Assembly (NCBI GenBank): GCA_030756895.1
Contig: JAVBIX010000009.1
Span: 42,839-106,838 of the forward strand
Direction of reading: 5' to 3'
DNA: 64,000 nucleotides
From: Synechococcus sp. SP2 MAG
Lineage (GTDB): Bacteria; Cyanobacteriota; Cyanobacteriia; PCC-6307; Cyanobiaceae
The position numbers and the translations under genes are program-made. The stretch's first letter is position 1. The number at the start of each line of letters is the position of its first letter. Below the pieces are notes generated by a model. That model was not told where the DNA came from. It made no database searches and saw nothing but the letters and a program-made list of their open reading frames with translations. Positions 1 through 64,000 of the stretch are shown here, in pieces.

Positions 1-1538
1 TGGTGCGTCAGTTGGTGATTGCGGCAGCCTTTGGAGTGGGTGCCGCTTATGACGCATACAACTACGCCTACGTCCTTCCTGGCTTCCTATTAATTCTTCT
101 GGGAGGGATCAACGGGCCATTTCATAGCGCCATGGTGAGCGTGCTCAGCCGCCGTCCCAGAGAGGAGGGAGCGCATATTTTGGCCACGTTGAACACGATG
201 GTCAGCGCTCTGCTGCTGCTGGTAACGATCGTTCTCGTGCTGGCAGCTGATCCTCTGATCACGCTGGTTGGCCCTGGTCTTAGTCCGGAGTTGCACCGCA
301 TCGCCGTGGTGCAACTGCAAGTAATGGCTCCGATGGCTTTGTTGGCTGGTCTGATCGGCCTTGGCTTTGGATCGCTCAATGCTGCTGATGAGTTTTGGAT
401 TCCGGCGATTTCGCCGTTGATGTCCAGCCTCGCGCTCATTGTGGGCATCGGTTTGCTCTGGTGGCAGGCGGGCTCTGCGATCTCAACGCCCGCTCTTGCG
501 CTTTGGGGAGGGGTGGTGTTGGCGTTGTCCACCTTGGTGGGAGCGTTTCTGCAATGGCTTCTGCAGCTGCCTGCTCTGATGAAGCAGGGGCTGGTTCAGT
601 TGCGTCTCGCCTGGGATTGGCGCCATCCAGGTGTTCAGGAGGTTTGGCAGGTGATGGGCCCGGCCACCCTGTCGTCGGGAATGCTGCAGATCAACGTGTT
701 TACCGATCTGTTTTTCGCTTCGGGGTTGCTTGGAGCGGCGGCTGGGCTTGGTTACGCCAATTTGTTGGTTCAAACGCCGCTGGGGTTGATTTCCAACGCG
801 TTGTTAGTGCCTCTGTTGCCAACCTTTTCCCGTCTTACGGCTGCGCAAGATCGCCCAGAGCTGATCGCTCGCATCCGTCAGGGCTTGATGTTGTCGACGG
901 CGTCGATGCTTCCCCTTGGCGCCCTATTCCTGGCCCTCGCCACTCCCGTTGTGGCGCTGGTGTACGAGCGGGGTGCCTTCAATCAAGGTGCGGTGGAGCT
1001 CGTGACGGGCTTGTTGATGGCCTATGGACTTGGCATGCCCGCCTATCTCGGCCGAGATGTGTTGGTGCGCGTGTTTTACGCCCTGGGCGACGGCACCACA
1101 CCCTTTCGCCTTTCGGTCATCGGCATTGGCCTCAATGTGGTGTTCGACTGGGCCCTTGTCGGTGGTCCAACGCCTTGGGGTCCGCAACTCCCCTTCAATT
1201 TCGGTGCAGCGGGTTTGGTATTGGCCACCGTCTTGATCAATGTGCTCACCTGCGTCGCCTTGTTGTTGGCCCTTCAGCATCGGCTGAAAGTGTTGCCGTT
1301 AAAACAGTGGGGCCTTGATGGTTTGCGCCTCATGGTTGCTGCCGTAGGCGCTGGGATCGTGGCCTGGGGATTGAGCGAAGGGGTGCGTTGGCCTGTTGAT
1401 CTTGTGGGCCGCCTCCTGCAGGTCGGCCTTTCGGGATCACTGGGGGGTTTGGTGTTTATGGCGTTGGGTCAAGCGTTTGATGTTCAAGAGGTTCGCGAGA
1501 TCAGCCAAGGCCTAACGCGTCGCTTCATTCGTCGCTGA
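1..1538 (+). CDS. murJ: Lipid II flippase MurJ/MviN family protein, 5'-truncated by window edge
   Basis: Long polytopic membrane ORF with MurJ-like motifs (FNFGAAGLVLATVLIN, YERGAFN); starts inside the protein at the window edge. Confidence 0.9.
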   Translation, partial: VRQLVIAAAFGVGAAYDAYNYAYVLPGFLLILLGGINGPFHSAMVSVLSRRPREEGAHILATLNTMVSALLLLVTIVLVLAADPLITLVGPGLSPELHRIAVVQLQVMAPMALLAGLIGLGFGSLNAADEFWIPAISPLMSSLALIVGIGLLWWQAGSAISTPALALWGGVVLALSTLVGAFLQWLLQLPALMKQGLVQLRLAWDWRHPGVQEVWQVMGPATLSSGMLQINVFTDLFFASGLLGAAAGLGYANLLVQTPLGLISNALLVPLLPTFSRLTAAQDRPELIARIRQGLMLSTASMLPLGALFLALATPVVALVYERGAFNQGAVELVTGLLMAYGLGMPAYLGRDVLVRVFYALGDGTTPFRLSVIGIGLNVVFDWALVGGPTPWGPQLPFNFGAAGLVLATVLINVLTCVALLLALQHRLKVLPLKQWGLDGLRLMVAAVGAGIVAWGLSEGVRWPVDLVGRLLQVGLSGSLGGLVFMALGQAFDVQEVREISQGLTRRFIRR

Positions 1539-1803
1539 GACGAACCTCTCTGTCTTCCCGCACCTGGATCGGTAACTCGAGGTGTTGGCGACCGACCAGC
1601 TGGGGCCCTTGTACAGAAAGAATGCGCGCTTCAATTCCAAAGTCGCGAAAGGCGGTTTCCATTTCCTGGATGAGAGCTTTCTCAACCTGTGCTTCGGGAT
1701 CGACAACCTTCCCGATCAAGCGTTCGCCGAGGCGGCCGATCCGTTGCCGGACCACATCGCGGGCATTGGTGACCTCGATGATCAGCACGGCAGAGTCCAA
1801 CAA
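1525..1803 (-). CDS. Conserved cyanobacterial hypothetical protein; probable TTG start (LLDSAVLIIEVTNARDVV...)
   Basis: ORF directly downstream of the DUF3181 stop; plausible TTG codons at 1803/1800 and GTG at 1788; the longer ATG-track ORF overlaps the upstream gene. Confidence 0.5.
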   Translation of the reverse strand: MLDSAVLIIEVTNARDVVRQRIGRLGERLIGKVVDPEAQVEKALIQEMETAFRDFGIEARILSVQGPQLVGRQHLELPIQVREDREVRLSDE

Positions 1804-1813
1804 CGTTTCAACC

Positions 1814-2104
1814 TTATCGGCAGTGTCCTTCGAGAATCTCCTCGAGGTCCGAAAGTTGAGAGGACGGCAACAGACGGGCCATCGGTAATCGTGCATTCCC
1901 TCCACCAATGGGCACTTGAACAGCCTCCAAAGCTTTTCTTGCGGCCACAACCGCGCCTTGGTCGAGCAGCGCGCTGCATTCAATTGCAAGAGCTTCGGCT
2001 AAGCCGGCATCTCCCAAATACAAGTGCCATCCAGCCACCTGGATATAGAGACGGTCCGCCAGGGCTGAAGTGAGGGCGCGTAGATCGGCTGAGTCCAGAG
2101 TCAT
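1814..2104 (-). CDS. DUF3181 family protein
   Basis: 96 aa from internal ATG (MTLDSADLRALTSALADRLYIQVAGWHLYLGDAGLAEAL...) resembling cyanobacterial DUF3181. Confidence 0.7.
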   Translation of the reverse strand: MTLDSADLRALTSALADRLYIQVAGWHLYLGDAGLAEALAIECSALLDQGAVVAARKALEAVQVPIGGGNARLPMARLLPSSQLSDLEEILEGHCR

Positions 2105-2139
2105 CGTTGTGGAGTCGGAGCGGCTGATTGCATGCTGAC

Positions 2140-2397
2140 TCAGCTTTCGTCTGTTGTGTCTTCGTCTTTGCCAGGGCGCAGACGGATCACGACCAGAAGG
2201 TGAACAATCAACACCCCCAGCCAAGCTTCACTCCAAAGGTCGAGATGGCTCCAGGGGTGCCGCATCTCTTGCACAAACCAAAGGCCGCTATTGACAGCGG
2301 CAAATCCCCCGGCGTGAAGGCAGAAATTCACCACCCTGTTGAAATGCCTGTAGGTGGCATTGTTCGGATCGGCGGGTCCGTACCAGCGGAGAGGCAT
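2140..2397 (-). CDS. Small 2TM-like membrane protein, hypothetical
   Basis: 85-aa ORF with two hydrophobic segments, co-directional with the DUF3181 gene. Confidence 0.6.
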   Translation of the reverse strand: MPLRWYGPADPNNATYRHFNRVVNFCLHAGGFAAVNSGLWFVQEMRHPWSHLDLWSEAWLGVLIVHLLVVIRLRPGKDEDTTDES

Positions 2398-2488
2398 GTG
2401 ATGACCCTTATTAATTCGTTGATTTTGACGTGCTGATGTCCGTTGGTTGACGAAGGGTGCCTTGGTACGGTCAGATGGTGACTTCCAA

Positions 2489-2562
2489 GCGCTTGTAGCT
2501 CAGCGGATTAGAGCATCTGACTACGGATCAGAGGGTCGGGAGTTCGAATCTCTCCAGGCGCG
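2489..2562 (+). tRNA. tRNA-Arg (anticodon ACG)
   Basis: Cloverleaf: acceptor GCGCTTG/CAGGCGC fully paired, anticodon loop CTACGGA, T loop GTTCGAATC. Confidence 0.95.
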
Positions 2563-2568
2563 CTTCTG

Positions 2569-2596
2569 AAAACTGCCGATAAGGCAGTTTTTTTTT
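2569..2596 (+). terminator. Rho-independent terminator after tRNA-Arg
   Basis: AAAACTGCC-GATAA-GGCAGTTTT hairpin followed by a T run. Confidence 0.8.
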
Positions 2597-2656
2597 GAAG
2601 ATTCGTGTGCGCGAGGGGCCTATTCCCTACGATTCATGCATTGGTGTTTGAAACGC

Positions 2657-3946
2657 ATGACAGATCGCTCCGCAGCCCCGATTAATGCATCTCTGAAGGC
2701 TGCAGACCCTGCCATTGCTGGTTTGATCGATCAAGAGCAGATGCGTCAGGAGACGCATCTTGAGTTGATTGCATCGGAGAACTTCACCTCCAAGGCGGTG
2801 ATGGAAGCGCAGGGTTCGGTGCTGACGAATAAATACGCCGAGGGGCTGCCCCACAAGCGTTATTACGGCGGCTGCGAGCACGTGGATGCCATCGAAGAAT
2901 TGGCAATCTCAAGAGCGAAGCAACTTTTCGATTCGGCTTGGGCGAATGTTCAGCCCCACAGCGGTGCTCAGGCCAACTTTGCTGTGTTTCTGGCCCTGCT
3001 TCAGCCCGGTGACACGATCCTTGGGATGGATCTCAGCCATGGGGGGCACCTCACCCATGGTTCACCGGTGAATGTGAGTGGCAAGTGGTTCAACGTGGTC
3101 CAGTACGGCGTTGATCAACAGACACAGCGCCTTGATATGGAGGCCATCCGCAAGTTGGCTCTTGAGCACAAGCCCAAGCTGATCATTTGTGGATACTCGG
3201 CCTACCCGCGCTCGATTGACTTCGCTGCGTTTCGCTCCATTGCGGACGAGGTGGGTGCGTACCTGTTGGCAGACATGGCCCATATCGCAGGCCTAGTGGC
3301 TGCTGGAGTGCATGCCAGCCCAGTGCCTCACTGTGATGTTGTCACCACAACCACCCATAAAACCTTGCGCGGCCCCCGTGGGGGCTTGATCCTTTGTCGC
3401 GACGCGGAGTTCGCACGCCGATTTGACAAGGCTGTGTTCCCGGGATCGCAAGGTGGACCGCTTGAACACGTGATTGCAGCCAAGGCCGTGGCTTTCGGCG
3501 AAGCGTTGCAACCCGACTTCAAGACTTACAGCCGTCAGGTTGTTGCCAACGCTCAGGCACTCGCGGCCCGCCTTCAAGAGCGAAAGATTGACGTGGTGAG
3601 TGGTGGTACGGATAACCATGTGGTGCTTCTCGATCTGCGCAGCATCGGGATGACCGGCAAGGTGGCTGATCTTTTGGTGAGTGATGTACACATCACGGCC
3701 AACAAGAACACGGTTCCCTTTGATCCTGAGTCGCCCTTCGTGACGAGTGGTTTGCGTTTGGGAACGGCTGCTCTCACCACCCGCGGCTTCGATGAGAAGG
3801 CCTTCCACGAAGTTGCTGATGTGATCGCTGATCGCCTTCTAAACCCTGAGGATGACGCCATTCAGGCGCGCTGCTTGGAGCGAGTCAGTGATCTCTGCAA
3901 GCGGTTTCCGCTCTATTCACCTGCTCTTGAACCGGCTCTCGCTTGA
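2657..3946 (+). CDS. glyA: Serine hydroxymethyltransferase
   Basis: Strong full-length match ([32 protein letters not shown]); start ATGACAGATCGC. Confidence 0.97.
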
Positions 3947-4035
3947 GGGCCTTAATAGCCGTGTCCCGCAGCCTTTTTTTGCCTAAGATTTACGTCTAAA
4001 AGATTCTGTTTGGTGACCTTCCGCCGGAGTTTTCT

Positions 4036-5160
4036 GTGACGTTTGCGAGTACTCCTCTCGCAGTTGCTTCGGCGAGTCTTGTTGTCGCAGCTGTGGTTAC
4101 GACGCTGCTCGTCCCCTTGGTGCGTGGGTTGGGTTTGAGATTAGGTCTCACAGATCAGCCCGATTTGCGCAAACAGCACACCACCCCCATGGTGAGGTTG
4201 GGGGGCATCGCCTTGGTTTTGGGTTTTTGTTTGTCCCTTCTGGTGACTTGGTGGATGGGCGGGTTTGGCATGTTGGCTCCGGCTCGTGACCAGCTCATTT
4301 GGACCACGCTTGCTGGCTCTCTCTGCTTTTTTGTGATCGGACTTGCAGACGATCTATTCGCTCTGTCTCCTTGGCCGCGCTTGGCAGGTCAGGTTGCGGT
4401 TTCGGTGGTTGTTTGGTCCCAGGGCGTCCGTATCGGAGCGATTGATCTGCCCTGGTTAGCCAGTAGCTCAGAAGCTTTGCTGCTTCCTGATCTGCTCAGC
4501 TTGGTCGCCACGGTGATTTGGCTTGTGGGGATTACCAATGCAATCAATTGGCTCGATGGCCTTGATGGTTTAGCCGCAGGTGTTGCTGGAATCGCAGCGG
4601 TTGGCTTGGTTTCAGTGAGTTTTTCGCTCCATCAGTCAGCGGCTGCTTTTCTCGCTGCCGCGTTAGCTGGAAGTTGCCTTGGCTTCCTCCGTCACAACTT
4701 CAATCCAGCCCGCATTTTTATGGGTGATGGCGGATCGTATTTTCTGGGGTTCACCCTGGCCGCCGTGAGCATTGTTGGTCCTGCGAAAGGGCTTACAACG
4801 GTGAGCCTGTTGCTGCCGTTGTTGATTCTTTCGTTGCCCTTGGCTGATATGTCGGCTGTGATTATGGGTCGTCTCAGCGATGGTCACTCCCCCTTTTATC
4901 CAGATCGGCGCCATCTGCATCACCGACTTCTTCGAGCTGGCTTTAGCCATCGACGCACAGTTGTCTTGATCTACGTGTTCACGCAGTGGTTGGCGTCATT
5001 GGCCATGGTTGTGGCCAATGTGGAAATGCGTTTTCTCTGGCTTGGATTGGCTACGGCCATCCTTGTGGCCACGGTTGTGACCATCAATCGTCAGCGTCAT
5101 CTGGAAGCGGCGATTGAACCTTCAGACCTTGAATCTTCAGCCTATGACCGCCATGGCTGA
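4036..5160 (+). CDS. Undecaprenyl-phosphate GlcNAc-1-phosphate transferase family (WecA/MraY-like)
   Basis: Polytopic; motifs [53 protein letters not shown] start. Confidence 0.9.
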
Positions 5161-6424
5161 TCGCTCGGACCGCTCTGGTGTTGAGATCCTCTGTGTTGGG
5201 ACGGAGCTGCTGCTTGGCAACATCCTCAACGGCAACGCTCGTTGGCTGTCGGAGGAGCTTGCCTCTCTTGGCCTCCCCCATTTTCGCCAAACCGTTGTGG
5301 GCGATAACCGTGATCGCTTGATTGCCCTGATACAGGAGATCGCGCAACGCTCCAGCGTTTTGATCGTGACTGGTGGGCTTGGACCAACCCCGGATGATCT
5401 CACCACGGAGGCGATTGCAGCTGCGTTTTCTGTTCCTTTGGAAGAGCGAGCCGAGGTTTGGTCTGACATTGAAGAGAAAGCCCGAAGCCGCGGTCGCACC
5501 CCTGGCCCTGAAACCCGTCGCCAGGCGCTCTTGCCTGTTGGTGCTGCGGTTTTATGGAATCCAACGGGAACCGCTCCCGGCATGATCTGGACCCCGGTGC
5601 CTGGATTCACCGTTCTCACGTTTCCGGGAGTGCCCAGTGAGATGAAAGCGATGTGGGAGGCCACGGCCGCGCCCTGGTTCCGGTCGTCTGGGCTCTCCAA
5701 AGGTGTGTTTGTGAGCCGTCTGCTTCATTTCTGGGGAATCGGCGAATCCACGTTGGCTGAACAGGTTGCCGATCTGTTGGAGGGGGGCAACCCCACCGTT
5801 GCTCCCTATGCCGGCCGCGGAGAGGTGAAGCTCAGGATTACGGCCTGCGCTGATGAGCCTTCGAAGGCTTGGCTGCTGGTGGATCAAACCGAGCAGGAGT
5901 TGCGCCAGCGCACGGGCAACCTTTGCTTTGGCGTGGATCAAGATTCGCTTGCCTCTGTTGTTTTGAAGCGGCTGGGGCAGGCAGGCCAAACACTTTCTGT
6001 GGCGGAATCCTGCACGGGTGGAGGGTTAGGCGCTCAGCTCACAGCTGTGCCTGGCGCGTCCTCCGTGATGCTGGGCGGGGTGATCTCCTATGCCAATGCC
6101 ACCAAGCGAGATCTGTTATCCGTGCCTGAACAGCTGCTCGAGCAGCACGGTGCCGTGAGTGCGCCGGTGGCCGAGGCGATGGCGCTGGGTGTTCGTCGTC
6201 TTACCGGATCGGATTGGGCGCTTTCGATTACAGGAATCGCCGGTCCTGATGGCGGAACGCTGGAAAAGCCCGTGGGGTTGGTGTTTGTTGGTGTCGCTGG
6301 GCCCGATGGATGCAGCAGTGAGATGTTGCGCTTGGGTCCTACCCGGGGTCGGGAGTGGATCCGGACCGTTAGCGCTGGTGAGGTTTTGAATTGTCTTCGC
6401 TTGCGCTTGCTGGCTAACTCTTAG
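5144..6424 (+). CDS. cinA: CinA-like competence/damage-inducible protein (nicotinamide-nucleotide amidase family)
   Basis: [42 protein letters not shown]-terminal [10 protein letters not shown]...[10 protein letters not shown]. Confidence 0.95.
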
Positions 6425-6515
6425 GGAGAGGGCGAGGAGAAACAGGGCTGTCTGGCGAGATCAAGTGGATTGGATTGAACGCCGTTTGCCTCTAGGGTTT
6501 TGAGTCAATTGTCGA

Positions 6516-7928
6516 GTGGGAATGAGCAGCGGAACCCTATACGACAAAGTTTGGGATCTTCATCGCGTTGCGGAACTCTCTGGTGGCTCTACCCAGCTGT
6601 TGATTGGGTTGCATCTGATCCATGAAGTGACGAGCCCTCAGGCTTTTGTGGCCCTTGAAGACAAGGGGTTGAAGGTGCGTTGTCCGGAGCGAACGGTGGC
6701 GACCGTGGACCACATCGTTCCCACCACCAATCAGGCCAGACCCTTTGCTGATCCATTGGCGGAGGAGATGCTCAGCACCCTGGAGCGCAACTGCAGCAAG
6801 CATCAAATCGTGCTCAATGGGATTGGCAGTGGTCGTCAAGGAATCGTGCATGTGATTGCGCCGGAGCTTGGCTTAACGCAGCCCGGCATGACGGTGGCCT
6901 GCGGGGATTCGCACACGTCAACGCACGGTGCCTTTGGAGCGATTGCCTTTGGTATTGGCACGTCGCAGGTTCGTGATGTGCTCGCAAGCCAAAGCTTGGC
7001 GATGAACAAACTCAAGGTCCGCCGCCTTTGGGTTGACAATCAGCTGAGCCCTGGAGTGTTTGCCAAAGACTTGATCCTGCATGTGATCCGTTCGCTTGGG
7101 GTTAAGGCTGGGGTTGGCCATGCCTATGAGTTCGCCGGACCGGCAATCGATGCTCTTTCGATGGAGGAGCGGATGACCCTCTGCAACATGGCGATTGAGG
7201 GGGGAGCCCGCTGCGGCTACGTCAATCCCGACCAGACAACCTTTGACTATCTCGAGGGTCGTCCTTACGCACCGAGTGGTGAAGCCTGGCATCGAGCGAT
7301 GCGTTGGTGGCGCTCCCTGGCATCGAATGCCGATGCGGTCTTTGACGATGAGCTGCGTTTTGATGCAGCAACGATTGCCCCAACAGTGACCTGGGGGATT
7401 ACCCCCGGTCAGGGGATCGGCGTGGATGAGCAGGTTCCAACGCCTGAGCAACTGGATCCTGCCGATCGCCCGATCGCGGAAGAGGCTTACCGCTACATGG
7501 ATTTAACGCCTGGCCAAGCCATTGCAGGCGTGCCTGTGGATGTCTGCTTTATCGGCAGTTGCACCAATGGTCGCCTGAGTGATCTCAAGGCGGCGGCCGC
7601 TGTGGCACGAGGGAGGCAAGTGGCCGCTGGTATCAAGGCTTTTGTGGTTCCGGGCTCCGAGCAGGTGGCTCGTGCTGCTGAGGCTGAAGGCCTGGACCAA
7701 GTGTTTCGTGATGCGGGATTTGAGTGGCGTGAGCCTGGCTGCTCGATGTGCCTCGCGATGAATCCTGACCGTCTTGAGGGGCGTCAGATCAGTGCGAGCT
7801 CCAGCAACCGCAACTTCAAGGGGCGCCAGGGATCTGCCAGTGGGCGCACGTTGCTGATGAGCCCTGCCATGGTGGCGGCCGCTGCGGTGACTGGTCATGT
7901 CAGCGATGTTCGCTTGCTTGGGGTCTGA
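6516..7928 (+). CDS. leuC: 3-isopropylmalate dehydratase large subunit
   Basis: [50 protein letters not shown] 6516 or ATG 6522 start. Confidence 0.97.
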
Positions 7929-8000
7929 TCTGCGGCTGTGGCGGCAGAGTCTCGCGCTCTTTCAGTGTTTTGGTTGCTGTTTTATTTCTCTTGATCCTTC

Positions 8001-8636
8001 ATGACGCAGACCTACGATTTTCCCCACGGCCTGATTACCAAGATTGAAGGCCGCGCCCTGGTCTTGCGGGGTGATGACATCGATACCGACAGGATTATTC
8101 CGGCTCGATTCCTGAAATGCGTGAGCTTTGAAGCGCTCGGCGCTCAGGTCTTCGCTGATGACCGAAAGGAGCTCGAAGGAGGCCATCCCTTTGACCTTCC
8201 TGCGCATCAGGGGGCCACGATTTTGGTGGTGAATGACAACTTTGGTTGTGGCTCGAGTCGTGAGCATGCCCCTCAAGCCTTAATGCGTTGGGGAATCCGC
8301 GCCTTGATTGGGGTGAGTTTTGCGGAAATATTTTATGGCAATTGTTTGGCATTAGGAATCCCTTGTGCCAAGGCCAGTCAGGACCAGGTGCGCGCTTTGC
8401 AAGATGCAATGGCCCAAGACCCTTCAGCAACCTGGACCTTCGACCTGGAGACCTCTAGTTGCAGCAGTGATCTTGGGCATTGGTCGATGGAGGTGGATCC
8501 AGGACCGCGTGACATGCTGCTTTCAGGTCGTTGGGATGCAACGGGGCAGCTTTTGTCTCGGGATGCGGAGCTGCAGAGCACGCTTGATCGGCTTCCTTAC
8601 TTAAACGGGTTCTGCACGAATACGGCAGACACTTGA
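8001..8636 (+). CDS. leuD: 3-isopropylmalate dehydratase small subunit
   Basis: GDDIDTDRIIPARFLK, NFGCGSSREHAPQAL; directly downstream of leuC. Confidence 0.96.
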   Translation: MTQTYDFPHGLITKIEGRALVLRGDDIDTDRIIPARFLKCVSFEALGAQVFADDRKELEGGHPFDLPAHQGATILVVNDNFGCGSSREHAPQALMRWGIRALIGVSFAEIFYGNCLALGIPCAKASQDQVRALQDAMAQDPSATWTFDLETSSCSSDLGHWSMEVDPGPRDMLLSGRWDATGQLLSRDAELQSTLDRLPYLNGFCTNTADT

Positions 8637-8672
8637 TTTAGTGTCTATGAAGGAAGAAGCGGCATCGATGTC

Positions 8673-9164
8673 ATGACATTCCTTCTTAAGCGCATCTGGT
8701 GTGCTTTGGGCTCGATGGCCCTATTGCTGGGCCCCTCGGCCGTTGAGGCAGGCTCCGTGACAGCGATTGTGGTTGAGCCTTTTGGTACCCCTCTTGAACG
8801 CTTGCTTGAGAGTGGTGCTTGTCAGGGATGTGATTTACGCGATGCGGATCTACGCGGTCATCATCTGATCGGGGCTGATTTGCGTGCTGCTGATTTGCGC
8901 GGGGCAAAGCTCAACGGGGTGAATCTTGAAGGTGCCGATTTGAGTGGTGCCAGGCTCGATGGCGCTCGCTTGCAGGGGGCGATGTTGAGCAATGCCGATC
9001 TCTCAGGTACTGATCTCCGCGATGCCGACTTGCGGGATTCGGTTGTGATCAATGCCTATGCGCCTGGCGTGCAAACCGAGGGGATGCAGTTTGCAGGTTC
9101 TGATCTCACCGGAAGTCATTTGATCTACGGCGGTGGTCCTGATGACGAAGCCACAGATTTTTAG
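8673..9164 (+). CDS. Pentapeptide-repeat protein with N-terminal signal-like segment
   Basis: Repeated A(D/N)LXX units (DADLRGHHLIGADLRAADLRGAKLNGVNLEGADLSGARL); hydrophobic N-terminus. Confidence 0.92.
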   Translation: MTFLLKRIWCALGSMALLLGPSAVEAGSVTAIVVEPFGTPLERLLESGACQGCDLRDADLRGHHLIGADLRAADLRGAKLNGVNLEGADLSGARLDGARLQGAMLSNADLSGTDLRDADLRDSVVINAYAPGVQTEGMQFAGSDLTGSHLIYGGGPDDEATDF

Positions 9165-9173
9165 AAAAAGAGT

Positions 9174-12100
9174 TTAAAAGGGGCGGTTGTCGAGCTCGTT
9201 CGAAGGGTTGTAGGGGATGAAGGGCACGCCAGTTCCCGTGAAGTTGAAGTCATTGAGGCGGAATCGGAACCCGCCAATGCCTTGATAGGGGTTGAAGTAG
9301 AAGCCGAAGTCGTAGGCACGACGTTGCCAGCGCAACTCAATGTTTGAATCGAGCACATCACCGTAAAACTCTGAAGCGGGATCAATATTTAAGCCAACGC
9401 CTAAATTGATGATCAAAGGCCCTGCAATCTGCTGTGTAACACCAAGACCCAAGGTTCCAAGGTCAATGGCTTGGTCAAAACTGAACGGACTTGAACCCTG
9501 CTTAAGGGTGCCACCACCAGTGATAGAGAGTTGGGTGTAGTCAAGGAATGGTTTGCTGAACGTACCCAAGGTGAGGCTTGGACCACCACTCAGGCTGATC
9601 GTGGTTTGCCGTTCACCATCACCGTAGGCCGCTAATAATGTGTTGACATTGGCTCTGAATGCCAATCCTGGAACAATCGCTACAGGGGAATAGCGATAAG
9701 CCGCTTGTGGTGTGAGAGGGGCGGGTTTTCCGCGCCAAATTTCATATCTGCTATTCAAAGATCCGTAGAAATTGGCACGCCATAAATCGGTGAGATTCTC
9801 ACTTTCAAATTGTTCGGCTTGATAGTTTCCAGCTCCTAAACGCCAAATGTAGTCATTCGAAATTTTTCCAGCCCTGAAGTTTCCTCTTTGTTCAAGGAAA
9901 CTGCCAAAAGCGGAATAAACATCAGTTTCGCCTAATGATCCGTTGTAGGCCCTGTAGCGGTAAGCGGAAAAGAGCCTGGCCTTGACGTCGCCAAGTAAGG
10001 GAAGATCGATGGACTTTTTCAGCTCACCCCAGAAGCGACTTCCATTGGCGATGTTGTCAGGATTAAAGGTGCTGATATCGGCATTAGCTTCTGCTGTCCA
10101 GCCCCAGATCTCACTGGTCAATTCAGTCTCTAGACCAAATAAATCGCCAGCCGTTGTGGATTGACTGACCTTGTCGCTGTCGATGGAGCTGCCTGGATTG
10201 ACGTAACTTTTGGTTGAGCCATTAACCGCTCGTTGAAGCAAAAGTTGAGGCTGAAGGCTTAATAATGTTTTTTGGTTGAGTTCTATCGGCCTCAATTTGT
10301 TGCCGATAAAGAATCCGTCCCTGTCATCATTATCGATTCCGAACACCCACCGATTTTCAACTTCCTCTTCTTTTGTGATCCGCTGGGTGCGACTAATAGG
10401 AATAGGGAGACGCTCTTCCACAATCAATTGATTGCGAGAAGTCTTAATCAAAACATCGCCGTTGGGCTGTTCCTTCGCAACAACATTCTCGGTGTCGATT
10501 CTGGTTTGTGCTGGTGTGAAGGGGTCGTTCGTGAATCCCATTCGATCCGCTGTCCATCCTTCAGGTGTGAGCGATACCTGGGCTGCTTGGATCCGCCAGC
10601 GGCTGATTTGACCATCAATCAGTTGCGGTTTTCCGTAAGAAGGAAGTTGCTCGGGACGAACCGCGCCATATTTTGCCTCCTCCTCGATGTCTTTATTCGT
10701 TAACCCTTCAAGTTCACCATTGCCCCCTAATGGTCGCTCGATTGTGAACCGTTGTTGAAGCTGGATGCTGCTAATTCTTTGATCGATCATGGCGATCGCT
10801 TGTTCGCGCAGCGCCTCCTGTTCAGCTCGGGACATCCCTGCATAGCGCGACTGGGCTAGCGGTTGAACGGGCTGGACTGCTTGCTTTCCACCTGTGCCGA
10901 GTGTGATTTCTTCGAGCTTTTCGTTCAGGGTGAGCAGGGGCGGTCGGCTGGCGCGATCAGGATCTGGGCAGCCCAAAGGAGGCGGAACCTCGGCGATTTG
11001 GGTTGGAATGGGATCTTCTCCCCAGCGGTAGCGCAATCCGAGCAGGTAGGCATTGCTTCCCTCTTTGACTCCGCTGTAGCTGCCAAACGCACCGGAGCGA
11101 TGGTGAATCCTCCCCACAAATGAGAGCTGATCAGAGACGGAGGCTTCGAGCTCGAAGGCCAAGTAGTTCAGCAGCTGGGTGTAGTTCTCCCGATAAGTGC
11201 GTTCGTAGTTACTCACCGAGGAGTTGAAACTGACTCCTTCCACAAATCCAAAGCTCAGCCAAGGCTGAAGCCAGAGTCGTGCGCCAAGTCCAAGGATGGC
11301 TTCTCCGAACTGTTGTTTTGGTGTATCAGCATTGGGAACAGCCTGGTTGAAGGGTCCACCGGGTTGTTTGAACGCCTGATGGCCGAAAAGATCGGCCTCC
11401 AATTCGAGCGCAAAAGGTCCAGCGCGCCAAATTCGCTTTTGCATGCTTACCCCCAGGAGGTACTCCTCCCGCATGCGCCCGTTGAACAGGAAGGTATCTC
11501 CAAAATTGGAATCAATCATTTGCCCTCCCCACGCGGTTACTGCCCATGGGTGGGGGTGCCAGTCGGGGATCGGCGGCAGCGGCACCGGACAGACCATGCC
11601 TGAATCCGTTGACGTTGATGCGTTTGAGCTTGATCTGCTGGCGTTTGCTACGGGTTCCGGGACTTCCCAGGTGAGCGTTGGCGCTAGCTCTGTCTCCCAG
11701 ATGCCGTCTCCGCTCGGTTGATCACTGATCTGTCCCGCCGTTCTGCCACCTAGCTCCATATCAAGAGCAGTTGGGAATCCAAGGCTTGAGCTCTCGCGGA
11801 CAGGAAGGGTCTGCTTAGACGGTGGTTCAAAAGTCTGGGATGAGGATTGGAAGGCTGCGGACAGCTCATCAAGTTCAAGGACGCCGTAGACGTCTTTGAG
11901 TTCTCCACTGTTTTGAATCAGGCTGTAGCGGAACGTGCTCGCTTGGAAATACTGCGATCCACGACGTAAACGCACACTGCCGCGGGCGTAAAGGGTGTTG
12001 AAGTTGGTGTCAAATTCGATGCGATCGGCCTGAAGCAAACCACCGCGCAGCTCGGCTCGCACGTTGCCTTCAGCTACAAAAACACCCCGGCGAGCATCAA

Positions 12101-12308
12101 ATGATTGGCGATCAGCCTTGAGATTGATCGTTTCTGGAGGCTTAGGAGACTCTGCAAAGGGCTGAACCTTTAGTGCTGAAGGTTCCTTGGCTGAATCGGT
12201 CTCACTCACCAAAGAGTCCACTTGTTGAGAGTGGACGGGCACTCCCGTCAGCGCAGCGGCAACAGCCAGTGATCCTGCGATCCTGGTGATGGGGCTAAAC
12301 GCCGACAA
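9174..12308 (-). CDS. DUF3769-type / LptD-like outer-membrane protein
   Basis: 1044 aa; LptA/OstA-like N-terminal segment (ADRQSFDARRGVFVAEGNVRAELRGGLLQADRIEFD) and long beta-barrel-like C-terminus ending in F. Confidence 0.8.
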   Translation of the reverse strand: MSAFSPITRIAGSLAVAAALTGVPVHSQQVDSLVSETDSAKEPSALKVQPFAESPKPPETINLKADRQSFDARRGVFVAEGNVRAELRGGLLQADRIEFDTNFNTLYARGSVRLRRGSQYFQASTFRYSLIQNSGELKDVYGVLELDELSAAFQSSSQTFEPPSKQTLPVRESSSLGFPTALDMELGGRTAGQISDQPSGDGIWETELAPTLTWEVPEPVANASRSSSNASTSTDSGMVCPVPLPPIPDWHPHPWAVTAWGGQMIDSNFGDTFLFNGRMREEYLLGVSMQKRIWRAGPFALELEADLFGHQAFKQPGGPFNQAVPNADTPKQQFGEAILGLGARLWLQPWLSFGFVEGVSFNSSVSNYERTYRENYTQLLNYLAFELEASVSDQLSFVGRIHHRSGAFGSYSGVKEGSNAYLLGLRYRWGEDPIPTQIAEVPPPLGCPDPDRASRPPLLTLNEKLEEITLGTGGKQAVQPVQPLAQSRYAGMSRAEQEALREQAIAMIDQRISSIQLQQRFTIERPLGGNGELEGLTNKDIEEEAKYGAVRPEQLPSYGKPQLIDGQISRWRIQAAQVSLTPEGWTADRMGFTNDPFTPAQTRIDTENVVAKEQPNGDVLIKTSRNQLIVEERLPIPISRTQRITKEEEVENRWVFGIDNDDRDGFFIGNKLRPIELNQKTLLSLQPQLLLQRAVNGSTKSYVNPGSSIDSDKVSQSTTAGDLFGLETELTSEIWGWTAEANADISTFNPDNIANGSRFWGELKKSIDLPLLGDVKARLFSAYRYRAYNGSLGETDVYSAFGSFLEQRGNFRAGKISNDYIWRLGAGNYQAEQFESENLTDLWRANFYGSLNSRYEIWRGKPAPLTPQAAYRYSPVAIVPGLAFRANVNTLLAAYGDGERQTTISLSGGPSLTLGTFSKPFLDYTQLSITGGGTLKQGSSPFSFDQAIDLGTLGLGVTQQIAGPLIINLGVGLNIDPASEFYGDVLDSNIELRWQRRAYDFGFYFNPYQGIGGFRFRLNDFNFTGTGVPFIPYNPSNELDNRPF

Positions 12309-12401
12309 AAGAAACCAACAATGGCAAGCGATCTTGCCATGTGCAAAGGCTTTAAAACGTGAGGCCTAACCAGTGCTCGGCGTGACCCTGTTGTCTAGGA
12401 C

Positions 12402-12521
12402 TCAATCTTCGAGATCTTTCCGGCTAGGTGTGCGGCTTGGGTCGCTGGCAAGGAAGCCAAAGACAAAGATGCCGAGAAAGAAAAAGACGACGGAATAAAC
12501 CGAAATCTTGAGGGCAAGCAT
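12402..12521 (-). CDS. psbI: Photosystem II reaction center protein I (PsbI)
   Basis: 39 aa, manually translated: [39 protein letters not shown]; below the ORF-track length cutoff. Confidence 0.96.
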
Positions 12522-12582
12522 GGCAACCGACCGGCGTCTGAAATTTGAACGCCATCCTATGGCGGAATGATGAAATATCACG

Positions 12583-15500
12583 ATGGAGAAGCCTCTGCAA
12601 GCCCCGGGATCGGAGTGGATTGAAACGTTTCGATGTCGGAGTCGCGTTGATCTGCACCCGGGGTGGTGGCGACGTGGCGATCAGGAACGGCGGCCGGCAC
12701 TGGCTGATCCCTGGGGGCGACACCACCGTCCTGATTGGGCTGAGCGCGGACTTTTAATTTGGCCGCGAGGTGGCAATTGGTTGCACCTCGAGCAGACCCT
12801 CGTCTGTCCAAAACCCTGGATGCAGGCCAGTGCATCCTGTGAGCGACTGGTGCTCAGCTGGTGGGCCGATGCAGTGCGCCTCCGTGTTGATGGGGTTCTG
12901 GTGCATGAGGGGGACCTCTTCGACACCCGCTGCCGTTGGCTCCTCCCTGAGGATTGGAGGGACCGTGCGGGCCTGCGGATCCAGCTGGAGTTGCGCAGCC
13001 CTTGTCATGACGATGGAGCTCTCATTCACAGCGCTCTCGTACAGGAACCTCTGAGCGCTCACTGCGACTCGGATCGGGCCTTGCTTCCTGAAGCCTTGGA
13101 GCTGTCCTGGGCAAGAGGAGAGTCGCTTCCAGAGGCTGTGTTGTCTTGCGACCCGCTGGCATCAGAGGCCATTGCCTTGGTTGATCGCCATTTGGAGGCC
13201 TGCCCTAAGCCATTGGGTGCGGTGCATTGGCTGGGCCATGCCCATCTCGATCTTGCCTGGCTTTGGCCCGTGGCCGATACCTGGCAAGCGGCGGAACGCA
13301 CCTTTTGCTCTGCTCTCGATCTGATGGAGCGTTATCCGGAGCTGCACTTTGCGCACTCAACCCCGGCTCTCTATGCCTGGGTGGAACGCCATCGACCGGC
13401 CTTGCACGCACGGATTCAGCAGGCCAGTCGTGAAGGACGCTGGGAGCCGATCAATGGCCCTTGGGTCGAAACCGATTGTGTTCTGGTGAGTACGGCATCC
13501 CTGTCGCGTCAGTTCAGTCTTGGACAGGAGGACAGCCAGAGGCGTTTCCCGGAATGGCGGCATGACTTGGCTTGGCTGCCTGACAGTTTTGGGTTCGCCG
13601 CCGGACTTCCCGCTGTGGCGGTTGCCAGCGGAGTGCGCTGGTTCTGCACGCACAAATTGGCCTGGAATGCCACCAACCGCTTCCCCCATCGTTTGTTTCG
13701 TTGGCGCAGCCGCGGAGGCGCGGAGGTGTTGGCGCTGATGCTGCCCGGAATCGGTACCGATGGCGATCCTGTCGCGATAGCAAAAGAGCAGCGCGATTTT
13801 CAATCTGCCACTGGGGTGGCGCAGGCGATCTGGCTCCCAGGGGTTGGCGATCATGGCGGTGGTCCCACTGCCGAGATGCTGGAACAGCTAAGGCTTTGGG
13901 AAGGACAGCCGCAGGCTGTGACCCTGCAGCCCGGAACGCTGCGCGCCTATCTCGACCAATTGGAGTCTTGGTGCTCCACCTTGCCGGTCTGGCGCGATGA
14001 GCTTTATCTCGAACTGCATCGCGGTTGCGCGACCAGTCGGCCTGATCAGAAACGTCACAATCGCAGCCTGGAGAGGCTTCTTCGTGAGACGGAGCTTGCT
14101 GCTGCGTTGCTTGGGCCTCGGGCTAAGGCTCTCGTGCCCAGTCACGAGCAGGCCAGCGATTGGCGACCTCTGCTGTTCCAACAATTTCATGACATCCTTC
14201 CGGGCACATCGATTCCGGAGGTGTTTGAGCAGGCTGAACCGATCTGGTGTGATGCTCGCCGGCGTGCGGCCCGCGGTCGAGATCAGCTGTTAGGCCATTT
14301 GCTCTCGTCCCAGCAGGACGGGTTGGCATCCGATCCCCATCTCTCCCACTGGACCTGGTGCGGCTTGCAGCCCCTTGCGCACTGGTCACCGTTGCTGCGC
14401 TTGCCTCAAGGGCATTGGTCCAGCGGTGGGCAGCTCCTTCCTGAACAGGCTGCCCCTTCCGGCGGTGTGTGGGTGCAACTGCCTTGTTGCGAAGGCGTTT
14501 GTGCGCTCCCGCTGCAGCGCAGCCATGAGCCTCTGGGGTCGACCTTGCCCGTGCGTCACCCCGTGAGTGTGGAGGTGTTGTCGTCGGGCGAGTGGAGGTT
14601 AGGTAATGGTGTGGTGTCTGCGGATGTGAGCGCCCATGGGCTAGTTCAGCTGCGCGACGGAAATGGTCTGCCACAGCTCAGCGAACCGATGCGATTGCTG
14701 CGCTTTTCCGATCGAGGCGAGTTCTGGGACGCTTGGGATCTTGCCGCTGATTACCGCCAACATCCGCTGCCGATGGCCGCAAGCTGGTCGGCAGAATTAG
14801 TGGAGTCGGGCCCTCTGGCAGCAAGGATCGTGCTGCGCACGGTTGCTGGATTGAGCAAGGTTCGCTTGGACCTCTTACTGCAGGCCGATTCGCCCTGGAT
14901 CGAGGCCCAGCTCAGTGTCCACTGGCAGCAGACCCATGAATTGCTGAGGTTGGAATTGCCGTTAATGAGCCCTGCTGTGCGTTGGGCTGCTGATACGAGT
15001 GGTGGAGTGATCGAGCGACCAGCACAAGCCTTCACTCCTTTTGAACAAGAGCGTTGGGAAGTGCCTGTGATTTCATGGCTGGCTGCAGAAGCAGAAGCTC
15101 CCGGGGGTGGGCTTGCTGTCTTGCTGGATGGTCCTCAGGGTGTCGATGCCAGCGCCAAGCACCTAGGAGTGTCTCTGCTTCGAGGTCCAACCTGGCCAGA
15201 CCCTTCAGCCGATCATGGATGGCACCGGCACCGGTTGGCCTTCATGCCAGCGCTGCTCGGTTGGAACCGCAGTGGTGTAGCCCACGCCGCGATTCGATTC
15301 CGGGAGCCAGGATGGATGGGTCCTGTTGCGCTGGAGCAGCGTTGGCAGGGGCTTCCCGCTTTGCCCGTCGGTCTGGTGCCGATTTCAATCCGATCAGCGC
15401 AGGGTGACGGGTTCAGCGATAAGGCGGTTCAAATTGAGTTGCTCAATCCCGGACCAGCGCGTCAGCGTTGGTGGCCTGGGAGCGATTGGAGGCTGAGCTG

Positions 15501-15588
15501 CGCCAAGTTCGGCGACAGGAAAACCTTCTGGGAGGTGCAACCTGGCGAGCTCATCACATTGGTATTGGAGAACGTTCAATCCTCGTGA
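12583..15588 (+). CDS. Alpha-mannosidase, glycoside hydrolase family 38-like
   Basis: 1001 aa; [59 protein letters not shown] and [13 protein letters not shown] motifs. Confidence 0.9.
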
Positions 15589-15716
15589 TCATCAAACGGG
15601 TCGTCGAGATTTTTAGAGGGAGGACCAAAGGCTGTGTAGACCCCCAATCCTGTTAACCCGAGCAGGGCTGCCATCACGGCAATCGCCACTGACATGGCCG
15701 GGGACGAACTTTCCAT
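15576..15716 (-). CDS. psbN: Photosystem II protein PsbN
   Basis: 46 aa, manually translated: [46 protein letters not shown]; divergent from psbH. Confidence 0.96.
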
Positions 15717-15802
15717 CACAACTCTCCACAGGATCGACGCCTTTACGGGTCGGAGCCCCTACAGTATCGAGACTTAATTCCACCCGAGACTTCAGCGCTG
15801 CC

Positions 15803-16009
15803 ATGGCTCAACGCACCCGTCTGGGCGATTTGCTCCGCCCTCTGAATTCGGAATACGGCAAGGTTGTCCCAGGCTGGGGAACCACACCGGTGATGGGCAT
15901 TTTTATGGCCCTGTTCCTTGTGTTTCTGCTGATCATTCTTCAGCTGTACAACAAGTCACTGATCCTTGAAGGAATCAATGTCAACTGGAATGGCCTGGGT
16001 CTGGGCTGA
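15803..16009 (+). CDS. psbH: Photosystem II phosphoprotein PsbH
   Basis: [32 protein letters not shown]...; next to psbN. Confidence 0.97.
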
Positions 16010-16018
16010 CATCAGGTC

Positions 16019-16297
16019 ATGAATGTTTTCGGCATTGGTCTGCCAGAGATGGCCGTCATAGCGGCGGTCGCTCTCTTGGTCTTTGGACCTAAACGGCTCC
16101 CTGAGTTCGGCCGTACGCTCGGTAAAACGCTGAAAGGGTTTCAGTCGGCTTCGAAAGAATTTGAACGCGAAATCAATAAGGCCATGGCTGATCCCGAACC
16201 CGTATCGGATCAGGCCAAGGTTTTAGAAGCACCAGCTGAGACTGTTGTATCGCCGGCGGTTACGCCAAAATCAGAGCCAACATCCCCTTCCGATTGA
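16019..16297 (+). CDS. tatA: Twin-arginine translocase subunit TatA/E
   Basis: GLPEMAVIAAVALLVFGPKRLPEFGRTLGKTLKGFQ. Confidence 0.95.
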   Translation: MNVFGIGLPEMAVIAAVALLVFGPKRLPEFGRTLGKTLKGFQSASKEFEREINKAMADPEPVSDQAKVLEAPAETVVSPAVTPKSEPTSPSD

Positions 16298-16301
16298 GTC
16301 G

Positions 16302-16925
16302 ATGAATCGCGGTGATCTCCGCTTAGTGGTTGGGTTGGGGAACCCAGGTAATCGCTATGCCAACACACGACACAATGTTGGCTTCATGGCGTTGGAACGC
16401 TTGGCTTCACAGGAGGGTGGCGGCTTTCGTTCTATGCCCAAGCTCCAAGGTCAGCTTGCTGATCTGGGTATGGGGGATAAGAGATTGCGGTTATTGATGC
16501 CCCAAACCTTCATGAACGACAGCGGGCGCTCGATTCGGGCTGCATTGGATTGGTTTGGGTTTGAGCTGCATCAGCTCTTGGTGCTCGTCGATGACATGGA
16601 TCTGCCGCTGGGCCGTTTGCGTTTGCGGGCCCGTGGGTCTGCTGGTGGCCATAACGGTCTTAAAAGCACCATTCAGCATCTCGGTACGCAGGATTTCGCG
16701 CGCCTGCGGATTGGAATCGGTGCACCTGGACAAAATCCCAGTGAGCGCAAGGCTCGAACGGTGTCGCACGTGCTTGGAAGTTTTAGTCGTGATGAGGAGC
16801 CCCTGCTCGACAAGGTTTTGTTGGAGGTCGTCGATGGTTTGGAGAGGATTCAGCGGCAAGGTCTCGATCTTGCAGGGAATCACATCAATGGGCTTCAGCT
16901 GGCTCCCACCAACCCTGAGGAGTGA
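16302..16925 (+). CDS. pth: Peptidyl-tRNA hydrolase
   Basis: LVVGLGNPGNRYANTRHNVGFMAL, LMPQTFMNDSGRS, GGHNGLKSTIQHLGTQDFARLRIGIG. Confidence 0.97.
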   Translation: MNRGDLRLVVGLGNPGNRYANTRHNVGFMALERLASQEGGGFRSMPKLQGQLADLGMGDKRLRLLMPQTFMNDSGRSIRAALDWFGFELHQLLVLVDDMDLPLGRLRLRARGSAGGHNGLKSTIQHLGTQDFARLRIGIGAPGQNPSERKARTVSHVLGSFSRDEEPLLDKVLLEVVDGLERIQRQGLDLAGNHINGLQLAPTNPEE

Positions 16926-17182
16926 TGGCAGCGCTACCCGTTACCACCGCCCATCTGCGGGTTCAACGCCAAAGTTTTGCGGATCAATGCTTGGAAGGAG
17001 ACGTCCAGGCCGGAGGCTTCAATTGGCAGTTCAGCTGGTTTTTTGATCGTGGCGAATTGAGTGTGGAGCCCTCCCTGGGGCGAGCTTTAATTCAAGACGC
17101 GCTCCTACGTTTTCTTGTGAAATGTGACTATGACCTTGAGCCGGGAGGGGATTACACCTTCACCGTGAGGGCGCGTTTTTGA
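16925..17182 (+). CDS. DUF3146 family protein
   Basis: 85 aa; start overlaps pth stop (TGATG); resembles cyanobacterial DUF3146. Confidence 0.7.
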   Translation: MAALPVTTAHLRVQRQSFADQCLEGDVQAGGFNWQFSWFFDRGELSVEPSLGRALIQDALLRFLVKCDYDLEPGGDYTFTVRARF

Positions 17183-17612
17183 GGGGATCGGGACCTGGCC
17201 ATTGCAAAGGCCGACCCAAATGATTTTCGAGGATTACGAGCGCGGCGATGGCGTCGAGATCGCCCGATGGGATGCGCATGCCTAGAGGAAGCAAGCGTTT
17301 CCAGCCCCGTGAAGGCCACAACTGCCAGTAACGCTCTCGGGCTCGCAGGGTGGTCCCGGTTTCGTCCACGACGCGGACCTTCAGGCTTGCAGGAAGTTGT
17401 TGTTGCCAGATCGTGCTGCTGGTGCCATCACCGATGACCAGCTCAGCAATCTGAGCTGCCTCCCCCTGAGCGTCCACCATCCAGGCGCGAAGCTGATCAA
17501 GCACCTCAGCGCTGGGCAACACCATGCCTTGAAGCACGGTGTTCGTGGCGATGTCTGCTAACAGCAGCCCACATTTACTTCGGCCGGGATCCAGCGCTAT
17601 GACGCGTGTCAT
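17160..17612 (-). CDS. YqgF/RuvX-like RNase H-fold protein
   Basis: N-terminal MTRVIALDPGRSKCGLLLAD and C-terminal D-A-I-A-A-L motif typical of Holliday-resolvase-like fold. Confidence 0.75.
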   Translation of the reverse strand: MTRVIALDPGRSKCGLLLADIATNTVLQGMVLPSAEVLDQLRAWMVDAQGEAAQIAELVIGDGTSSTIWQQQLPASLKVRVVDETGTTLRARERYWQLWPSRGWKRLLPLGMRIPSGDLDAIAALVILENHLGRPLQWPGPDPLKNAPSR

Positions 17613-18739
17613 TGGCTGAGGCGCAACTGGATGGCGATCGGGTCTGCCGTTTCGCTGCGTCGTAACGCGACCGCTTCGAGCGCTGCGAGTCCTCCGTTGC
17701 GGTCGATTAGCTCTTGGCCAAGCGCATTAATGGCATTGCCATCAAACTGCAGCCCCTTGCTGAGCGAACCGCGTCTTTGCACCTCGGCCAATGTGGAGGC
17801 AAGGAGAAGGTTCAGTCGGTTGCGTACGGCCTCAGGGTTGCGTTCATTGCTCGCCAGGGTGGTGCGGGCCAAGATCTCCCCCTCCTTGGTCACGGTGACA
17901 TTGGGAAGTACTTCAGGGAAGGCGTACACAACGGTTTCTCCGAGCAGCACATTGGCTGCTGAACGGATATTCACAACCCAGGTGCCAGGTTTGCGAATCG
18001 TTTGCTCTAAGCGCTTGATGTCAGGTCGCGGAACTAGCAAAATTTGCTTCTCCGCTGGTTGGCCAGGGAGCACTTGTTGATAGGCCTGAAGATTGGCGTC
18101 TCGCAGCAACTGATCAATGACCGTTTTTGCTTGATCGGGACGTTCGAGCTTCAGGGTCACGGTGGCAAGTGGCTGACCGCTGCTAATGGCGACGTTCCCG
18201 CGCCGCAGCGCTAAGAGAGTGTCTTCCAGTTGATTGAGTTCCTTCTCGCCACTACGAATTTGCGTGCGCACGGCCGAGAGTTCCTGTTCGGTGCGTTGGA
18301 TCTCAATATCTTTCGCATCCACGTCTTGGCTTAATCGCTGCCGCTCCGCTTCCAAGGATCGGGTTTGTTCCTGGAGGGGTTTGAGGGTGCGACGCAGTTC
18401 TGCCGCTCGTTGTTGGGCCGATGTGAGCTCCTTTCCTGCTTGCTTCTGAGCGCTTTTGCTTGTTTTGAGGTCGGCGCGACTGCTCCGCAATTTGGCTTCG
18501 AGAGCATTGAGTTCAAACAGGCCGACCCTGAGTTGCCGACTCACTAACAGCAAAAGTCCAAGTGAAAGTGCACTAATCAGGCTGCCCGTCAACACCGTGA
18601 TCACCACGGCCGTGCGCTTCGGACGCAGTCCAAGCAAGCTCAGCCGAGCTTTCCCCACACGAGAACCAAGGCGGTCTCCCAGGGTTGAGAGCACGCCTCC
18701 AAGCACAAGCAGAGCGAGAAGTAGGAACCAGCCGGTCAC
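17609..18739 (-). CDS. DUF3084 family coiled-coil membrane protein
   Basis: N-terminal TM segments plus long coiled coil; sits between ntcA and the YqgF-like gene as in other cyanobacteria. Confidence 0.8.
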   Translation of the reverse strand: MTGWFLLLALLVLGGVLSTLGDRLGSRVGKARLSLLGLRPKRTAVVITVLTGSLISALSLGLLLLVSRQLRVGLFELNALEAKLRSSRADLKTSKSAQKQAGKELTSAQQRAAELRRTLKPLQEQTRSLEAERQRLSQDVDAKDIEIQRTEQELSAVRTQIRSGEKELNQLEDTLLALRRGNVAISSGQPLATVTLKLERPDQAKTVIDQLLRDANLQAYQQVLPGQPAEKQILLVPRPDIKRLEQTIRKPGTWVVNIRSAANVLLGETVVYAFPEVLPNVTVTKEGEILARTTLASNERNPEAVRNRLNLLLASTLAEVQRRGSLSKGLQFDGNAINALGQELIDRNGGLAALEAVALRRSETADPIAIQLRLSQ

Positions 18740-18790
18740 GATGAACGAAGGATCAGAGTTCGGACGGGAGCTCCATCTTCACCTGCATGG

Positions 18791-19525
18791 TCAGCTGAAC
18801 CGCTTGGCGAGAGCGATTGGATCGAGAACAGTGATCTTTTTGCGATCGATATCGACCAGGCTCGATGACTTGAGATCACCCAGGAGACGAGTGATCGTCA
18901 CGCGTGTGGAACCGATGGCCTCGGCGATGGCTTGGTGTGAGAGCCGTAGGTCGATGGTGATACCCCGTTGACCAGGCACTCCGAAATCTCGGCAGAGCAC
19001 CAACAGAAAACTCACCAGCCGAGACGACATGTCCCGATGGGTGAGGGTTTCGATCATCGTCTCGGTCTGCAGGATCCTGCTGGATAGACCCTGCAGTAAC
19101 AACAAGCCCACACTGGTGTCAGCTTCGATGGCCTGCCGCACTGATGTGGCTGGAGCCGTGACCAATTCCACTCTTGTGAAAGCGATCGAGTGATAGAAGC
19201 GATCGGAGCGGTGTCCTGTCAGTAACGACAGAACGCCAAACAAACTGTTTTCTCGTAAGAGGGCAACAGTGATTTCTTCGCCAGATTCATAAACCCTGGA
19301 GAGGCGGACGGCACCTCGACGAATGAGATAAACCTTTTCTGCAGGGTCCCCGGGGAAAAAGATGGTTTTCCCACGTTCCACCATCTCCGAGTTGGCACCA
19401 TCGAGTCCCCGAATGACATCTTGAAGCGTGCGGATGGATGGAACCGCGGGACTACCGAAGCTCGAGCCCACCGGGCGCATTGTTGGTGGTGCATAGCGGC
19501 TGAAGCCGCGGCTGACCTCGGCCAT
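18791..19525 (-). CDS. ntcA: Global nitrogen regulator NtcA (Crp/Fnr family)
   Basis: [50 protein letters not shown]-terminal HTH characteristic of NtcA. Confidence 0.95.
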
Positions 19526-19602
19526 GGTCCCTACTCGTATGTCGGGATGCTATGGATCAGCCCCTCATGCTCATGTAGCAAGGAACACGAAAATCCGCAT
19601 TT

Positions 19603-20328
19603 TCACCTAGCCGAGAGAGCCAAATTCTGATTGTGCATGATCTGCTTGAGGCCAGGCTCGGCGAGGTCCAGTAGGTCATTGAGCTGGTGACGGCTAAAAG
19701 GAGCTCCTTCTGCAGTGCCCTGCAGTTCCAGCAAATGCCCGTCTCCGTTCATCACGACATTGAGATCCACATCGGCTTGGCTGTCTTCGCTGTAGTCGAG
19801 ATCGAGAAGGGGGCGTTTTTGAATCACACCAACGGAGACGGCGGCCACCTGGGATTGGACAGGGTTGGTGGTGAGAACCCCTTGTTGCACAAGCCGCTCA
19901 CAGGCCCGTTGAAGCGCGACCCAAGATCCGCTGATCGCAGCGGTGCGGGTGCCTGCATCCGCCTGAATCACATCGCAATCGATTCTCAACGTGTTCTCGC
20001 CGAGAGCTTCCATGTTGATGGCTGCGCGCAGGCTGCGGCCAATCAGGCGCTGAATCTCCTGGGTGCGTCCGCTCAATTTGAGCAGTTCTCTGTTTTGTCG
20101 CTCCGGAGTGGATCCAGGCAGGAGTCGGTATTCGGCGCTGAGCCAACCCTGGCCTTGATCTTTGCGCCAGCGAGGCACCCCCTCTTGATGACAAACGCTG
20201 CAAAGAACAGCGGTGCGTCCGTTGTGGATGATCACTGAACTCAGGGCAAATCCCATGGGGTCCCAACTGATCGAAAAGGGGCGAAGGTCGCCCGGCTGAC
20301 GTCCGTCGTTGCGAGAGGTGTCGGTCAT
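19603..20328 (-). CDS. rph: Ribonuclease PH
   Basis: [47 protein letters not shown]-like motif. Confidence 0.95.
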
Positions 20329-20462
20329 GAGGCCAGGGTGTGGAGGGTCTTTGAGCCTGCCAGTTGGCACGGCACACCATGGATGGTGTCAAAGCACTTG
20401 TGTCTTGGACTTTCACCGCTAGATTCATTCACATCCGGATTTGCCGGACATCGGCGAATGTG

Positions 20463-21071
20463 ATGACCGTCAGCCTCAGCCCTACCCATCATTCTCGTGA
20501 GTCGCGGACTGTTGACCACAGGACTCTCGAGCAAGCAGGGCTTCGAAGGCTTCCCTCGGTAGAGGTTCGTCCACCTCTGCATTTGGTGGCTCCAGAAGGA
20601 CAGCTTCAGGTGCATACCGCGTCATTTCGGGGGAGTTTTTCTGGTGTGCTGAGCCAGGCGCTGCGGACGGCAGGCCTGGGTAGCAGTGTCTTGATCGCTC
20701 AGTTCCTCAAGGGTGGAGTGGGGCAAGGCCCCCAGAGCAGCCTCACCCTGTGCGACCGACTCCGATGGTTGCGGCCTTCCGTGATGGAATGCCTTTCAGA
20801 TCCTGCTTCTAGCCGCGATGACGAGGTCAAAGAGGCTGTTCAGTCGGTCTGGGAAATCTGCAAAACCCATCTCTTAGAAGGCACGTTGGACCAACTCGTG
20901 CTGGATGAGATTGGCTTGGCGATTGAGCTGGGCTATTTGAGCCATGAAGATGTCTTGTCGGTGTTGGAGCAAAGGCCATCAGCTATGGATGTGATCGTGA
21001 CCGGGCCATCGATCCCTGCAGAGATGATGGAGATGGCTGATCAAGTCACGGAATTGCGTCGAGGTTTCTAA
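20463..21071 (+). CDS. Cob(I)yrinic acid a,c-diamide adenosyltransferase-like P-loop protein
   Basis: VLIAQFLKGGVGQGP, LDQLVLDEIGLAIELGYL, VIVTGPSIPAEMMEMADQVTELRR. Confidence 0.8.
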   Translation: MTVSLSPTHHSRESRTVDHRTLEQAGLRRLPSVEVRPPLHLVAPEGQLQVHTASFRGSFSGVLSQALRTAGLGSSVLIAQFLKGGVGQGPQSSLTLCDRLRWLRPSVMECLSDPASSRDDEVKEAVQSVWEICKTHLLEGTLDQLVLDEIGLAIELGYLSHEDVLSVLEQRPSAMDVIVTGPSIPAEMMEMADQVTELRRGF

Positions 21072-21664
21072 TGCTGAAAAACGATCGTTGGATTACGGGC
21101 CAGGCTGAGGCAGGCATGCTCGAGCCTTTTCAAAATGGATTAGTGCGCCACTTGGATCCGGATCAACGCAAGAGTCCGGTTCTTAGTTTTGGTTGCTCGT
21201 CCTATGGCTACGACTTGAGGCTCTCGCCTAAGGAGTTTTTGATCTTTCGCCATGTCCCTGGCACGATCATGAATCCCAAGCGATTCAACCCTGACAACCT
21301 TGAATCAACGCCCATTCATCACGATGAGGATGGGGACTATTTCATCCTTCCAGCCCATTCGTATGGCCTCGGTGTTGCCCTCGAAAAGATGCGAGTGCCG
21401 CCAAATATCACGGTTATCTGTCTTGGCAAGAGCACCTATGCCCGTTTAGGCATCATTGTGAATACCACTCCAGCAGAGGCTGGCTGGGAGGGGCATCTCA
21501 CCCTGGAATTTAGTAATAGTTCTGGGGCTGATTGTCGTATTTATGCCAATGAAGGGATCTGTCAGTTGTTGTTTTTTGAAGGTGATCCCTGCGAAACCAC
21601 CTACAGCGACCGGCAGGGTAAATATCAGCATCAGCCCGAGCGAGTCACGCTGGCCAAGGTCTGA
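21071..21664 (+). CDS. dcd: dCTP deaminase
   Basis: SFGCSSYGYDLRLSPKEF, GKSTYARLGIIVNTTPAEAGWEGHLTLEFSN. Confidence 0.95.
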   Translation: MLKNDRWITGQAEAGMLEPFQNGLVRHLDPDQRKSPVLSFGCSSYGYDLRLSPKEFLIFRHVPGTIMNPKRFNPDNLESTPIHHDEDGDYFILPAHSYGLGVALEKMRVPPNITVICLGKSTYARLGIIVNTTPAEAGWEGHLTLEFSNSSGADCRIYANEGICQLLFFEGDPCETTYSDRQGKYQHQPERVTLAKV

Positions 21665-21695
21665 ATCCACCTTTTATTGACTCCTAATGGTGTGT

Positions 21696-22448
21696 TTAAG
21701 GAGCAAGCCGAGCTTTATGCAATCTCGTCTTTTCGTACCAGCTTGCAAACTCTGGAGTCCAAGCTTTGAGATGAGGCCACATCAGATCGCAGAGCTCGCG
21801 GATTTCTTGCTGGGCATCGAGCTTGGCGCGTAGATCCATGAAATGCAGGAAGGCCCTGAGCGTGAAGCTCACCACAAAATGTTGCCTGTAATCGAAGGGG
21901 AGGATGCCGCGGGCATGTTCTTCTGAAAAGCCGGCTTGAAGCAATTCCTGATACCGATCAGCGCTGATTTTGCAGTGGTTTAAATCTTTTTGGCGTTCAG
22001 CTTCGCTGTAGAGGTATTTCTTCCCTTTGCGGTCGCTGTACTCACCGATGGGACGCAGATAAAACACCTCTTCGAGATCGAGTTCTCCAAGCGCAGCCCT
22101 ACAGATGCGATCGCCTGTGTAGCGCATGGATTGAACATCAAAACTGACGCCCACCCGGTGCGTCCGTGCCTGTTGCATCACGGAATGAGGAAACCAGCCC
22201 ACGTTCAACACAATCTGGGCATGCTCCATGGGCCCGTAATGACCCCGTTCTCCGGCTAGGAGGCGTTTGACGCAGATTTCGCCTGCTTTGGTTTCATCCG
22301 GCCATTGCTCGCGATCGGCCGCGACGAAGCCCTCGCTGTAGTCCTGGTGCATTCCCACGTACACGCACTGTTGCGGATTCGGGGTTGCGGCGATCAGGTC
22401 AACTCGAAAACGAGAGTCCATTGGTGTCGTCTGCGATGAACTATTCAT
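21696..22448 (-). CDS. thyX: FAD-dependent thymidylate synthase
   Basis: RTHRVGVSFDVQSMRYTGDR (RHR-type motif) and DLRAKLDAQQEIRELC. Confidence 0.95.
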   Translation of the reverse strand: MNSSSQTTPMDSRFRVDLIAATPNPQQCVYVGMHQDYSEGFVAADREQWPDETKAGEICVKRLLAGERGHYGPMEHAQIVLNVGWFPHSVMQQARTHRVGVSFDVQSMRYTGDRICRAALGELDLEEVFYLRPIGEYSDRKGKKYLYSEAERQKDLNHCKISADRYQELLQAGFSEEHARGILPFDYRQHFVVSFTLRAFLHFMDLRAKLDAQQEIRELCDLMWPHLKAWTPEFASWYEKTRLHKARLAP

Positions 22449-22455
22449 GCTTTGT

Positions 22456-23013
22456 CTAGCTGTGGCTGCGGGGCCCTGGGCTTGAAACCGTCTCCGCAGG
22501 GGTGACGCTGCTGGTGGAGCCAACGCCTGCAAGCTGAGGTAACGGCGCATTGTCAATCAATGCAACCGCCAATGATTCCAACTGGTCTGCTGTTCTCGCT
22601 CCAAGCGAACGGCCGCGCATCACACCGTCGGCTGAAAATAAATTGAGTTGTGGAATCCCTGTGACGTCATACCGATCGATCAAATCTAGCCAGCGTGGGT
22701 TGTCGATATTCACCAAAACAACGTCGAGTTGATCGGCGTGGTTCTGTTCCGTTTGAAGCATCGCTGGTGCCATGGCTTGGCAGGCCTCACACCAATCGGC
22801 GTAAAACTCCAGCACGGTGGGCCGGGAGTTGTTGAGGGCGATTTCTGGATCCAGAGATTGCCTGGCCAGCTGGTCGAGAGGTGCTTCCTGATTGAGACCA
22901 TTGCGCAACAGAAATAATCCAGCAGCAAGGACGAGTGCCGTGATGAGCAGCAACCCCTTTTGTAAGAGGGTCAGGGTGGCGGGGGCGGAACTGCCGGTCA
23001 TGCCGGGAAGCAT
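22456..23013 (-). CDS. Membrane-anchored thioredoxin-like protein (TxlA/HCF164-like)
   Basis: N-terminal TM, FYADWCEACQAMAP active site, VTGIPQLNLF. Confidence 0.9.
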   Translation of the reverse strand: MLPGMTGSSAPATLTLLQKGLLLITALVLAAGLFLLRNGLNQEAPLDQLARQSLDPEIALNNSRPTVLEFYADWCEACQAMAPAMLQTEQNHADQLDVVLVNIDNPRWLDLIDRYDVTGIPQLNLFSADGVMRGRSLGARTADQLESLAVALIDNAPLPQLAGVGSTSSVTPAETVSSPGPRSHS

Positions 23014-23125
23014 TGGATCCTTTTACTTTGGCAGGCTGATGGGTGTGTTGTTGCTAGCGTCTGAAAGCCAATTCCGTTGTTGTGATCTGCTTTCTCGCTG
23101 ATTTCATCAATCGACCGTTGGCTGC

Positions 23126-23629
23126 TTGCTGATGTTCCTTCTTCGTTTCCTCGTATTGCCGCTGCGGGCCCCCCTGCTGCTTGTGCTGTTTGGTGTTGCA
23201 GTTTTTCTTGGCCACCACTGGTCAATCGAGAGCGAGCATTTGATTGCTCTGCAGAATGTGTCGCCCCGCTTGTTCTGGACGGTAGAGATCGTTCAATCGC
23301 TGGTGATCGTGCTCATCTGCACGATGCCTGATCTTTTGCTTCGCCAGCTGTCGTTATTAATGGCCTCCAGCCGAGTGCTCAGCCTGATCTCCACCCTTCT
23401 GCTTGTGATCGTGGTGGGCCTTTATGTGCTCAGTCTGAGCTTGCTATCCGATGTGCTGATTTTGGCGTCTGCCACCTTGCTGGCCCGTTTGGACCTCACC
23501 CGGATCAAGGTGGTGCCTCCGCCTCAGGTCATGGCCCTTGGGTTGGCGGCGTTGGTGCTTATGGGCATCTGGTTGGGTCAGGATCTGCCAAACCCCCTGG
23601 CCTCAGCTGTCGCAGCGGTCGGTACCTGA
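23126..23629 (+). CDS. Hypothetical polytopic membrane protein
   Basis: Hydrophobic 167-aa ORF in a plausible intergenic context. Confidence 0.65.
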   Translation: MLMFLLRFLVLPLRAPLLLVLFGVAVFLGHHWSIESEHLIALQNVSPRLFWTVEIVQSLVIVLICTMPDLLLRQLSLLMASSRVLSLISTLLLVIVVGLYVLSLSLLSDVLILASATLLARLDLTRIKVVPPPQVMALGLAALVLMGIWLGQDLPNPLASAVAAVGT

Positions 23630-25678
23630 TCCGAGATAAGCCCAGAGATTGCCTAGTACTTTTTTTGTGTAAAGGCGCGTTTCTGGATAGGGGATTCGCT
23701 CCACCCACAACTCCGGATCGTTCTTTAGGGCGGCTGTAACCCATTGGCTGGCGGCTCCTGGCCCGGCGTTGTAGCTCGCAACGGCCAACACGATGTCTCC
23801 TTGCCATTGCTCGAGCAGTTGAGCGAGGTAGCGCGCTCCGAGCCTTGCATTGCGTGTTGGCTCGCGTAGCTCATCAATGGTCAGTGTCTCGCCGGCCAAT
23901 TCTTCCGCTGTGGCTGGCATTAGCTGCAGCAACCCTGTCGCCCCAACTGGTGAGCTCACGCCTGGGGAGAAGCGAGATTCCTGCTTGGCGATGGCCATGA
24001 GGAGTTCATTCCGTACCGCCTCTTTTTGGGATGCGGTCTCAAACACTTTTGAGAGCAAACGCGGATGCTGGCTGCGGTGGAGGAGCAGTTGCTCGTCGCA
24101 GGTTTGATTTACCAGTCTCAAGCTGGCGCGCCAAAGACGACTCAGGCCCGTCCATGCGTCGCCGACGGCAATACGAAGGCGACCTTCTACGAGCTTTTGC
24201 TCTGGACTGGATGACTGATCGGATGGGGGTTGTTGGTTCCTCCAGGTTTCCCATGCTTCCTGGGTTTGGCCGAGTCGCCAGAGACGATCCACGAATGGAT
24301 CGCCACTTTTTAATGGCTCCCAGTGCGATGGAAACGACTCGCCGAGAGCTGCAGAGCGAGGGGCTGATGCTTGATTGAGATCTGGCAGATCTCCCCGTCC
24401 GAGTCGCACCTCGGCGCGCCATGTGTAATAACTTCTCGGATGGGTTTTGACCAACTTTTCCCAGACGTTTTGGGCTTGCGTTGTTTGGTCTTGCTTCGCT
24501 AGCGCGAGCCCCAGCCAGAACTGCTGCCTTGCAGCTAAAGGTTCAGGAAGATCTGAGTTTGGAATGGCGTTCAGCAGTGCTTCTGCTCTTGTCCATTGAT
24601 TGTTTAAGAGGGCTTCGCGGGCTAAGTCCCACTGCAGTTGCCAGGCCGCTGGGTTGGTAGGCCAGCGCTTCAGAACGGCCATGGCATTCGTCGAGTCATC
24701 ATTAGCCCAGTCACCGAGGCGCACCCGGGCTGCTGCAACATCAGCGGAGCGTTGTTGCAATGCTTGCGGTAGTGCATCCAATAGAGCGGGATCTGGCTTT
24801 AGTGGTTCGCTTAGTAGCTCTGCTGCCTTGAGCGCCGCTGGATCGTCTGGGTTGCTGATGGCGAGATTTAGCAAGTGCTGCTTTCCACGCGCTTGCTGTT
24901 CAGCGCTGCCTCGAAACAGGACCCGACCAATCGCCAAGCTGCTGGCTGGAGTGGTGGGCGTGCCTTGGAGGCAGGCTTCCGCTGCACGGCCATCTCCAAG
25001 GGCCGCGAGTGCTTGAGCAAGCGTCAGTCGATCGTCTTGGTTCAAACCAGCGCCGCTGATCCTGTTGCAGGCTTCCCTGATCTGCGTGGCAGCTCCTGGC
25101 CAACGGGCACCCCAGCGAGCCAGATGCAAGGCGGCGATGGCTTGCTTGGGAGAATCCGTTTTGATTTCTGCTGCTGCCGCTAAGGCGGCTGGATGGCCAG
25201 GTTGTTGCCGGAACAGCTCGGTATGGAGCGCTGGGTTGGATTGCCCGAGGTAATAACGGGCATCGGCACTGGCCGCACTGCCAGGGAAGCGTTGAAGCAA
25301 GTCCTGCCAATGTTTCTGTTCTTCTGAAGGCTGGCCGAGTTTTGCTGCGTTTAATGCCTGCTGTTTCAGCGTGACGGCAGCGAGGGGATCGTTGCCCCAG
25401 CCCTGATTGGCCAGCAACCGCTGGGATCTCTCCGCTGAATCGGCGCTGCGCGCAGCGAGTAAGAGAGCGGCTTCCCTCCGTTCACTGGGATTGATCGACC
25501 AGCGGTAACGCGTCCAGAGATCAGCGCTTGAAAGGGATGGCGTGAGTGGAGTGTGCAGACGGCGTAAAACCGTTTGTCCGCCGAGGACTAGCGCAACGGT
25601 GAGGAGTGGAGTTCCAGCGAGAAGCAAAAGGCCACGGGAGTGTTGAACGGTCAAGCCTCGGCCGGAAACTGGTGGCAT
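23603..25678 (-). CDS. Lytic transglycosylase (Slt-type) with alpha-helical repeat N-terminus
   Basis: C-terminal LLMAIAKQESRFSPGVSSPVGATGLLQLMPATAEELAG and VLAVASYNAGPGAASQW; start set at MPPVSG. Confidence 0.92.
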   Translation of the reverse strand: MPPVSGRGLTVQHSRGLLLLAGTPLLTVALVLGGQTVLRRLHTPLTPSLSSADLWTRYRWSINPSERREAALLLAARSADSAERSQRLLANQGWGNDPLAAVTLKQQALNAAKLGQPSEEQKHWQDLLQRFPGSAASADARYYLGQSNPALHTELFRQQPGHPAALAAAAEIKTDSPKQAIAALHLARWGARWPGAATQIREACNRISGAGLNQDDRLTLAQALAALGDGRAAEACLQGTPTTPASSLAIGRVLFRGSAEQQARGKQHLLNLAISNPDDPAALKAAELLSEPLKPDPALLDALPQALQQRSADVAAARVRLGDWANDDSTNAMAVLKRWPTNPAAWQLQWDLAREALLNNQWTRAEALLNAIPNSDLPEPLAARQQFWLGLALAKQDQTTQAQNVWEKLVKTHPRSYYTWRAEVRLGRGDLPDLNQASAPRSAALGESFPSHWEPLKSGDPFVDRLWRLGQTQEAWETWRNQQPPSDQSSSPEQKLVEGRLRIAVGDAWTGLSRLWRASLRLVNQTCDEQLLLHRSQHPRLLSKVFETASQKEAVRNELLMAIAKQESRFSPGVSSPVGATGLLQLMPATAEELAGETLTIDELREPTRNARLGARYLAQLLEQWQGDIVLAVASYNAGPGAASQWVTAALKNDPELWVERIPYPETRLYTKKVLGNLWAYLGSGTDRCDS

Positions 25679-25703
25679 TCTGTTCCCAGCGCACGGCATT
25701 GGA

Positions 25704-25907
25704 ATGGCAAAGGGGCAAGGGCCGCGGCGCCCAGGGAGCGAGCAACGGCGCCGCTGTGCGATTGCCACTGGCCTGGCTTTGCTGGTTTGGGGATTGCGTT
25801 GGTTCTGGCCCTTGCAATTTGTGCCCGGCTGGCTGGTGGCAGGGCTGTTGGCTTGGGCGTTGCTGGAAATGGCAGGGCTATTGCTGGTTCCGCGTCGTTG
25901 GCGTTAG
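25704..25907 (+). CDS. Small membrane protein, hypothetical
   Basis: 67 aa with two hydrophobic stretches, between divergent slt and glmM. Confidence 0.45.
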   Translation: MAKGQGPRRPGSEQRRRCAIATGLALLVWGLRWFWPLQFVPGWLVAGLLAWALLEMAGLLLVPRRWR

Positions 25908-25950
25908 AACCAGCGGTCCGTTTTAAGGTTCAGTTCAGTATTGGGTTTCC

Positions 25951-27342
25951 ATGGCTGAAGCTGCCATCCATCCTTTGGGGCACCTCCCAAAGCCATCGCA
26001 GATCAGCTTTGGGACCGACGGCTTGCGTGGTCGGGTGGACACCATGCTTACGCCGGCTTTGGCCCTTCAGGTGGGGTACTGGTGTGGTCGCGTGCTTCAA
26101 GCCGAGGGCCCTGTGCTGATTGGCATGGATTCGCGTAGTAGCGGCAGCATGTTGGTCGCGGCACTCACCGCAGGCTTGACGGCGTCTGGCCGCGAGGTGT
26201 GGACCTTGGGACTGTGTCCCACGCCAGCCGTGCCCGGTTTGATTCGCCGCTATTCAGCTGCCGGTGGCTTGATGGTCTCGGCGAGCCACAACCCTCCGGA
26301 AGACAATGGGATCAAGGTGTTTGGCGCTACTGGCAGCAAGTTGTCCCCGGAACGCCAGCAGGCGATTGAAGCTGGTCTTTGTGGTGCAGATGGCTCTGGG
26401 ATTGCGTTAGCGGCATCTGGAGTGGCACGCCATCGCCCTGAACTTCTTGATGACTACCGCGCGAGCTTGTTGTCCAGTGTTGGGCAGCAGCGACTGGATG
26501 GTGTTCCCATCGTGCTGGATCTCTGCTGGGGCTCGGCAACAGCCTGCGGAGCAGAGGTGTTTTCTGCTCTTGGTGCCGATCTCACGGTTTTGCATGGTGA
26601 TCCGGATGGAACCAGGATCAATGTGAATTGCGGATCCACCCACCTTGAGGCTCTACGCCGAGCGGTGATCGAGAAGGGCGCCGCCATGGGTTTTGGCTTC
26701 GATGGGGATGCCGATCGGATGTTGGCGGTTGATGGCCAAGGACGCGTGGTGGATGGCGACCATGTCCTTTTCCTTTGGGGGTCGGTGCTGCAAGAGCAGG
26801 GACAGCTTCCTGATCAGCGCTTGGTGGCCACGGTGATGTCGAATTTGGGCTTTGAGCGGGCTTGGCAGGCGCGTGGTGGTCTTTTGGACCGGACTCCGGT
26901 GGGAGACCAGCATGTGCATGCCGAGATGGTCCGCACGGGTGCAGCCCTTGGCGGCGAGCAATCAGGTCACATCCTGTCTTCCGCCCATGGTTTGTCTGGC
27001 GATGGCGTTTTAACCGCTCTTCAGATCGCGAGCCTCTGCCATGCCCAGCAGCTCTCCTTGGCCGAGTGGGTGGATCAGAGCTTTCAGGCCTATCCCCAAA
27101 AACTGGTGAATGTGCGCGTCGAGAATCGTGAGCGCAGAAAGGGTTGGGGGGACTGTGCTCCTCTCTATTCCCTTGTTCAAGAGGCGGAGGCCTCGATGGC
27201 TGAAGACGGTCGCGTGTTGGTGCGAGCGAGTGGAACAGAACCACTGCTACGCGTAATGGTTGAGGCTGCTGATCAAGCGGTGGTCGATCACTGGACCTCC
27301 CGCTTGGCCGCAGCAGCAGATCAGCATCTCAGCGCCTCTTGA
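25951..27342 (+). CDS. glmM: Phosphoglucosamine mutase
   Basis: SFGTDGLRGRV, LMVSASHNPPEDNGIKVFG, GFDGDADRMLAVD, VRASGTEPLLRVMVEA. Confidence 0.96.
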   Translation: MAEAAIHPLGHLPKPSQISFGTDGLRGRVDTMLTPALALQVGYWCGRVLQAEGPVLIGMDSRSSGSMLVAALTAGLTASGREVWTLGLCPTPAVPGLIRRYSAAGGLMVSASHNPPEDNGIKVFGATGSKLSPERQQAIEAGLCGADGSGIALAASGVARHRPELLDDYRASLLSSVGQQRLDGVPIVLDLCWGSATACGAEVFSALGADLTVLHGDPDGTRINVNCGSTHLEALRRAVIEKGAAMGFGFDGDADRMLAVDGQGRVVDGDHVLFLWGSVLQEQGQLPDQRLVATVMSNLGFERAWQARGGLLDRTPVGDQHVHAEMVRTGAALGGEQSGHILSSAHGLSGDGVLTALQIASLCHAQQLSLAEWVDQSFQAYPQKLVNVRVENRERRKGWGDCAPLYSLVQEAEASMAEDGRVLVRASGTEPLLRVMVEAADQAVVDHWTSRLAAAADQHLSAS

Positions 27343-28275
27343 TCAGGATCGTTCTAGAGCCAGCGTGAGCGCTCCATCGCAGGCGTCACCATTCCTGTCC
27401 TCCCAGCGCGCATCGACCTGGCGACGGTGTAGGGATGCGTCCACGGCCTGTTGAAGGGGCGCCAGATTGAGGAGTGCCCCACCTCTGGCGCAGAGCGTGG
27501 GCTGGTTGAGCCCCAGGGATGACGCCACGGCTTGAACGGCTTCTGCAAGGGCATTGCCGGAGCGGTTGAGTATGGCCGCGGCTTCAACATTGCCCGCCTC
27601 AGCGGCGGCGGAGACGAGGGGTGCTAGTTGGGCTAGCTGCGCTGGTTGGAAATCGGGCTGCACAACGAAGGCCTTGATCTCTGCGGGTGTGCGGCAACCA
27701 AGGACTGCCCATAACTGGCTGCGCAGTGGTCCATCTGGGAGCCGGCCGTCGGCCATGCGCAGGCTGAGCTGGAGCCCCTGATGGCCGAGATCAAAGGCAG
27801 CCCCTGCTCCATCCAGTTGCCATCCCCATCCGCCACAACGCTGCTCAAGCCCGCTGTCGTTGCGTCCAACCACGATCATCCCTGTGCCACTAATCAGCAC
27901 GATGCCGGCATCGTTGGGGAACGCTCCGCGTAGGGCTGTGCGCTCATCGCCAGTGGCGATGCAGTGCGCTGTTGGCAGCTTGAGACTGGCTGCTAAAAGA
28001 TGGCTGGCGCGGTTCTGGAGCGCGGTGCCCTGCTCCACTCCGCTGGCCCCAACGGCGGCAGCGCTGATCTCCAGGCCGCTGGGATTGGCTGCCTGCAGGC
28101 TGCTGCGAATGGCCTCCATGAACCGTGTTTCGCCCCCGGTGGCTTGGAGGTGGCTGACGCCACTGCCCTTGCCCTCGCCTAGCGGTTCCCAGTTTCCGTT
28201 TTGCCAACGGCTCAGCTTGCAGCGGCAATGGGTTTGGCCAGCATCGAAACCCGCCAACATCAGTGCATCACTCAC
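27343..28275 (-). CDS. BadF/BadG/BcrA/BcrD-type ATPase, N-acetylglucosamine kinase-like
   Basis: GFDAGQTHCRCKL phosphate-binding motif, ISGTGMIVVGRN, GWGWQLDGAGAAFDLG. Confidence 0.85.
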   Translation of the reverse strand: MSDALMLAGFDAGQTHCRCKLSRWQNGNWEPLGEGKGSGVSHLQATGGETRFMEAIRSSLQAANPSGLEISAAAVGASGVEQGTALQNRASHLLAASLKLPTAHCIATGDERTALRGAFPNDAGIVLISGTGMIVVGRNDSGLEQRCGGWGWQLDGAGAAFDLGHQGLQLSLRMADGRLPDGPLRSQLWAVLGCRTPAEIKAFVVQPDFQPAQLAQLAPLVSAAAEAGNVEAAAILNRSGNALAEAVQAVASSLGLNQPTLCARGGALLNLAPLQQAVDASLHRRQVDARWEDRNGDACDGALTLALERS

Positions 28276-28285
28276 GGGTTGAACC

Positions 28286-29629
28286 TCATGGGTTGGTTTG
28301 GGGGGTCTTGTGGGCCTGGCTCAGCGTTGCCAAGCAAAACCAACCGATGATTTGCACTTCTGGTCGGAAGAAAATGGTGTCCGTGGCGCCTTGGATGAGC
28401 AGCCCGGCGATGGCGGCCAGGCACCCCAGCCAGGGCAATGCCAGAGCAGCCGATGAGCGCAGAGCTCTGAGCCCGTTGCGAAGACTGGCTCCCGCCAACC
28501 CGAGCGCCGCGATCAGGCCTGGAATGCCCGTTTCTACAAGGAGCTCCAGGGGAACGGAATAGGCGCTCAGGGCATTGAACTTGGGCTGTTGATAGAGGGG
28601 ATAAATGGCATTAAAGGCAGCGTTGCCTGGCCCGATTCCCAGCCAGGGGCGGTCTTGGATCATTTCAACTGCGGCCAACCACACGTTGATGCGGAAGTTG
28701 TTGGAGCTATCACCGCGTCCAGCCAGCAGGCTGGCTACCCGCGTGCGGATGGGATCCACCTGCGTGACCGCGATCGCCAAGGTCACACCAGCCAGCACCA
28801 GCAGGGCGATCGGGACGAGACGTCGCCATAGTTTTGGCCAGCTGCGGATGGCACGTAATACGAGCAGCAGGACCAGCACACCAAGGGCCGCGAGCATGCC
28901 CAGCCAACCCCCGCGGCTGTAGCTGAACATGGTGGCTGTGGCTCCCAACACCAGCGCAACAGCTGCATAGCAGCGTGCCCCCCAGCCCTGCCAGCGGATC
29001 AAGGCAACGAGTGCCAACGGCAGGATCGGTACCAGATATCCCGCCAGCAGATTGGGGTTGCCAAGGGGGCCGTAGATCCTGATCGTGCCTGCCGTGATGG
29101 AGTTGGGATCGGCCCAGCGTGCAAGCTCCTCGGTGGGTCCGTAGAGCTGGCGCAAGGCCATCACACTGGTGAGGACTTCGCCGGCCAGCATCGCGGCCAC
29201 AAGGCGGTCCCACCATTCGGGGCGCTCGGCCAGCAGCTGACGCATCAGGGCATACACGCCGAGATAGCTGAGCAGCTTGACCAGGCCTTTCGCTGCTGCG
29301 GCTGGAACTGGGGAGAACCCCGTAGCCAGCACGGCGATGCCAAGAAACACGAGCACCCAAGCGCTGATGGCACCGATACGTTGCGGCTGGCTCACGCTGG
29401 ACCAGAGGATCCACAGCGCTCCGCAGGCCAGAACCACAAGCCCTAGCCCTGTTCGGGTGAGGAAGGGAAGTCCAGCGAGGAGAACCATGAGCAGGAGGCT
29501 TGCCCACCAGCTCAGGCGCCTGCGCTGCTGATCACTCGCGGGAAGCAGGCCTTGCCAGCGCAGCAACAGGGGTGGTGGGGCCGGAGCCTCAGCCATGGGG
29601 TGTGGGTGCGATGTCTTTGGAATTATCAA
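28286..29629 (-). CDS. IctB / O-antigen ligase-like (Wzy superfamily) membrane protein
   Basis: Polytopic; [53 protein letters not shown]. Confidence 0.85.
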
Positions 29630-30302
29630 CCTGTTGCCAAGCCATCTCCAGATCCCTTAATGCTGGAAGAGCGGCATCAGTGCGTTCAAACAGCACGCGA
29701 TAGGCGGGTTGACCCTGCTCGTGGACGTAGCGCTCCCGTTCCGTAGCCACGGGCAATGGGTTGCTGGTTCGCCATGGCCGTTGATCGCCTTTGGGGCGTG
29801 CAAAGCAGTTTGAGAGTTCCACCAGGGCCACCATTGGTTCAATGACAGCCAGCACATCGCTTTGTAAAAACAGGTGCCGGCCGGGATGGAGGGCTGAGGC
29901 GATGGCGTGCAACAGGGCGGGTTGCAGCACGCGGCGCTTGCGATGGCGTTGTTTGAACCAGGGATCCGGAAACTGAATGCTTACCAGTTGCAACTGGTCT
30001 GGTGGCAACGCTGCCATCCAAGCCTCGAGGCTGATGTTGGCATTGCAAAATAAAAAATGAAGGTTGTGCTGCTGCTGCCGGTCGCGATCGCGTTGGGCGG
30101 CTAGCACCAGGGGCCGGCGGATCTCAACTCCGAGATGATTTCGCTCGGGTTGCAACGCCGCCAGCTCCAATAGAAAAAAGCCTCGAGCGCAACCAATATC
30201 GAGATGGATGGGCAGGTTGGGATGCTCGAACAGCTCTTGTGGCGCCGGTAGCTCTAGCGGCAGCTGAAAAAAGCGGCTGAGGGGATTGACGTGCTGGCGC
30301 AT
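29589..30302 (-). CDS. trmB: tRNA (guanine-N7-)-methyltransferase
   Basis: [38 protein letters not shown]. Confidence 0.93.
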
Positions 30303-31561
30303 CAGTCCTCAGCTGGCGCCACAAGAGGTGCATGACGGAGCAAGCCCCAGCAAGCGGTGTAGCCATGCAGGTAAGTGGTGTTGCTTAAGGGGCCGATCTC
30401 GCCATTGCAGAACGCGCCGGCAATTGGCAGATCGGGCAGAACATCGCGAGCGATTGAGACATCACCGTTGGCTTCTCCAAATAGCCCACTGCCTCGGCCG
30501 AGGCAGGCAAACAGCAGTCCGCAAAGTGGTGGTGGCAATGGGCAGCGTTCTTGGCTGGCCTCAAGTAGCTGGCGTGCCTCCAGCCTTGATGATTGGGCTT
30601 CTCGGAGCTGAAATTGCACGTGTTGGCCTGGGCGAACCCGCTCAGCCACGGCGACAGCACCATTGCGTGGGTCGACGCCAATGAGATTGCGGACTAAGAA
30701 ATCGCTGGGGCACTCCTGCATCAGATTGCGACGCTCCACCCCAAGAAAGAGGGAGTGCTGCACCAGCTCTCTGTCTTCCGCATTGAGATCAGCCAGGACG
30801 CGTTGCAAGCAGGCCACAGGCGTGTCGCGACGATCGCCATCGCTGAGTTCCAATAAAACGTTGCGTTGGGCTTGCTCAATCGCAAACACGGGACCAATTG
30901 GTCGGCAGCCCTGGGCGACGACTGGATCAAGAACCCAGTCGCCGCCGATGCTCACTCCAGCGGCACCGTTGATGATCTGACCATCGAACAGCAGCGAGCC
31001 ATGACTGGCGTTATGGGGGGCGGCAATCCCTCCGATGATCGCTGCGTTGGGATAGGCGTAATCCAGGCCACTGATGAGGTCATTGATCGCTCCACAGCTG
31101 GGATCGATAAATAGCAGCAGAGATCGGCTGTCTGCTGGGTCAACATTGACCCAGTCCTGCCAGTTTTGAACCGGTCCATCGAGATCTGGGAGAGAGCCTG
31201 TATCGAGTTGAAAAGGCTTCAGCTGCGCTCCGGGGAGATTTAAGAGCGTGATGCTGAGTGCTGTGGTCTGTTCCAGCTCTTGGGTTCGTCCAGCACTATC
31301 CGTTCCAACAACGCCGCCTCCAACGAAGCCGATCCAGTGTTCTGCCTGCAGTCGCTGGCTGAGCAGCGGAAGCAACCGCGGCAGATCGCTAGCAAATTGG
31401 CTGGATACAAACACCAGGGCTAAATCGCCTTTCTCCGAGCCGAGTTGATTGGAGACATCTTTCGTTGCCTCTTCCAAAGAGGCACAGCCACTGAGTGCAG
31501 TGCGGCACTTGGCCTGGGCTCCGGAGCCTCGGAACCAATCGAGGGGGTTGAACGGAACCAT
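30302..31561 (-). CDS. FIST (sensory) domain protein
   Basis: [95 protein letters not shown]. Confidence 0.85.
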
Positions 31562-31631
31562 GTGTTGGACCCTACCAATCTTGAGGGCAAGGTCGATGGC
31601 GTCGATAATGGCTTCAACTCGAACCTGCCTG

Positions 31632-32243
31632 GTGCCTGATCTTCCTTACCGCAGTTTGGTTTGGCTTACCTATCGCTTAGGCGCAACCTTTGCCCTCGGT
31701 GTTCCGCTTGTTCTGCTGATCTGGGCAGGGGTTCGGCGTGAGCCAGCCATGGTGCGATTGCTGGGTCTGTACTGGAAGGTGGCAAGCCTGTTGCCCATCA
31801 GCGTGTTGCTGCTCACCGATCGGCGGCCGATCGGATATGTGATGGCCTTCATCGCACCAGTGCTAATGGCGGTTTCGGTTTGGTTCTGGGTGGATCTCAA
31901 TGAAGAATTGGCCGACAGTGCACCAGGGAGTGCCCTTCCGTTGACCGTGCGTATCTGGCGCTGGGCTCTCAGCGGATTCGCCTTGCTTGCGGCGGGGATG
32001 TCGGCAACAGCGTTGCGCTGTGCGGACCAACTGAGCGGCGCGGAGTGCCTGGCCTGGTTGGAAGGTCCCCAGGGCTTGCATCGGGTAGCGGAGCGTTTGT
32101 TTGACTTCGTCTTTGGTGGGCAGTGGAGTGAGGCGGTGGCCGCATTCATCGGCTACGTGGCTTTAGTGGCGTATGTGGTGGGGCTCCTCCAGTGGCTGCT
32201 CGTGCGCCTGCCGCGTCAGGGGCGGGTGGCTGGTGAATTCTGA
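31632..32243 (+). CDS. DUF3177 family membrane protein
   Basis: Polytopic ORF from GTG 31632 (VPDLPYRSLVWLTYRLGATFALGVPLVLLIW...). Confidence 0.75.
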   Translation: MPDLPYRSLVWLTYRLGATFALGVPLVLLIWAGVRREPAMVRLLGLYWKVASLLPISVLLLTDRRPIGYVMAFIAPVLMAVSVWFWVDLNEELADSAPGSALPLTVRIWRWALSGFALLAAGMSATALRCADQLSGAECLAWLEGPQGLHRVAERLFDFVFGGQWSEAVAAFIGYVALVAYVVGLLQWLLVRLPRQGRVAGEF

Positions 32244-32544
32244 TTCGTTGCTGCCGGCTCTTGAAGCGATCAGTCGTGACCGTCCCGATCGCGTGTTGCG
32301 ACTGCGAGGAATGGTGCCGTCAGCTGAAGGTGCGGAAGAAGCTCTGGAAGTTTTGATTTTTCGAGGCTTCAGCAGCTGCACCACCCATCCCACGGATTTC
32401 GATCCGGATCGAACCGTGCTTCCTGATGGGGCGGCGATCGAAACCGCTGAATTGCTGCGTGGTCCACTGAACCCTCAGCAGGAGGAGCTACTGATCGGGC
32501 CGCTTCCTCCTGCGCAATTGATCGAAGCAGACCGCTGGATCTGA
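32233..32544 (+). CDS. Conserved cyanobacterial hypothetical protein
   Basis: GTG start overlapping the DUF3177 stop; LRLRGMVPSAEGAEEALEVLIFRGFSSCTTHPT. Confidence 0.65.
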   Translation: MNSDSLLPALEAISRDRPDRVLRLRGMVPSAEGAEEALEVLIFRGFSSCTTHPTDFDPDRTVLPDGAAIETAELLRGPLNPQQEELLIGPLPPAQLIEADRWI

Positions 32545-32547
32545 TCC

Positions 32548-35454
32548 CTAGCGCCGTTCCAGTACGGATACGCAGCGACCGCACAAGCTGGGGTGATCGC
32601 TGTGCTGACCAATGTCGCTTTCGTAGTGCCAGCAGCGCTCGCATTTCTCCCCTCGAGACAGGGCAACTTCGATGACGGCGAGCTCGTTGTCATCACTGGC
32701 CATCAATTCGGCCCAGGGCTCGCCTCCAATCTGCAACTGGGAGACGAGGAGCCAATCGCGAAGGCCATCCACCTCTTGATCCCCCTTGTTTTGGAGCCAG
32801 TGGAGAGCGTCTTGAAGTGTGGAGGTGCGCGCTTCGATGCGGACGGCCGCCTCAAGTGATGCCCCGAGCTTTCGCTTGCTTCGGCATTCCTCCATCACTT
32901 TGTTCACCGCTGCGCGTAGCTCGCGCAGCTCCTGCATTGGGGCATGAAGGCTGTCATCGCGCCACTCCTCCGGCACGGAGGGCCAGCCACTTTGAAACAC
33001 CGACTCTGTCCCGGTGGAATAGGGGATGTTCTGCCAGATGTCTTCCGCCATGTGGCAAAGCACGGGGGCAATGGCCGCGGCCAAACGTTCGATGATCAGG
33101 GCCATCACGGTTTGGCAGCTGCGGCGACGCTTGTCAGCGGGGGCGCTCACGTACAGCCGGTCTTTGGCAATGTCGAGATAAAAATTCGATAGATCGGCCA
33201 CGCAGAAGTTCTGCAGGAGTTGGAAGAAGCGAAAGAATTCATAGCGTTCAAACGCTTCACTGATCTGGTCGAGCACGGTTGCGGTGCGCTGCAACATCCA
33301 GCGATCGAGCAACGGCAAATCGCTAATAGCGATCGCATCACGGCTTGGCACGAAGTCGTGCAGATTGCCGAGCAGGTAGCGCGAGGTATTGCGCACTTTG
33401 CGATAGACGTCTGAAAGCTGCCGCAGGATGCCAGCACCGATCGGCACGTCTGCCGAATAATCCACAGAACTCACCCATAGGCGGAGCACATCGGCGCCGT
33501 AGGCGGGTTCTTGCTTTTGATTTTTACCGCCCTCGATGATCACCATCGGGTCCACAACATTGCCGAGTGATTTGCTCATCTTTCGGCCTTTCTCATCCAA
33601 GGCAAAGCCATGGGTGAGCACGGTCCGATAGGGCGCTGCACCATTGACGGCCACCGACGTCAACAACGAGGACTGGAACCAGCCGCGATGTTGATCTGAT
33701 CCCTCTAAGTAGAGATCTGCGGGGTAGCTGAGACCGTCGCGTTGGCTTGATACGGAGGCCCAACTGGAGCCGGAATCGAACCACACATCCATGGTGTCTG
33801 TGCCCTTACGCCAGAGATGCGCTTCTGCGCTGTGGCTGGAAGGGAGCAGATCAACCTCGTCTTTTTCCCACCAAATGTCGGCTCCATGTTCTGCAATCAG
33901 CGCTTTGACATGGGCGATGGAGTCGGCATTAAGGAGGACTTCGCCGGTTTCACGCTGATAAAAGACTGGAATAGGGACACCCCAGGTCCGCTGCCGGGAA
34001 ATACACCAATCGCCCCTTTCGGAGACCATCGACTCAATCCTGTTCCGGCCAGATGCCGGCAGCCATTGCACGCCATCAATGGCGGTTAGCGCTTCAGTGC
34101 GGAAGCCTTCCACAGAGGCAAACCACTGTTCCGTTGCTCGGAAGATCGTGGGTTTTTTCGTGCGCCAGTCGTAGGGATAGCGATGGCTGTAGTTCTCTTG
34201 CAGGAGCAGGGAACCGGAGTCCTCGAGTGCTGTGATGATCACGGCATTGGCATCCTTGAGCACGTTCAAGCCTTCGAATGGGCCGGCCTCTGCGGTGAGG
34301 GTTCCGGCCTCATCCACCGGGCAGAGCACGGGCAAACCATGCTTACGCCCGGTGTTGAAGTCATCCACGCCATGGCCTGGCGCCGTGTGCACCAAGCCTG
34401 TGCCCGATTCCGTGGTGATGTATTCCCCACCAACAACGATCGCGCTGCGGCGCTCGAGCAGGGGGTGGCTGTAGATGATGCCAGCAAGATCGGCCCCTTT
34501 CACGGTGGCTTTGGCTTGAAGCGGGCGTTCGAGCTTGGTGGCTAAGGAATTGCAGAGTTCGGCTGCCACGATCAGAAGCTGTCCGTTGCCGTCATCCGCC
34601 AGGCAGTAGTCGAGGCGATCGTTGACCGACACCGCAAGATTGGCGGGCAGAGTCCAGGGAGTGGTGGTCCAGATCGCTACCTGTAAACACTGACTCAGGG
34701 CGTTGCTCTCTGCGGGGACGTCCAAGCCCTGCTCACTGAGCTTGCTGCGCAGGCCTGCGGGTAGATCAACCACAGGAAATCCCACGTAGACGCTGGGGCT
34801 GGTGTGTCCGTCTGGATATTCCAGTTCGGCTTCGGCCAGGGCAGTGCGTGAGCTAGGGCTCCAGTGCACTGGTTTGAGCCCTCGGTAGATGTGGCCTTTC
34901 AGCGCCATCGTTCCAAAGACGTCGATCTGAGCGGCTTCGTAGTCCTTCTGCAGGGTGAGATAGGGGTGGTCCCAATCAGCCCAGATGCCCCAGCGCTTAA
35001 AGCCGGCCATTTGGCCTGCAACTTGCTTGTGCGCGTAGGCCGCAGCCTTTTTACGCAATTTGATCGGGGTGAGCGCTTGACGCTGCTCCTGGCTCATGGC
35101 CTGCAGCACCTTGAGCTCGATCGGTAGGCCATGGCAGTCCCAGCCAGGGACGAAACGCACCTTCCGGCCTTGCATCAAGCGATGCTTATTGATGATGTCC
35201 TTGAGCACCTTGTTCAAGGCGTGGCCCATGTGCAGGGCGCCGTTGGCATACGGGGGGCCGTCATGCAGGGTGAACATTGGGCCGGGATTGTTGCGTCCCA
35301 GATCCAAGTCGATGCCTTTCTCTTTCCAGAAGGCCTGGAGTTCCGGTTCGCGGTGGATGGCATTGGCACGCATGCCAAACCCCGTCTCCAGCAGGTTGAG
35401 GGTGTCTTTGTAGGACGGTCGCTTATCAGCGTCCTGGCCTGTCTGCTGGGTCAC
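32548..35454 (-). CDS. ileS: Isoleucyl-tRNA synthetase
   Basis: [30 protein letters not shown]; likely GTG start at 35454 ([21 protein letters not shown]). Confidence 0.96.
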
Positions 35455-35479
35455 GTTGGCGCTGCAGCAAAGGGGATTA

Positions 35480-36331
35480 TCAGTCTTCGTCGGTGCGTGC
35501 TGTGTTTTCGGTTGTGTTCGCGGCTGTGTTTGAGGCTGTTTCGATGGCGTTGTCAGCACTTACCTCTTCAATGCTGTCCGTGCTCGTTTCAGCCCTGAGG
35601 CCGTCGGTTTTGTTGACGTCGTTGTTGGGCTGCACCCTGGTTTCGCTCTGGGATTCATCGCTATTGGACGTTGAACTCAGCTCCTTTGTTTCCAGAGAAG
35701 GTTCTGAGCTGTCTGGACGGATCCAGAGCTTCTTGCCTTGTTTTTTAATGCCTGGCGTTTCAGCTGCGGCGTCCTTGTCGTTGCTGGCCTCACTGGTTTG
35801 ATCGTTCTCGCTGTCTTGACTATTTTCAGCTTGCTCAAAGGCCTCACCGCTGGGAGGAGTGTCTAGGTCTGCGCCTGTGGATGGCTGCTCAGGTCGCACC
35901 CAACGTTTATTGGTTCCGGTTTTTGCTGCAGGTTTAAGGCTTTTGAGCGTGTCAGTTGTTGCGCTCACAAGGCTGGCCAAAACAGTTGTGAGTTGTTGAA
36001 GGCTCGTCGTCCAGCGTTCCTTGGAGCCGAGTCTTTGTCGCTCCTCATCGCTGAGTTGTTGCCAGCGGGCTTGCCCTACTTCTGCCCCTAGGCGGCTGAT
36101 CAGCAAGCCAGCGCAGGCCACTCCCAGCATGGGAGCGCCTCGTAGTCGATCACTGCTGGTCACGAGGACCAACCCAAGCAATAAGACGACGGCTCCCCAG
36201 GCGCCATCGCGGGGACGACTGAGTTCCGTGGCAAGCAGTGGCAGGAGCAGAACGGCAAGGCCTGCCAGCAAACAGAGGTCTCCAGTGAGAGTGGCCAGCA
36301 TCTGGGAATCGAGTGTCGACGTTGTCGCCAT
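35480..36331 (-). CDS. Ycf66-like membrane protein with long acidic/Ser-rich tail
   Basis: Hydrophobic N-terminus from ATG 36331 ([30 protein letters not shown]...), low-complexity tail with two KxW(V/I)RP motifs. Confidence 0.7.
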
Positions 36332-36359
36332 TCTGGGTCGATGTTTAGGATTCGCTTCT

Positions 36360-36441
36360 GCCCATCTGGCGGAATTGGTAGACGCGCTGGTTTTAGGTAC
36401 CAGTGACTTCGGTTGTGCGAGTTCAAGTCTCGCGATGGGCA
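36360..36441 (+). tRNA. tRNA-Leu (anticodon UAG)
   Basis: Class II cloverleaf; GCCCATC...GATGGGC acceptor, anticodon loop TTTAGGT, GTTCAAGTC. Confidence 0.95.
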
Positions 36442-36496
36442 TTCCTTTTCCTAGATTGGTGTCGCTTGTAGCAGCAGGCAACACGGGATTCTTTCG

Positions 36497-37516
36497 ATGA
36501 CTCAGGCACTCGTACAACCGGAGAGTTCGGGATCGACGCCCCAGCTTCGGTCAGTGCCAAAGGAGTTTGTGGATCCACCCTCTGCGTGGAACCCCACTGT
36601 TGGCTTGTTTTTGGGCGGGTACGTCTTGGCAGCCTTGTCTATTTGGGGCTGGTTTGTTGGTGGTTGGCCATTGCCACTGCTCTTGATCTGCGGATTCTTA
36701 GCGCTTCATTTGGAGGGCACGGTTGTTCACGATGCCTGTCATAACGCCGCTCATCCGGTCCCCTGGATCAACCAAGCGATGGGGCATGGCTCAGCTTTGC
36801 TGTTGGGATTTAGTTTTCCTGTTTTTACGCGGGTGCATTTGCAACATCATTCCCATGTGAATGATCCAAAAAATGATCCTGATCACATTGTTAGTACCTT
36901 TGGTCCTCTCTGGTTAATTGCTCCAAGGTTTTTTTATCACGAGTTTTTCTTCTTTCAGCGCAAGCTCTGGAAACGTTGGGAGTTGATGCAGTGGGGATTC
37001 GAAAGAGCAGTCTTTTTTACGATCATTATTGCGGCAATTCGATTCGACTTTTTGCCATTTATTTTCAATTGTTGGTTTGCGCCCGCGCTCATGGTGGGAG
37101 TGACACTGGGTCTGTTTTTTGATTATTTGCCCCATAGACCCTTTTTATCTAAGAATCGTTGGCAAAACGCTCGCGTGTATCCGGGGCGGACGATGAATTG
37201 GCTAATCATGGGGCAAAATTATCATTTAGTGCACCATCTTTGGCCTTCTATTCCGTGGTTCGAATACAAGCCTGCTTACGAAGCCACAAAGCCTCTTCTT
37301 GATGCACGGCAATCACCGCAGAGGCTCGGAATCTTTGAAACTCGATCTGATGTTGTCAATTTCTTCTACGACATTCTGATTGGCGTACGTAGCCACAAGC
37401 CAAGGGGTAGCAAGATGCGTCCGGTCGCCAAGCTTCTACCTACCAGGCGTCTAAGGCGTGCCTGGCTCTCATTATTGAGGCGAACAGCCGTAACCCCGGC
37501 ACGTCAAAGTTACTAG
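36497..37516 (+). CDS. crtR: Beta-carotene hydroxylase (CrtR, fatty-acid desaturase superfamily)
   Basis: His boxes HDACHNAAH, HLQHHSH, NYHLVHHLWPSIPWFEY. Confidence 0.92.
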   Translation: MTQALVQPESSGSTPQLRSVPKEFVDPPSAWNPTVGLFLGGYVLAALSIWGWFVGGWPLPLLLICGFLALHLEGTVVHDACHNAAHPVPWINQAMGHGSALLLGFSFPVFTRVHLQHHSHVNDPKNDPDHIVSTFGPLWLIAPRFFYHEFFFFQRKLWKRWELMQWGFERAVFFTIIIAAIRFDFLPFIFNCWFAPALMVGVTLGLFFDYLPHRPFLSKNRWQNARVYPGRTMNWLIMGQNYHLVHHLWPSIPWFEYKPAYEATKPLLDARQSPQRLGIFETRSDVVNFFYDILIGVRSHKPRGSKMRPVAKLLPTRRLRRAWLSLLRRTAVTPARQSY

Positions 37517-37554
37517 GGCGTAACACTGACGTGCTATCAATAGGCTGTTTAGGG

Positions 37555-37848
37555 TTAGTCCGCGAGGATCTTGGGAACCCGAAAGAAGTCACCTTCCCGC
37601 TGGGGGGCCTGATCTAAGAGTTCTTGGCGCACATCTGTTGCAACAACAGTGTCTTCACGCGTTGCATTGACCACTTCCACTGCACGTGTTGTCGGCAAAA
37701 CCCCTTCGGTGTCCACCGCTTGAAGCTGATCCACGTAATCGAGAATTCGCTCAAGCTGCCCCGTATAGGTGGCGATGGTGTCATCAGGTAGGTCAAGACG
37801 GGCAAGTTTGGCCACCTTGCGAACGTCGTCGGCGGTGATCTTGCTCAT
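37555..37848 (-). CDS. gatC: Asp-tRNA(Asn)/Glu-tRNA(Gln) amidotransferase subunit C
   Basis: [49 protein letters not shown]. Confidence 0.96.
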
Positions 37849-38633
37849 GCAGCGGAGAGAAACGTTTCAAGATCTTCGCGCAGTGCCGTGACCGCCGTAT
37901 CCAGCAACCCTGCTCCGTGTTCTGCTTTGGCGAGATAGGGGTGAGAGCCCATACGGCCATCTGGATAGCGTCGGCGAAAATCGGCTGGGCCGTGGATGGC
38001 TCCGCATGGGGCGGGGTCAGGTAGGGGCCGTTGCTTGGCGATCAGGCTGTCGTGAAGGTGGAGAGTGACGGCGATTTCGCTGGGGGTGGCATGTTGGCCT
38101 TCGCGATCGCCATAAAGCTCTCGGGCTTGGCGCATCACAGGCCCAGCCATGAACCAGTTGGAGAGTCTGCAGCGCAATTTGGATGCCACCGGAAGCCCTC
38201 TGCTGGCGGCCGTTCCATAGGCCTGGGCAAAGGCTGCTTTGGTCGTGGCCATGTTGCCTCCGTGGCCATTCACCACAAAGATTCGCTCGAATCCATGGGT
38301 AGCCAACGACAACACAAGGTCATGCATCACCGCCATCAAGGTGGCCGGCTGAAGACTCATCGTGCCCGCGAAGCCGAGATGGTGTTCGGCCATGCCATAG
38401 GCCTGAGCAGGAGTGACAAGCACTCCGCTGCGACGACCGAGCTCAAGCGCTACAGCTTCTGCTGTGAGGGCATCAGTCCCAATCGCACCTGTGGGTCCAT
38501 GTTGTTCTGTGGAACCAAGCGGAATGATGATTCCTTTGCAGCCTTTCAGGTAGGCCTCAACATCGGGCCAACTCTGGAGAGCCAAACGAATGGCTTCGGT
38601 GTTGGCTGCTGGGCCAGGCAGGGTGGCGTTCAT
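37845..38633 (-). CDS. Creatininase family protein
   Basis: [43 protein letters not shown]. Confidence 0.9.
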
Positions 38634-38674
38634 GCCATCTCAATCAGTGGCTTGATGATCGCTCAGCTCGCGCC

Positions 38675-38818
38675 TTAGTGCGCTGTGCCGTTGCCGTCGT
38701 ACTTGTCGGTGTTGTAGTAGCCGCCTCTAGTACCGAAGTAAAAGGTGGCGATCACAAACAATCCGCTGCCAAAGACCAACACGGTCCCGAGATTGAAGCC
38801 GGAGAGGGCGGCGTCCAT
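38675..38818 (-). CDS. Small single-TM protein, hypothetical
   Basis: 47 aa manually translated: MDAALSGFNLGTVLVFGSGLFVIATFYFGTRGGYYNTDKYDGNGTAH; not in the ORF track. Confidence 0.7.
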   Translation of the reverse strand: MDAALSGFNLGTVLVFGSGLFVIATFYFGTRGGYYNTDKYDGNGTAH

Positions 38819-38905
38819 GGTTGGTAGGTCACTGCATTGATCATGCCAAGGTCTTGGCCGCTGAGTCGCCTTGGTGAGCTGATCGTCACCCGAGTAACGC
38901 TGATC

Positions 38906-39652
38906 TCAGGGCATGATCTCCTCGCCGTCTCCCTGAATATCCAACCAATCGCGCAACCAGGCGGTGAGCCAGATGAAGGGAAGGGTGTCAGCCAAAGCGG
39001 CAAGGGCTTTGAACAAATAGCCGCTGGCGATGAAAGCTCCCAGCTGAGGAAGCACCGCTTCCCCGGCGCGGATGGGCAACACATGGGCGGCGTAGTGGCT
39101 GATCAACACCACGGCACTCGTATCCACCAATTGGCTCACCAAGGTGGAGCCGTTGTTGCGGAGCCAGAGGGCCTTGCCATTCGTGCGTTCCTTCCAAAAG
39201 TGGAATAAGCGCACGTCTACGAATTGGGCCGTGAGGTAAGCCACCATCGATGCCCCGACAGACCCAAAGGCCAGGCGTTGAATCTCAAAAAATGTGGAGT
39301 CAGGAGCGCCGTTCAGGCCTGGCATGAGACCTCCGACCCACAGGATCAAAACCACCCAACCATTGAGCAAGAGGCCCACCCACACCAGCTGAGTGGCTCT
39401 CTCCTCGCCCCACAGCTCACTAATGAGATCGGTGCATAAGAAGGTAACGGGATAGGGGAGGGCGCCAACGGCAACCACGATCGGAAAGGATCCGATCTGC
39501 CCAAGCGCCAGGAATCGCGTAAGGCCAAGGATGTTCAGCATCCCCAGGGTGCCGAGGAAGAGTCCGGCCAGCACCAGAAATACCAGGTCTCGCCTGGCCT
39601 GGATTTGGCTTGTGGTGGTTGTGGCTGATGCCGACATGGGCTCGTCGTTCAT
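38906..39652 (-). CDS. Queuosine precursor transporter (YhhQ/VUT family)
   Basis: Polytopic; YPVTFLCTDLISELWGEERATQLVW, LRNNGSTLVSQLVDTSAVVLI. Confidence 0.88.
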   Translation of the reverse strand: MNDEPMSASATTTTSQIQARRDLVFLVLAGLFLGTLGMLNILGLTRFLALGQIGSFPIVVAVGALPYPVTFLCTDLISELWGEERATQLVWVGLLLNGWVVLILWVGGLMPGLNGAPDSTFFEIQRLAFGSVGASMVAYLTAQFVDVRLFHFWKERTNGKALWLRNNGSTLVSQLVDTSAVVLISHYAAHVLPIRAGEAVLPQLGAFIASGYLFKALAALADTLPFIWLTAWLRDWLDIQGDGEEIMP

Positions 39653-39804
39653 CGTCTGCGTTTTGACAGTCTGGTCATTCGGGTTGTGTTGACATGCCTT
39701 CTGGAATGGCTCGGTTGGATTGCCTGCGTTTGATCAAAATGGGTACTGCGGATTGCTGTACCCATGGATGAATCTCTTTATTTACCCCCATAGCCATCCA
39801 GCCC

Positions 39805-40428
39805 ATTACCCAAGATTTCCAAGCTCTCCCTCAATCATTCTTCTGCCGCCCTGCGGAGGTAGTTGGACCTGAGTTGATTGGCTGTTTATTAGTGAAACGC
39901 CAACTTTCCGGGGAGTTGCTGTGGGGCGTGATTGTGGAAACGGAGGCGTATTCGCAGGATGAGCCCGCCTGCCACGGCTATCGCCGCCGCTCACCGCAAA
40001 ACGAAACGCTGTTTGGTGAGCCAGGGCGGTTTTATGTGTATGTGAGCTATGGCATCCACCACTGCGTGAATGTGGTGACGGGTCGGAGCGATTGGGCCAA
40101 CGGGGTGTTGCTTCGTGCTGTTGCTATTCCTGGTGAGCCTGAGCGGGTGGCTGCGGGGCCTGGTTTGCTGTCCCGTCGTTTTGAAATCAGCCGCCGTCAT
40201 GACAACAGCTCCGCTTGTGGTGAGAATGAGCAGTGGTTGGCCCCTAGGCCCTCCGTTCTCAACATCCCTGAGCTTGTGACCACCACGCGGATCGGAATCT
40301 CTCAGGCCCAGGATTTGCCCTGGCGTTGGTACCTGAAGGACTCCCGCAGCGTGAGCCGGCGTGCCCGAGGTGATCGGATGCCTCCTGTGGGTCAGGCCTT
40401 CATTCCAACTCTGGAGTGGAAGCGATGA
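39805..40428 (+). CDS. DNA-3-methyladenine glycosylase (Mpg/AAG-type); start uncertain
   Basis: [10 protein letters not shown]...[42 protein letters not shown]-terminal [15 protein letters not shown] lies upstream of the only canonical in-frame start (TTG 39874). Confidence 0.85.
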
Positions 40429-41474
40429 GTGGTTGGTCGCACCGGCATGTGCTCGATTTGGCTGCGTTCTCGCGAGACGACTACGCCACCGTGCTCGAGC
40501 TTGCCCATCGTTTTCGTTCGATGCCGGTGACCGGCGCGCGCAAACTTCCGGCCTTGCAAGGGCGACTGGTTGCCACCTTGTTTTTTGAGCCCAGCACGCG
40601 CACGCGCAGCAGCTTTGAGCTGGCCGCGAAGCGCTTATCCGCGGATGTGCAGAGTTTTTCGCCGTCGAGCAGCTCTTTGAGCAAAGGTGAATCTCTGCTT
40701 GATACAGCGCGCACCTATGTCGCGATGGGTGCTGATGTGTTGGTGATTCGCCATCGCTGCACCGATGTCCCCGCGCAGTTGGCCCATGAGCTGGATCAAG
40801 CCGGCGAGCGCACCGTTGTGCTGAATGGTGGGGATGGTCAGCACAGCCACCCCAGCCAGGGCTTGCTCGATCTCTATACGCTCGCTCACCATTTCGATCC
40901 CCATCGCCCTCAACCCGAGGCCTTGCAGGGCAAGCGCATCGGGATTGTTGGCGATGTGTTGCATTCGCGAGTCGCGCGCTCCAACCTCTGGGCTCTTAGT
41001 GCCTGCGGCGCGGATGTGGTGCTTTGCGGGCCGCCCAGCCTTGTGCCCGATGCCTTCGCAGACTTCTTGCATGCTCCGCCGCCTGGGCAAACGGTTGATC
41101 CTGTCCCTCAGCGTGGAAGGCTGCAGATCAGCCGGAACCTGGATGAATGCTTGTCGGGAGCGGACGCTGTGATGACGTTGCGCTTACAAAAAGAACGCAT
41201 GACCGATCATCTGCTCACGGATCTGGATCGCTATCACCGTGACTATGGGCTCAGCCATGAACGGTTGCGACGCTGCGCTTTTTCAGGCCCTGTTCTGCAT
41301 CCAGGCCCTGTCAACCGTGGGGTTGAAATGAGCGGTGCCCTTTTGGACGACCGCTCGATCTGCTTGGTGGAGGATCAAGTTCGCAATGGAATCCCGATCC
41401 GCATGGCGTTGCTCTACTTGATGGCGGCGTCTGATCCTGTGGCGGATTCGCCAAGGCCCCCAGCGCCATCCTGA
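40425..41474 (+). CDS. pyrB: Aspartate carbamoyltransferase catalytic subunit
   Basis: [41 protein letters not shown]. Confidence 0.96.
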
Positions 41475-42928
41475 ATAGGAACACCAGAAAGGGAACTGGA
41501 GTAGTAGTCCATCGCTGCTTTGAGTGCAGCATCTGGAGAGGCAATCGAGGGTCCGCTGCCGCTCCTCATGGGGAACGGGGCGTCTGCGGAGTCGAGACCA
41601 ATGTGCTGACTTGGCATTCCGGTGAGCAGCATCGATGAGCGTTGCTGCGACAGCACAGCAAACATCCACTTGATCAGCAAGGACCAGCGATTTTCTCGAT
41701 CGGGCATGAAGGCCAGGTGTGCAGCGGCCCAAATAGCCCAGCCTGGGCTTCCACTGAATTTGAAGCCGCGCAGATCAGCAACAGCGGCAACCCGATCCAG
41801 CACGGCCATGCTGCCGAAATCAAACCATTTGAAGTTCGGACGTTTGCCACCACTCATGATCGCGGCAATGTCTTTGCCGACGAAGCCACCAGCTTGGGTT
41901 GCTGGGCCTGCCATCCCTGGCAGTGGGTTCCCTGTAGACGTGTGCTTGTAGCTGCAGAGATCGCCAACCACCCGGATGTCTGGATGGTCTTTCACGCTGA
42001 AGTCGGCTTCAACAATCACCCTCCCGCCCCGATCCAATTCACAATCGATTGAGGCTGCAAGGGTCTTGCCCAGATGAGACGGTCGGACCCCAGCCGTCCA
42101 AATTACGGTTGCGGCTTGAATGGTTTGCTCGCCATCTGGAGTGCCAACTGTGACTTCTCCGGGTTGCATGCTTTGAACCCGCCCTTTGAAGAGAGTTTCT
42201 ACCCCAAGAGATTCCAGTGTCTTTTGAGCAGAAGCCGACAATGACTCCGGCATCGCCCTCAGTAAGCGATCGCCTGGGTCGATCACGATGATTCTTGAAT
42301 CATCCGGATCAAGCTGCTTGAACTCACGGCGCATGGCATTGCGCATTAATTCGGAGGTGGCACCTGCCATTTCGCATCCCGTAGGCCCCCCTCCCACAAT
42401 CACCACGGTTTGAAGGAATTTGCGTGCCGCGGGATCAGGTGTTTGTTCGGCCTGCTCCATCGCCATCAGCAAGCGGCGACGAATCTCTTGGGCATGCTCA
42501 AGGATTTTCATCGGTGGCGCAAAGGTGCGCCATTCTTCATGGCCGAAGTAGGTGCTGCCCGAGCCCGTTGCGAGGACCAAGTGGTCGTAGGTGAGAGCTT
42601 TCTCTCCGAAATGGATTTGCTGCTTCTTGGCATCTAAGCCCGTAACTTCTCCAAGCAGGACCTGAACGTTGCGCTGCTTTCCCACCAGCTGTCGCAGGGG
42701 TGTCGCAACATCACCAGGGGCTACTAGGCCTGTTGCTACTTGATAAAGAAGGGGTTGGAACAGGTTGAAATTGCGCTTGTCGATCAAGGTGACGCGCACA
42801 TCGGCCTGAGCAAGTGCTTTGCATGCCCGCACTCCAGCAAAGCCTCCTCCCACGATCACCACATGAGGGGCGTTGCGAAGACGTTCTTCTGGTGGTTCTA
42901 GTTCGAGGAAGAAATGCTCAGCAGCCAT
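41414..42928 (-). CDS. Type II NADH dehydrogenase-like FAD/NAD(P)-dependent oxidoreductase
   Basis: [35 protein letters not shown]-like, [25 protein letters not shown]. Confidence 0.92.
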
Positions 42929-42998
42929 GTTCCAACGAACAGGAGATCTAAATCCAGGCTATGGATCCCATTCAAGATTGTCTGGATTTGTGAGTTCT

Positions 42999-43340
42999 TT
43001 AGAGCAACTTGAAGCCTTCTAATAAGAGGCCATAGAGCAACCCGATGCGCGACATATCCAAGAGATCACGTCCCAGGTGCTTCTGCTTGTCTCGTGCCCA
43101 ATGGCGCCTGGTTCTCACCATGAACTCCCAGATCCCCACCGTAATCAGCGCGGCTAATGGATCCATCAACGTCAAAGCACCTGCAATGGCCCCAATGCTG
43201 TTCCCTAAAGCAAAGCTTGCTCCGAGAGCGATCAGCATCAACGATGCCCTTCTCCAGGGGTTTACAGCCCACCGGTCAAGTCTTGAGGTGGCTTCTCCGA
43301 AACTAATTTGAAGCCGTGTCTTTTGAAGTCGAGCGGTCAT
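42999..43340 (-). CDS. DUF565 / Ycf20-like protein
   Basis: NPWRRASLMLIALGASFALGNSIGAIAGALTLMDPLAALITVGIWEF. Confidence 0.8.
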   Translation of the reverse strand: MTARLQKTRLQISFGEATSRLDRWAVNPWRRASLMLIALGASFALGNSIGAIAGALTLMDPLAALITVGIWEFMVRTRRHWARDKQKHLGRDLLDMSRIGLLYGLLLEGFKLL

Positions 43341-43352
43341 ATCTGAAACCCC

Positions 43353-43508
43353 TCAAGCTTCTTGATCACAGGTGTGCCAGCAATTGATCCCCATCACCCG
43401 GCCGGCAACCTGCCGAACTATTAATACTCGATTTCCATTAATTTCCTGTTGCAATTGTTGGTTTTTGAGCATTTCCTGTTGAACCAAGATTTGCTTTGGG
43501 CTAACCAT
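43353..43508 (-). CDS. Small hypothetical protein
   Basis: 51-aa ORF MVSPKQILVQQEMLKNQQLQQEINGNRVLIVRQVAGRVMGINCWHTCDQEA. Confidence 0.45.
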   Translation of the reverse strand: MVSPKQILVQQEMLKNQQLQQEINGNRVLIVRQVAGRVMGINCWHTCDQEA

Positions 43509-43524
43509 TAATTGTTGACCAGGA

Positions 43525-43725
43525 CTAGTCGGAATCGGCCTTCGCTTTGCGTGAGGATTTCCCCTCCAGCAGCTCAAGGAGTGCTTCCATTTGCGCCATA
43601 ACCCCTCTCACTTCACCTGCTTCAGGGAGGAGTCCGTCTTCCATCACTCCTTGATGCATTTCTCTCAGCTCTTGGCGGATGTAGCGCAGGTGGCTGACCA
43701 CCTGTTCTCGTTTGGATTGCGACAT
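43525..43725 (-). CDS. Small hypothetical helical protein
   Basis: 66-aa ORF MSQSKREQVVSHLRYIRQELREMHQGVMEDGLL... Confidence 0.55.
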   Translation of the reverse strand: MSQSKREQVVSHLRYIRQELREMHQGVMEDGLLPEAGEVRGVMAQMEALLELLEGKSSRKAKADSD

Positions 43726-43778
43726 CGTCTATGGGCTTTGCTGACATCCCTTTTACCGCATGGTCGTCCCGATTGACG

Positions 43779-43925
43779 TCAGCGACGGCCGAGCCCACCA
43801 GCCAGCGCAATGAGGCCGTAGGTAATTAAGGCACTAGGTCTGGCCAGCGTTGAGACCAAAACAAGAACTAAAAGGCCTGCAAACAGGGGCAGGTGCCTTG
43901 TGAAGTGGGTGCTTGTTGGAAACAT
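43779..43925 (-). CDS. Small TM protein, hypothetical
   Basis: 48 aa manually translated: MFPTSTHFTRHLPLFAGLLVLVLVSTLARPSALITYGLIALAGGLGRR; start overlaps upstream ORF stop. Confidence 0.5.
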   Translation of the reverse strand: MFPTSTHFTRHLPLFAGLLVLVLVSTLARPSALITYGLIALAGGLGRR

Positions 43926-44011
43926 CAGCAAGACTCCAGCGCAAAACGCTGATCTTCATCAGCGCTAAGAGCCCTAGCGATGAAAAGCTGCTCTTCAAGG
44001 CTCCAGGCCAT
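43925..44011 (-). CDS. Candidate 28-aa micro-ORF
   Basis: MAWSLEEQLFIARALSADEDQRFALESC; stop overlaps next ATG (TGATG). Confidence 0.35.
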   Translation of the reverse strand: MAWSLEEQLFIARALSADEDQRFALESC

Positions 44012-44066
44012 GGCTGTCCTTGAAAGTGGAAATTAATCTTAAGGCAATTTTCTAAGAGATTGATTT

Positions 44067-44819
44067 TCAGAACCCTCTCGCTCTTGACCGCTGACTCGAA
44101 AGCGAAATGTTTTGGTTCTGCTCAGGGGGCTGTGGATGCCCAGATGTGGGTTGTGCGACAACGTTAAAAGCGAGAGACCAGCGTTCTCCGCTCCCCCGGA
44201 AAGGCATAACGGAATGGGGTTGCCAGGCTGGAAAAATATAAAAATCGCCCGGGCTGGGAAGTACATACCTTGCCATTCCCGTACGAAATGATTGAAGGTG
44301 ATACTCCTCAGGGCCGTGAAAACAAAGCTGTCCATCAAAACTTGATCCGTTGATCTGTGACGGCACCTTTAAAAAAATAACTCCAGAAAAACTTCCTCCA
44401 TGGGTATGCATCGGGTTGTAATCGCCCTCCATTTGGCAATTCAGCCAGATGTCAATCAGCCTTAGTTGGTAGCGACCTGGCACCCATGGGCCACGCCCTT
44501 GAGGTGGTTGTTGGTCAATCACATGACGGATCCAGCGCTCGCAGCCTTCGAGAAGGACCGATTCACAAAGTTCCCGAACGGCCGGTTGTGTCGGATTAAG
44601 TTCTCGTTGTTGATTGAGCTGGCCAGCGAGGCGCCTGGATGCGTCGGGATTGCCTTCTGGATTGTGGAGGATCTCCTCACAATGGAGGAGCAGTTGATTG
44701 CGTAGTTTGAGCTCAAGCTCTCCTTGCACGATGGATCGTGGAAAGAGATCAATGACGTCCATGAAGTGATTGCTTAATTGATGCATTGAAAAGGCATGAG
44801 CTTGGATCGTTGTATTCAT
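44067..44819 (-). CDS. 2OG-Fe(II) oxygenase-like protein
   Basis: WLNCQMEGDYNPMHTHGGSFSGVIFLKVP ... PGDFYIFPAWQPHSVMPFRGSGERWSLAFNV (H..D/H..H..R arrangement). Confidence 0.8.
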   Translation of the reverse strand: MNTTIQAHAFSMHQLSNHFMDVIDLFPRSIVQGELELKLRNQLLLHCEEILHNPEGNPDASRRLAGQLNQQRELNPTQPAVRELCESVLLEGCERWIRHVIDQQPPQGRGPWVPGRYQLRLIDIWLNCQMEGDYNPMHTHGGSFSGVIFLKVPSQINGSSFDGQLCFHGPEEYHLQSFRTGMARYVLPSPGDFYIFPAWQPHSVMPFRGSGERWSLAFNVVAQPTSGHPQPPEQNQNISLSSQRSRARGF

Positions 44820-45142
44820 CCTGAACTCAATATTGAGCCTTCCAATTCATAGGGCTTTTATGCATACGAGGAAAGCCTGCTCTTGGTTGTTTCTGTTGCT
44901 ACAGAAGATGGGGACAACTTCTTGTTGCCGTTTTTTGGACTCTTGCCGGCGAAAAATGCTGCTGCAAATTGCCTTTGTGCCTAGTTGTTTTGCGCACTTA
45001 ATTTGCGGTTTAGTCAGCGGAAATGCATGGGCCAATTGATCTTTCTTGTCTGTGCTGAAGTGCTAGTGATGCTCCCAACTCAATGTCTTCTCGGGATGCA
45101 TCTTCTTAAAAGCTGACTATGAATTTAAGCCCTTAAATTGCA

Positions 45143-45215
45143 TGGAGACTAGGGGATTCGAACCCCTGACCTCTGCGGTGCGATCGCAGCGCTCTACCAG
45201 CTGAGCTAAGACCCC
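45143..45215 (-). tRNA. tRNA-Ala (anticodon CGC)
   Basis: Reverse complement GGGGTCTTAGCTCAGCTGGTAGAGCGCTGCGATCGCACCGCAGAGGTCAGGGGTTCGAATCCCCTAGTCTCCA; G3:U70 pair, anticodon CGC. Confidence 0.92.
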
Positions 45216-45286
45216 GTCGCTCGAAACTTAGCGCCACTCTCATTCTTGCCCGAGGCAGAATGGGGTCTTCGCTTCAGGGAACCAGC

Positions 45287-45490
45287 ATGCCGATCACGCC
45301 GGAATCTCTTGACGCGTTTGATGACGACAAAGTGGCTTTGCTCGCCAAGCGCCTTGAAGACGACGACTACCCCACCCCTTTTGATGGCTTAAGCGATTGG
45401 CATTTGTTGCGTGCCTTGGCGATTCACCGGCCGGACCTCACGGGTCCATACGTTCATTTAGTTGATCAGGAACCATTCGATGAAGATTGA
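45287..45490 (+). CDS. DUF2555 family protein
   Basis: 67 aa MPITPESLDAFDDDKVALLAKRLEDDDYPTPFDGLSDWHLLRALAI... Confidence 0.75.
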   Translation: MPITPESLDAFDDDKVALLAKRLEDDDYPTPFDGLSDWHLLRALAIHRPDLTGPYVHLVDQEPFDED

Positions 45491-46790
45491 GGCCCCAAGG
45501 CCTCTGGAGGGGCGACGCCTTCTCGTAGCGGCATCGGGAAGCATCGCTGCGGTTAAGACCCCACTTCTTGTGAGTGCATTGGTGAAGGCAGGGGCCGAGG
45601 TGCGTTGTGTCATCACCCCCAGCGCCTCACGCCTTGTTAGCCCTGTGGCACTTGCAAGCCTGAGTCGTCACCCCTGTTTGCAAGATCAGGATCAGTGGGA
45701 TCCATCGCAACCTCGGCCGCTGCATGTGGAGCTAGCTGAATGGGCGGATCTTGTGGTTGTGGCTCCTTTAAGCGCCACAAGCTTGGCCCGTTGGACCCAG
45801 GGACTTGGAGATGGGTTGCTGGCCTCCCTGCTGTTGGCTTTCGAGCGGCCTGTGGTGGCGGCATCAGCCATGAATACTGGGATGTGGGGTAATGCTGCAG
45901 TCCGACGCAACTGGGAGCTTTTGCAACAGGATGATCAGGTGCTCTGCCTAGGGCCAGAGCCTGGTTTGTTGGCTTGTGATCGAATTGGAGAGGGGCGAAT
46001 GGCCGACCCCGCTTTGATTCAATTGGCGGTTCTCCATGCCTTTCAGCAAAGGAGCAAGGAACGCCAGTTCACGCGTGATTGGAGCGGTCGTTCCTTGCTC
46101 GTCACCGCTGGCCCAACGGTGGAAGCCCTCGATCCTGCTCGAACGATGAGCAACCGCAGTAGCGGACGCATGGGCGTGATGCTTGCTCAAGCTGCCCGTT
46201 GGCGAGGGGCCCGTGTTGACTTGATCCATGGCCCCTTGCAGTTGCCTGACGCATGGCTTGAAGGGTTGTGTTGCCACCCTGTGGAGTCGGCGCAAGCGAT
46301 GGAGTCGGCACTTATTGATCTGCAGCCGGGTGTTGATGCGGTAGCGATGGCGGCGGCGGTGGCCGATCTGCGCCGTCGTGGTGGAGCGCGTCCTGAGAAA
46401 CCCGCGAAGGCCGCCTTGGCCAGCGTTCTTTCGACCGAAATGGAGCCTGTTCCTGATCTTTTGGCCGGTTTGGCTGAGCGCCGACCCCCTGGTCAAGTGC
46501 TTTTGGGATTTGCTGCTCTCAGTGGTCAAGATGATTCGCTGCTGGAGCTGGCACGTCACAAACTCTCTGCCAAACAATGCGACCTGTTGTTTGCCAACCC
46601 CATTGATCAGCCCAATCAGGGGTTTGGCTCTCATCTAAATGGAGGCTGGTTGCTCAGGCGCGATGGCACACAGGAGCAGTGCGTGCCCCAGTGCAAGCTC
46701 GAGCTCGCCAATCGCTTGTTGGATGAGATCGCCAGGCAGCTGCCCGCGCTGCATCCCCTCAATTCGCCGGATGTTGTCTCAGACGTGTGA
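45480..46790 (+). CDS. coaBC: Bifunctional phosphopantothenoylcysteine decarboxylase/phosphopantothenate-cysteine ligase
   Basis: LLVAASGSIAAVKTPLLVSALVKAGAEVRCVITPSA, TAGPTVEALDPARTMSNRSSGRMG. Confidence 0.93.
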   Translation: MKIEAPRPLEGRRLLVAASGSIAAVKTPLLVSALVKAGAEVRCVITPSASRLVSPVALASLSRHPCLQDQDQWDPSQPRPLHVELAEWADLVVVAPLSATSLARWTQGLGDGLLASLLLAFERPVVAASAMNTGMWGNAAVRRNWELLQQDDQVLCLGPEPGLLACDRIGEGRMADPALIQLAVLHAFQQRSKERQFTRDWSGRSLLVTAGPTVEALDPARTMSNRSSGRMGVMLAQAARWRGARVDLIHGPLQLPDAWLEGLCCHPVESAQAMESALIDLQPGVDAVAMAAAVADLRRRGGARPEKPAKAALASVLSTEMEPVPDLLAGLAERRPPGQVLLGFAALSGQDDSLLELARHKLSAKQCDLLFANPIDQPNQGFGSHLNGGWLLRRDGTQEQCVPQCKLELANRLLDEIARQLPALHPLNSPDVVSDV

Positions 46791-46976
46791 TGTTCTGAGA
46801 TCGGTTTCAGCCACCCTGGAATTGCGGCTTTTAGCGCTTTCAAAGTGCTCCCTTTGGGACCCGCAACGCGAAGCCTTGTTGAGAGCTGCAAAAGGCTTGC
46901 CGGAACGCACGTTTTCCCCTTGTAAGATCGAAAAATCGGTGGATACCGTCTTCGTCCGGCTAATCAGTTTTTCTCT

Positions 46977-47798
46977 ATGCGCATCCGTCCCCTGCTGGCC
47001 CTGGTGCTAGCCCTTTGTCTCACCGTTGTAACCGCCTGCAGTGGTGGTGCTGAGGCCATAGATCGATCCAACGTCACCTATGACGACATCCGCAATACGG
47101 GCAAGGCGAATGATTGCCCCACCCTGCCTGATTCGGCCCGTGGTTCCATCAGCCTTACGGCTGGCGCTGCTTACGAACTGCGTGGAATCTGCATGCATCC
47201 CTCCCAGGTCTTCGTAAAAGGCGAACCCGCCAACAAGCGTCAAGAGGCGCAATTCGTTGAGGGCAAAATTCTCACCCGCTACACATCGAGTTTGGATGAA
47301 GTCTTTGGTGATCTCATCGTTAGTGAAGACGGTTTGAGCTTCAACGAGAAAGGCGGTATCGATTTCCAGCCGATCACCGTTTTGGTTCCTGGTGGTGAGG
47401 AATTTCCCTTCACCTTCTCAAGCAAAAACCTTCAAGCCACCGCTGATGGTGCAGCACTTACAACCAGTACCGACTTCGACGGCACTTACCGCACACCTAG
47501 CTACCGCACCAGTAACTTCATCGACCCCAAGGGTCGTGCGTTAACAACCGGTGTGGACTATCCCCAGGGCCTGATGGCATTGGGTGGTGACTACGACCAA
47601 CTTGAAAGCGAAAACGTCAAGCGCTACATCGATGGCACTGGCCTTATGAGCTTCTCAATCACCAAAATCGACCCTGAGACAGGTGAGTTTGGCGGCGTGT
47701 TTACAGCGATTCAACCCTCCGACTCCGATATGGGCGGCCGGGAGATCGTTGACGTGAAGATCAGCGGAGAGGTCTTTGGTCGTCTTGAGGAGGCTTGA
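46977..47798 (+). CDS. psbO: Photosystem II manganese-stabilizing protein PsbO
   Basis: Lipoprotein-like signal then LTYDDI-like NVTYDDIRNTGKANDCPTL, GGIDFQPITVLVPGGEEFPFTFSSKNLQA. Confidence 0.97.
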   Translation: MRIRPLLALVLALCLTVVTACSGGAEAIDRSNVTYDDIRNTGKANDCPTLPDSARGSISLTAGAAYELRGICMHPSQVFVKGEPANKRQEAQFVEGKILTRYTSSLDEVFGDLIVSEDGLSFNEKGGIDFQPITVLVPGGEEFPFTFSSKNLQATADGAALTTSTDFDGTYRTPSYRTSNFIDPKGRALTTGVDYPQGLMALGGDYDQLESENVKRYIDGTGLMSFSITKIDPETGEFGGVFTAIQPSDSDMGGREIVDVKISGEVFGRLEEA

Positions 47799-47828
47799 CC
47801 ACCGCTGCTCAGACGCATTGATTCAAAA

Positions 47829-47853
47829 GGAGGGCTGAGGCCCTCTTTTTTTT
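47829..47853 (+). terminator. Rho-independent terminator after psbO
   Basis: GAGGGC-TGAG-GCCCTC hairpin followed by T8. Confidence 0.85.
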
Positions 47854-47902
47854 GTGTCTTCTGGGAGAATTTCGCCATCCCTGATCCAGACACGAATCGC
47901 CG

Positions 47903-49072
47903 ATGACTGCCAGTTCCTCGTCCTCGCAGCGCACCGGGGTGATTGCTCCTTACGGAGGCACCTTGGTGGATTTGATGGTGTCAGCCACGGAGCATGCCGC
48001 GCTGAAGGCTTCCGCCACCACAAGCATTGAATGCTCCGATCGCAATGCCTGTGATATCGAGCTGCTTGTAGTGGGTGGGTTCTCTCCAGAGCGAGGATTC
48101 ATGCATCAGGCCGACTACGACTCCGTTGTGGCCGGGCACCGCACCACGTCTGGTTACCTGTTTGGGTTGCCGATTGTGATGGATACCGACCGGGAGGACG
48201 TGGCGGTTGGTGACAAGGTGTTGTTGACATACAAAGGTCAGGACCTCGCTCTTCTCACCGTTGGAGATAGGTGGGAACCCGACAAAGTTGTCGAGGCCAA
48301 AGGTTGTTATGGCACCACCTCGCTAGAGCACCCGGCGGTGCGCATGATCGCCACAGAGCGCCGTCGTTACTACCTCGGTGGTTTGATTCAGGGCTTGCAG
48401 CTTCCGGAGCGGGTCTTCCCTTGCAAGACGCCTGCAGAGGTGCGCGCCGGTCTTCCTGACGGCGAAGACGTGGTGGCATTCCAGTGCCGAAATCCCATCC
48501 ATCGCGCCCACTACGAGCTCTTTACCCGTGCACTGCACGCCCAAAACGTCAGTGAAAATGCTGTCGTGCTGGTGCACCCCACCTGTGGGCCCACCCAGCA
48601 GGACGACATCCCTGGCGCCGTTCGCTTCCAGACCTATGAACGCCTGGCCGCAGAAGTGGATAACTCGCGCATTCGTTGGGCCTATCTGCCGTACGCGATG
48701 CACATGGCTGGGCCGCGTGAAGCTCTGCAGCACATGATCATTCGCCGGAACTACGGCTGTACTCACTTCATCATTGGCCGGGATATGGCTGGATGTAAGT
48801 CCTCCCTCTCAGGGGATGATTTTTACGGCCCCTATGACGCGCAGAATTTCGCCAAAGAGTGTGCTCCTGAACTGACGATGGAGACCGTGCCCTCCTTGAA
48901 TCTCGTCTTTACCGACGAAGAGGGGTATGTCACTGCGGAACATGCGGAGGCCCGCGGTCTGCATGTCAAAAAGCTCAGCGGCACCCAATTCCGCAAGATG
49001 CTTCGCAGTGGCGAGGAGATCCCAGAGTGGTTTGCGTTCCGCAGCGTGGTTGAGGTCCTTCGGGCCTCCTAA
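47903..49072 (+). CDS. sat: Sulfate adenylyltransferase
   Basis: FQCRNPIHRAHYELFTRAL, HMAGPREALQHMIIRRNYGCTHFIIGRDMAG. Confidence 0.96.
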   Translation: MTASSSSSQRTGVIAPYGGTLVDLMVSATEHAALKASATTSIECSDRNACDIELLVVGGFSPERGFMHQADYDSVVAGHRTTSGYLFGLPIVMDTDREDVAVGDKVLLTYKGQDLALLTVGDRWEPDKVVEAKGCYGTTSLEHPAVRMIATERRRYYLGGLIQGLQLPERVFPCKTPAEVRAGLPDGEDVVAFQCRNPIHRAHYELFTRALHAQNVSENAVVLVHPTCGPTQQDDIPGAVRFQTYERLAAEVDNSRIRWAYLPYAMHMAGPREALQHMIIRRNYGCTHFIIGRDMAGCKSSLSGDDFYGPYDAQNFAKECAPELTMETVPSLNLVFTDEEGYVTAEHAEARGLHVKKLSGTQFRKMLRSGEEIPEWFAFRSVVEVLRAS

Positions 49073-49117
49073 TTTTTTCGATTTCTATTAACATTCCTTC
49101 ATCAGAGGCGAAGAACC

Positions 49118-50971
49118 TTGAACAAGCGTTGGCGCAATGTGGGGCTTTATGTCCTGCTCGTAGTGGTAGTAATCGTTGTGGGTACGGCGTTCCTTGACCG
49201 TCCCGACCCTGCAACGGCAGCACGCACGCTGCGGTACAGCGATTTTGTGGAATCTGTTCAGGAAGATCAGGTCAGCAGGGTGTTGCTCTCTCCCGATCGT
49301 GGAACTGCTCAGATTGTTGAGACCGATGGTCGTCGTGCGGAGGTCAACCTCGCTCCGGACAAGGATCTGCTGAAGATGCTGACGGATCACAACGTCGACA
49401 TCGCTGTGCAGCCTTCACGTCAGCCGGGCGCTTGGCAGCAAGCCGCGACCAGTTTGATCTTCCCGTTATTGCTCCTCGGAGGCCTTTTCTTCCTGTTCCG
49501 TCGCGCCCAGGGCGGCGGTGGCGGCGGTGGAAACCAAGCCATGAATTTTGGCAAGAGCAAGGCCAGGGTCCAAATGGAACCCACCACACAAATCACCTTC
49601 GGGGATGTGGCCGGAATTGAAGGAGCCAAGCTTGAGCTCACTGAGGTGGTTGATTTCCTCAAGAACCCAGATCGTTTTACCGCTGTAGGAGCAAAAATTC
49701 CTAAGGGTTGTTTGCTTGTTGGCCCTCCTGGTACAGGTAAAACCTTGCTTGCCAAAGCCGTGGCGGGTGAAGCAGGTGTTCCCTTCTTCTCGATCTCAGG
49801 CTCTGAGTTTGTAGAGATGTTCGTTGGTGTTGGTGCCAGCCGTGTTCGCGACCTGTTTGAACAGGCCAAGAAAAATGCACCTTGCATCGTGTTCATCGAT
49901 GAGATCGATGCTGTCGGTCGTCAGCGTGGCGCTGGTCTCGGTGGCGGTAACGATGAGCGAGAGCAAACCTTGAACCAGCTCCTTACGGAGATGGATGGTT
50001 TTGAAGGCAATACCGGAATCATCATCATTGCGGCAACCAACCGTCCTGACGTGTTGGATTCAGCTTTGATGCGTCCAGGTCGTTTCGACCGTCAAGTCAC
50101 GGTTGACCGCCCTGATTACGCTGGTCGCCTCCAAATCCTTGGCGTTCACGCCCGCAGCAAAACCCTCTCGAAGGATGTGGATCTCGACAAGGTGGCTCGC
50201 CGGACTCCTGGATATACAGGTGCTGATTTGGCCAACCTTCTCAATGAAGCGGCGATCTTTGCGGCCCGTCGCCAACTCACTGAGGTGAGCAACGACGAGA
50301 TCAGTGATGCGATTGAGCGCATCATGGTGGGTCCCGAGAAGAAGGACCGGGTAATGAGCGAGCGTCGCAAGCGTCTGGTTGCCTATCACGAGGCAGGCCA
50401 TGCCTTGGTGGGTGCACTGATGCCTGATTACGACGCCGTTCAGAAGATCTCGATCATTCCTCGTGGCAACGCTGGTGGTTTGACCTTCTTTACGCCGAGC
50501 GAAGAACGGATGGAATCGGGTCTCTACTCACGGACCTATCTTCAGAATCAAATGGCTGTGGCCTTGGGCGGTCGGGTTGCAGAAGAGATTGTTTACGGAG
50601 AAGACGAGGTCACAACCGGTGCATCCAACGACCTTCAGCAGGTGGCTTCAGTTGCCCGTCAAATGGTGACCCGCTTTGGGATGAGCGACAAGCTCGGCCC
50701 TGTTGCCCTCGGCCGTGCACAAGGTGGAATGTTCTTGGGTAGAGATATCGCTGCTGAACGTGACTTCTCAGAAGCCACCGCCGCCACGATTGACTCCGAG
50801 GTGTCGGATCTTGTTGATGTGGCCTATCACCGTGCCACCAAGGTGTTGAACGACAACCGTTCTGTCCTTGACGAGCTCGCCGAAATGCTGGTTGAAAGCG
50901 AAACTGTTGATTCTCAGGAACTTCAGGATCTGCTAATCCGACGCGATGTGCGAATTGCTGAGTACGTCTGA
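49118..50971 (+). CDS. ftsH: ATP-dependent zinc metalloprotease FtsH
   Basis: [67 protein letters not shown] start. Confidence 0.97.
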
Positions 50972-51596
50972 TCGTCAGCAGTGGTTGAAGGACTCTTTGC
51001 GCCGTCAGCCACTCATTCTTGTTTTGCGGCCCAAGGAGAGTGATCTCTTTGGGCCGTTTTTGCAGTCACTGTTGTGTCAACGCCTCGATCAGTTGGTCGA
51101 TCTTGGTGTCCATCACATTGAGATTGCCTGGATGGATCACTCTCGCTGGAGTGACCTGATAGCGGCGATCCGTTTGCGCCATCCAACCCTTCAGCTGGGA
51201 GTGGCGTCTGTCACGTCTCAACGCGGTCTGCAAGCAGTCATCGATCTTGATCTGCCCTATGCCATGTCGCCGCTGTTGGATCAGGCTCTGGTCTCTATGG
51301 CCCATCAACACAACTGTTGTCTCGTTCCTGGTGTGATGACGCCAACCGAAATTCGGCAGGCGATGGTTCTTGGTTGCCATGTTGTGAAATTGTTTCCAGC
51401 GGTTGTGCTGGGCCTCGATTACCACCGGCAGATTTCAGCGCCGATGGGGGATCTGCCCTTCATGATTGCCGCCGGAGGTTTGAGTGTGGCCGACTTGGAT
51501 CCGTGGCTATCGGCTGGTTACGACGCGATTGCCCTCGGTCGTGGGGTCCTCAGTACCACAGATGCTGTCGCCGACTTACGTAATTGGTTGACGTGA
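50946..51596 (+). CDS. KDPG/KHG aldolase-like protein
   Basis: [71 protein letters not shown]. Confidence 0.85.
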
Positions 51597-51635
51597 GTCT
51601 TGTCTGCTACAGATGGGATAGCGATTTGATTTCGG

Positions 51636-52268
51636 ATGTCTCAGTTATCCATCAAGCTGAGCGACAAGGCGGATGCTCTGATCGCGCAATTGCAGAAAGA
51701 GATCTTTAATCGTCGCCGTAAAAAGGTCACCGCAGCTGGCGTTGTTGAGACCCTGGTTGAAAGTGGTGCGCGCTCTCAGTCCGACAAGCGCTTTGCCACC
51801 TCTTGGGTCAATCTGATTGAAGACATTGAGAAAGCGGCAAAGCTGGCAACTGCGCATGGAAGCAAGCCCTCATCCTTGACGGATGAGGAATGGGTGATGG
51901 TGTTGAGTCATCGCAATCGCCAAGTCTCCAAACCGCGTCAAGCAAGCAAAGCCAGCAAAGTAAGCAAAGCCAGCAAAACTGTGAAGGCTGATCAGTCCGC
52001 TGCTGCTGGTACTGCTGCTCCACGCACGACGACCGCAACGAAAACCAAACGAGCCTCCTCTTCCTCGCGGGTCGCTAAAGCTCGGGTGGTCAAGACAGCG
52101 GAAACGTCTACTACCTCCTTGGCGTCAGTTGGGAAACCTCGTAAGGCGCGCCGTGCCCGTAAGTCGAGCCCTGAGTCCACGTCGGCTCGTTCTACGGCTG
52201 GCCGCATGGCGAAAGCGGCAGCACAATTAGCTAACAGCAATGGGATCCAGTCTCCGGCCAGAAGTTAG
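51636..52268 (+). CDS. Hypothetical protein with Lys/Ala/Ser-rich histone H1-like C-terminal tail
   Basis: Structured ~100-aa N-terminus then KASKVSKASKTVKADQ...KTKRASSSSRVAKARVVK...RKARRARKSS low-complexity basic tail. Confidence 0.8.
   Translation: MSQLSIKLSDKADALIAQLQKEIFNRRRKKVTAAGVVETLVESGARSQSDKRFATSWVNLIEDIEKAAKLATAHGSKPSSLTDEEWVMVLSHRNRQVSKPRQASKASKVSKASKTVKADQSAAAGTAAPRTTTATKTKRASSSSRVAKARVVKTAETSTTSLASVGKPRKARRARKSSPESTSARSTAGRMAKAAAQLANSNGIQSPARS
51944..51979 (+). repeat. Two imperfect tandem 18-bp units inside the Lys-rich tail coding region
   Basis: AAGCAAAGCCAGCAAAGT / AAGCAAAGCCAGCAAAAC (16/18 identical). Confidence 0.8.
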
Positions 52269-52280
52269 GGGTGACTCAGA

Positions 52281-53369
52281 TCACCAAAGGCTGCATTGTC
52301 CTTGCTGCCTGAGCAGGTGATCGGCAAGGACCAAGGACACCATTGCTTCCACCATCGGAACGGCTCTTGGTAAGACGCAAGGGTCGTGGCGTCCTTTTGC
52401 TGAGAGCGTGGTGGCATCCCCTGCCGCGTTGATGGTCTGTTGCTCCTTGCGGATGGTGGCCGTTGGCTTGAAGGCCACGCGGATCACAATCGGTTCCCCG
52501 TTGCTGATCCCTCCCTGAATGCCTCCGGAATAGTTCGTGGCTGTATGCAAGCTTCCATCCTGGGTGGGCAGGAAGGCATCGTTGTGGGCACTGCCCTTCA
52601 GCAACGTGCCGGCAAAGCCCGATCCGATTTCAAAGCCCTTGGTGGCGGGCAGTGACATCACGGCTTTGGCTAGATCAGCTTCCAGCTTGTCGAACACGGG
52701 CATTCCCAGTCCTGTGCTCGCTTGCCTCACCACGCACTCAATCACTCCGCCGCAGGAATCTCCCTCTTGGCCGATTGCTTCAATGCGTTGAATCATCTGT
52801 TCGGCCATCCCTGCATCAGGGCAGCGCACGATGTTGCTTTCCACTTGTTCGGGTGTGACTGAGCTGGGATCAATGCTCGCCTCGAGGTCATGGATTCGCT
52901 TCACCCAAGCGATGACTTCGGTGCCATTGGCTTTTCTGAGTAGCTGCCTGGCAACAGCTCCCGCTGCAACCCGTCCAATCGTTTCCCGTGCGGAGGCTCT
53001 TCCTCCTCCGCTGCGGGCCTGGATGCCGTACTTCGCCTGGTAAGTGGCATCGGCATGGGAGGGGCGAAAGGCCACTTCCATGTCTTTGTAGTCCTGAGGT
53101 CGTTGGTCCTTGTTGCGCACCACCATTGCAATCGGTGTGCCCAGGGTTACCCCATCCAGTAATCCGCTCAGGATCTCGACCTGGTCTGCTTCTTTCCTTG
53201 GAGTGGTGATACGACTTTGGCCAGGCCGTCTGCGGTCCAGGTCTGCCTGAATGGCCTCAAGGTCTAACTCCAGCCTGGGCGGGCAGCCATCCACGATCAC
53301 GCCCACGCCTCCACCGTGCGATTCCCCAAAGGTGCTGATCCGAAACAGTTCTCCGAAGCTGCTGCCCAT
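52281..53369 (-). CDS. aroC: Chorismate synthase
   Basis: [50 protein letters not shown]. Confidence 0.97.
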
Positions 53370-53440
53370 GGGGCCTCCCTGCTGGGATGAGCGTAATCAG
53401 TCGAGTTCACTGTTGAGCTGTAATAAGCCCTGATCAGAGC

Positions 53441-53926
53441 TCAGATCAGATCAGGAAGCGCTGCCGTTGGACGTTCGCTTTCTGGAAGATCTCTGAGCAT
53501 GGTGAAATCTTCAAAGCTGAATCCAGGCCCAACACAGCAACTCACCAGGCTGTAGGGACCTTCCGCTTGAGCGGCCTGCCAGTGATCCGCTGGAATCACC
53601 TGAACAGGGTTGTGCATCGACAACACTTCTCGAGTGGCCTGATCAGCCTTTGGCTTGAGGCACCACAGACTTAGCGGTGCTCCTTGCAAATGGGTCCACA
53701 CCTCATCGGCATGGCTCACCCTGTGCCAGCGACTGAGCGATCCTGCATCCAAGAGATACAAGATTGTGCTGATGGCGCAGCGTTGTTGTTGATCAGGTCG
53801 AACCACAAGGGCAGAGCTTCGATGCAGCTCGCGGTACCAGCCGCCCTCTGGATGCGGTTGCAGCTTCCATTCCTCGATCAGCTTCTCAACGACCTCAGAT
53901 GGGTTGCGTTCGTTCATGGGATTCAC
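53441..53926 (-). CDS. Cupin (DUF985-like) protein
   Basis: LIEEWKLQPHPEGGWYRELHRS, AISTILYLLDAGSLSRWHRVSHADEVWTHLQGAPLSL. Confidence 0.85.
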   Translation of the reverse strand: MNPMNERNPSEVVEKLIEEWKLQPHPEGGWYRELHRSSALVVRPDQQQRCAISTILYLLDAGSLSRWHRVSHADEVWTHLQGAPLSLWCLKPKADQATREVLSMHNPVQVIPADHWQAAQAEGPYSLVSCCVGPGFSFEDFTMLRDLPESERPTAALPDLI

Positions 53927-54783
53927 TCTTTTGGTTTGTGAAATCGCATCAGGCCCCAGCAGAGCCTTCCAGCTTGGCCTCCTTCAACCCAGTGCTCAAG
54001 ACCTGCGCTCATTGTCTTGAGGTACTCAGGACTAATGCTCAGTTTCAGCTCGTCATGACGCCGTTGGAGCTCGTCTCGAACACGGCTGTAGTGGAGGATC
54101 AACATTGGCGTGCGGTCATCCCAAACGTCGCGTTGAAGCCCAACATTGTTCGCCCAGCTGTTGTATCGCTCTGGCGAGCCCAGATCGGATAGGTGAATCC
54201 GTTCCAGGATCTTGGAGAGTGATTCTGAGGGCACACCGTTGGCCGCCATGGGGTCAGTCATGACCATTACGCCACCGGGCTTGAGAAGTCTTGCGGCTTC
54301 TTTCATCACCTGTTGGCGATCTCCCGAGTGAAGGATGGCATCCTGGCTCCAGACCACATCGGCGCAGGCATCCTCCAAAGGCACGGCTTCAAAAGAGGCG
54401 TCATGCACCTGGATTTGACCTTCCAAGCCGGCTGCACGATTGAGTTCACGATGACGGCTGTTCTCGACAGCAGAGATATTGATGGCTTCTACTTTCACCT
54501 TGGGGTTTTGGCAAAGGTGGCGAGCAGCTCCGCCGTAGCCAGAGCCCAGATCCACGATGGAACAGCTCTCGTTGGAGGAGCCATTGAGTTGCTCATCAAT
54601 AAGAGCGGCTAGCGCTTCTACCGTGCGGCGACTCGCGGTTGCAATCGGCTCCGTCTGCGCGTTGTAGAGCCCGATATGAATGTCTTCTCCGCCCCAAATC
54701 TCTGCATAAAAGCGGTCGGCATCATTGCTGTCGTAGTAACCAGCGGCAGTGGAGGCAGCCTTTGAAAAAGAAGATTCAGCCAT
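53923..54783 (-). CDS. Sarcosine/dimethylglycine N-methyltransferase-like (glycine betaine synthesis)
   Basis: ARFYAEIWGGEDIHIGLY-type motif (NDADRFYAEIWGGEDIHIGLYNAQ), VDLGSGYGGAARHL; adjacent to GSMT-like gene. Confidence 0.9.
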   Translation of the reverse strand: MAESSFSKAASTAAGYYDSNDADRFYAEIWGGEDIHIGLYNAQTEPIATASRRTVEALAALIDEQLNGSSNESCSIVDLGSGYGGAARHLCQNPKVKVEAINISAVENSRHRELNRAAGLEGQIQVHDASFEAVPLEDACADVVWSQDAILHSGDRQQVMKEAARLLKPGGVMVMTDPMAANGVPSESLSKILERIHLSDLGSPERYNSWANNVGLQRDVWDDRTPMLILHYSRVRDELQRRHDELKLSISPEYLKTMSAGLEHWVEGGQAGRLCWGLMRFHKPKE

Positions 54784-54786
54784 GAT

Positions 54787-55629
54787 CTAAATCTCGGTCA
54801 TGTCTGTGTCAAAGCGATATTCCTTTTCCGCAACATGCACATAGAAGTCAGGATCGTCATGGCCTTGTTGGTAGTCCCCGAAGGTATTGATCCGTTGAAA
54901 TCCAACCTCACGCATTAGGCGCCTTACATAGCCGTGGCGCAACGGAAACATATTCAGGTGGTAAGTACTTCCGTCGCTGAAGGCGTAGCGGAAGCGAGCC
55001 AGTCCGTCGTCGACGTGCTCCGGTCCAACTTCAACATCCTTCCCGCAGTAAACGTTGCTTTTGCCGCTTTTGGAGTTGCCCTCCAGCAAGCGGTCGTAAT
55101 TTCTGTGATCAAGGATCAAAACTCCGTTGTGCTTGAGCACGGCGTAGTACTCCGCCAAGGCTTTGCGTCGATCTTGCTCGCGGAATAGATGCGTGAAGGA
55201 ATTGCCTAAGCAAATCACGGCATCAAACTCGCCATGAACGTCACGATTGAGAAAGCGCCAATCGGCATGAACGGTGCGCATTAATAAGTCGCGCTCGCGT
55301 GCATTTTTAAAAGCGCGCGCCAACATGTTTGGACTTCCATCCACACTGACAACATCAAATCCTTCTCGCAATAAGCGAACGGAGTGGAAGCCTGTGCCAG
55401 TTGCAACATCAAGAACGGATTTAGCTCCATGCTGATGCAATAGTTTGATGAAAAAATCTCCTTCTGCTTTTTCTCTTGCCTCCCAGTCAATCAATCGATC
55501 CCAGCGATCAACAAATTGTTCAATGTATTCCTGTTCGTAATGATCAGTTTCGCGAACCCGTTCAGGTGAGTCTCCGAACTTTTGAGCATCACCCTGCTCG
55601 ATTGCAGAGGGATTCGTGAACGATGACAT
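54787..55629 (-). CDS. Glycine/sarcosine N-methyltransferase-like (glycine betaine synthesis)
   Basis: YIEQFVDRWDRLIDWEAREKAEGDFFIKLLHQHGAKSVLDVATGTGFHSVRL. Confidence 0.9.
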   Translation of the reverse strand: MSSFTNPSAIEQGDAQKFGDSPERVRETDHYEQEYIEQFVDRWDRLIDWEAREKAEGDFFIKLLHQHGAKSVLDVATGTGFHSVRLLREGFDVVSVDGSPNMLARAFKNARERDLLMRTVHADWRFLNRDVHGEFDAVICLGNSFTHLFREQDRRKALAEYYAVLKHNGVLILDHRNYDRLLEGNSKSGKSNVYCGKDVEVGPEHVDDGLARFRYAFSDGSTYHLNMFPLRHGYVRRLMREVGFQRINTFGDYQQGHDDPDFYVHVAEKEYRFDTDMTEI

Positions 55630-55653
55630 AGATGACTTCTTTTGTGGGAACTA

Positions 55654-55668
55654 AGATCTTGAAGATCT
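55654..55668. promoter_or_regulatory. Perfect 7-1-7 inverted repeat upstream of GSMT-like gene (candidate operator)
   Basis: AGATCTT-G-AAGATCT read directly. Confidence 0.4.
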
Positions 55669-55676
55669 CGTATCGA

Positions 55677-55692
55677 TGCATTGACCAATGCA
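55677..55692. promoter_or_regulatory. Perfect 7-2-7 inverted repeat upstream of GSMT-like gene (candidate operator)
   Basis: TGCATTG-AC-CAATGCA read directly. Confidence 0.4.
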
Positions 55693-55905
55693 TGCTCACA
55701 CCAAAAGCTTCCGAATTCTGGTGGCTGTTGTGAACGATATTTATTCAATCTAACGCTCGGTTTAGAAATTGTCAGCAAATTCGATTGGATTTGATTGCCG
55801 GCTTGCAGTAATTAAATGGGATTTCTGCTCTTTTTGTGAAGGAAAGCATTGTGATGCTCTTGTGCTGGCTACGTTGAAATTGATAATTGCAGGAGCAAAT
55901 CCGAG

Positions 55906-57045
55906 ATGAATTCGGAGATCTGCATTGATTCTCTCTGGAAGATATATGGAGGGTCGGCAGATTCAGCGATTAAGCAACTTCAGTCTGGTCTAGATCCACT
56001 TGATTTGTATCAGCGAACTGGCCTCCGTGCAGCTGTTCGCGATGTTTCGCTTGAGATCCAAACGGGCGAAATCTTTGTTGTGATGGGCCTCTCGGGGTCT
56101 GGAAAATCCACCCTGCTGCGTCTTCTTAATGGCTTGGTCAGGCCTTGCTCGGGTGAGGTGAGTATTCAGGGGCGGCGGCTGTCTTCACTGGGTCCAGTGG
56201 AGCTCAACAAGCTTCGTCGTGAGCAGATGGGCATGGTGTTTCAATCCTTTGCTCTCTTCCCTCATCGAACCGTGATCGACAACGCGGCGTTCGGCCTTGA
56301 GGTGGCCGGTGTGCCCAGGCCACAGCGCCGAGGCTTGGCTTTAAAGGCTCTTGAGCGTGTAGGCCTTGGTGATGAATGTCGAAAGTATCCTCATCAGCTT
56401 TCTGGGGGGATGCAGCAGCGGGTTGGTCTTGCGCGAGCGCTGGCTCTTGATCCACCGATCTTGCTGATGGACGAGGCCTTTTCAGCGCTGGATCCGTTGA
56501 TTCGCAGCGATATGCAGGAGTTGTTGTTGGAATTGCAAGCTGAGCGGCAACGCACCATCGTTTTTATCTCCCACGACCTTGATGAGGCGATTCGGCTTGG
56601 CGATCGGATTGCCCTCATGCAGGACGGCCAAGTGCTGCAGTGCGGAACGGCTCAGTCCCTCCTCAGCGACCCGGCAAGTCGTGCTGTGCGTCACTTTTTC
56701 CGCGATATCGATTCCGCAGCGGTGTTGGATGTTGCTGCGATTGCTGCAATGCCGAACTTTCTGTTAGTGGATGCTGCTGGTCCATCGGCTGCCTTGGATG
56801 CCGTCGTTGGTGACCCTGTGTACGTGCTCGATGAGAGCAAGCGGTTGCGTGGAGTGCGCACGTGCTCTAACGGCTGGATTGAGGCTGATCAGCTAGAAAC
56901 GCTGCGCGCTGGAACGCGGCTGCGTGATGCGATGCCGCTTGTTGCTTCGCTTGCCTATCCACCGCCTGTCGTCGATAGCGCAGGCTGCTTTCTTGGTGTG
57001 ATCACGCCCCGTCTGCTGTTGCGTTCCCTGGAGGTCAACGTTTGA
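55906..57045 (+). CDS. Glycine betaine/proline ABC transporter ATP-binding protein (ProV-type)
   Basis: VVMGLSGSGKSTLLRLLNGL, LSGGMQQRVGLARALALDPPILLMDEAFSALDPLIRSDMQ; ProV-like N-terminus and C-terminal extension. Confidence 0.93.
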   Translation: MNSEICIDSLWKIYGGSADSAIKQLQSGLDPLDLYQRTGLRAAVRDVSLEIQTGEIFVVMGLSGSGKSTLLRLLNGLVRPCSGEVSIQGRRLSSLGPVELNKLRREQMGMVFQSFALFPHRTVIDNAAFGLEVAGVPRPQRRGLALKALERVGLGDECRKYPHQLSGGMQQRVGLARALALDPPILLMDEAFSALDPLIRSDMQELLLELQAERQRTIVFISHDLDEAIRLGDRIALMQDGQVLQCGTAQSLLSDPASRAVRHFFRDIDSAAVLDVAAIAAMPNFLLVDAAGPSAALDAVVGDPVYVLDESKRLRGVRTCSNGWIEADQLETLRAGTRLRDAMPLVASLAYPPPVVDSAGCFLGVITPRLLLRSLEVNV

Positions 57046-57968
57046 TGGTGCAAGCCCTGCCTTTTGGCTCCGCATATGGTTTCGCTGCAGTGCATCAAGC
57101 CGGAGCCTTAGGCCTCGCTGTTGATGCTGCAGTGGTGTGGTTGCTCACCTACGCGCAGAGCCTCTTTGACGTTGTCAATGCAGGAGTCATGGCTCTTGTT
57201 GTCTTCACAGAGACCTTGCTAGCAGCGCCCTCTCCTTGGAGTTTTGCGCTGATCGTGGCTGGTCTTGGCCTCTGGAGAGTGAGCGGTGGATTCGCCTTGT
57301 TTGCACTGCTTGGCTTGAACTTGGTGCTGGCGATGGGGCTTTGGGATCCGATGATTTCGACCCTCGCACTGGTGTTGACGGCATCGTGTCTGGCCTTGCT
57401 GATTGGTCTCCCTCTGGGAGTGCTCTCAGCGCGTCTTCAACCGGTGTGGCGATTGTTGCGACCTTGCCTTGACCTCATGCAGACCATGCCGGCTTTTGTG
57501 TATTTGATCCCGGCAGTGATGTTGTTCAGTACAGGTGCTGTTCCAGCAATCATCGCCACCTTGGTGTTTGCGATGCCGCCGGTGGTTCGTCTCACCCAGC
57601 TCGGGATTCGTCAGGTTCCTGTTGATCTCATTGAGGCGGGTCGTGCCTTTGGGTGCAGTGAGTTGCAATTGCTATGGAAGGTGCAGATGCCGAGTGCTTT
57701 GCCCACGGTGATGAGTGGCGTTAATCAAACGATCATGCTGGCGTTATCGATGGTGGTGATTGCCTCGATGATTGGTGGAGGCGGCCTGGGTGATGTCGTG
57801 CTGCGCGGCATTCAACAGCTGGATGTGGGCCTTGGTTTTGAGGGCGGGATTGCGGTTGTGATTCTCGCTGTCATCCTCGATCGACTCAGTCAGAGCTTGA
57901 GGCTTGAAGGTGAGAGGACGGTGGAAGCGCGCTCCCGTCGTTGGCGTTCGCTGTGGAGGACACCATGA
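57042..57968 (+). CDS. Glycine betaine/proline ABC transporter permease (ProW-type)
   Basis: LDLMQTMPAFVYLIPAVMLFSTGAVPAIIATLVFAMPPVVRLTQLGIRQVP. Confidence 0.93.
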   Translation: MMVQALPFGSAYGFAAVHQAGALGLAVDAAVVWLLTYAQSLFDVVNAGVMALVVFTETLLAAPSPWSFALIVAGLGLWRVSGGFALFALLGLNLVLAMGLWDPMISTLALVLTASCLALLIGLPLGVLSARLQPVWRLLRPCLDLMQTMPAFVYLIPAVMLFSTGAVPAIIATLVFAMPPVVRLTQLGIRQVPVDLIEAGRAFGCSELQLLWKVQMPSALPTVMSGVNQTIMLALSMVVIASMIGGGGLGDVVLRGIQQLDVGLGFEGGIAVVILAVILDRLSQSLRLEGERTVEARSRRWRSLWRTP

Positions 57969-58942
57969 CAGCCCCTCTCTGGCGTCGACGCGCCGTTTTG
58001 CTGTCAGGGCTTGGTTTGGCTGCGGCCTCCCTGTCCAGCCAAGTGCGCTTGAGCCGGCAGCGTCAGGCTGACTCGACCGCATCCACGCCCTCTACTCAAA
58101 AAGGCGTGGCATCACAATTGAGCCCTGAGAAGTCTCAATCAAGTGCTACGGGGCCGTTGCGCTTGGGATGGTCTCCATGGGCTGATGCTGAAGTGATGAG
58201 CTTGATCGCTCAGCGGGTGATTCAGCAGGCTTACAACCTCCCAGTGGAGCGGGTGATGGCAGATATCGGCATTCAGTACGCCTCTGTGGCAAGAGGCGAT
58301 CTCGACCTCATGCTGATGGCTTGGTTGCCGTTAACGCACAAGGATTACTGGACGCGCGTGCGTGACAGGGTGCTCGATTTCGGTTCGATGTATTCCGGTC
58401 GTCTTGGCTGGGTTGTGCCCGATTACGTGGATGCCTCTGAGCTTCGATCTATCGCTGATTTGCGCAAGCCTGAATTGGCGGCGCGATTTGACAACACGGT
58501 TCAAGGCATTGACCCAGGTTCAGGGCTTAATCAGGCCTCTGAACAGGCGTTAGTGGACTACAACCTGGGTGACATGCGCCTGGTTGCCTCCAGTAGCGCA
58601 GCCATGACGGCTGTTCTCGATAAAGCGATTCGAGAGCAACGTTGGGTGGTGGTCACAAGTTGGACTCCGCACTGGATGTTTGCGCGCTACAAGCTCCGCT
58701 TCTTGGAAGATCCCCAGCTCGTCTTTGGTGGAGTGGAGTGGATTCATGCTCTAGGCCGAAAGGGTTTGGATCGCGACCATCCAGATCTGGCCGGATTCCT
58801 CTCGCGTTTTCAGATCCCTGATCGTGAACTGTCTGATTTGCTTCTCATGGCTAATGAGCGATCTGCCGAGGCGGCGGTCGAGGACTACCTCGATCGTCAT
58901 CCGGCCCGAATTCGCTATTGGACAACGGGAATGATCAGCTGA
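57965..58942 (+). CDS. Glycine betaine ABC transporter substrate-binding protein (ProX-type)
   Basis: LRLGWSPWADAEVMSLIAQRVIQQAYN, GDLDLMLMAWLPLTHKDYW, GVEWIHALGRKGLDRDHPDLAGFLSRF; RR-containing signal-like N-terminus. Confidence 0.9.
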   Translation: MTAPLWRRRAVLLSGLGLAAASLSSQVRLSRQRQADSTASTPSTQKGVASQLSPEKSQSSATGPLRLGWSPWADAEVMSLIAQRVIQQAYNLPVERVMADIGIQYASVARGDLDLMLMAWLPLTHKDYWTRVRDRVLDFGSMYSGRLGWVVPDYVDASELRSIADLRKPELAARFDNTVQGIDPGSGLNQASEQALVDYNLGDMRLVASSSAAMTAVLDKAIREQRWVVVTSWTPHWMFARYKLRFLEDPQLVFGGVEWIHALGRKGLDRDHPDLAGFLSRFQIPDRELSDLLLMANERSAEAAVEDYLDRHPARIRYWTTGMIS

Positions 58943-58958
58943 AAAGCACAAGCTGGAG

Positions 58959-60239
58959 TCATGCCGCTGCCGCAGGACGTCTCGGTGGACAGGCCATCAG
59001 GGGGCGATGGTGACGTCGTCGTTGTGTTCTGTTGGGTGCTGCACTGATGTTGCGTTGCTGGCCAGCTTCGGCAAGGTCTGCTTGTAAGCGTTCTCTGCAA
59101 CACAGCAACCTTGACCAGCTCGGGAGCTGATGGGCTACAGGTGCTGCCATCAAGTCCTCCACTTTGGGTCGCAACAAGGTTGCGAAGCTCTGGACAGCAA
59201 GCTCCTCGCTGTGTCGGTTGTAAGGCAGACGATTAATCGTTGAATCCAAGCCAAACTGCTGAACACGGTCTTCGCCCACTCGTCGGAACAGCACTTCAAG
59301 CGTTGGGATCTGGTCTGGAGACAACATCCGACCTTCATGCTCCATGAGTCCACGAAGCACGGTGGCAAAAATTTCACCGGCCATGCGTTGCAAGCCCTCT
59401 GAGGGAGCATTGCCAAGTGTTTTGTGCTTGTGATCAAACAAGCCGAGATCCACTTGGGCGATGCGACGAGGGGCCACATGGCGATACACCTCTGAAAGCA
59501 AGCCGATCTCGAGTCCCCAGTCGGAGGGAATGCGCAAATTCATGGCCAGATCTCTTGTGAACGCGAACTCGCCGGCTAATGGGTAGCGAAAGGATTGGAG
59601 ATAGCGCAGATAAGGCATCGGGCCGAAGATCTGCTCCAGGCTGGTGAGGAGTGGGCCTACAAAAAGACGCGTGGCTCTTCCATGGAGAGTCTGGGTCTCT
59701 AGAGAAAGGCGGCTGTAGAACGCTTTTACATAGGCCACACCGAGCGAGGGATCCAGCAACGGTCGCAGCATTCTTTGGGGGTAGGCCGGTGAAAAGGTGC
59801 GGATGTCGGCATCGAAGAGTCCAACGATCTCAGCGTTTCTGCAAGCCACACCAAGCCCTTGCCAAACAGCCCAGCCTTTCCCAGGTGGTCCGGTCACATT
59901 GAGGCCAAGGGTCTGAAGTGACTGCAGTGATTCGGCAACGGCAGGACCATTGGTCCAGTGCACGCGCACCGGAAATGGCATGTCAGAGAAGAAAGCTTCC
60001 GCTGCGGCGACGTCGTCGCTGTTCTCCGCTGATAAAGCGATTACGAGTTCTTCTAGGCCGCTTAGCTCTGCCAGAACTTCACGGATCAGTCCGAGCGCAG
60101 GTCGGCTGAATTCCTCCATGAGACATGGGATCAGCAAGGACGTTGGCCGTTGCTTTAGCTGACGCCGAAAGTCTGGGAGATCCAGCTTGCCGAGTCCGTA
60201 ATCATGAATCGTGGCGATTAATCCCTGCTGAAAATCCAT
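58959..60239 (-). CDS. gpgS: Glucosyl-3-phosphoglycerate synthase-like glycosyltransferase (GpgS)
   Basis: TSLLIPCLMEEF, GLNVTGPPGKGWAVWQGLGVACRNAEIVGLFDADIRTFSP, LAGEFAFTRDLAMNLRIPSDWGLEIGLLSEV; start at MDFQQGL. Confidence 0.88.
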   Translation of the reverse strand: MDFQQGLIATIHDYGLGKLDLPDFRRQLKQRPTSLLIPCLMEEFSRPALGLIREVLAELSGLEELVIALSAENSDDVAAAEAFFSDMPFPVRVHWTNGPAVAESLQSLQTLGLNVTGPPGKGWAVWQGLGVACRNAEIVGLFDADIRTFSPAYPQRMLRPLLDPSLGVAYVKAFYSRLSLETQTLHGRATRLFVGPLLTSLEQIFGPMPYLRYLQSFRYPLAGEFAFTRDLAMNLRIPSDWGLEIGLLSEVYRHVAPRRIAQVDLGLFDHKHKTLGNAPSEGLQRMAGEIFATVLRGLMEHEGRMLSPDQIPTLEVLFRRVGEDRVQQFGLDSTINRLPYNRHSEELAVQSFATLLRPKVEDLMAAPVAHQLPSWSRLLCCRERLQADLAEAGQQRNISAAPNRTQRRRHHRPLMACPPRRPAAAA

Positions 60240-60249
60240 GCGGTGATCA

Positions 60250-62070
60250 ATGCGACAACAATTTGCGGAGCTCTGTTCCATACCTGTTGCACTTGGCAAA
60301 GGAACGGTGTTGAAGCAGTTAATGGCGCATGAGGGGTTGCCATCGCTTCTAACGGAGCTCTACGAACACCATTGTTCGGAGGATCTCAATCGCTTGTCGT
60401 CGCAATTGCTGCATTCCGAGCGGTCCGCGTTAATTAGCGCCGTTTCAGAGCCGCTCGATCATGGGGTTGCAGAGGCAACGGCAACAGGTGCGCGTTGGGA
60501 TGCCTCGAGTTGTGTGTTGATTGCCTACGCCGATACGGTGAGTGCCCATGATCAGCCTGGGCTCCGTTGTTTGCAGGCCCTTCTGCACGAGCATTTCAAC
60601 GGGCTCTCATCGGTGGTGCATGTGCTGCCGTTCTTGCGTGCAACCAGTGACGGAGGTTTTGCTGTTGCCAGTCATGAGCAGATTGACCAGCGCTTCGGCG
60701 ATTGGAATGACTTGGCTGCGTTGGCAGAAGGTCGCCAGTTGATGGCTGATTTGGTTCTCAATCACATTTCAGCGTCTCACCCCTGGGTTCGGGCTTTTCT
60801 GAAAGGAGAACAACCTGGCGCGCAATGTGTGTTGGCAGCTGCTCCCAACCCTTGTTGGGACAACGTTGTGCGTCCACGTAGTTCGGCTCTTTTCACCACT
60901 CTGGCGACAGATCGAGGCCCAGAAACGGTTTGGACCACGTTTGGGCCCGATCAAGTGGATGTGAACTGGCGAGAGCCTGAAGTGTTGCTTGGATTCACAC
61001 GCCTCCTCGATCTTTTTTGCAGGTATGGCGTCCAATGGTTGCGCCTTGATGCCGTGGGGTTTGTTTGGAAAGAGCCTTTTAGTGACTGCATCCATCAGCC
61101 TCAGGCCCACCGGTTGGTTGAAGTGTTGCGCCTTCTCTTGGAATCGCGATGTCCTCAGGGAGTGGTGGTAACGGAAACGAATGTTCCCGAGCAGGAAAAT
61201 CTCTCTTATTTGACCACTGGCGCTGAAGCTCACCTCGCTTACAACTTCCCCTTGCCTCCGCTTGTTCTCGAGGCCTGTCTCAGCCGTCGTGCTGATCTGT
61301 TGAACGACTGGCTGACGCGTTGGCCTCAGCTCCCTCAGCAGACAGGGCTGCTCAATTTCACGGCCTGTCACGACGGGATTGGGTTGCGGCCACTCGAGGG
61401 CTTGATGGAATCCGATCGATTGCTCCAGTTGCTGAAGCAATGCGAGCAGCGGGGTGGTTTGGTGAGTCACCGGCGCTTGGCCGATGGACAGGAGGTTCCC
61501 TATGAGATCAATATCAGCTGGTGGAGTGCCATGGCGGCTCCTGGGCGGGATCCATCACACCATCAACGAGCGCGTTTTTTGTTAACGCAGTTGCTGCTGC
61601 TTGCTTTGCCCGGTGTGCCTGCGTTCTACCTGCCGGCATTACTCGCAACCCCGAATGACAATGCTCGCTTTCGCATCAGCGGTCATCGTCGCGATCTCAA
61701 TCGTCCTCAGTTTCAACTCGACCGATTAGAGCGATTATTGGCTGATCCCGAAAGCGATACCAGTCAGGTGGTGGTGTCACTGCAACAAGCGATGGCTATC
61801 CGTCGTGGCCAGGCGGCGTTAGATCCCTTTTCGGCAATGAAGGTCCTCAGCGAAGGCCGCTCTGATCTCGTGATTCTGCAGAGGGGAGAAGAGGCAAACA
61901 CTCTGTTTGCGATTCACAATTTCAGTGATGTCCGCCTCAGTGTCCCGTTGAGCACCCTTGCTGATTCCAGAGAATCTGTTTGGCATGACGTGTTGACAGG
62001 GCATTCTCTCGTTGCGGGCCAAACGGCTCTCGATCTTGAGCCGTTTGCTGTGCATTGGTTGATTCGATGA
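60250..62070 (+). CDS. GH13 sucrose/glucosylglycerate phosphorylase-like enzyme; start may be further downstream (TTG 60310 or ATG 60325)
   Basis: VVHVLPFLRATSDGGFAVASHEQIDQRFGDWNDL, LMADLVLNHISASHPW, WLRLDAVGFVWKE, VVVTETNVPEQENLSYL. Confidence 0.87.
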   Translation: MRQQFAELCSIPVALGKGTVLKQLMAHEGLPSLLTELYEHHCSEDLNRLSSQLLHSERSALISAVSEPLDHGVAEATATGARWDASSCVLIAYADTVSAHDQPGLRCLQALLHEHFNGLSSVVHVLPFLRATSDGGFAVASHEQIDQRFGDWNDLAALAEGRQLMADLVLNHISASHPWVRAFLKGEQPGAQCVLAAAPNPCWDNVVRPRSSALFTTLATDRGPETVWTTFGPDQVDVNWREPEVLLGFTRLLDLFCRYGVQWLRLDAVGFVWKEPFSDCIHQPQAHRLVEVLRLLLESRCPQGVVVTETNVPEQENLSYLTTGAEAHLAYNFPLPPLVLEACLSRRADLLNDWLTRWPQLPQQTGLLNFTACHDGIGLRPLEGLMESDRLLQLLKQCEQRGGLVSHRRLADGQEVPYEINISWWSAMAAPGRDPSHHQRARFLLTQLLLLALPGVPAFYLPALLATPNDNARFRISGHRRDLNRPQFQLDRLERLLADPESDTSQVVVSLQQAMAIRRGQAALDPFSAMKVLSEGRSDLVILQRGEEANTLFAIHNFSDVRLSVPLSTLADSRESVWHDVLTGHSLVAGQTALDLEPFAVHWLIR

Positions 62071-62876
62071 ACAAAACAGATGTTCTGGCCTCAATCCCTT
62101 GGTGGGTCGTGACCGATCTCGATGGGACCTTGATGGACCATGCCTACAACTGGGAGCCGGCACGGGAGGCGATCCGTGGCTTGCAGCTGCAGGGAATTCC
62201 CGTGATTCCGTGTACGAGCAAAACGGCGGAGGAGGTGAAAAGTTTTAGGGCTGCAGCTGGGTTGAAGGATCCGTTCATCGTTGAAAACGGAGGGGCTGTT
62301 CATGGGGAAACCAGTGATGGTCAGTCATGGGAACTTGCGCTGGGATGCCCTGTTGCGGAACTTCGTCCGGTTTTGCAAGAGCTTGAGCAGTTGCTCAGTG
62401 AGCCGTTGCAACCTATTGATGCGCTTTCGGATCAAGAGGCGTTGGACTTTCTTGGTCTGCAGGGCGAAGCGCTGCAGTTGGCGTGCACGAGGCGTTGGAG
62501 TTTGCCCTTTGTGCCCCCCTCTGCGTCAGCGCGGCAACGGTTGCCAGACCTCGCCAACCGGCTTGGTTTCGCTGTTGTTCAGGGCAACCGTATGGGTCAT
62601 CTACTCGGCGCAGAGGTCAGCAAGGGTCGAGCGCTTGAGGTTTTAAAGCAGCGCAGTGGTAACTCCCCCGTGCGAGTGCTTGCATTGGGTGACTCTCCCA
62701 ATGACCAGGCCCTCCTTGAGGCTGGTGATCTCTCTGTTGTTGTGCCTGGTGCGAATGGTCCCCACCCGGTCTTTGCCAACGCCATTGCTCAAGGCCGCTA
62801 TCAGTTGGCGCCTGCTCCCCATGCGCAGGGCTGGGCAGAGACGGTCTTTCAGCACGTTCTCAATGAACGGTGCTGA
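62067..62876 (+). CDS. HAD-family glucosyl/mannosyl-3-phosphoglycerate phosphatase-like (GpgP/MpgP)
   Basis: VVTDLDGTLMDHAYNWEPAREAI, IPCTSKTAEEVKSFRAAAGLKDPFIVENGGAV, ALGDSPNDQALLEAGD; ATGA overlap with the upstream gene. Confidence 0.9.
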   Translation: MNKTDVLASIPWWVVTDLDGTLMDHAYNWEPAREAIRGLQLQGIPVIPCTSKTAEEVKSFRAAAGLKDPFIVENGGAVHGETSDGQSWELALGCPVAELRPVLQELEQLLSEPLQPIDALSDQEALDFLGLQGEALQLACTRRWSLPFVPPSASARQRLPDLANRLGFAVVQGNRMGHLLGAEVSKGRALEVLKQRSGNSPVRVLALGDSPNDQALLEAGDLSVVVPGANGPHPVFANAIAQGRYQLAPAPHAQGWAETVFQHVLNERC

Positions 62877-62965
62877 TGCCATGCACATCGATCGTTTCTA
62901 CAAAGGCCGAGTGAAACTCTGCTTGCAAGGGGAGCAGACTTGATCAGAGACAGGATCAAGCACGG

Positions 62966-63388
62966 ATGACAGCGATTCAATGCCGATACACCGGTGACTT
63001 GCACTGCACGGCTCAGCACGGACCCTCGGGCACCGTCCTCAACACCGATGCACCAACGGATCATGACGGCCTTGGCGAAAGCTTTTCGCCGACTGACCTG
63101 CTGGCGACAGCCCTTGGAACGTGCATCTTGACGATCATGGGGATCGCAGCACGGCGCCGCGGCTGGGACCTCGTTGACGCCAACGTCATCGTCGAAAAAA
63201 CAATGACGAGCGAGGGACCGCGACGCATTGAAAGCCTTCAAGCTCAGATCAGCCTCCCTGTTTCCCTTAGTCAGGAACAAAAGGCCTTGTTGAAGCGGGT
63301 CGCGAATGATTGCCCTGTTAAACGAAACCTCGACGCTTCAATCACGATTGATTTGATCTGGAGCGACGCAAGTTCTACGGCTCTTTAG
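62966..63388 (+). CDS. OsmC-family protein
   Basis: LGESFSPTDLLATALGTCILTIMGIAARRRGWDL, NDCPVKRNLDASITI. Confidence 0.88.
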   Translation: MTAIQCRYTGDLHCTAQHGPSGTVLNTDAPTDHDGLGESFSPTDLLATALGTCILTIMGIAARRRGWDLVDANVIVEKTMTSEGPRRIESLQAQISLPVSLSQEQKALLKRVANDCPVKRNLDASITIDLIWSDASSTAL

Positions 63389-63424
63389 TTGCTTGATCAA
63401 CGCCATCTAGGCGAGGAGATTTTG

Positions 63425-63910
63425 ATGAGACTCCAATTCATTCCGATTCATGTCTTTCGCGAAACACCGTCTGTCACCTTTTTCGATGCAGGTGTGTCAG
63501 GCACCAATGGAACAGATGTTGTTGTCCATAGGGGTGCAGCGACGTCACCACCTGATGCGAATGGATTTGAGCAGTACTACGTCCACCAGCATCAAGTCGA
63601 TCACAATTTGGTGCTCGAGGGACAGCGCACCTTTGTCCTTTTGAACCCTGCATGGCACCAGTCCCATCACGTCATTCATCTGATCCGGGAGATGGGTGCG
63701 CTTCAGATCCCTGTAGGTACCTATCACCGCTCAACGTCTGGGGAAACGGGGAGCATGGTGTTGAACCAGTCTCTGCGTGATTCCCAATTCGATTTCAAGA
63801 CCGAGTTCATTCCCGTGAGCTTGGAGGAGCGAGAAGATCTCCGTCAGGCACAATCTTCCGTTCCATGGGTATGGAGTTGGAAAGACGGTCACATTTGCCG
63901 GTCTCATTGA
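63425..63910 (+). CDS. Hypothetical protein
   Basis: 161-aa ORF MRLQFIPIHVFRETPSVTFFDAGVSGTNGTDVVVHRGAA... co-directional with the OsmC gene. Confidence 0.65.
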   Translation: MRLQFIPIHVFRETPSVTFFDAGVSGTNGTDVVVHRGAATSPPDANGFEQYYVHQHQVDHNLVLEGQRTFVLLNPAWHQSHHVIHLIREMGALQIPVGTYHRSTSGETGSMVLNQSLRDSQFDFKTEFIPVSLEEREDLRQAQSSVPWVWSWKDGHICRSH

Positions 63911-64000
63911 TCTGATTGCTTGATTGCTCTGGCTCAAGGCCTGTAATCACTTCTTCCAAGTTGTTGACCAAAAGAAGCCAGCGCACAAAAAAGCCCCCTC

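Follow-up and report, generated by a model that had tools for sequence, protein, structure and literature searches.

Many marine picocyanobacteria use betaine as a major osmolyte, and how they regulate its synthesis is, to our knowledge, poorly known. In a 64,000-nt stretch of DNA from Synechococcus sp. SP2 MAG (hereafter, the window), the genes for betaine synthesis and uptake diverge from a common gap of 276 bp (positions 55630–55905) that carries three inverted repeats, which raises the question of whether these are operators, structures in an mRNA or chance palindromes. The original prediction was that they may be either of the first two and coordinate both processes in response to salt. 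On the minus strand, the glycine/sarcosine N-methyltransferase gene GSMT (gbmt1; 54787–55629; NCBIfam NF051855 equivalog, 445.8 bits against a cut-off of 350) is the first of the betaine-synthesis pair GSMT–SDMT. The sarcosine/dimethylglycine N-methyltransferase gene SDMT (gbmt2; 53923–54783, minus strand) starts 3 nt downstream of it and has NF041675 as its top match (E = 5.1e-89), with a score of 298.9 bits that lies below the cut-off of 550. On the plus strand lie proV (55906–57045), encoding the betaine ABC transporter ATPase (TIGR01186, 356.2 bits against a cut-off of 326.6), proW and proX. This GSMT/SDMT–proVWX neighbourhood is also described for marine Synechococcus (PMC10087775, PMC2874817), the former also stating that proX co-occurs with gbmt1/gbmt2 in picocyanobacteria, and in strain LTW-R high salinity raises the gsmt and sdmt transcripts 2.6–2.9 times (PMC7771541).

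These genes form part of a compatible-solute island (53441–62070) that holds SDMT, GSMT, proV, proW and proX together with a gpgS-like glucosyl-3-phosphoglycerate synthase (58959–60245, minus strand) and a sucrose-phosphorylase-like enzyme (60250–62070, plus strand); a Cupin_5 (DUF985) gene adjoins the island. Within the family (Cyanobiaceae), 40 of 400 genomes have GSMT at E ≤ 1e-60. One further genome region (G028, contig 18, approximately 7306–7730; L023, L024 and L028) contains a fragmented GSMT with three matches, covering residues 3–94, 135–164 and 249–280, which is possibly a decaying gene.

Inspection of the sequence confirmed all three inverted repeats where the original prediction had placed them. 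Repeat 1, AGATCTT-G-AAGATCT (AGATCTT-C-AAGATCT on the minus strand), occupies 55654–55668. Repeat 2, first described as TGCATTG-AC-CAATGCA at 55677–55692, is one pair longer, with the 8+2+8 form ATGCATTG-AC-CAATGCAT at 55676–55693 (ATGCATTG-GT-CAATGCAT on the minus strand). Repeat 3, AGCAT-TGTG-ATGCT (55845–55858, plus strand), overlaps the likely −35 region of proV. The chance expectation was estimated by dinucleotide shuffles of the 276-bp gap and of the 64-kb window, our genome-wide repeat statistics being based on the window plus sampled regions. At least two repeats with an arm of at least 7 and a loop of at most 2 are improbable in this very gap (P = 0.0006); the whole window, however, holds 23 such repeats, and 2 of 40 shuffled windows contained two of this class no more than 30 bp apart (~0.05), so that, given free choice of place, repeats 1 and 2 are only mildly surprising as a pair. 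Because at least three weaker repeats (arm of at least 5, loop of at most 4) are expected in the gap often enough (P = 0.19), repeat 3 adds nothing. The original prediction had cautioned that short repeats may occur by chance, and repeat 3 is at chance level. The GCATTG half-site said to link repeats 2 and 3 does exist; being a 6-mer, however, it is expected on either strand in about one gap in eight.

Alignment of the orthologous gaps, suggested along with the original prediction as a check, covered five close relatives (G025, G022, G006, G007 and G016) with gaps of 275–277 bp and 96–99% identical GSMT, and it went against most of the palindromes. In the order window, G025, G022, G006, G007 and G016, the pairs kept number 7, 7, 2, 3, 4 and 2 of 7 for repeat 1, and 8, 7, 4, 4, 5 and 4 of 8 for repeat 2. 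Repeat 3 is intact in the window and G025 alone and broken in L004–L007; like repeat 1, it is thus broken in four of the five relatives, persisting only in the nearest one. In the relatives, the outer arms of repeat 2 are broken, while a GCAT-N6-ATGC core is kept in all six sequences, at an almost constant distance from the ATG. Column identity is 0.68, 0.81 and 0.69 for repeats 1, 2 and 3, respectively, and 0.71 for the whole gap. Since the 33 nt directly upstream of repeat 2, outside the palindrome, reach 0.83, repeat 2 belongs to a conserved block rather than being singled out within it; the best conserved leader block of this clade spans 55676–55733 on the minus strand (mean pairwise column identity of 0.80 versus 0.71 for the whole gap). 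In the orthologous gaps of these relatives, the palindromes are therefore not better preserved than their flanks, and no conserved palindromic operator emerged.

What the comparison did reveal is a putative promoter. A consensus scan placed CTGACA-17-TAGATT at 55775–55747 on the minus strand, with a −35 box CTGACA (55770–55775) and, after a 17-nt spacer, a −10 box TAGATT (55747–55752). The rate of such matches alone is no better than in shuffles, but CTGACA or a near-CTGACA recurs at the corresponding position in most of the family's GSMT loci, and the pattern C[TA]GAC[AG]-N17-TAnnnT is present in 15 of 22 representative GSMT upstream regions and, at other spacers (12–16 and 18–23), in none of the 22. 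The family-wide form resembles CTGACA-N17-TAGGTT, and its −10 box lies 110–128 nt from the ATG in most promoter-bearing loci (134 nt in two weaker ones); among the representatives, G007, L040, L088, L090 and L096 lack a clear match. Together, these data make a convincing case for a GSMT promoter strongly conserved across marine picocyanobacteria, as judged from sequence comparison. Transcription would be expected to start near 55740, and because of this position, repeats 1 and 2 would lie within the transcribed leader, a putative 5′-UTR of ~110 nt (55630–55740, minus strand). For proV, a tentative −10 box TACGTT (55870–55875, plus strand) is suggested by the alignment, with TACGTT, TAAGTT or TATAGT there in the six close sequences. 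Our literature search found no usable transcription-start map for marine Synechococcus.

The leader is conserved within clades. In clade B, its two halves score 0.95/0.92, the proV-side segment 0.71 and the third codon positions of GSMT 0.73; the corresponding values are 0.88/0.85 versus 0.57 and 0.50 in clade G, and 0.92/0.93 versus 0.88 and 0.85 in clade C. In the clade of the window, the difference is small (0.74 for the leader versus 0.68 and 0.70). The leader sequence itself differs between clades: in L008–L018, for instance, clade B (95%/92%) and clade C (92%/93%) each conserve it strongly, although their sequences are unrelated to each other. An ATG at −52 is common to the clade of the window, where it opens frames of 30, 37 (still open), 2, 2, 13 and 12 codons; coding use of the leader, or a leader peptide, was rejected on account of these varying lengths and of single-base indels in the clade C leaders. 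No intrinsic terminator or attenuator (a GC-rich stem followed by a T run) was detected in 55560–55960, and Rfam gave no match at the gathering score, with three weak hits below it, none of them in the gap. As a DNA query in the genus, the leader retrieved nothing beyond the GSMT leaders of the window, G025 and G016, which led us to reject the idea that it is a dispersed element. Strong 9-bp inverted repeats with 1–2-nt loops, GCCTCACAAGTTGTGAGGC and AGTTCACGACTTCGTGAACT, were observed in the distant GSMT leaders L021 and L097.

Predicted folds of the window leader, minimum-energy and centroid alike, show hairpins at both repeat 1 and repeat 2; the folding energy of this leader is ordinary (z = −0.96), and several relatives have z > 0. 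Upstream of repeat 2, a possible hairpin that had been missed previously, CCA(A/G)AA...TTTTGG (55694–55726, minus strand), appears in the RNAalifold consensus and when three relatives are folded singly; it is kept in five of the six sequences, among which it has no two-sided compensatory change. For these six sequences, RNAalifold gave a positive (unfavourable) covariation term and a two-sided change in none of the 28 pairs of the consensus. Counted as named, repeats 1 and 2 have stems with two two-sided cells, matched in 24 of 500 shuffles; six close leaders are too few for a covariation test. A broader comparison covered 22 GSMT leaders across the family, which hold 12 repeats (arm of at least 6, loop of at most 6) versus 3.6 expected, while five same-size controls (GSMT, proV and upstream segments) hold 4–8 versus 3.1–4.6 expected. 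Against 73 leaders of divergent genes from four genomes, cut upstream of start codons, random sets of 22 rarely reach 12 repeats (P = 0.004) or the mean folding z of −0.86 that the GSMT leaders have at 110 nt (P = 0.0005); restricting the set to a single 105-nt leader for each clade brings the mean z to −0.64, the values scattering widely. These tests were chosen post hoc and applied to leaders related by descent, and the control segments may include promoter instead of transcribed sequence, so that the enrichment in repeats and foldability hints at structure and is modest.

How do the candidate explanations fare against these data? The preferred one, to which we give about an even chance, is that repeats 1 and 2 are lineage-specific hairpins in a functional leader of the GSMT–SDMT mRNA, which would be transcribed from a conserved promoter; sequence comparison supports this explanation as regards the promoter, the length of the leader and its conservation within clades. 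Its main rival is plain chance, namely that functionless palindromes arose in an AT-rich leader and were retained in the nearest relative by descent, with the promoter and some leader bases being what matters. We regard this rival as a less likely but serious contender, as only one relative retains sites 1 and 3, repeats of this class are numerous across the window and close pairs do turn up in shuffled windows. It accounts less well for two such repeats in one gap, for their over-representation in the GSMT leaders of other clades and for the core of site 2, kept in six of six close sequences.

That core, invariant, palindromic and nearly fixed in its distance to the ATG, would suit a dimeric transcription factor that binds GCAT-N6-ATGC within the transcribed leader, an interpretation that we nonetheless consider quite unlikely. 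Within site 2, both TGCATTGNNCAATGCA and the core, TGCATNNNTCAATGC, occur once in the genome, as does AGATCTTNAAGATCT without mismatch, and no second exact copy of either palindrome near GSMT was found there; this argues against a regulon, and any regulon of site 2 would consist of this gap alone. A genus-wide search for the core returned one copy per GSMT locus of the clade of the window plus scattered others: two fall inside long open frames, and TGCATCTGTCAATGC, which several relatives have as their core, turns up as well in two GSMT-less genomes (L076 and L077), there with other neighbours, next to a gene whose predicted product we take to resemble AcsF. Other GSMT-bearing clades have unrelated leaders without the core at the corresponding place, the bases just upstream of the palindrome are conserved equally well, and we recognised no gene for a regulator in the stretch examined. 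Still less probable, to the point of being very hard to sustain, is the originally predicted joint operator, in which the three repeats would coordinate GSMT–SDMT and proVWX in response to salt. The divergent genes do have one common gap, and proX is found together with gbmt1/gbmt2 in picocyanobacteria (PMC10087775); two of the three sites, however, are not conserved among close relatives, the half-site in common is short, and the repeats lie near opposite genes, the pair in the GSMT leader and the single one over the proV promoter. A palindromic operator common to synthesis and uptake is accordingly not supported by the sequences compared, because repeats 1 and 3 and the outer arms of repeat 2 are not kept, exact copies do not recur and the leaders of other clades are unrelated. 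Of the original alternatives, operators or mRNA structures, the former thus fell together with the proposed coordination, through sites broken in four of five relatives, the lack of exact recurrence and the 6-mer link. The latter survives weakly and for GSMT only: repeats 1 and 2 lie inside the putative leader and the leaders of other clades are richer in repeats than controls, but neither conserved sequence nor covariation accompanies the structure.

If repeats 1 and 2 are indeed leader hairpins, the vertically inherited promoter CTGACA-N17-TAGATT would produce a GSMT–SDMT leader of ~110 nt that folds in the cell, where the hairpins may adjust the stability of the mRNA or the access of ribosomes to it. 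Individual hairpins could be replaced from one lineage to the next without loss of the leader itself, and repeat 3 would be a chance palindrome over the proV promoter, not part of a joint operator. A bolder version, which we think unlikely, is that in marine picocyanobacteria the GSMT leader, of conserved length, fast-evolving and structured, acts as a sensor of ionic strength or as the target of a small RNA and so sets betaine synthesis post-transcriptionally, hairpins being swapped between lineages with function kept. The comparison thus yields a precise putative promoter and leader, and moves the focus from three palindromes to a 5′-UTR of ~110 nt in a locus that is mostly ordinary, a promoter plus a leader.

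Housekeeping-type bacterial promoters have a −35 TTGACA, a 17-nt spacer and a −10 TATAAT; the putative GSMT promoter is similar in its two boxes, its spacer and its near-consensus −35, and differs in its weak, TAGGTT-like −10. Marine Synechococcus and Prochlorococcus gbmt1/gbmt2–proU loci have the same genes in the same arrangement, with synthesis adjoining a betaine transporter, and the sections concerned treat genes and a predicted network rather than the promoter or leader (PMC10087775, PMC2874817). Among characterised systems, betT and proU of E. coli have osmotically regulated mRNAs under RNase III control at structured regions (PMC4067347). The likeness lies in mRNA stems in compatible-solute genes, the stability of the E. 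coli mRNAs varying with osmolarity; unlike here, however, the control was demonstrated by cleavage assays for those gammaproteobacterial transporter genes, with the betT structure residing within the coding sequence (PMC4067347), whereas the GSMT leader offers predicted stems only, and in a biosynthesis gene of a cyanobacterium.
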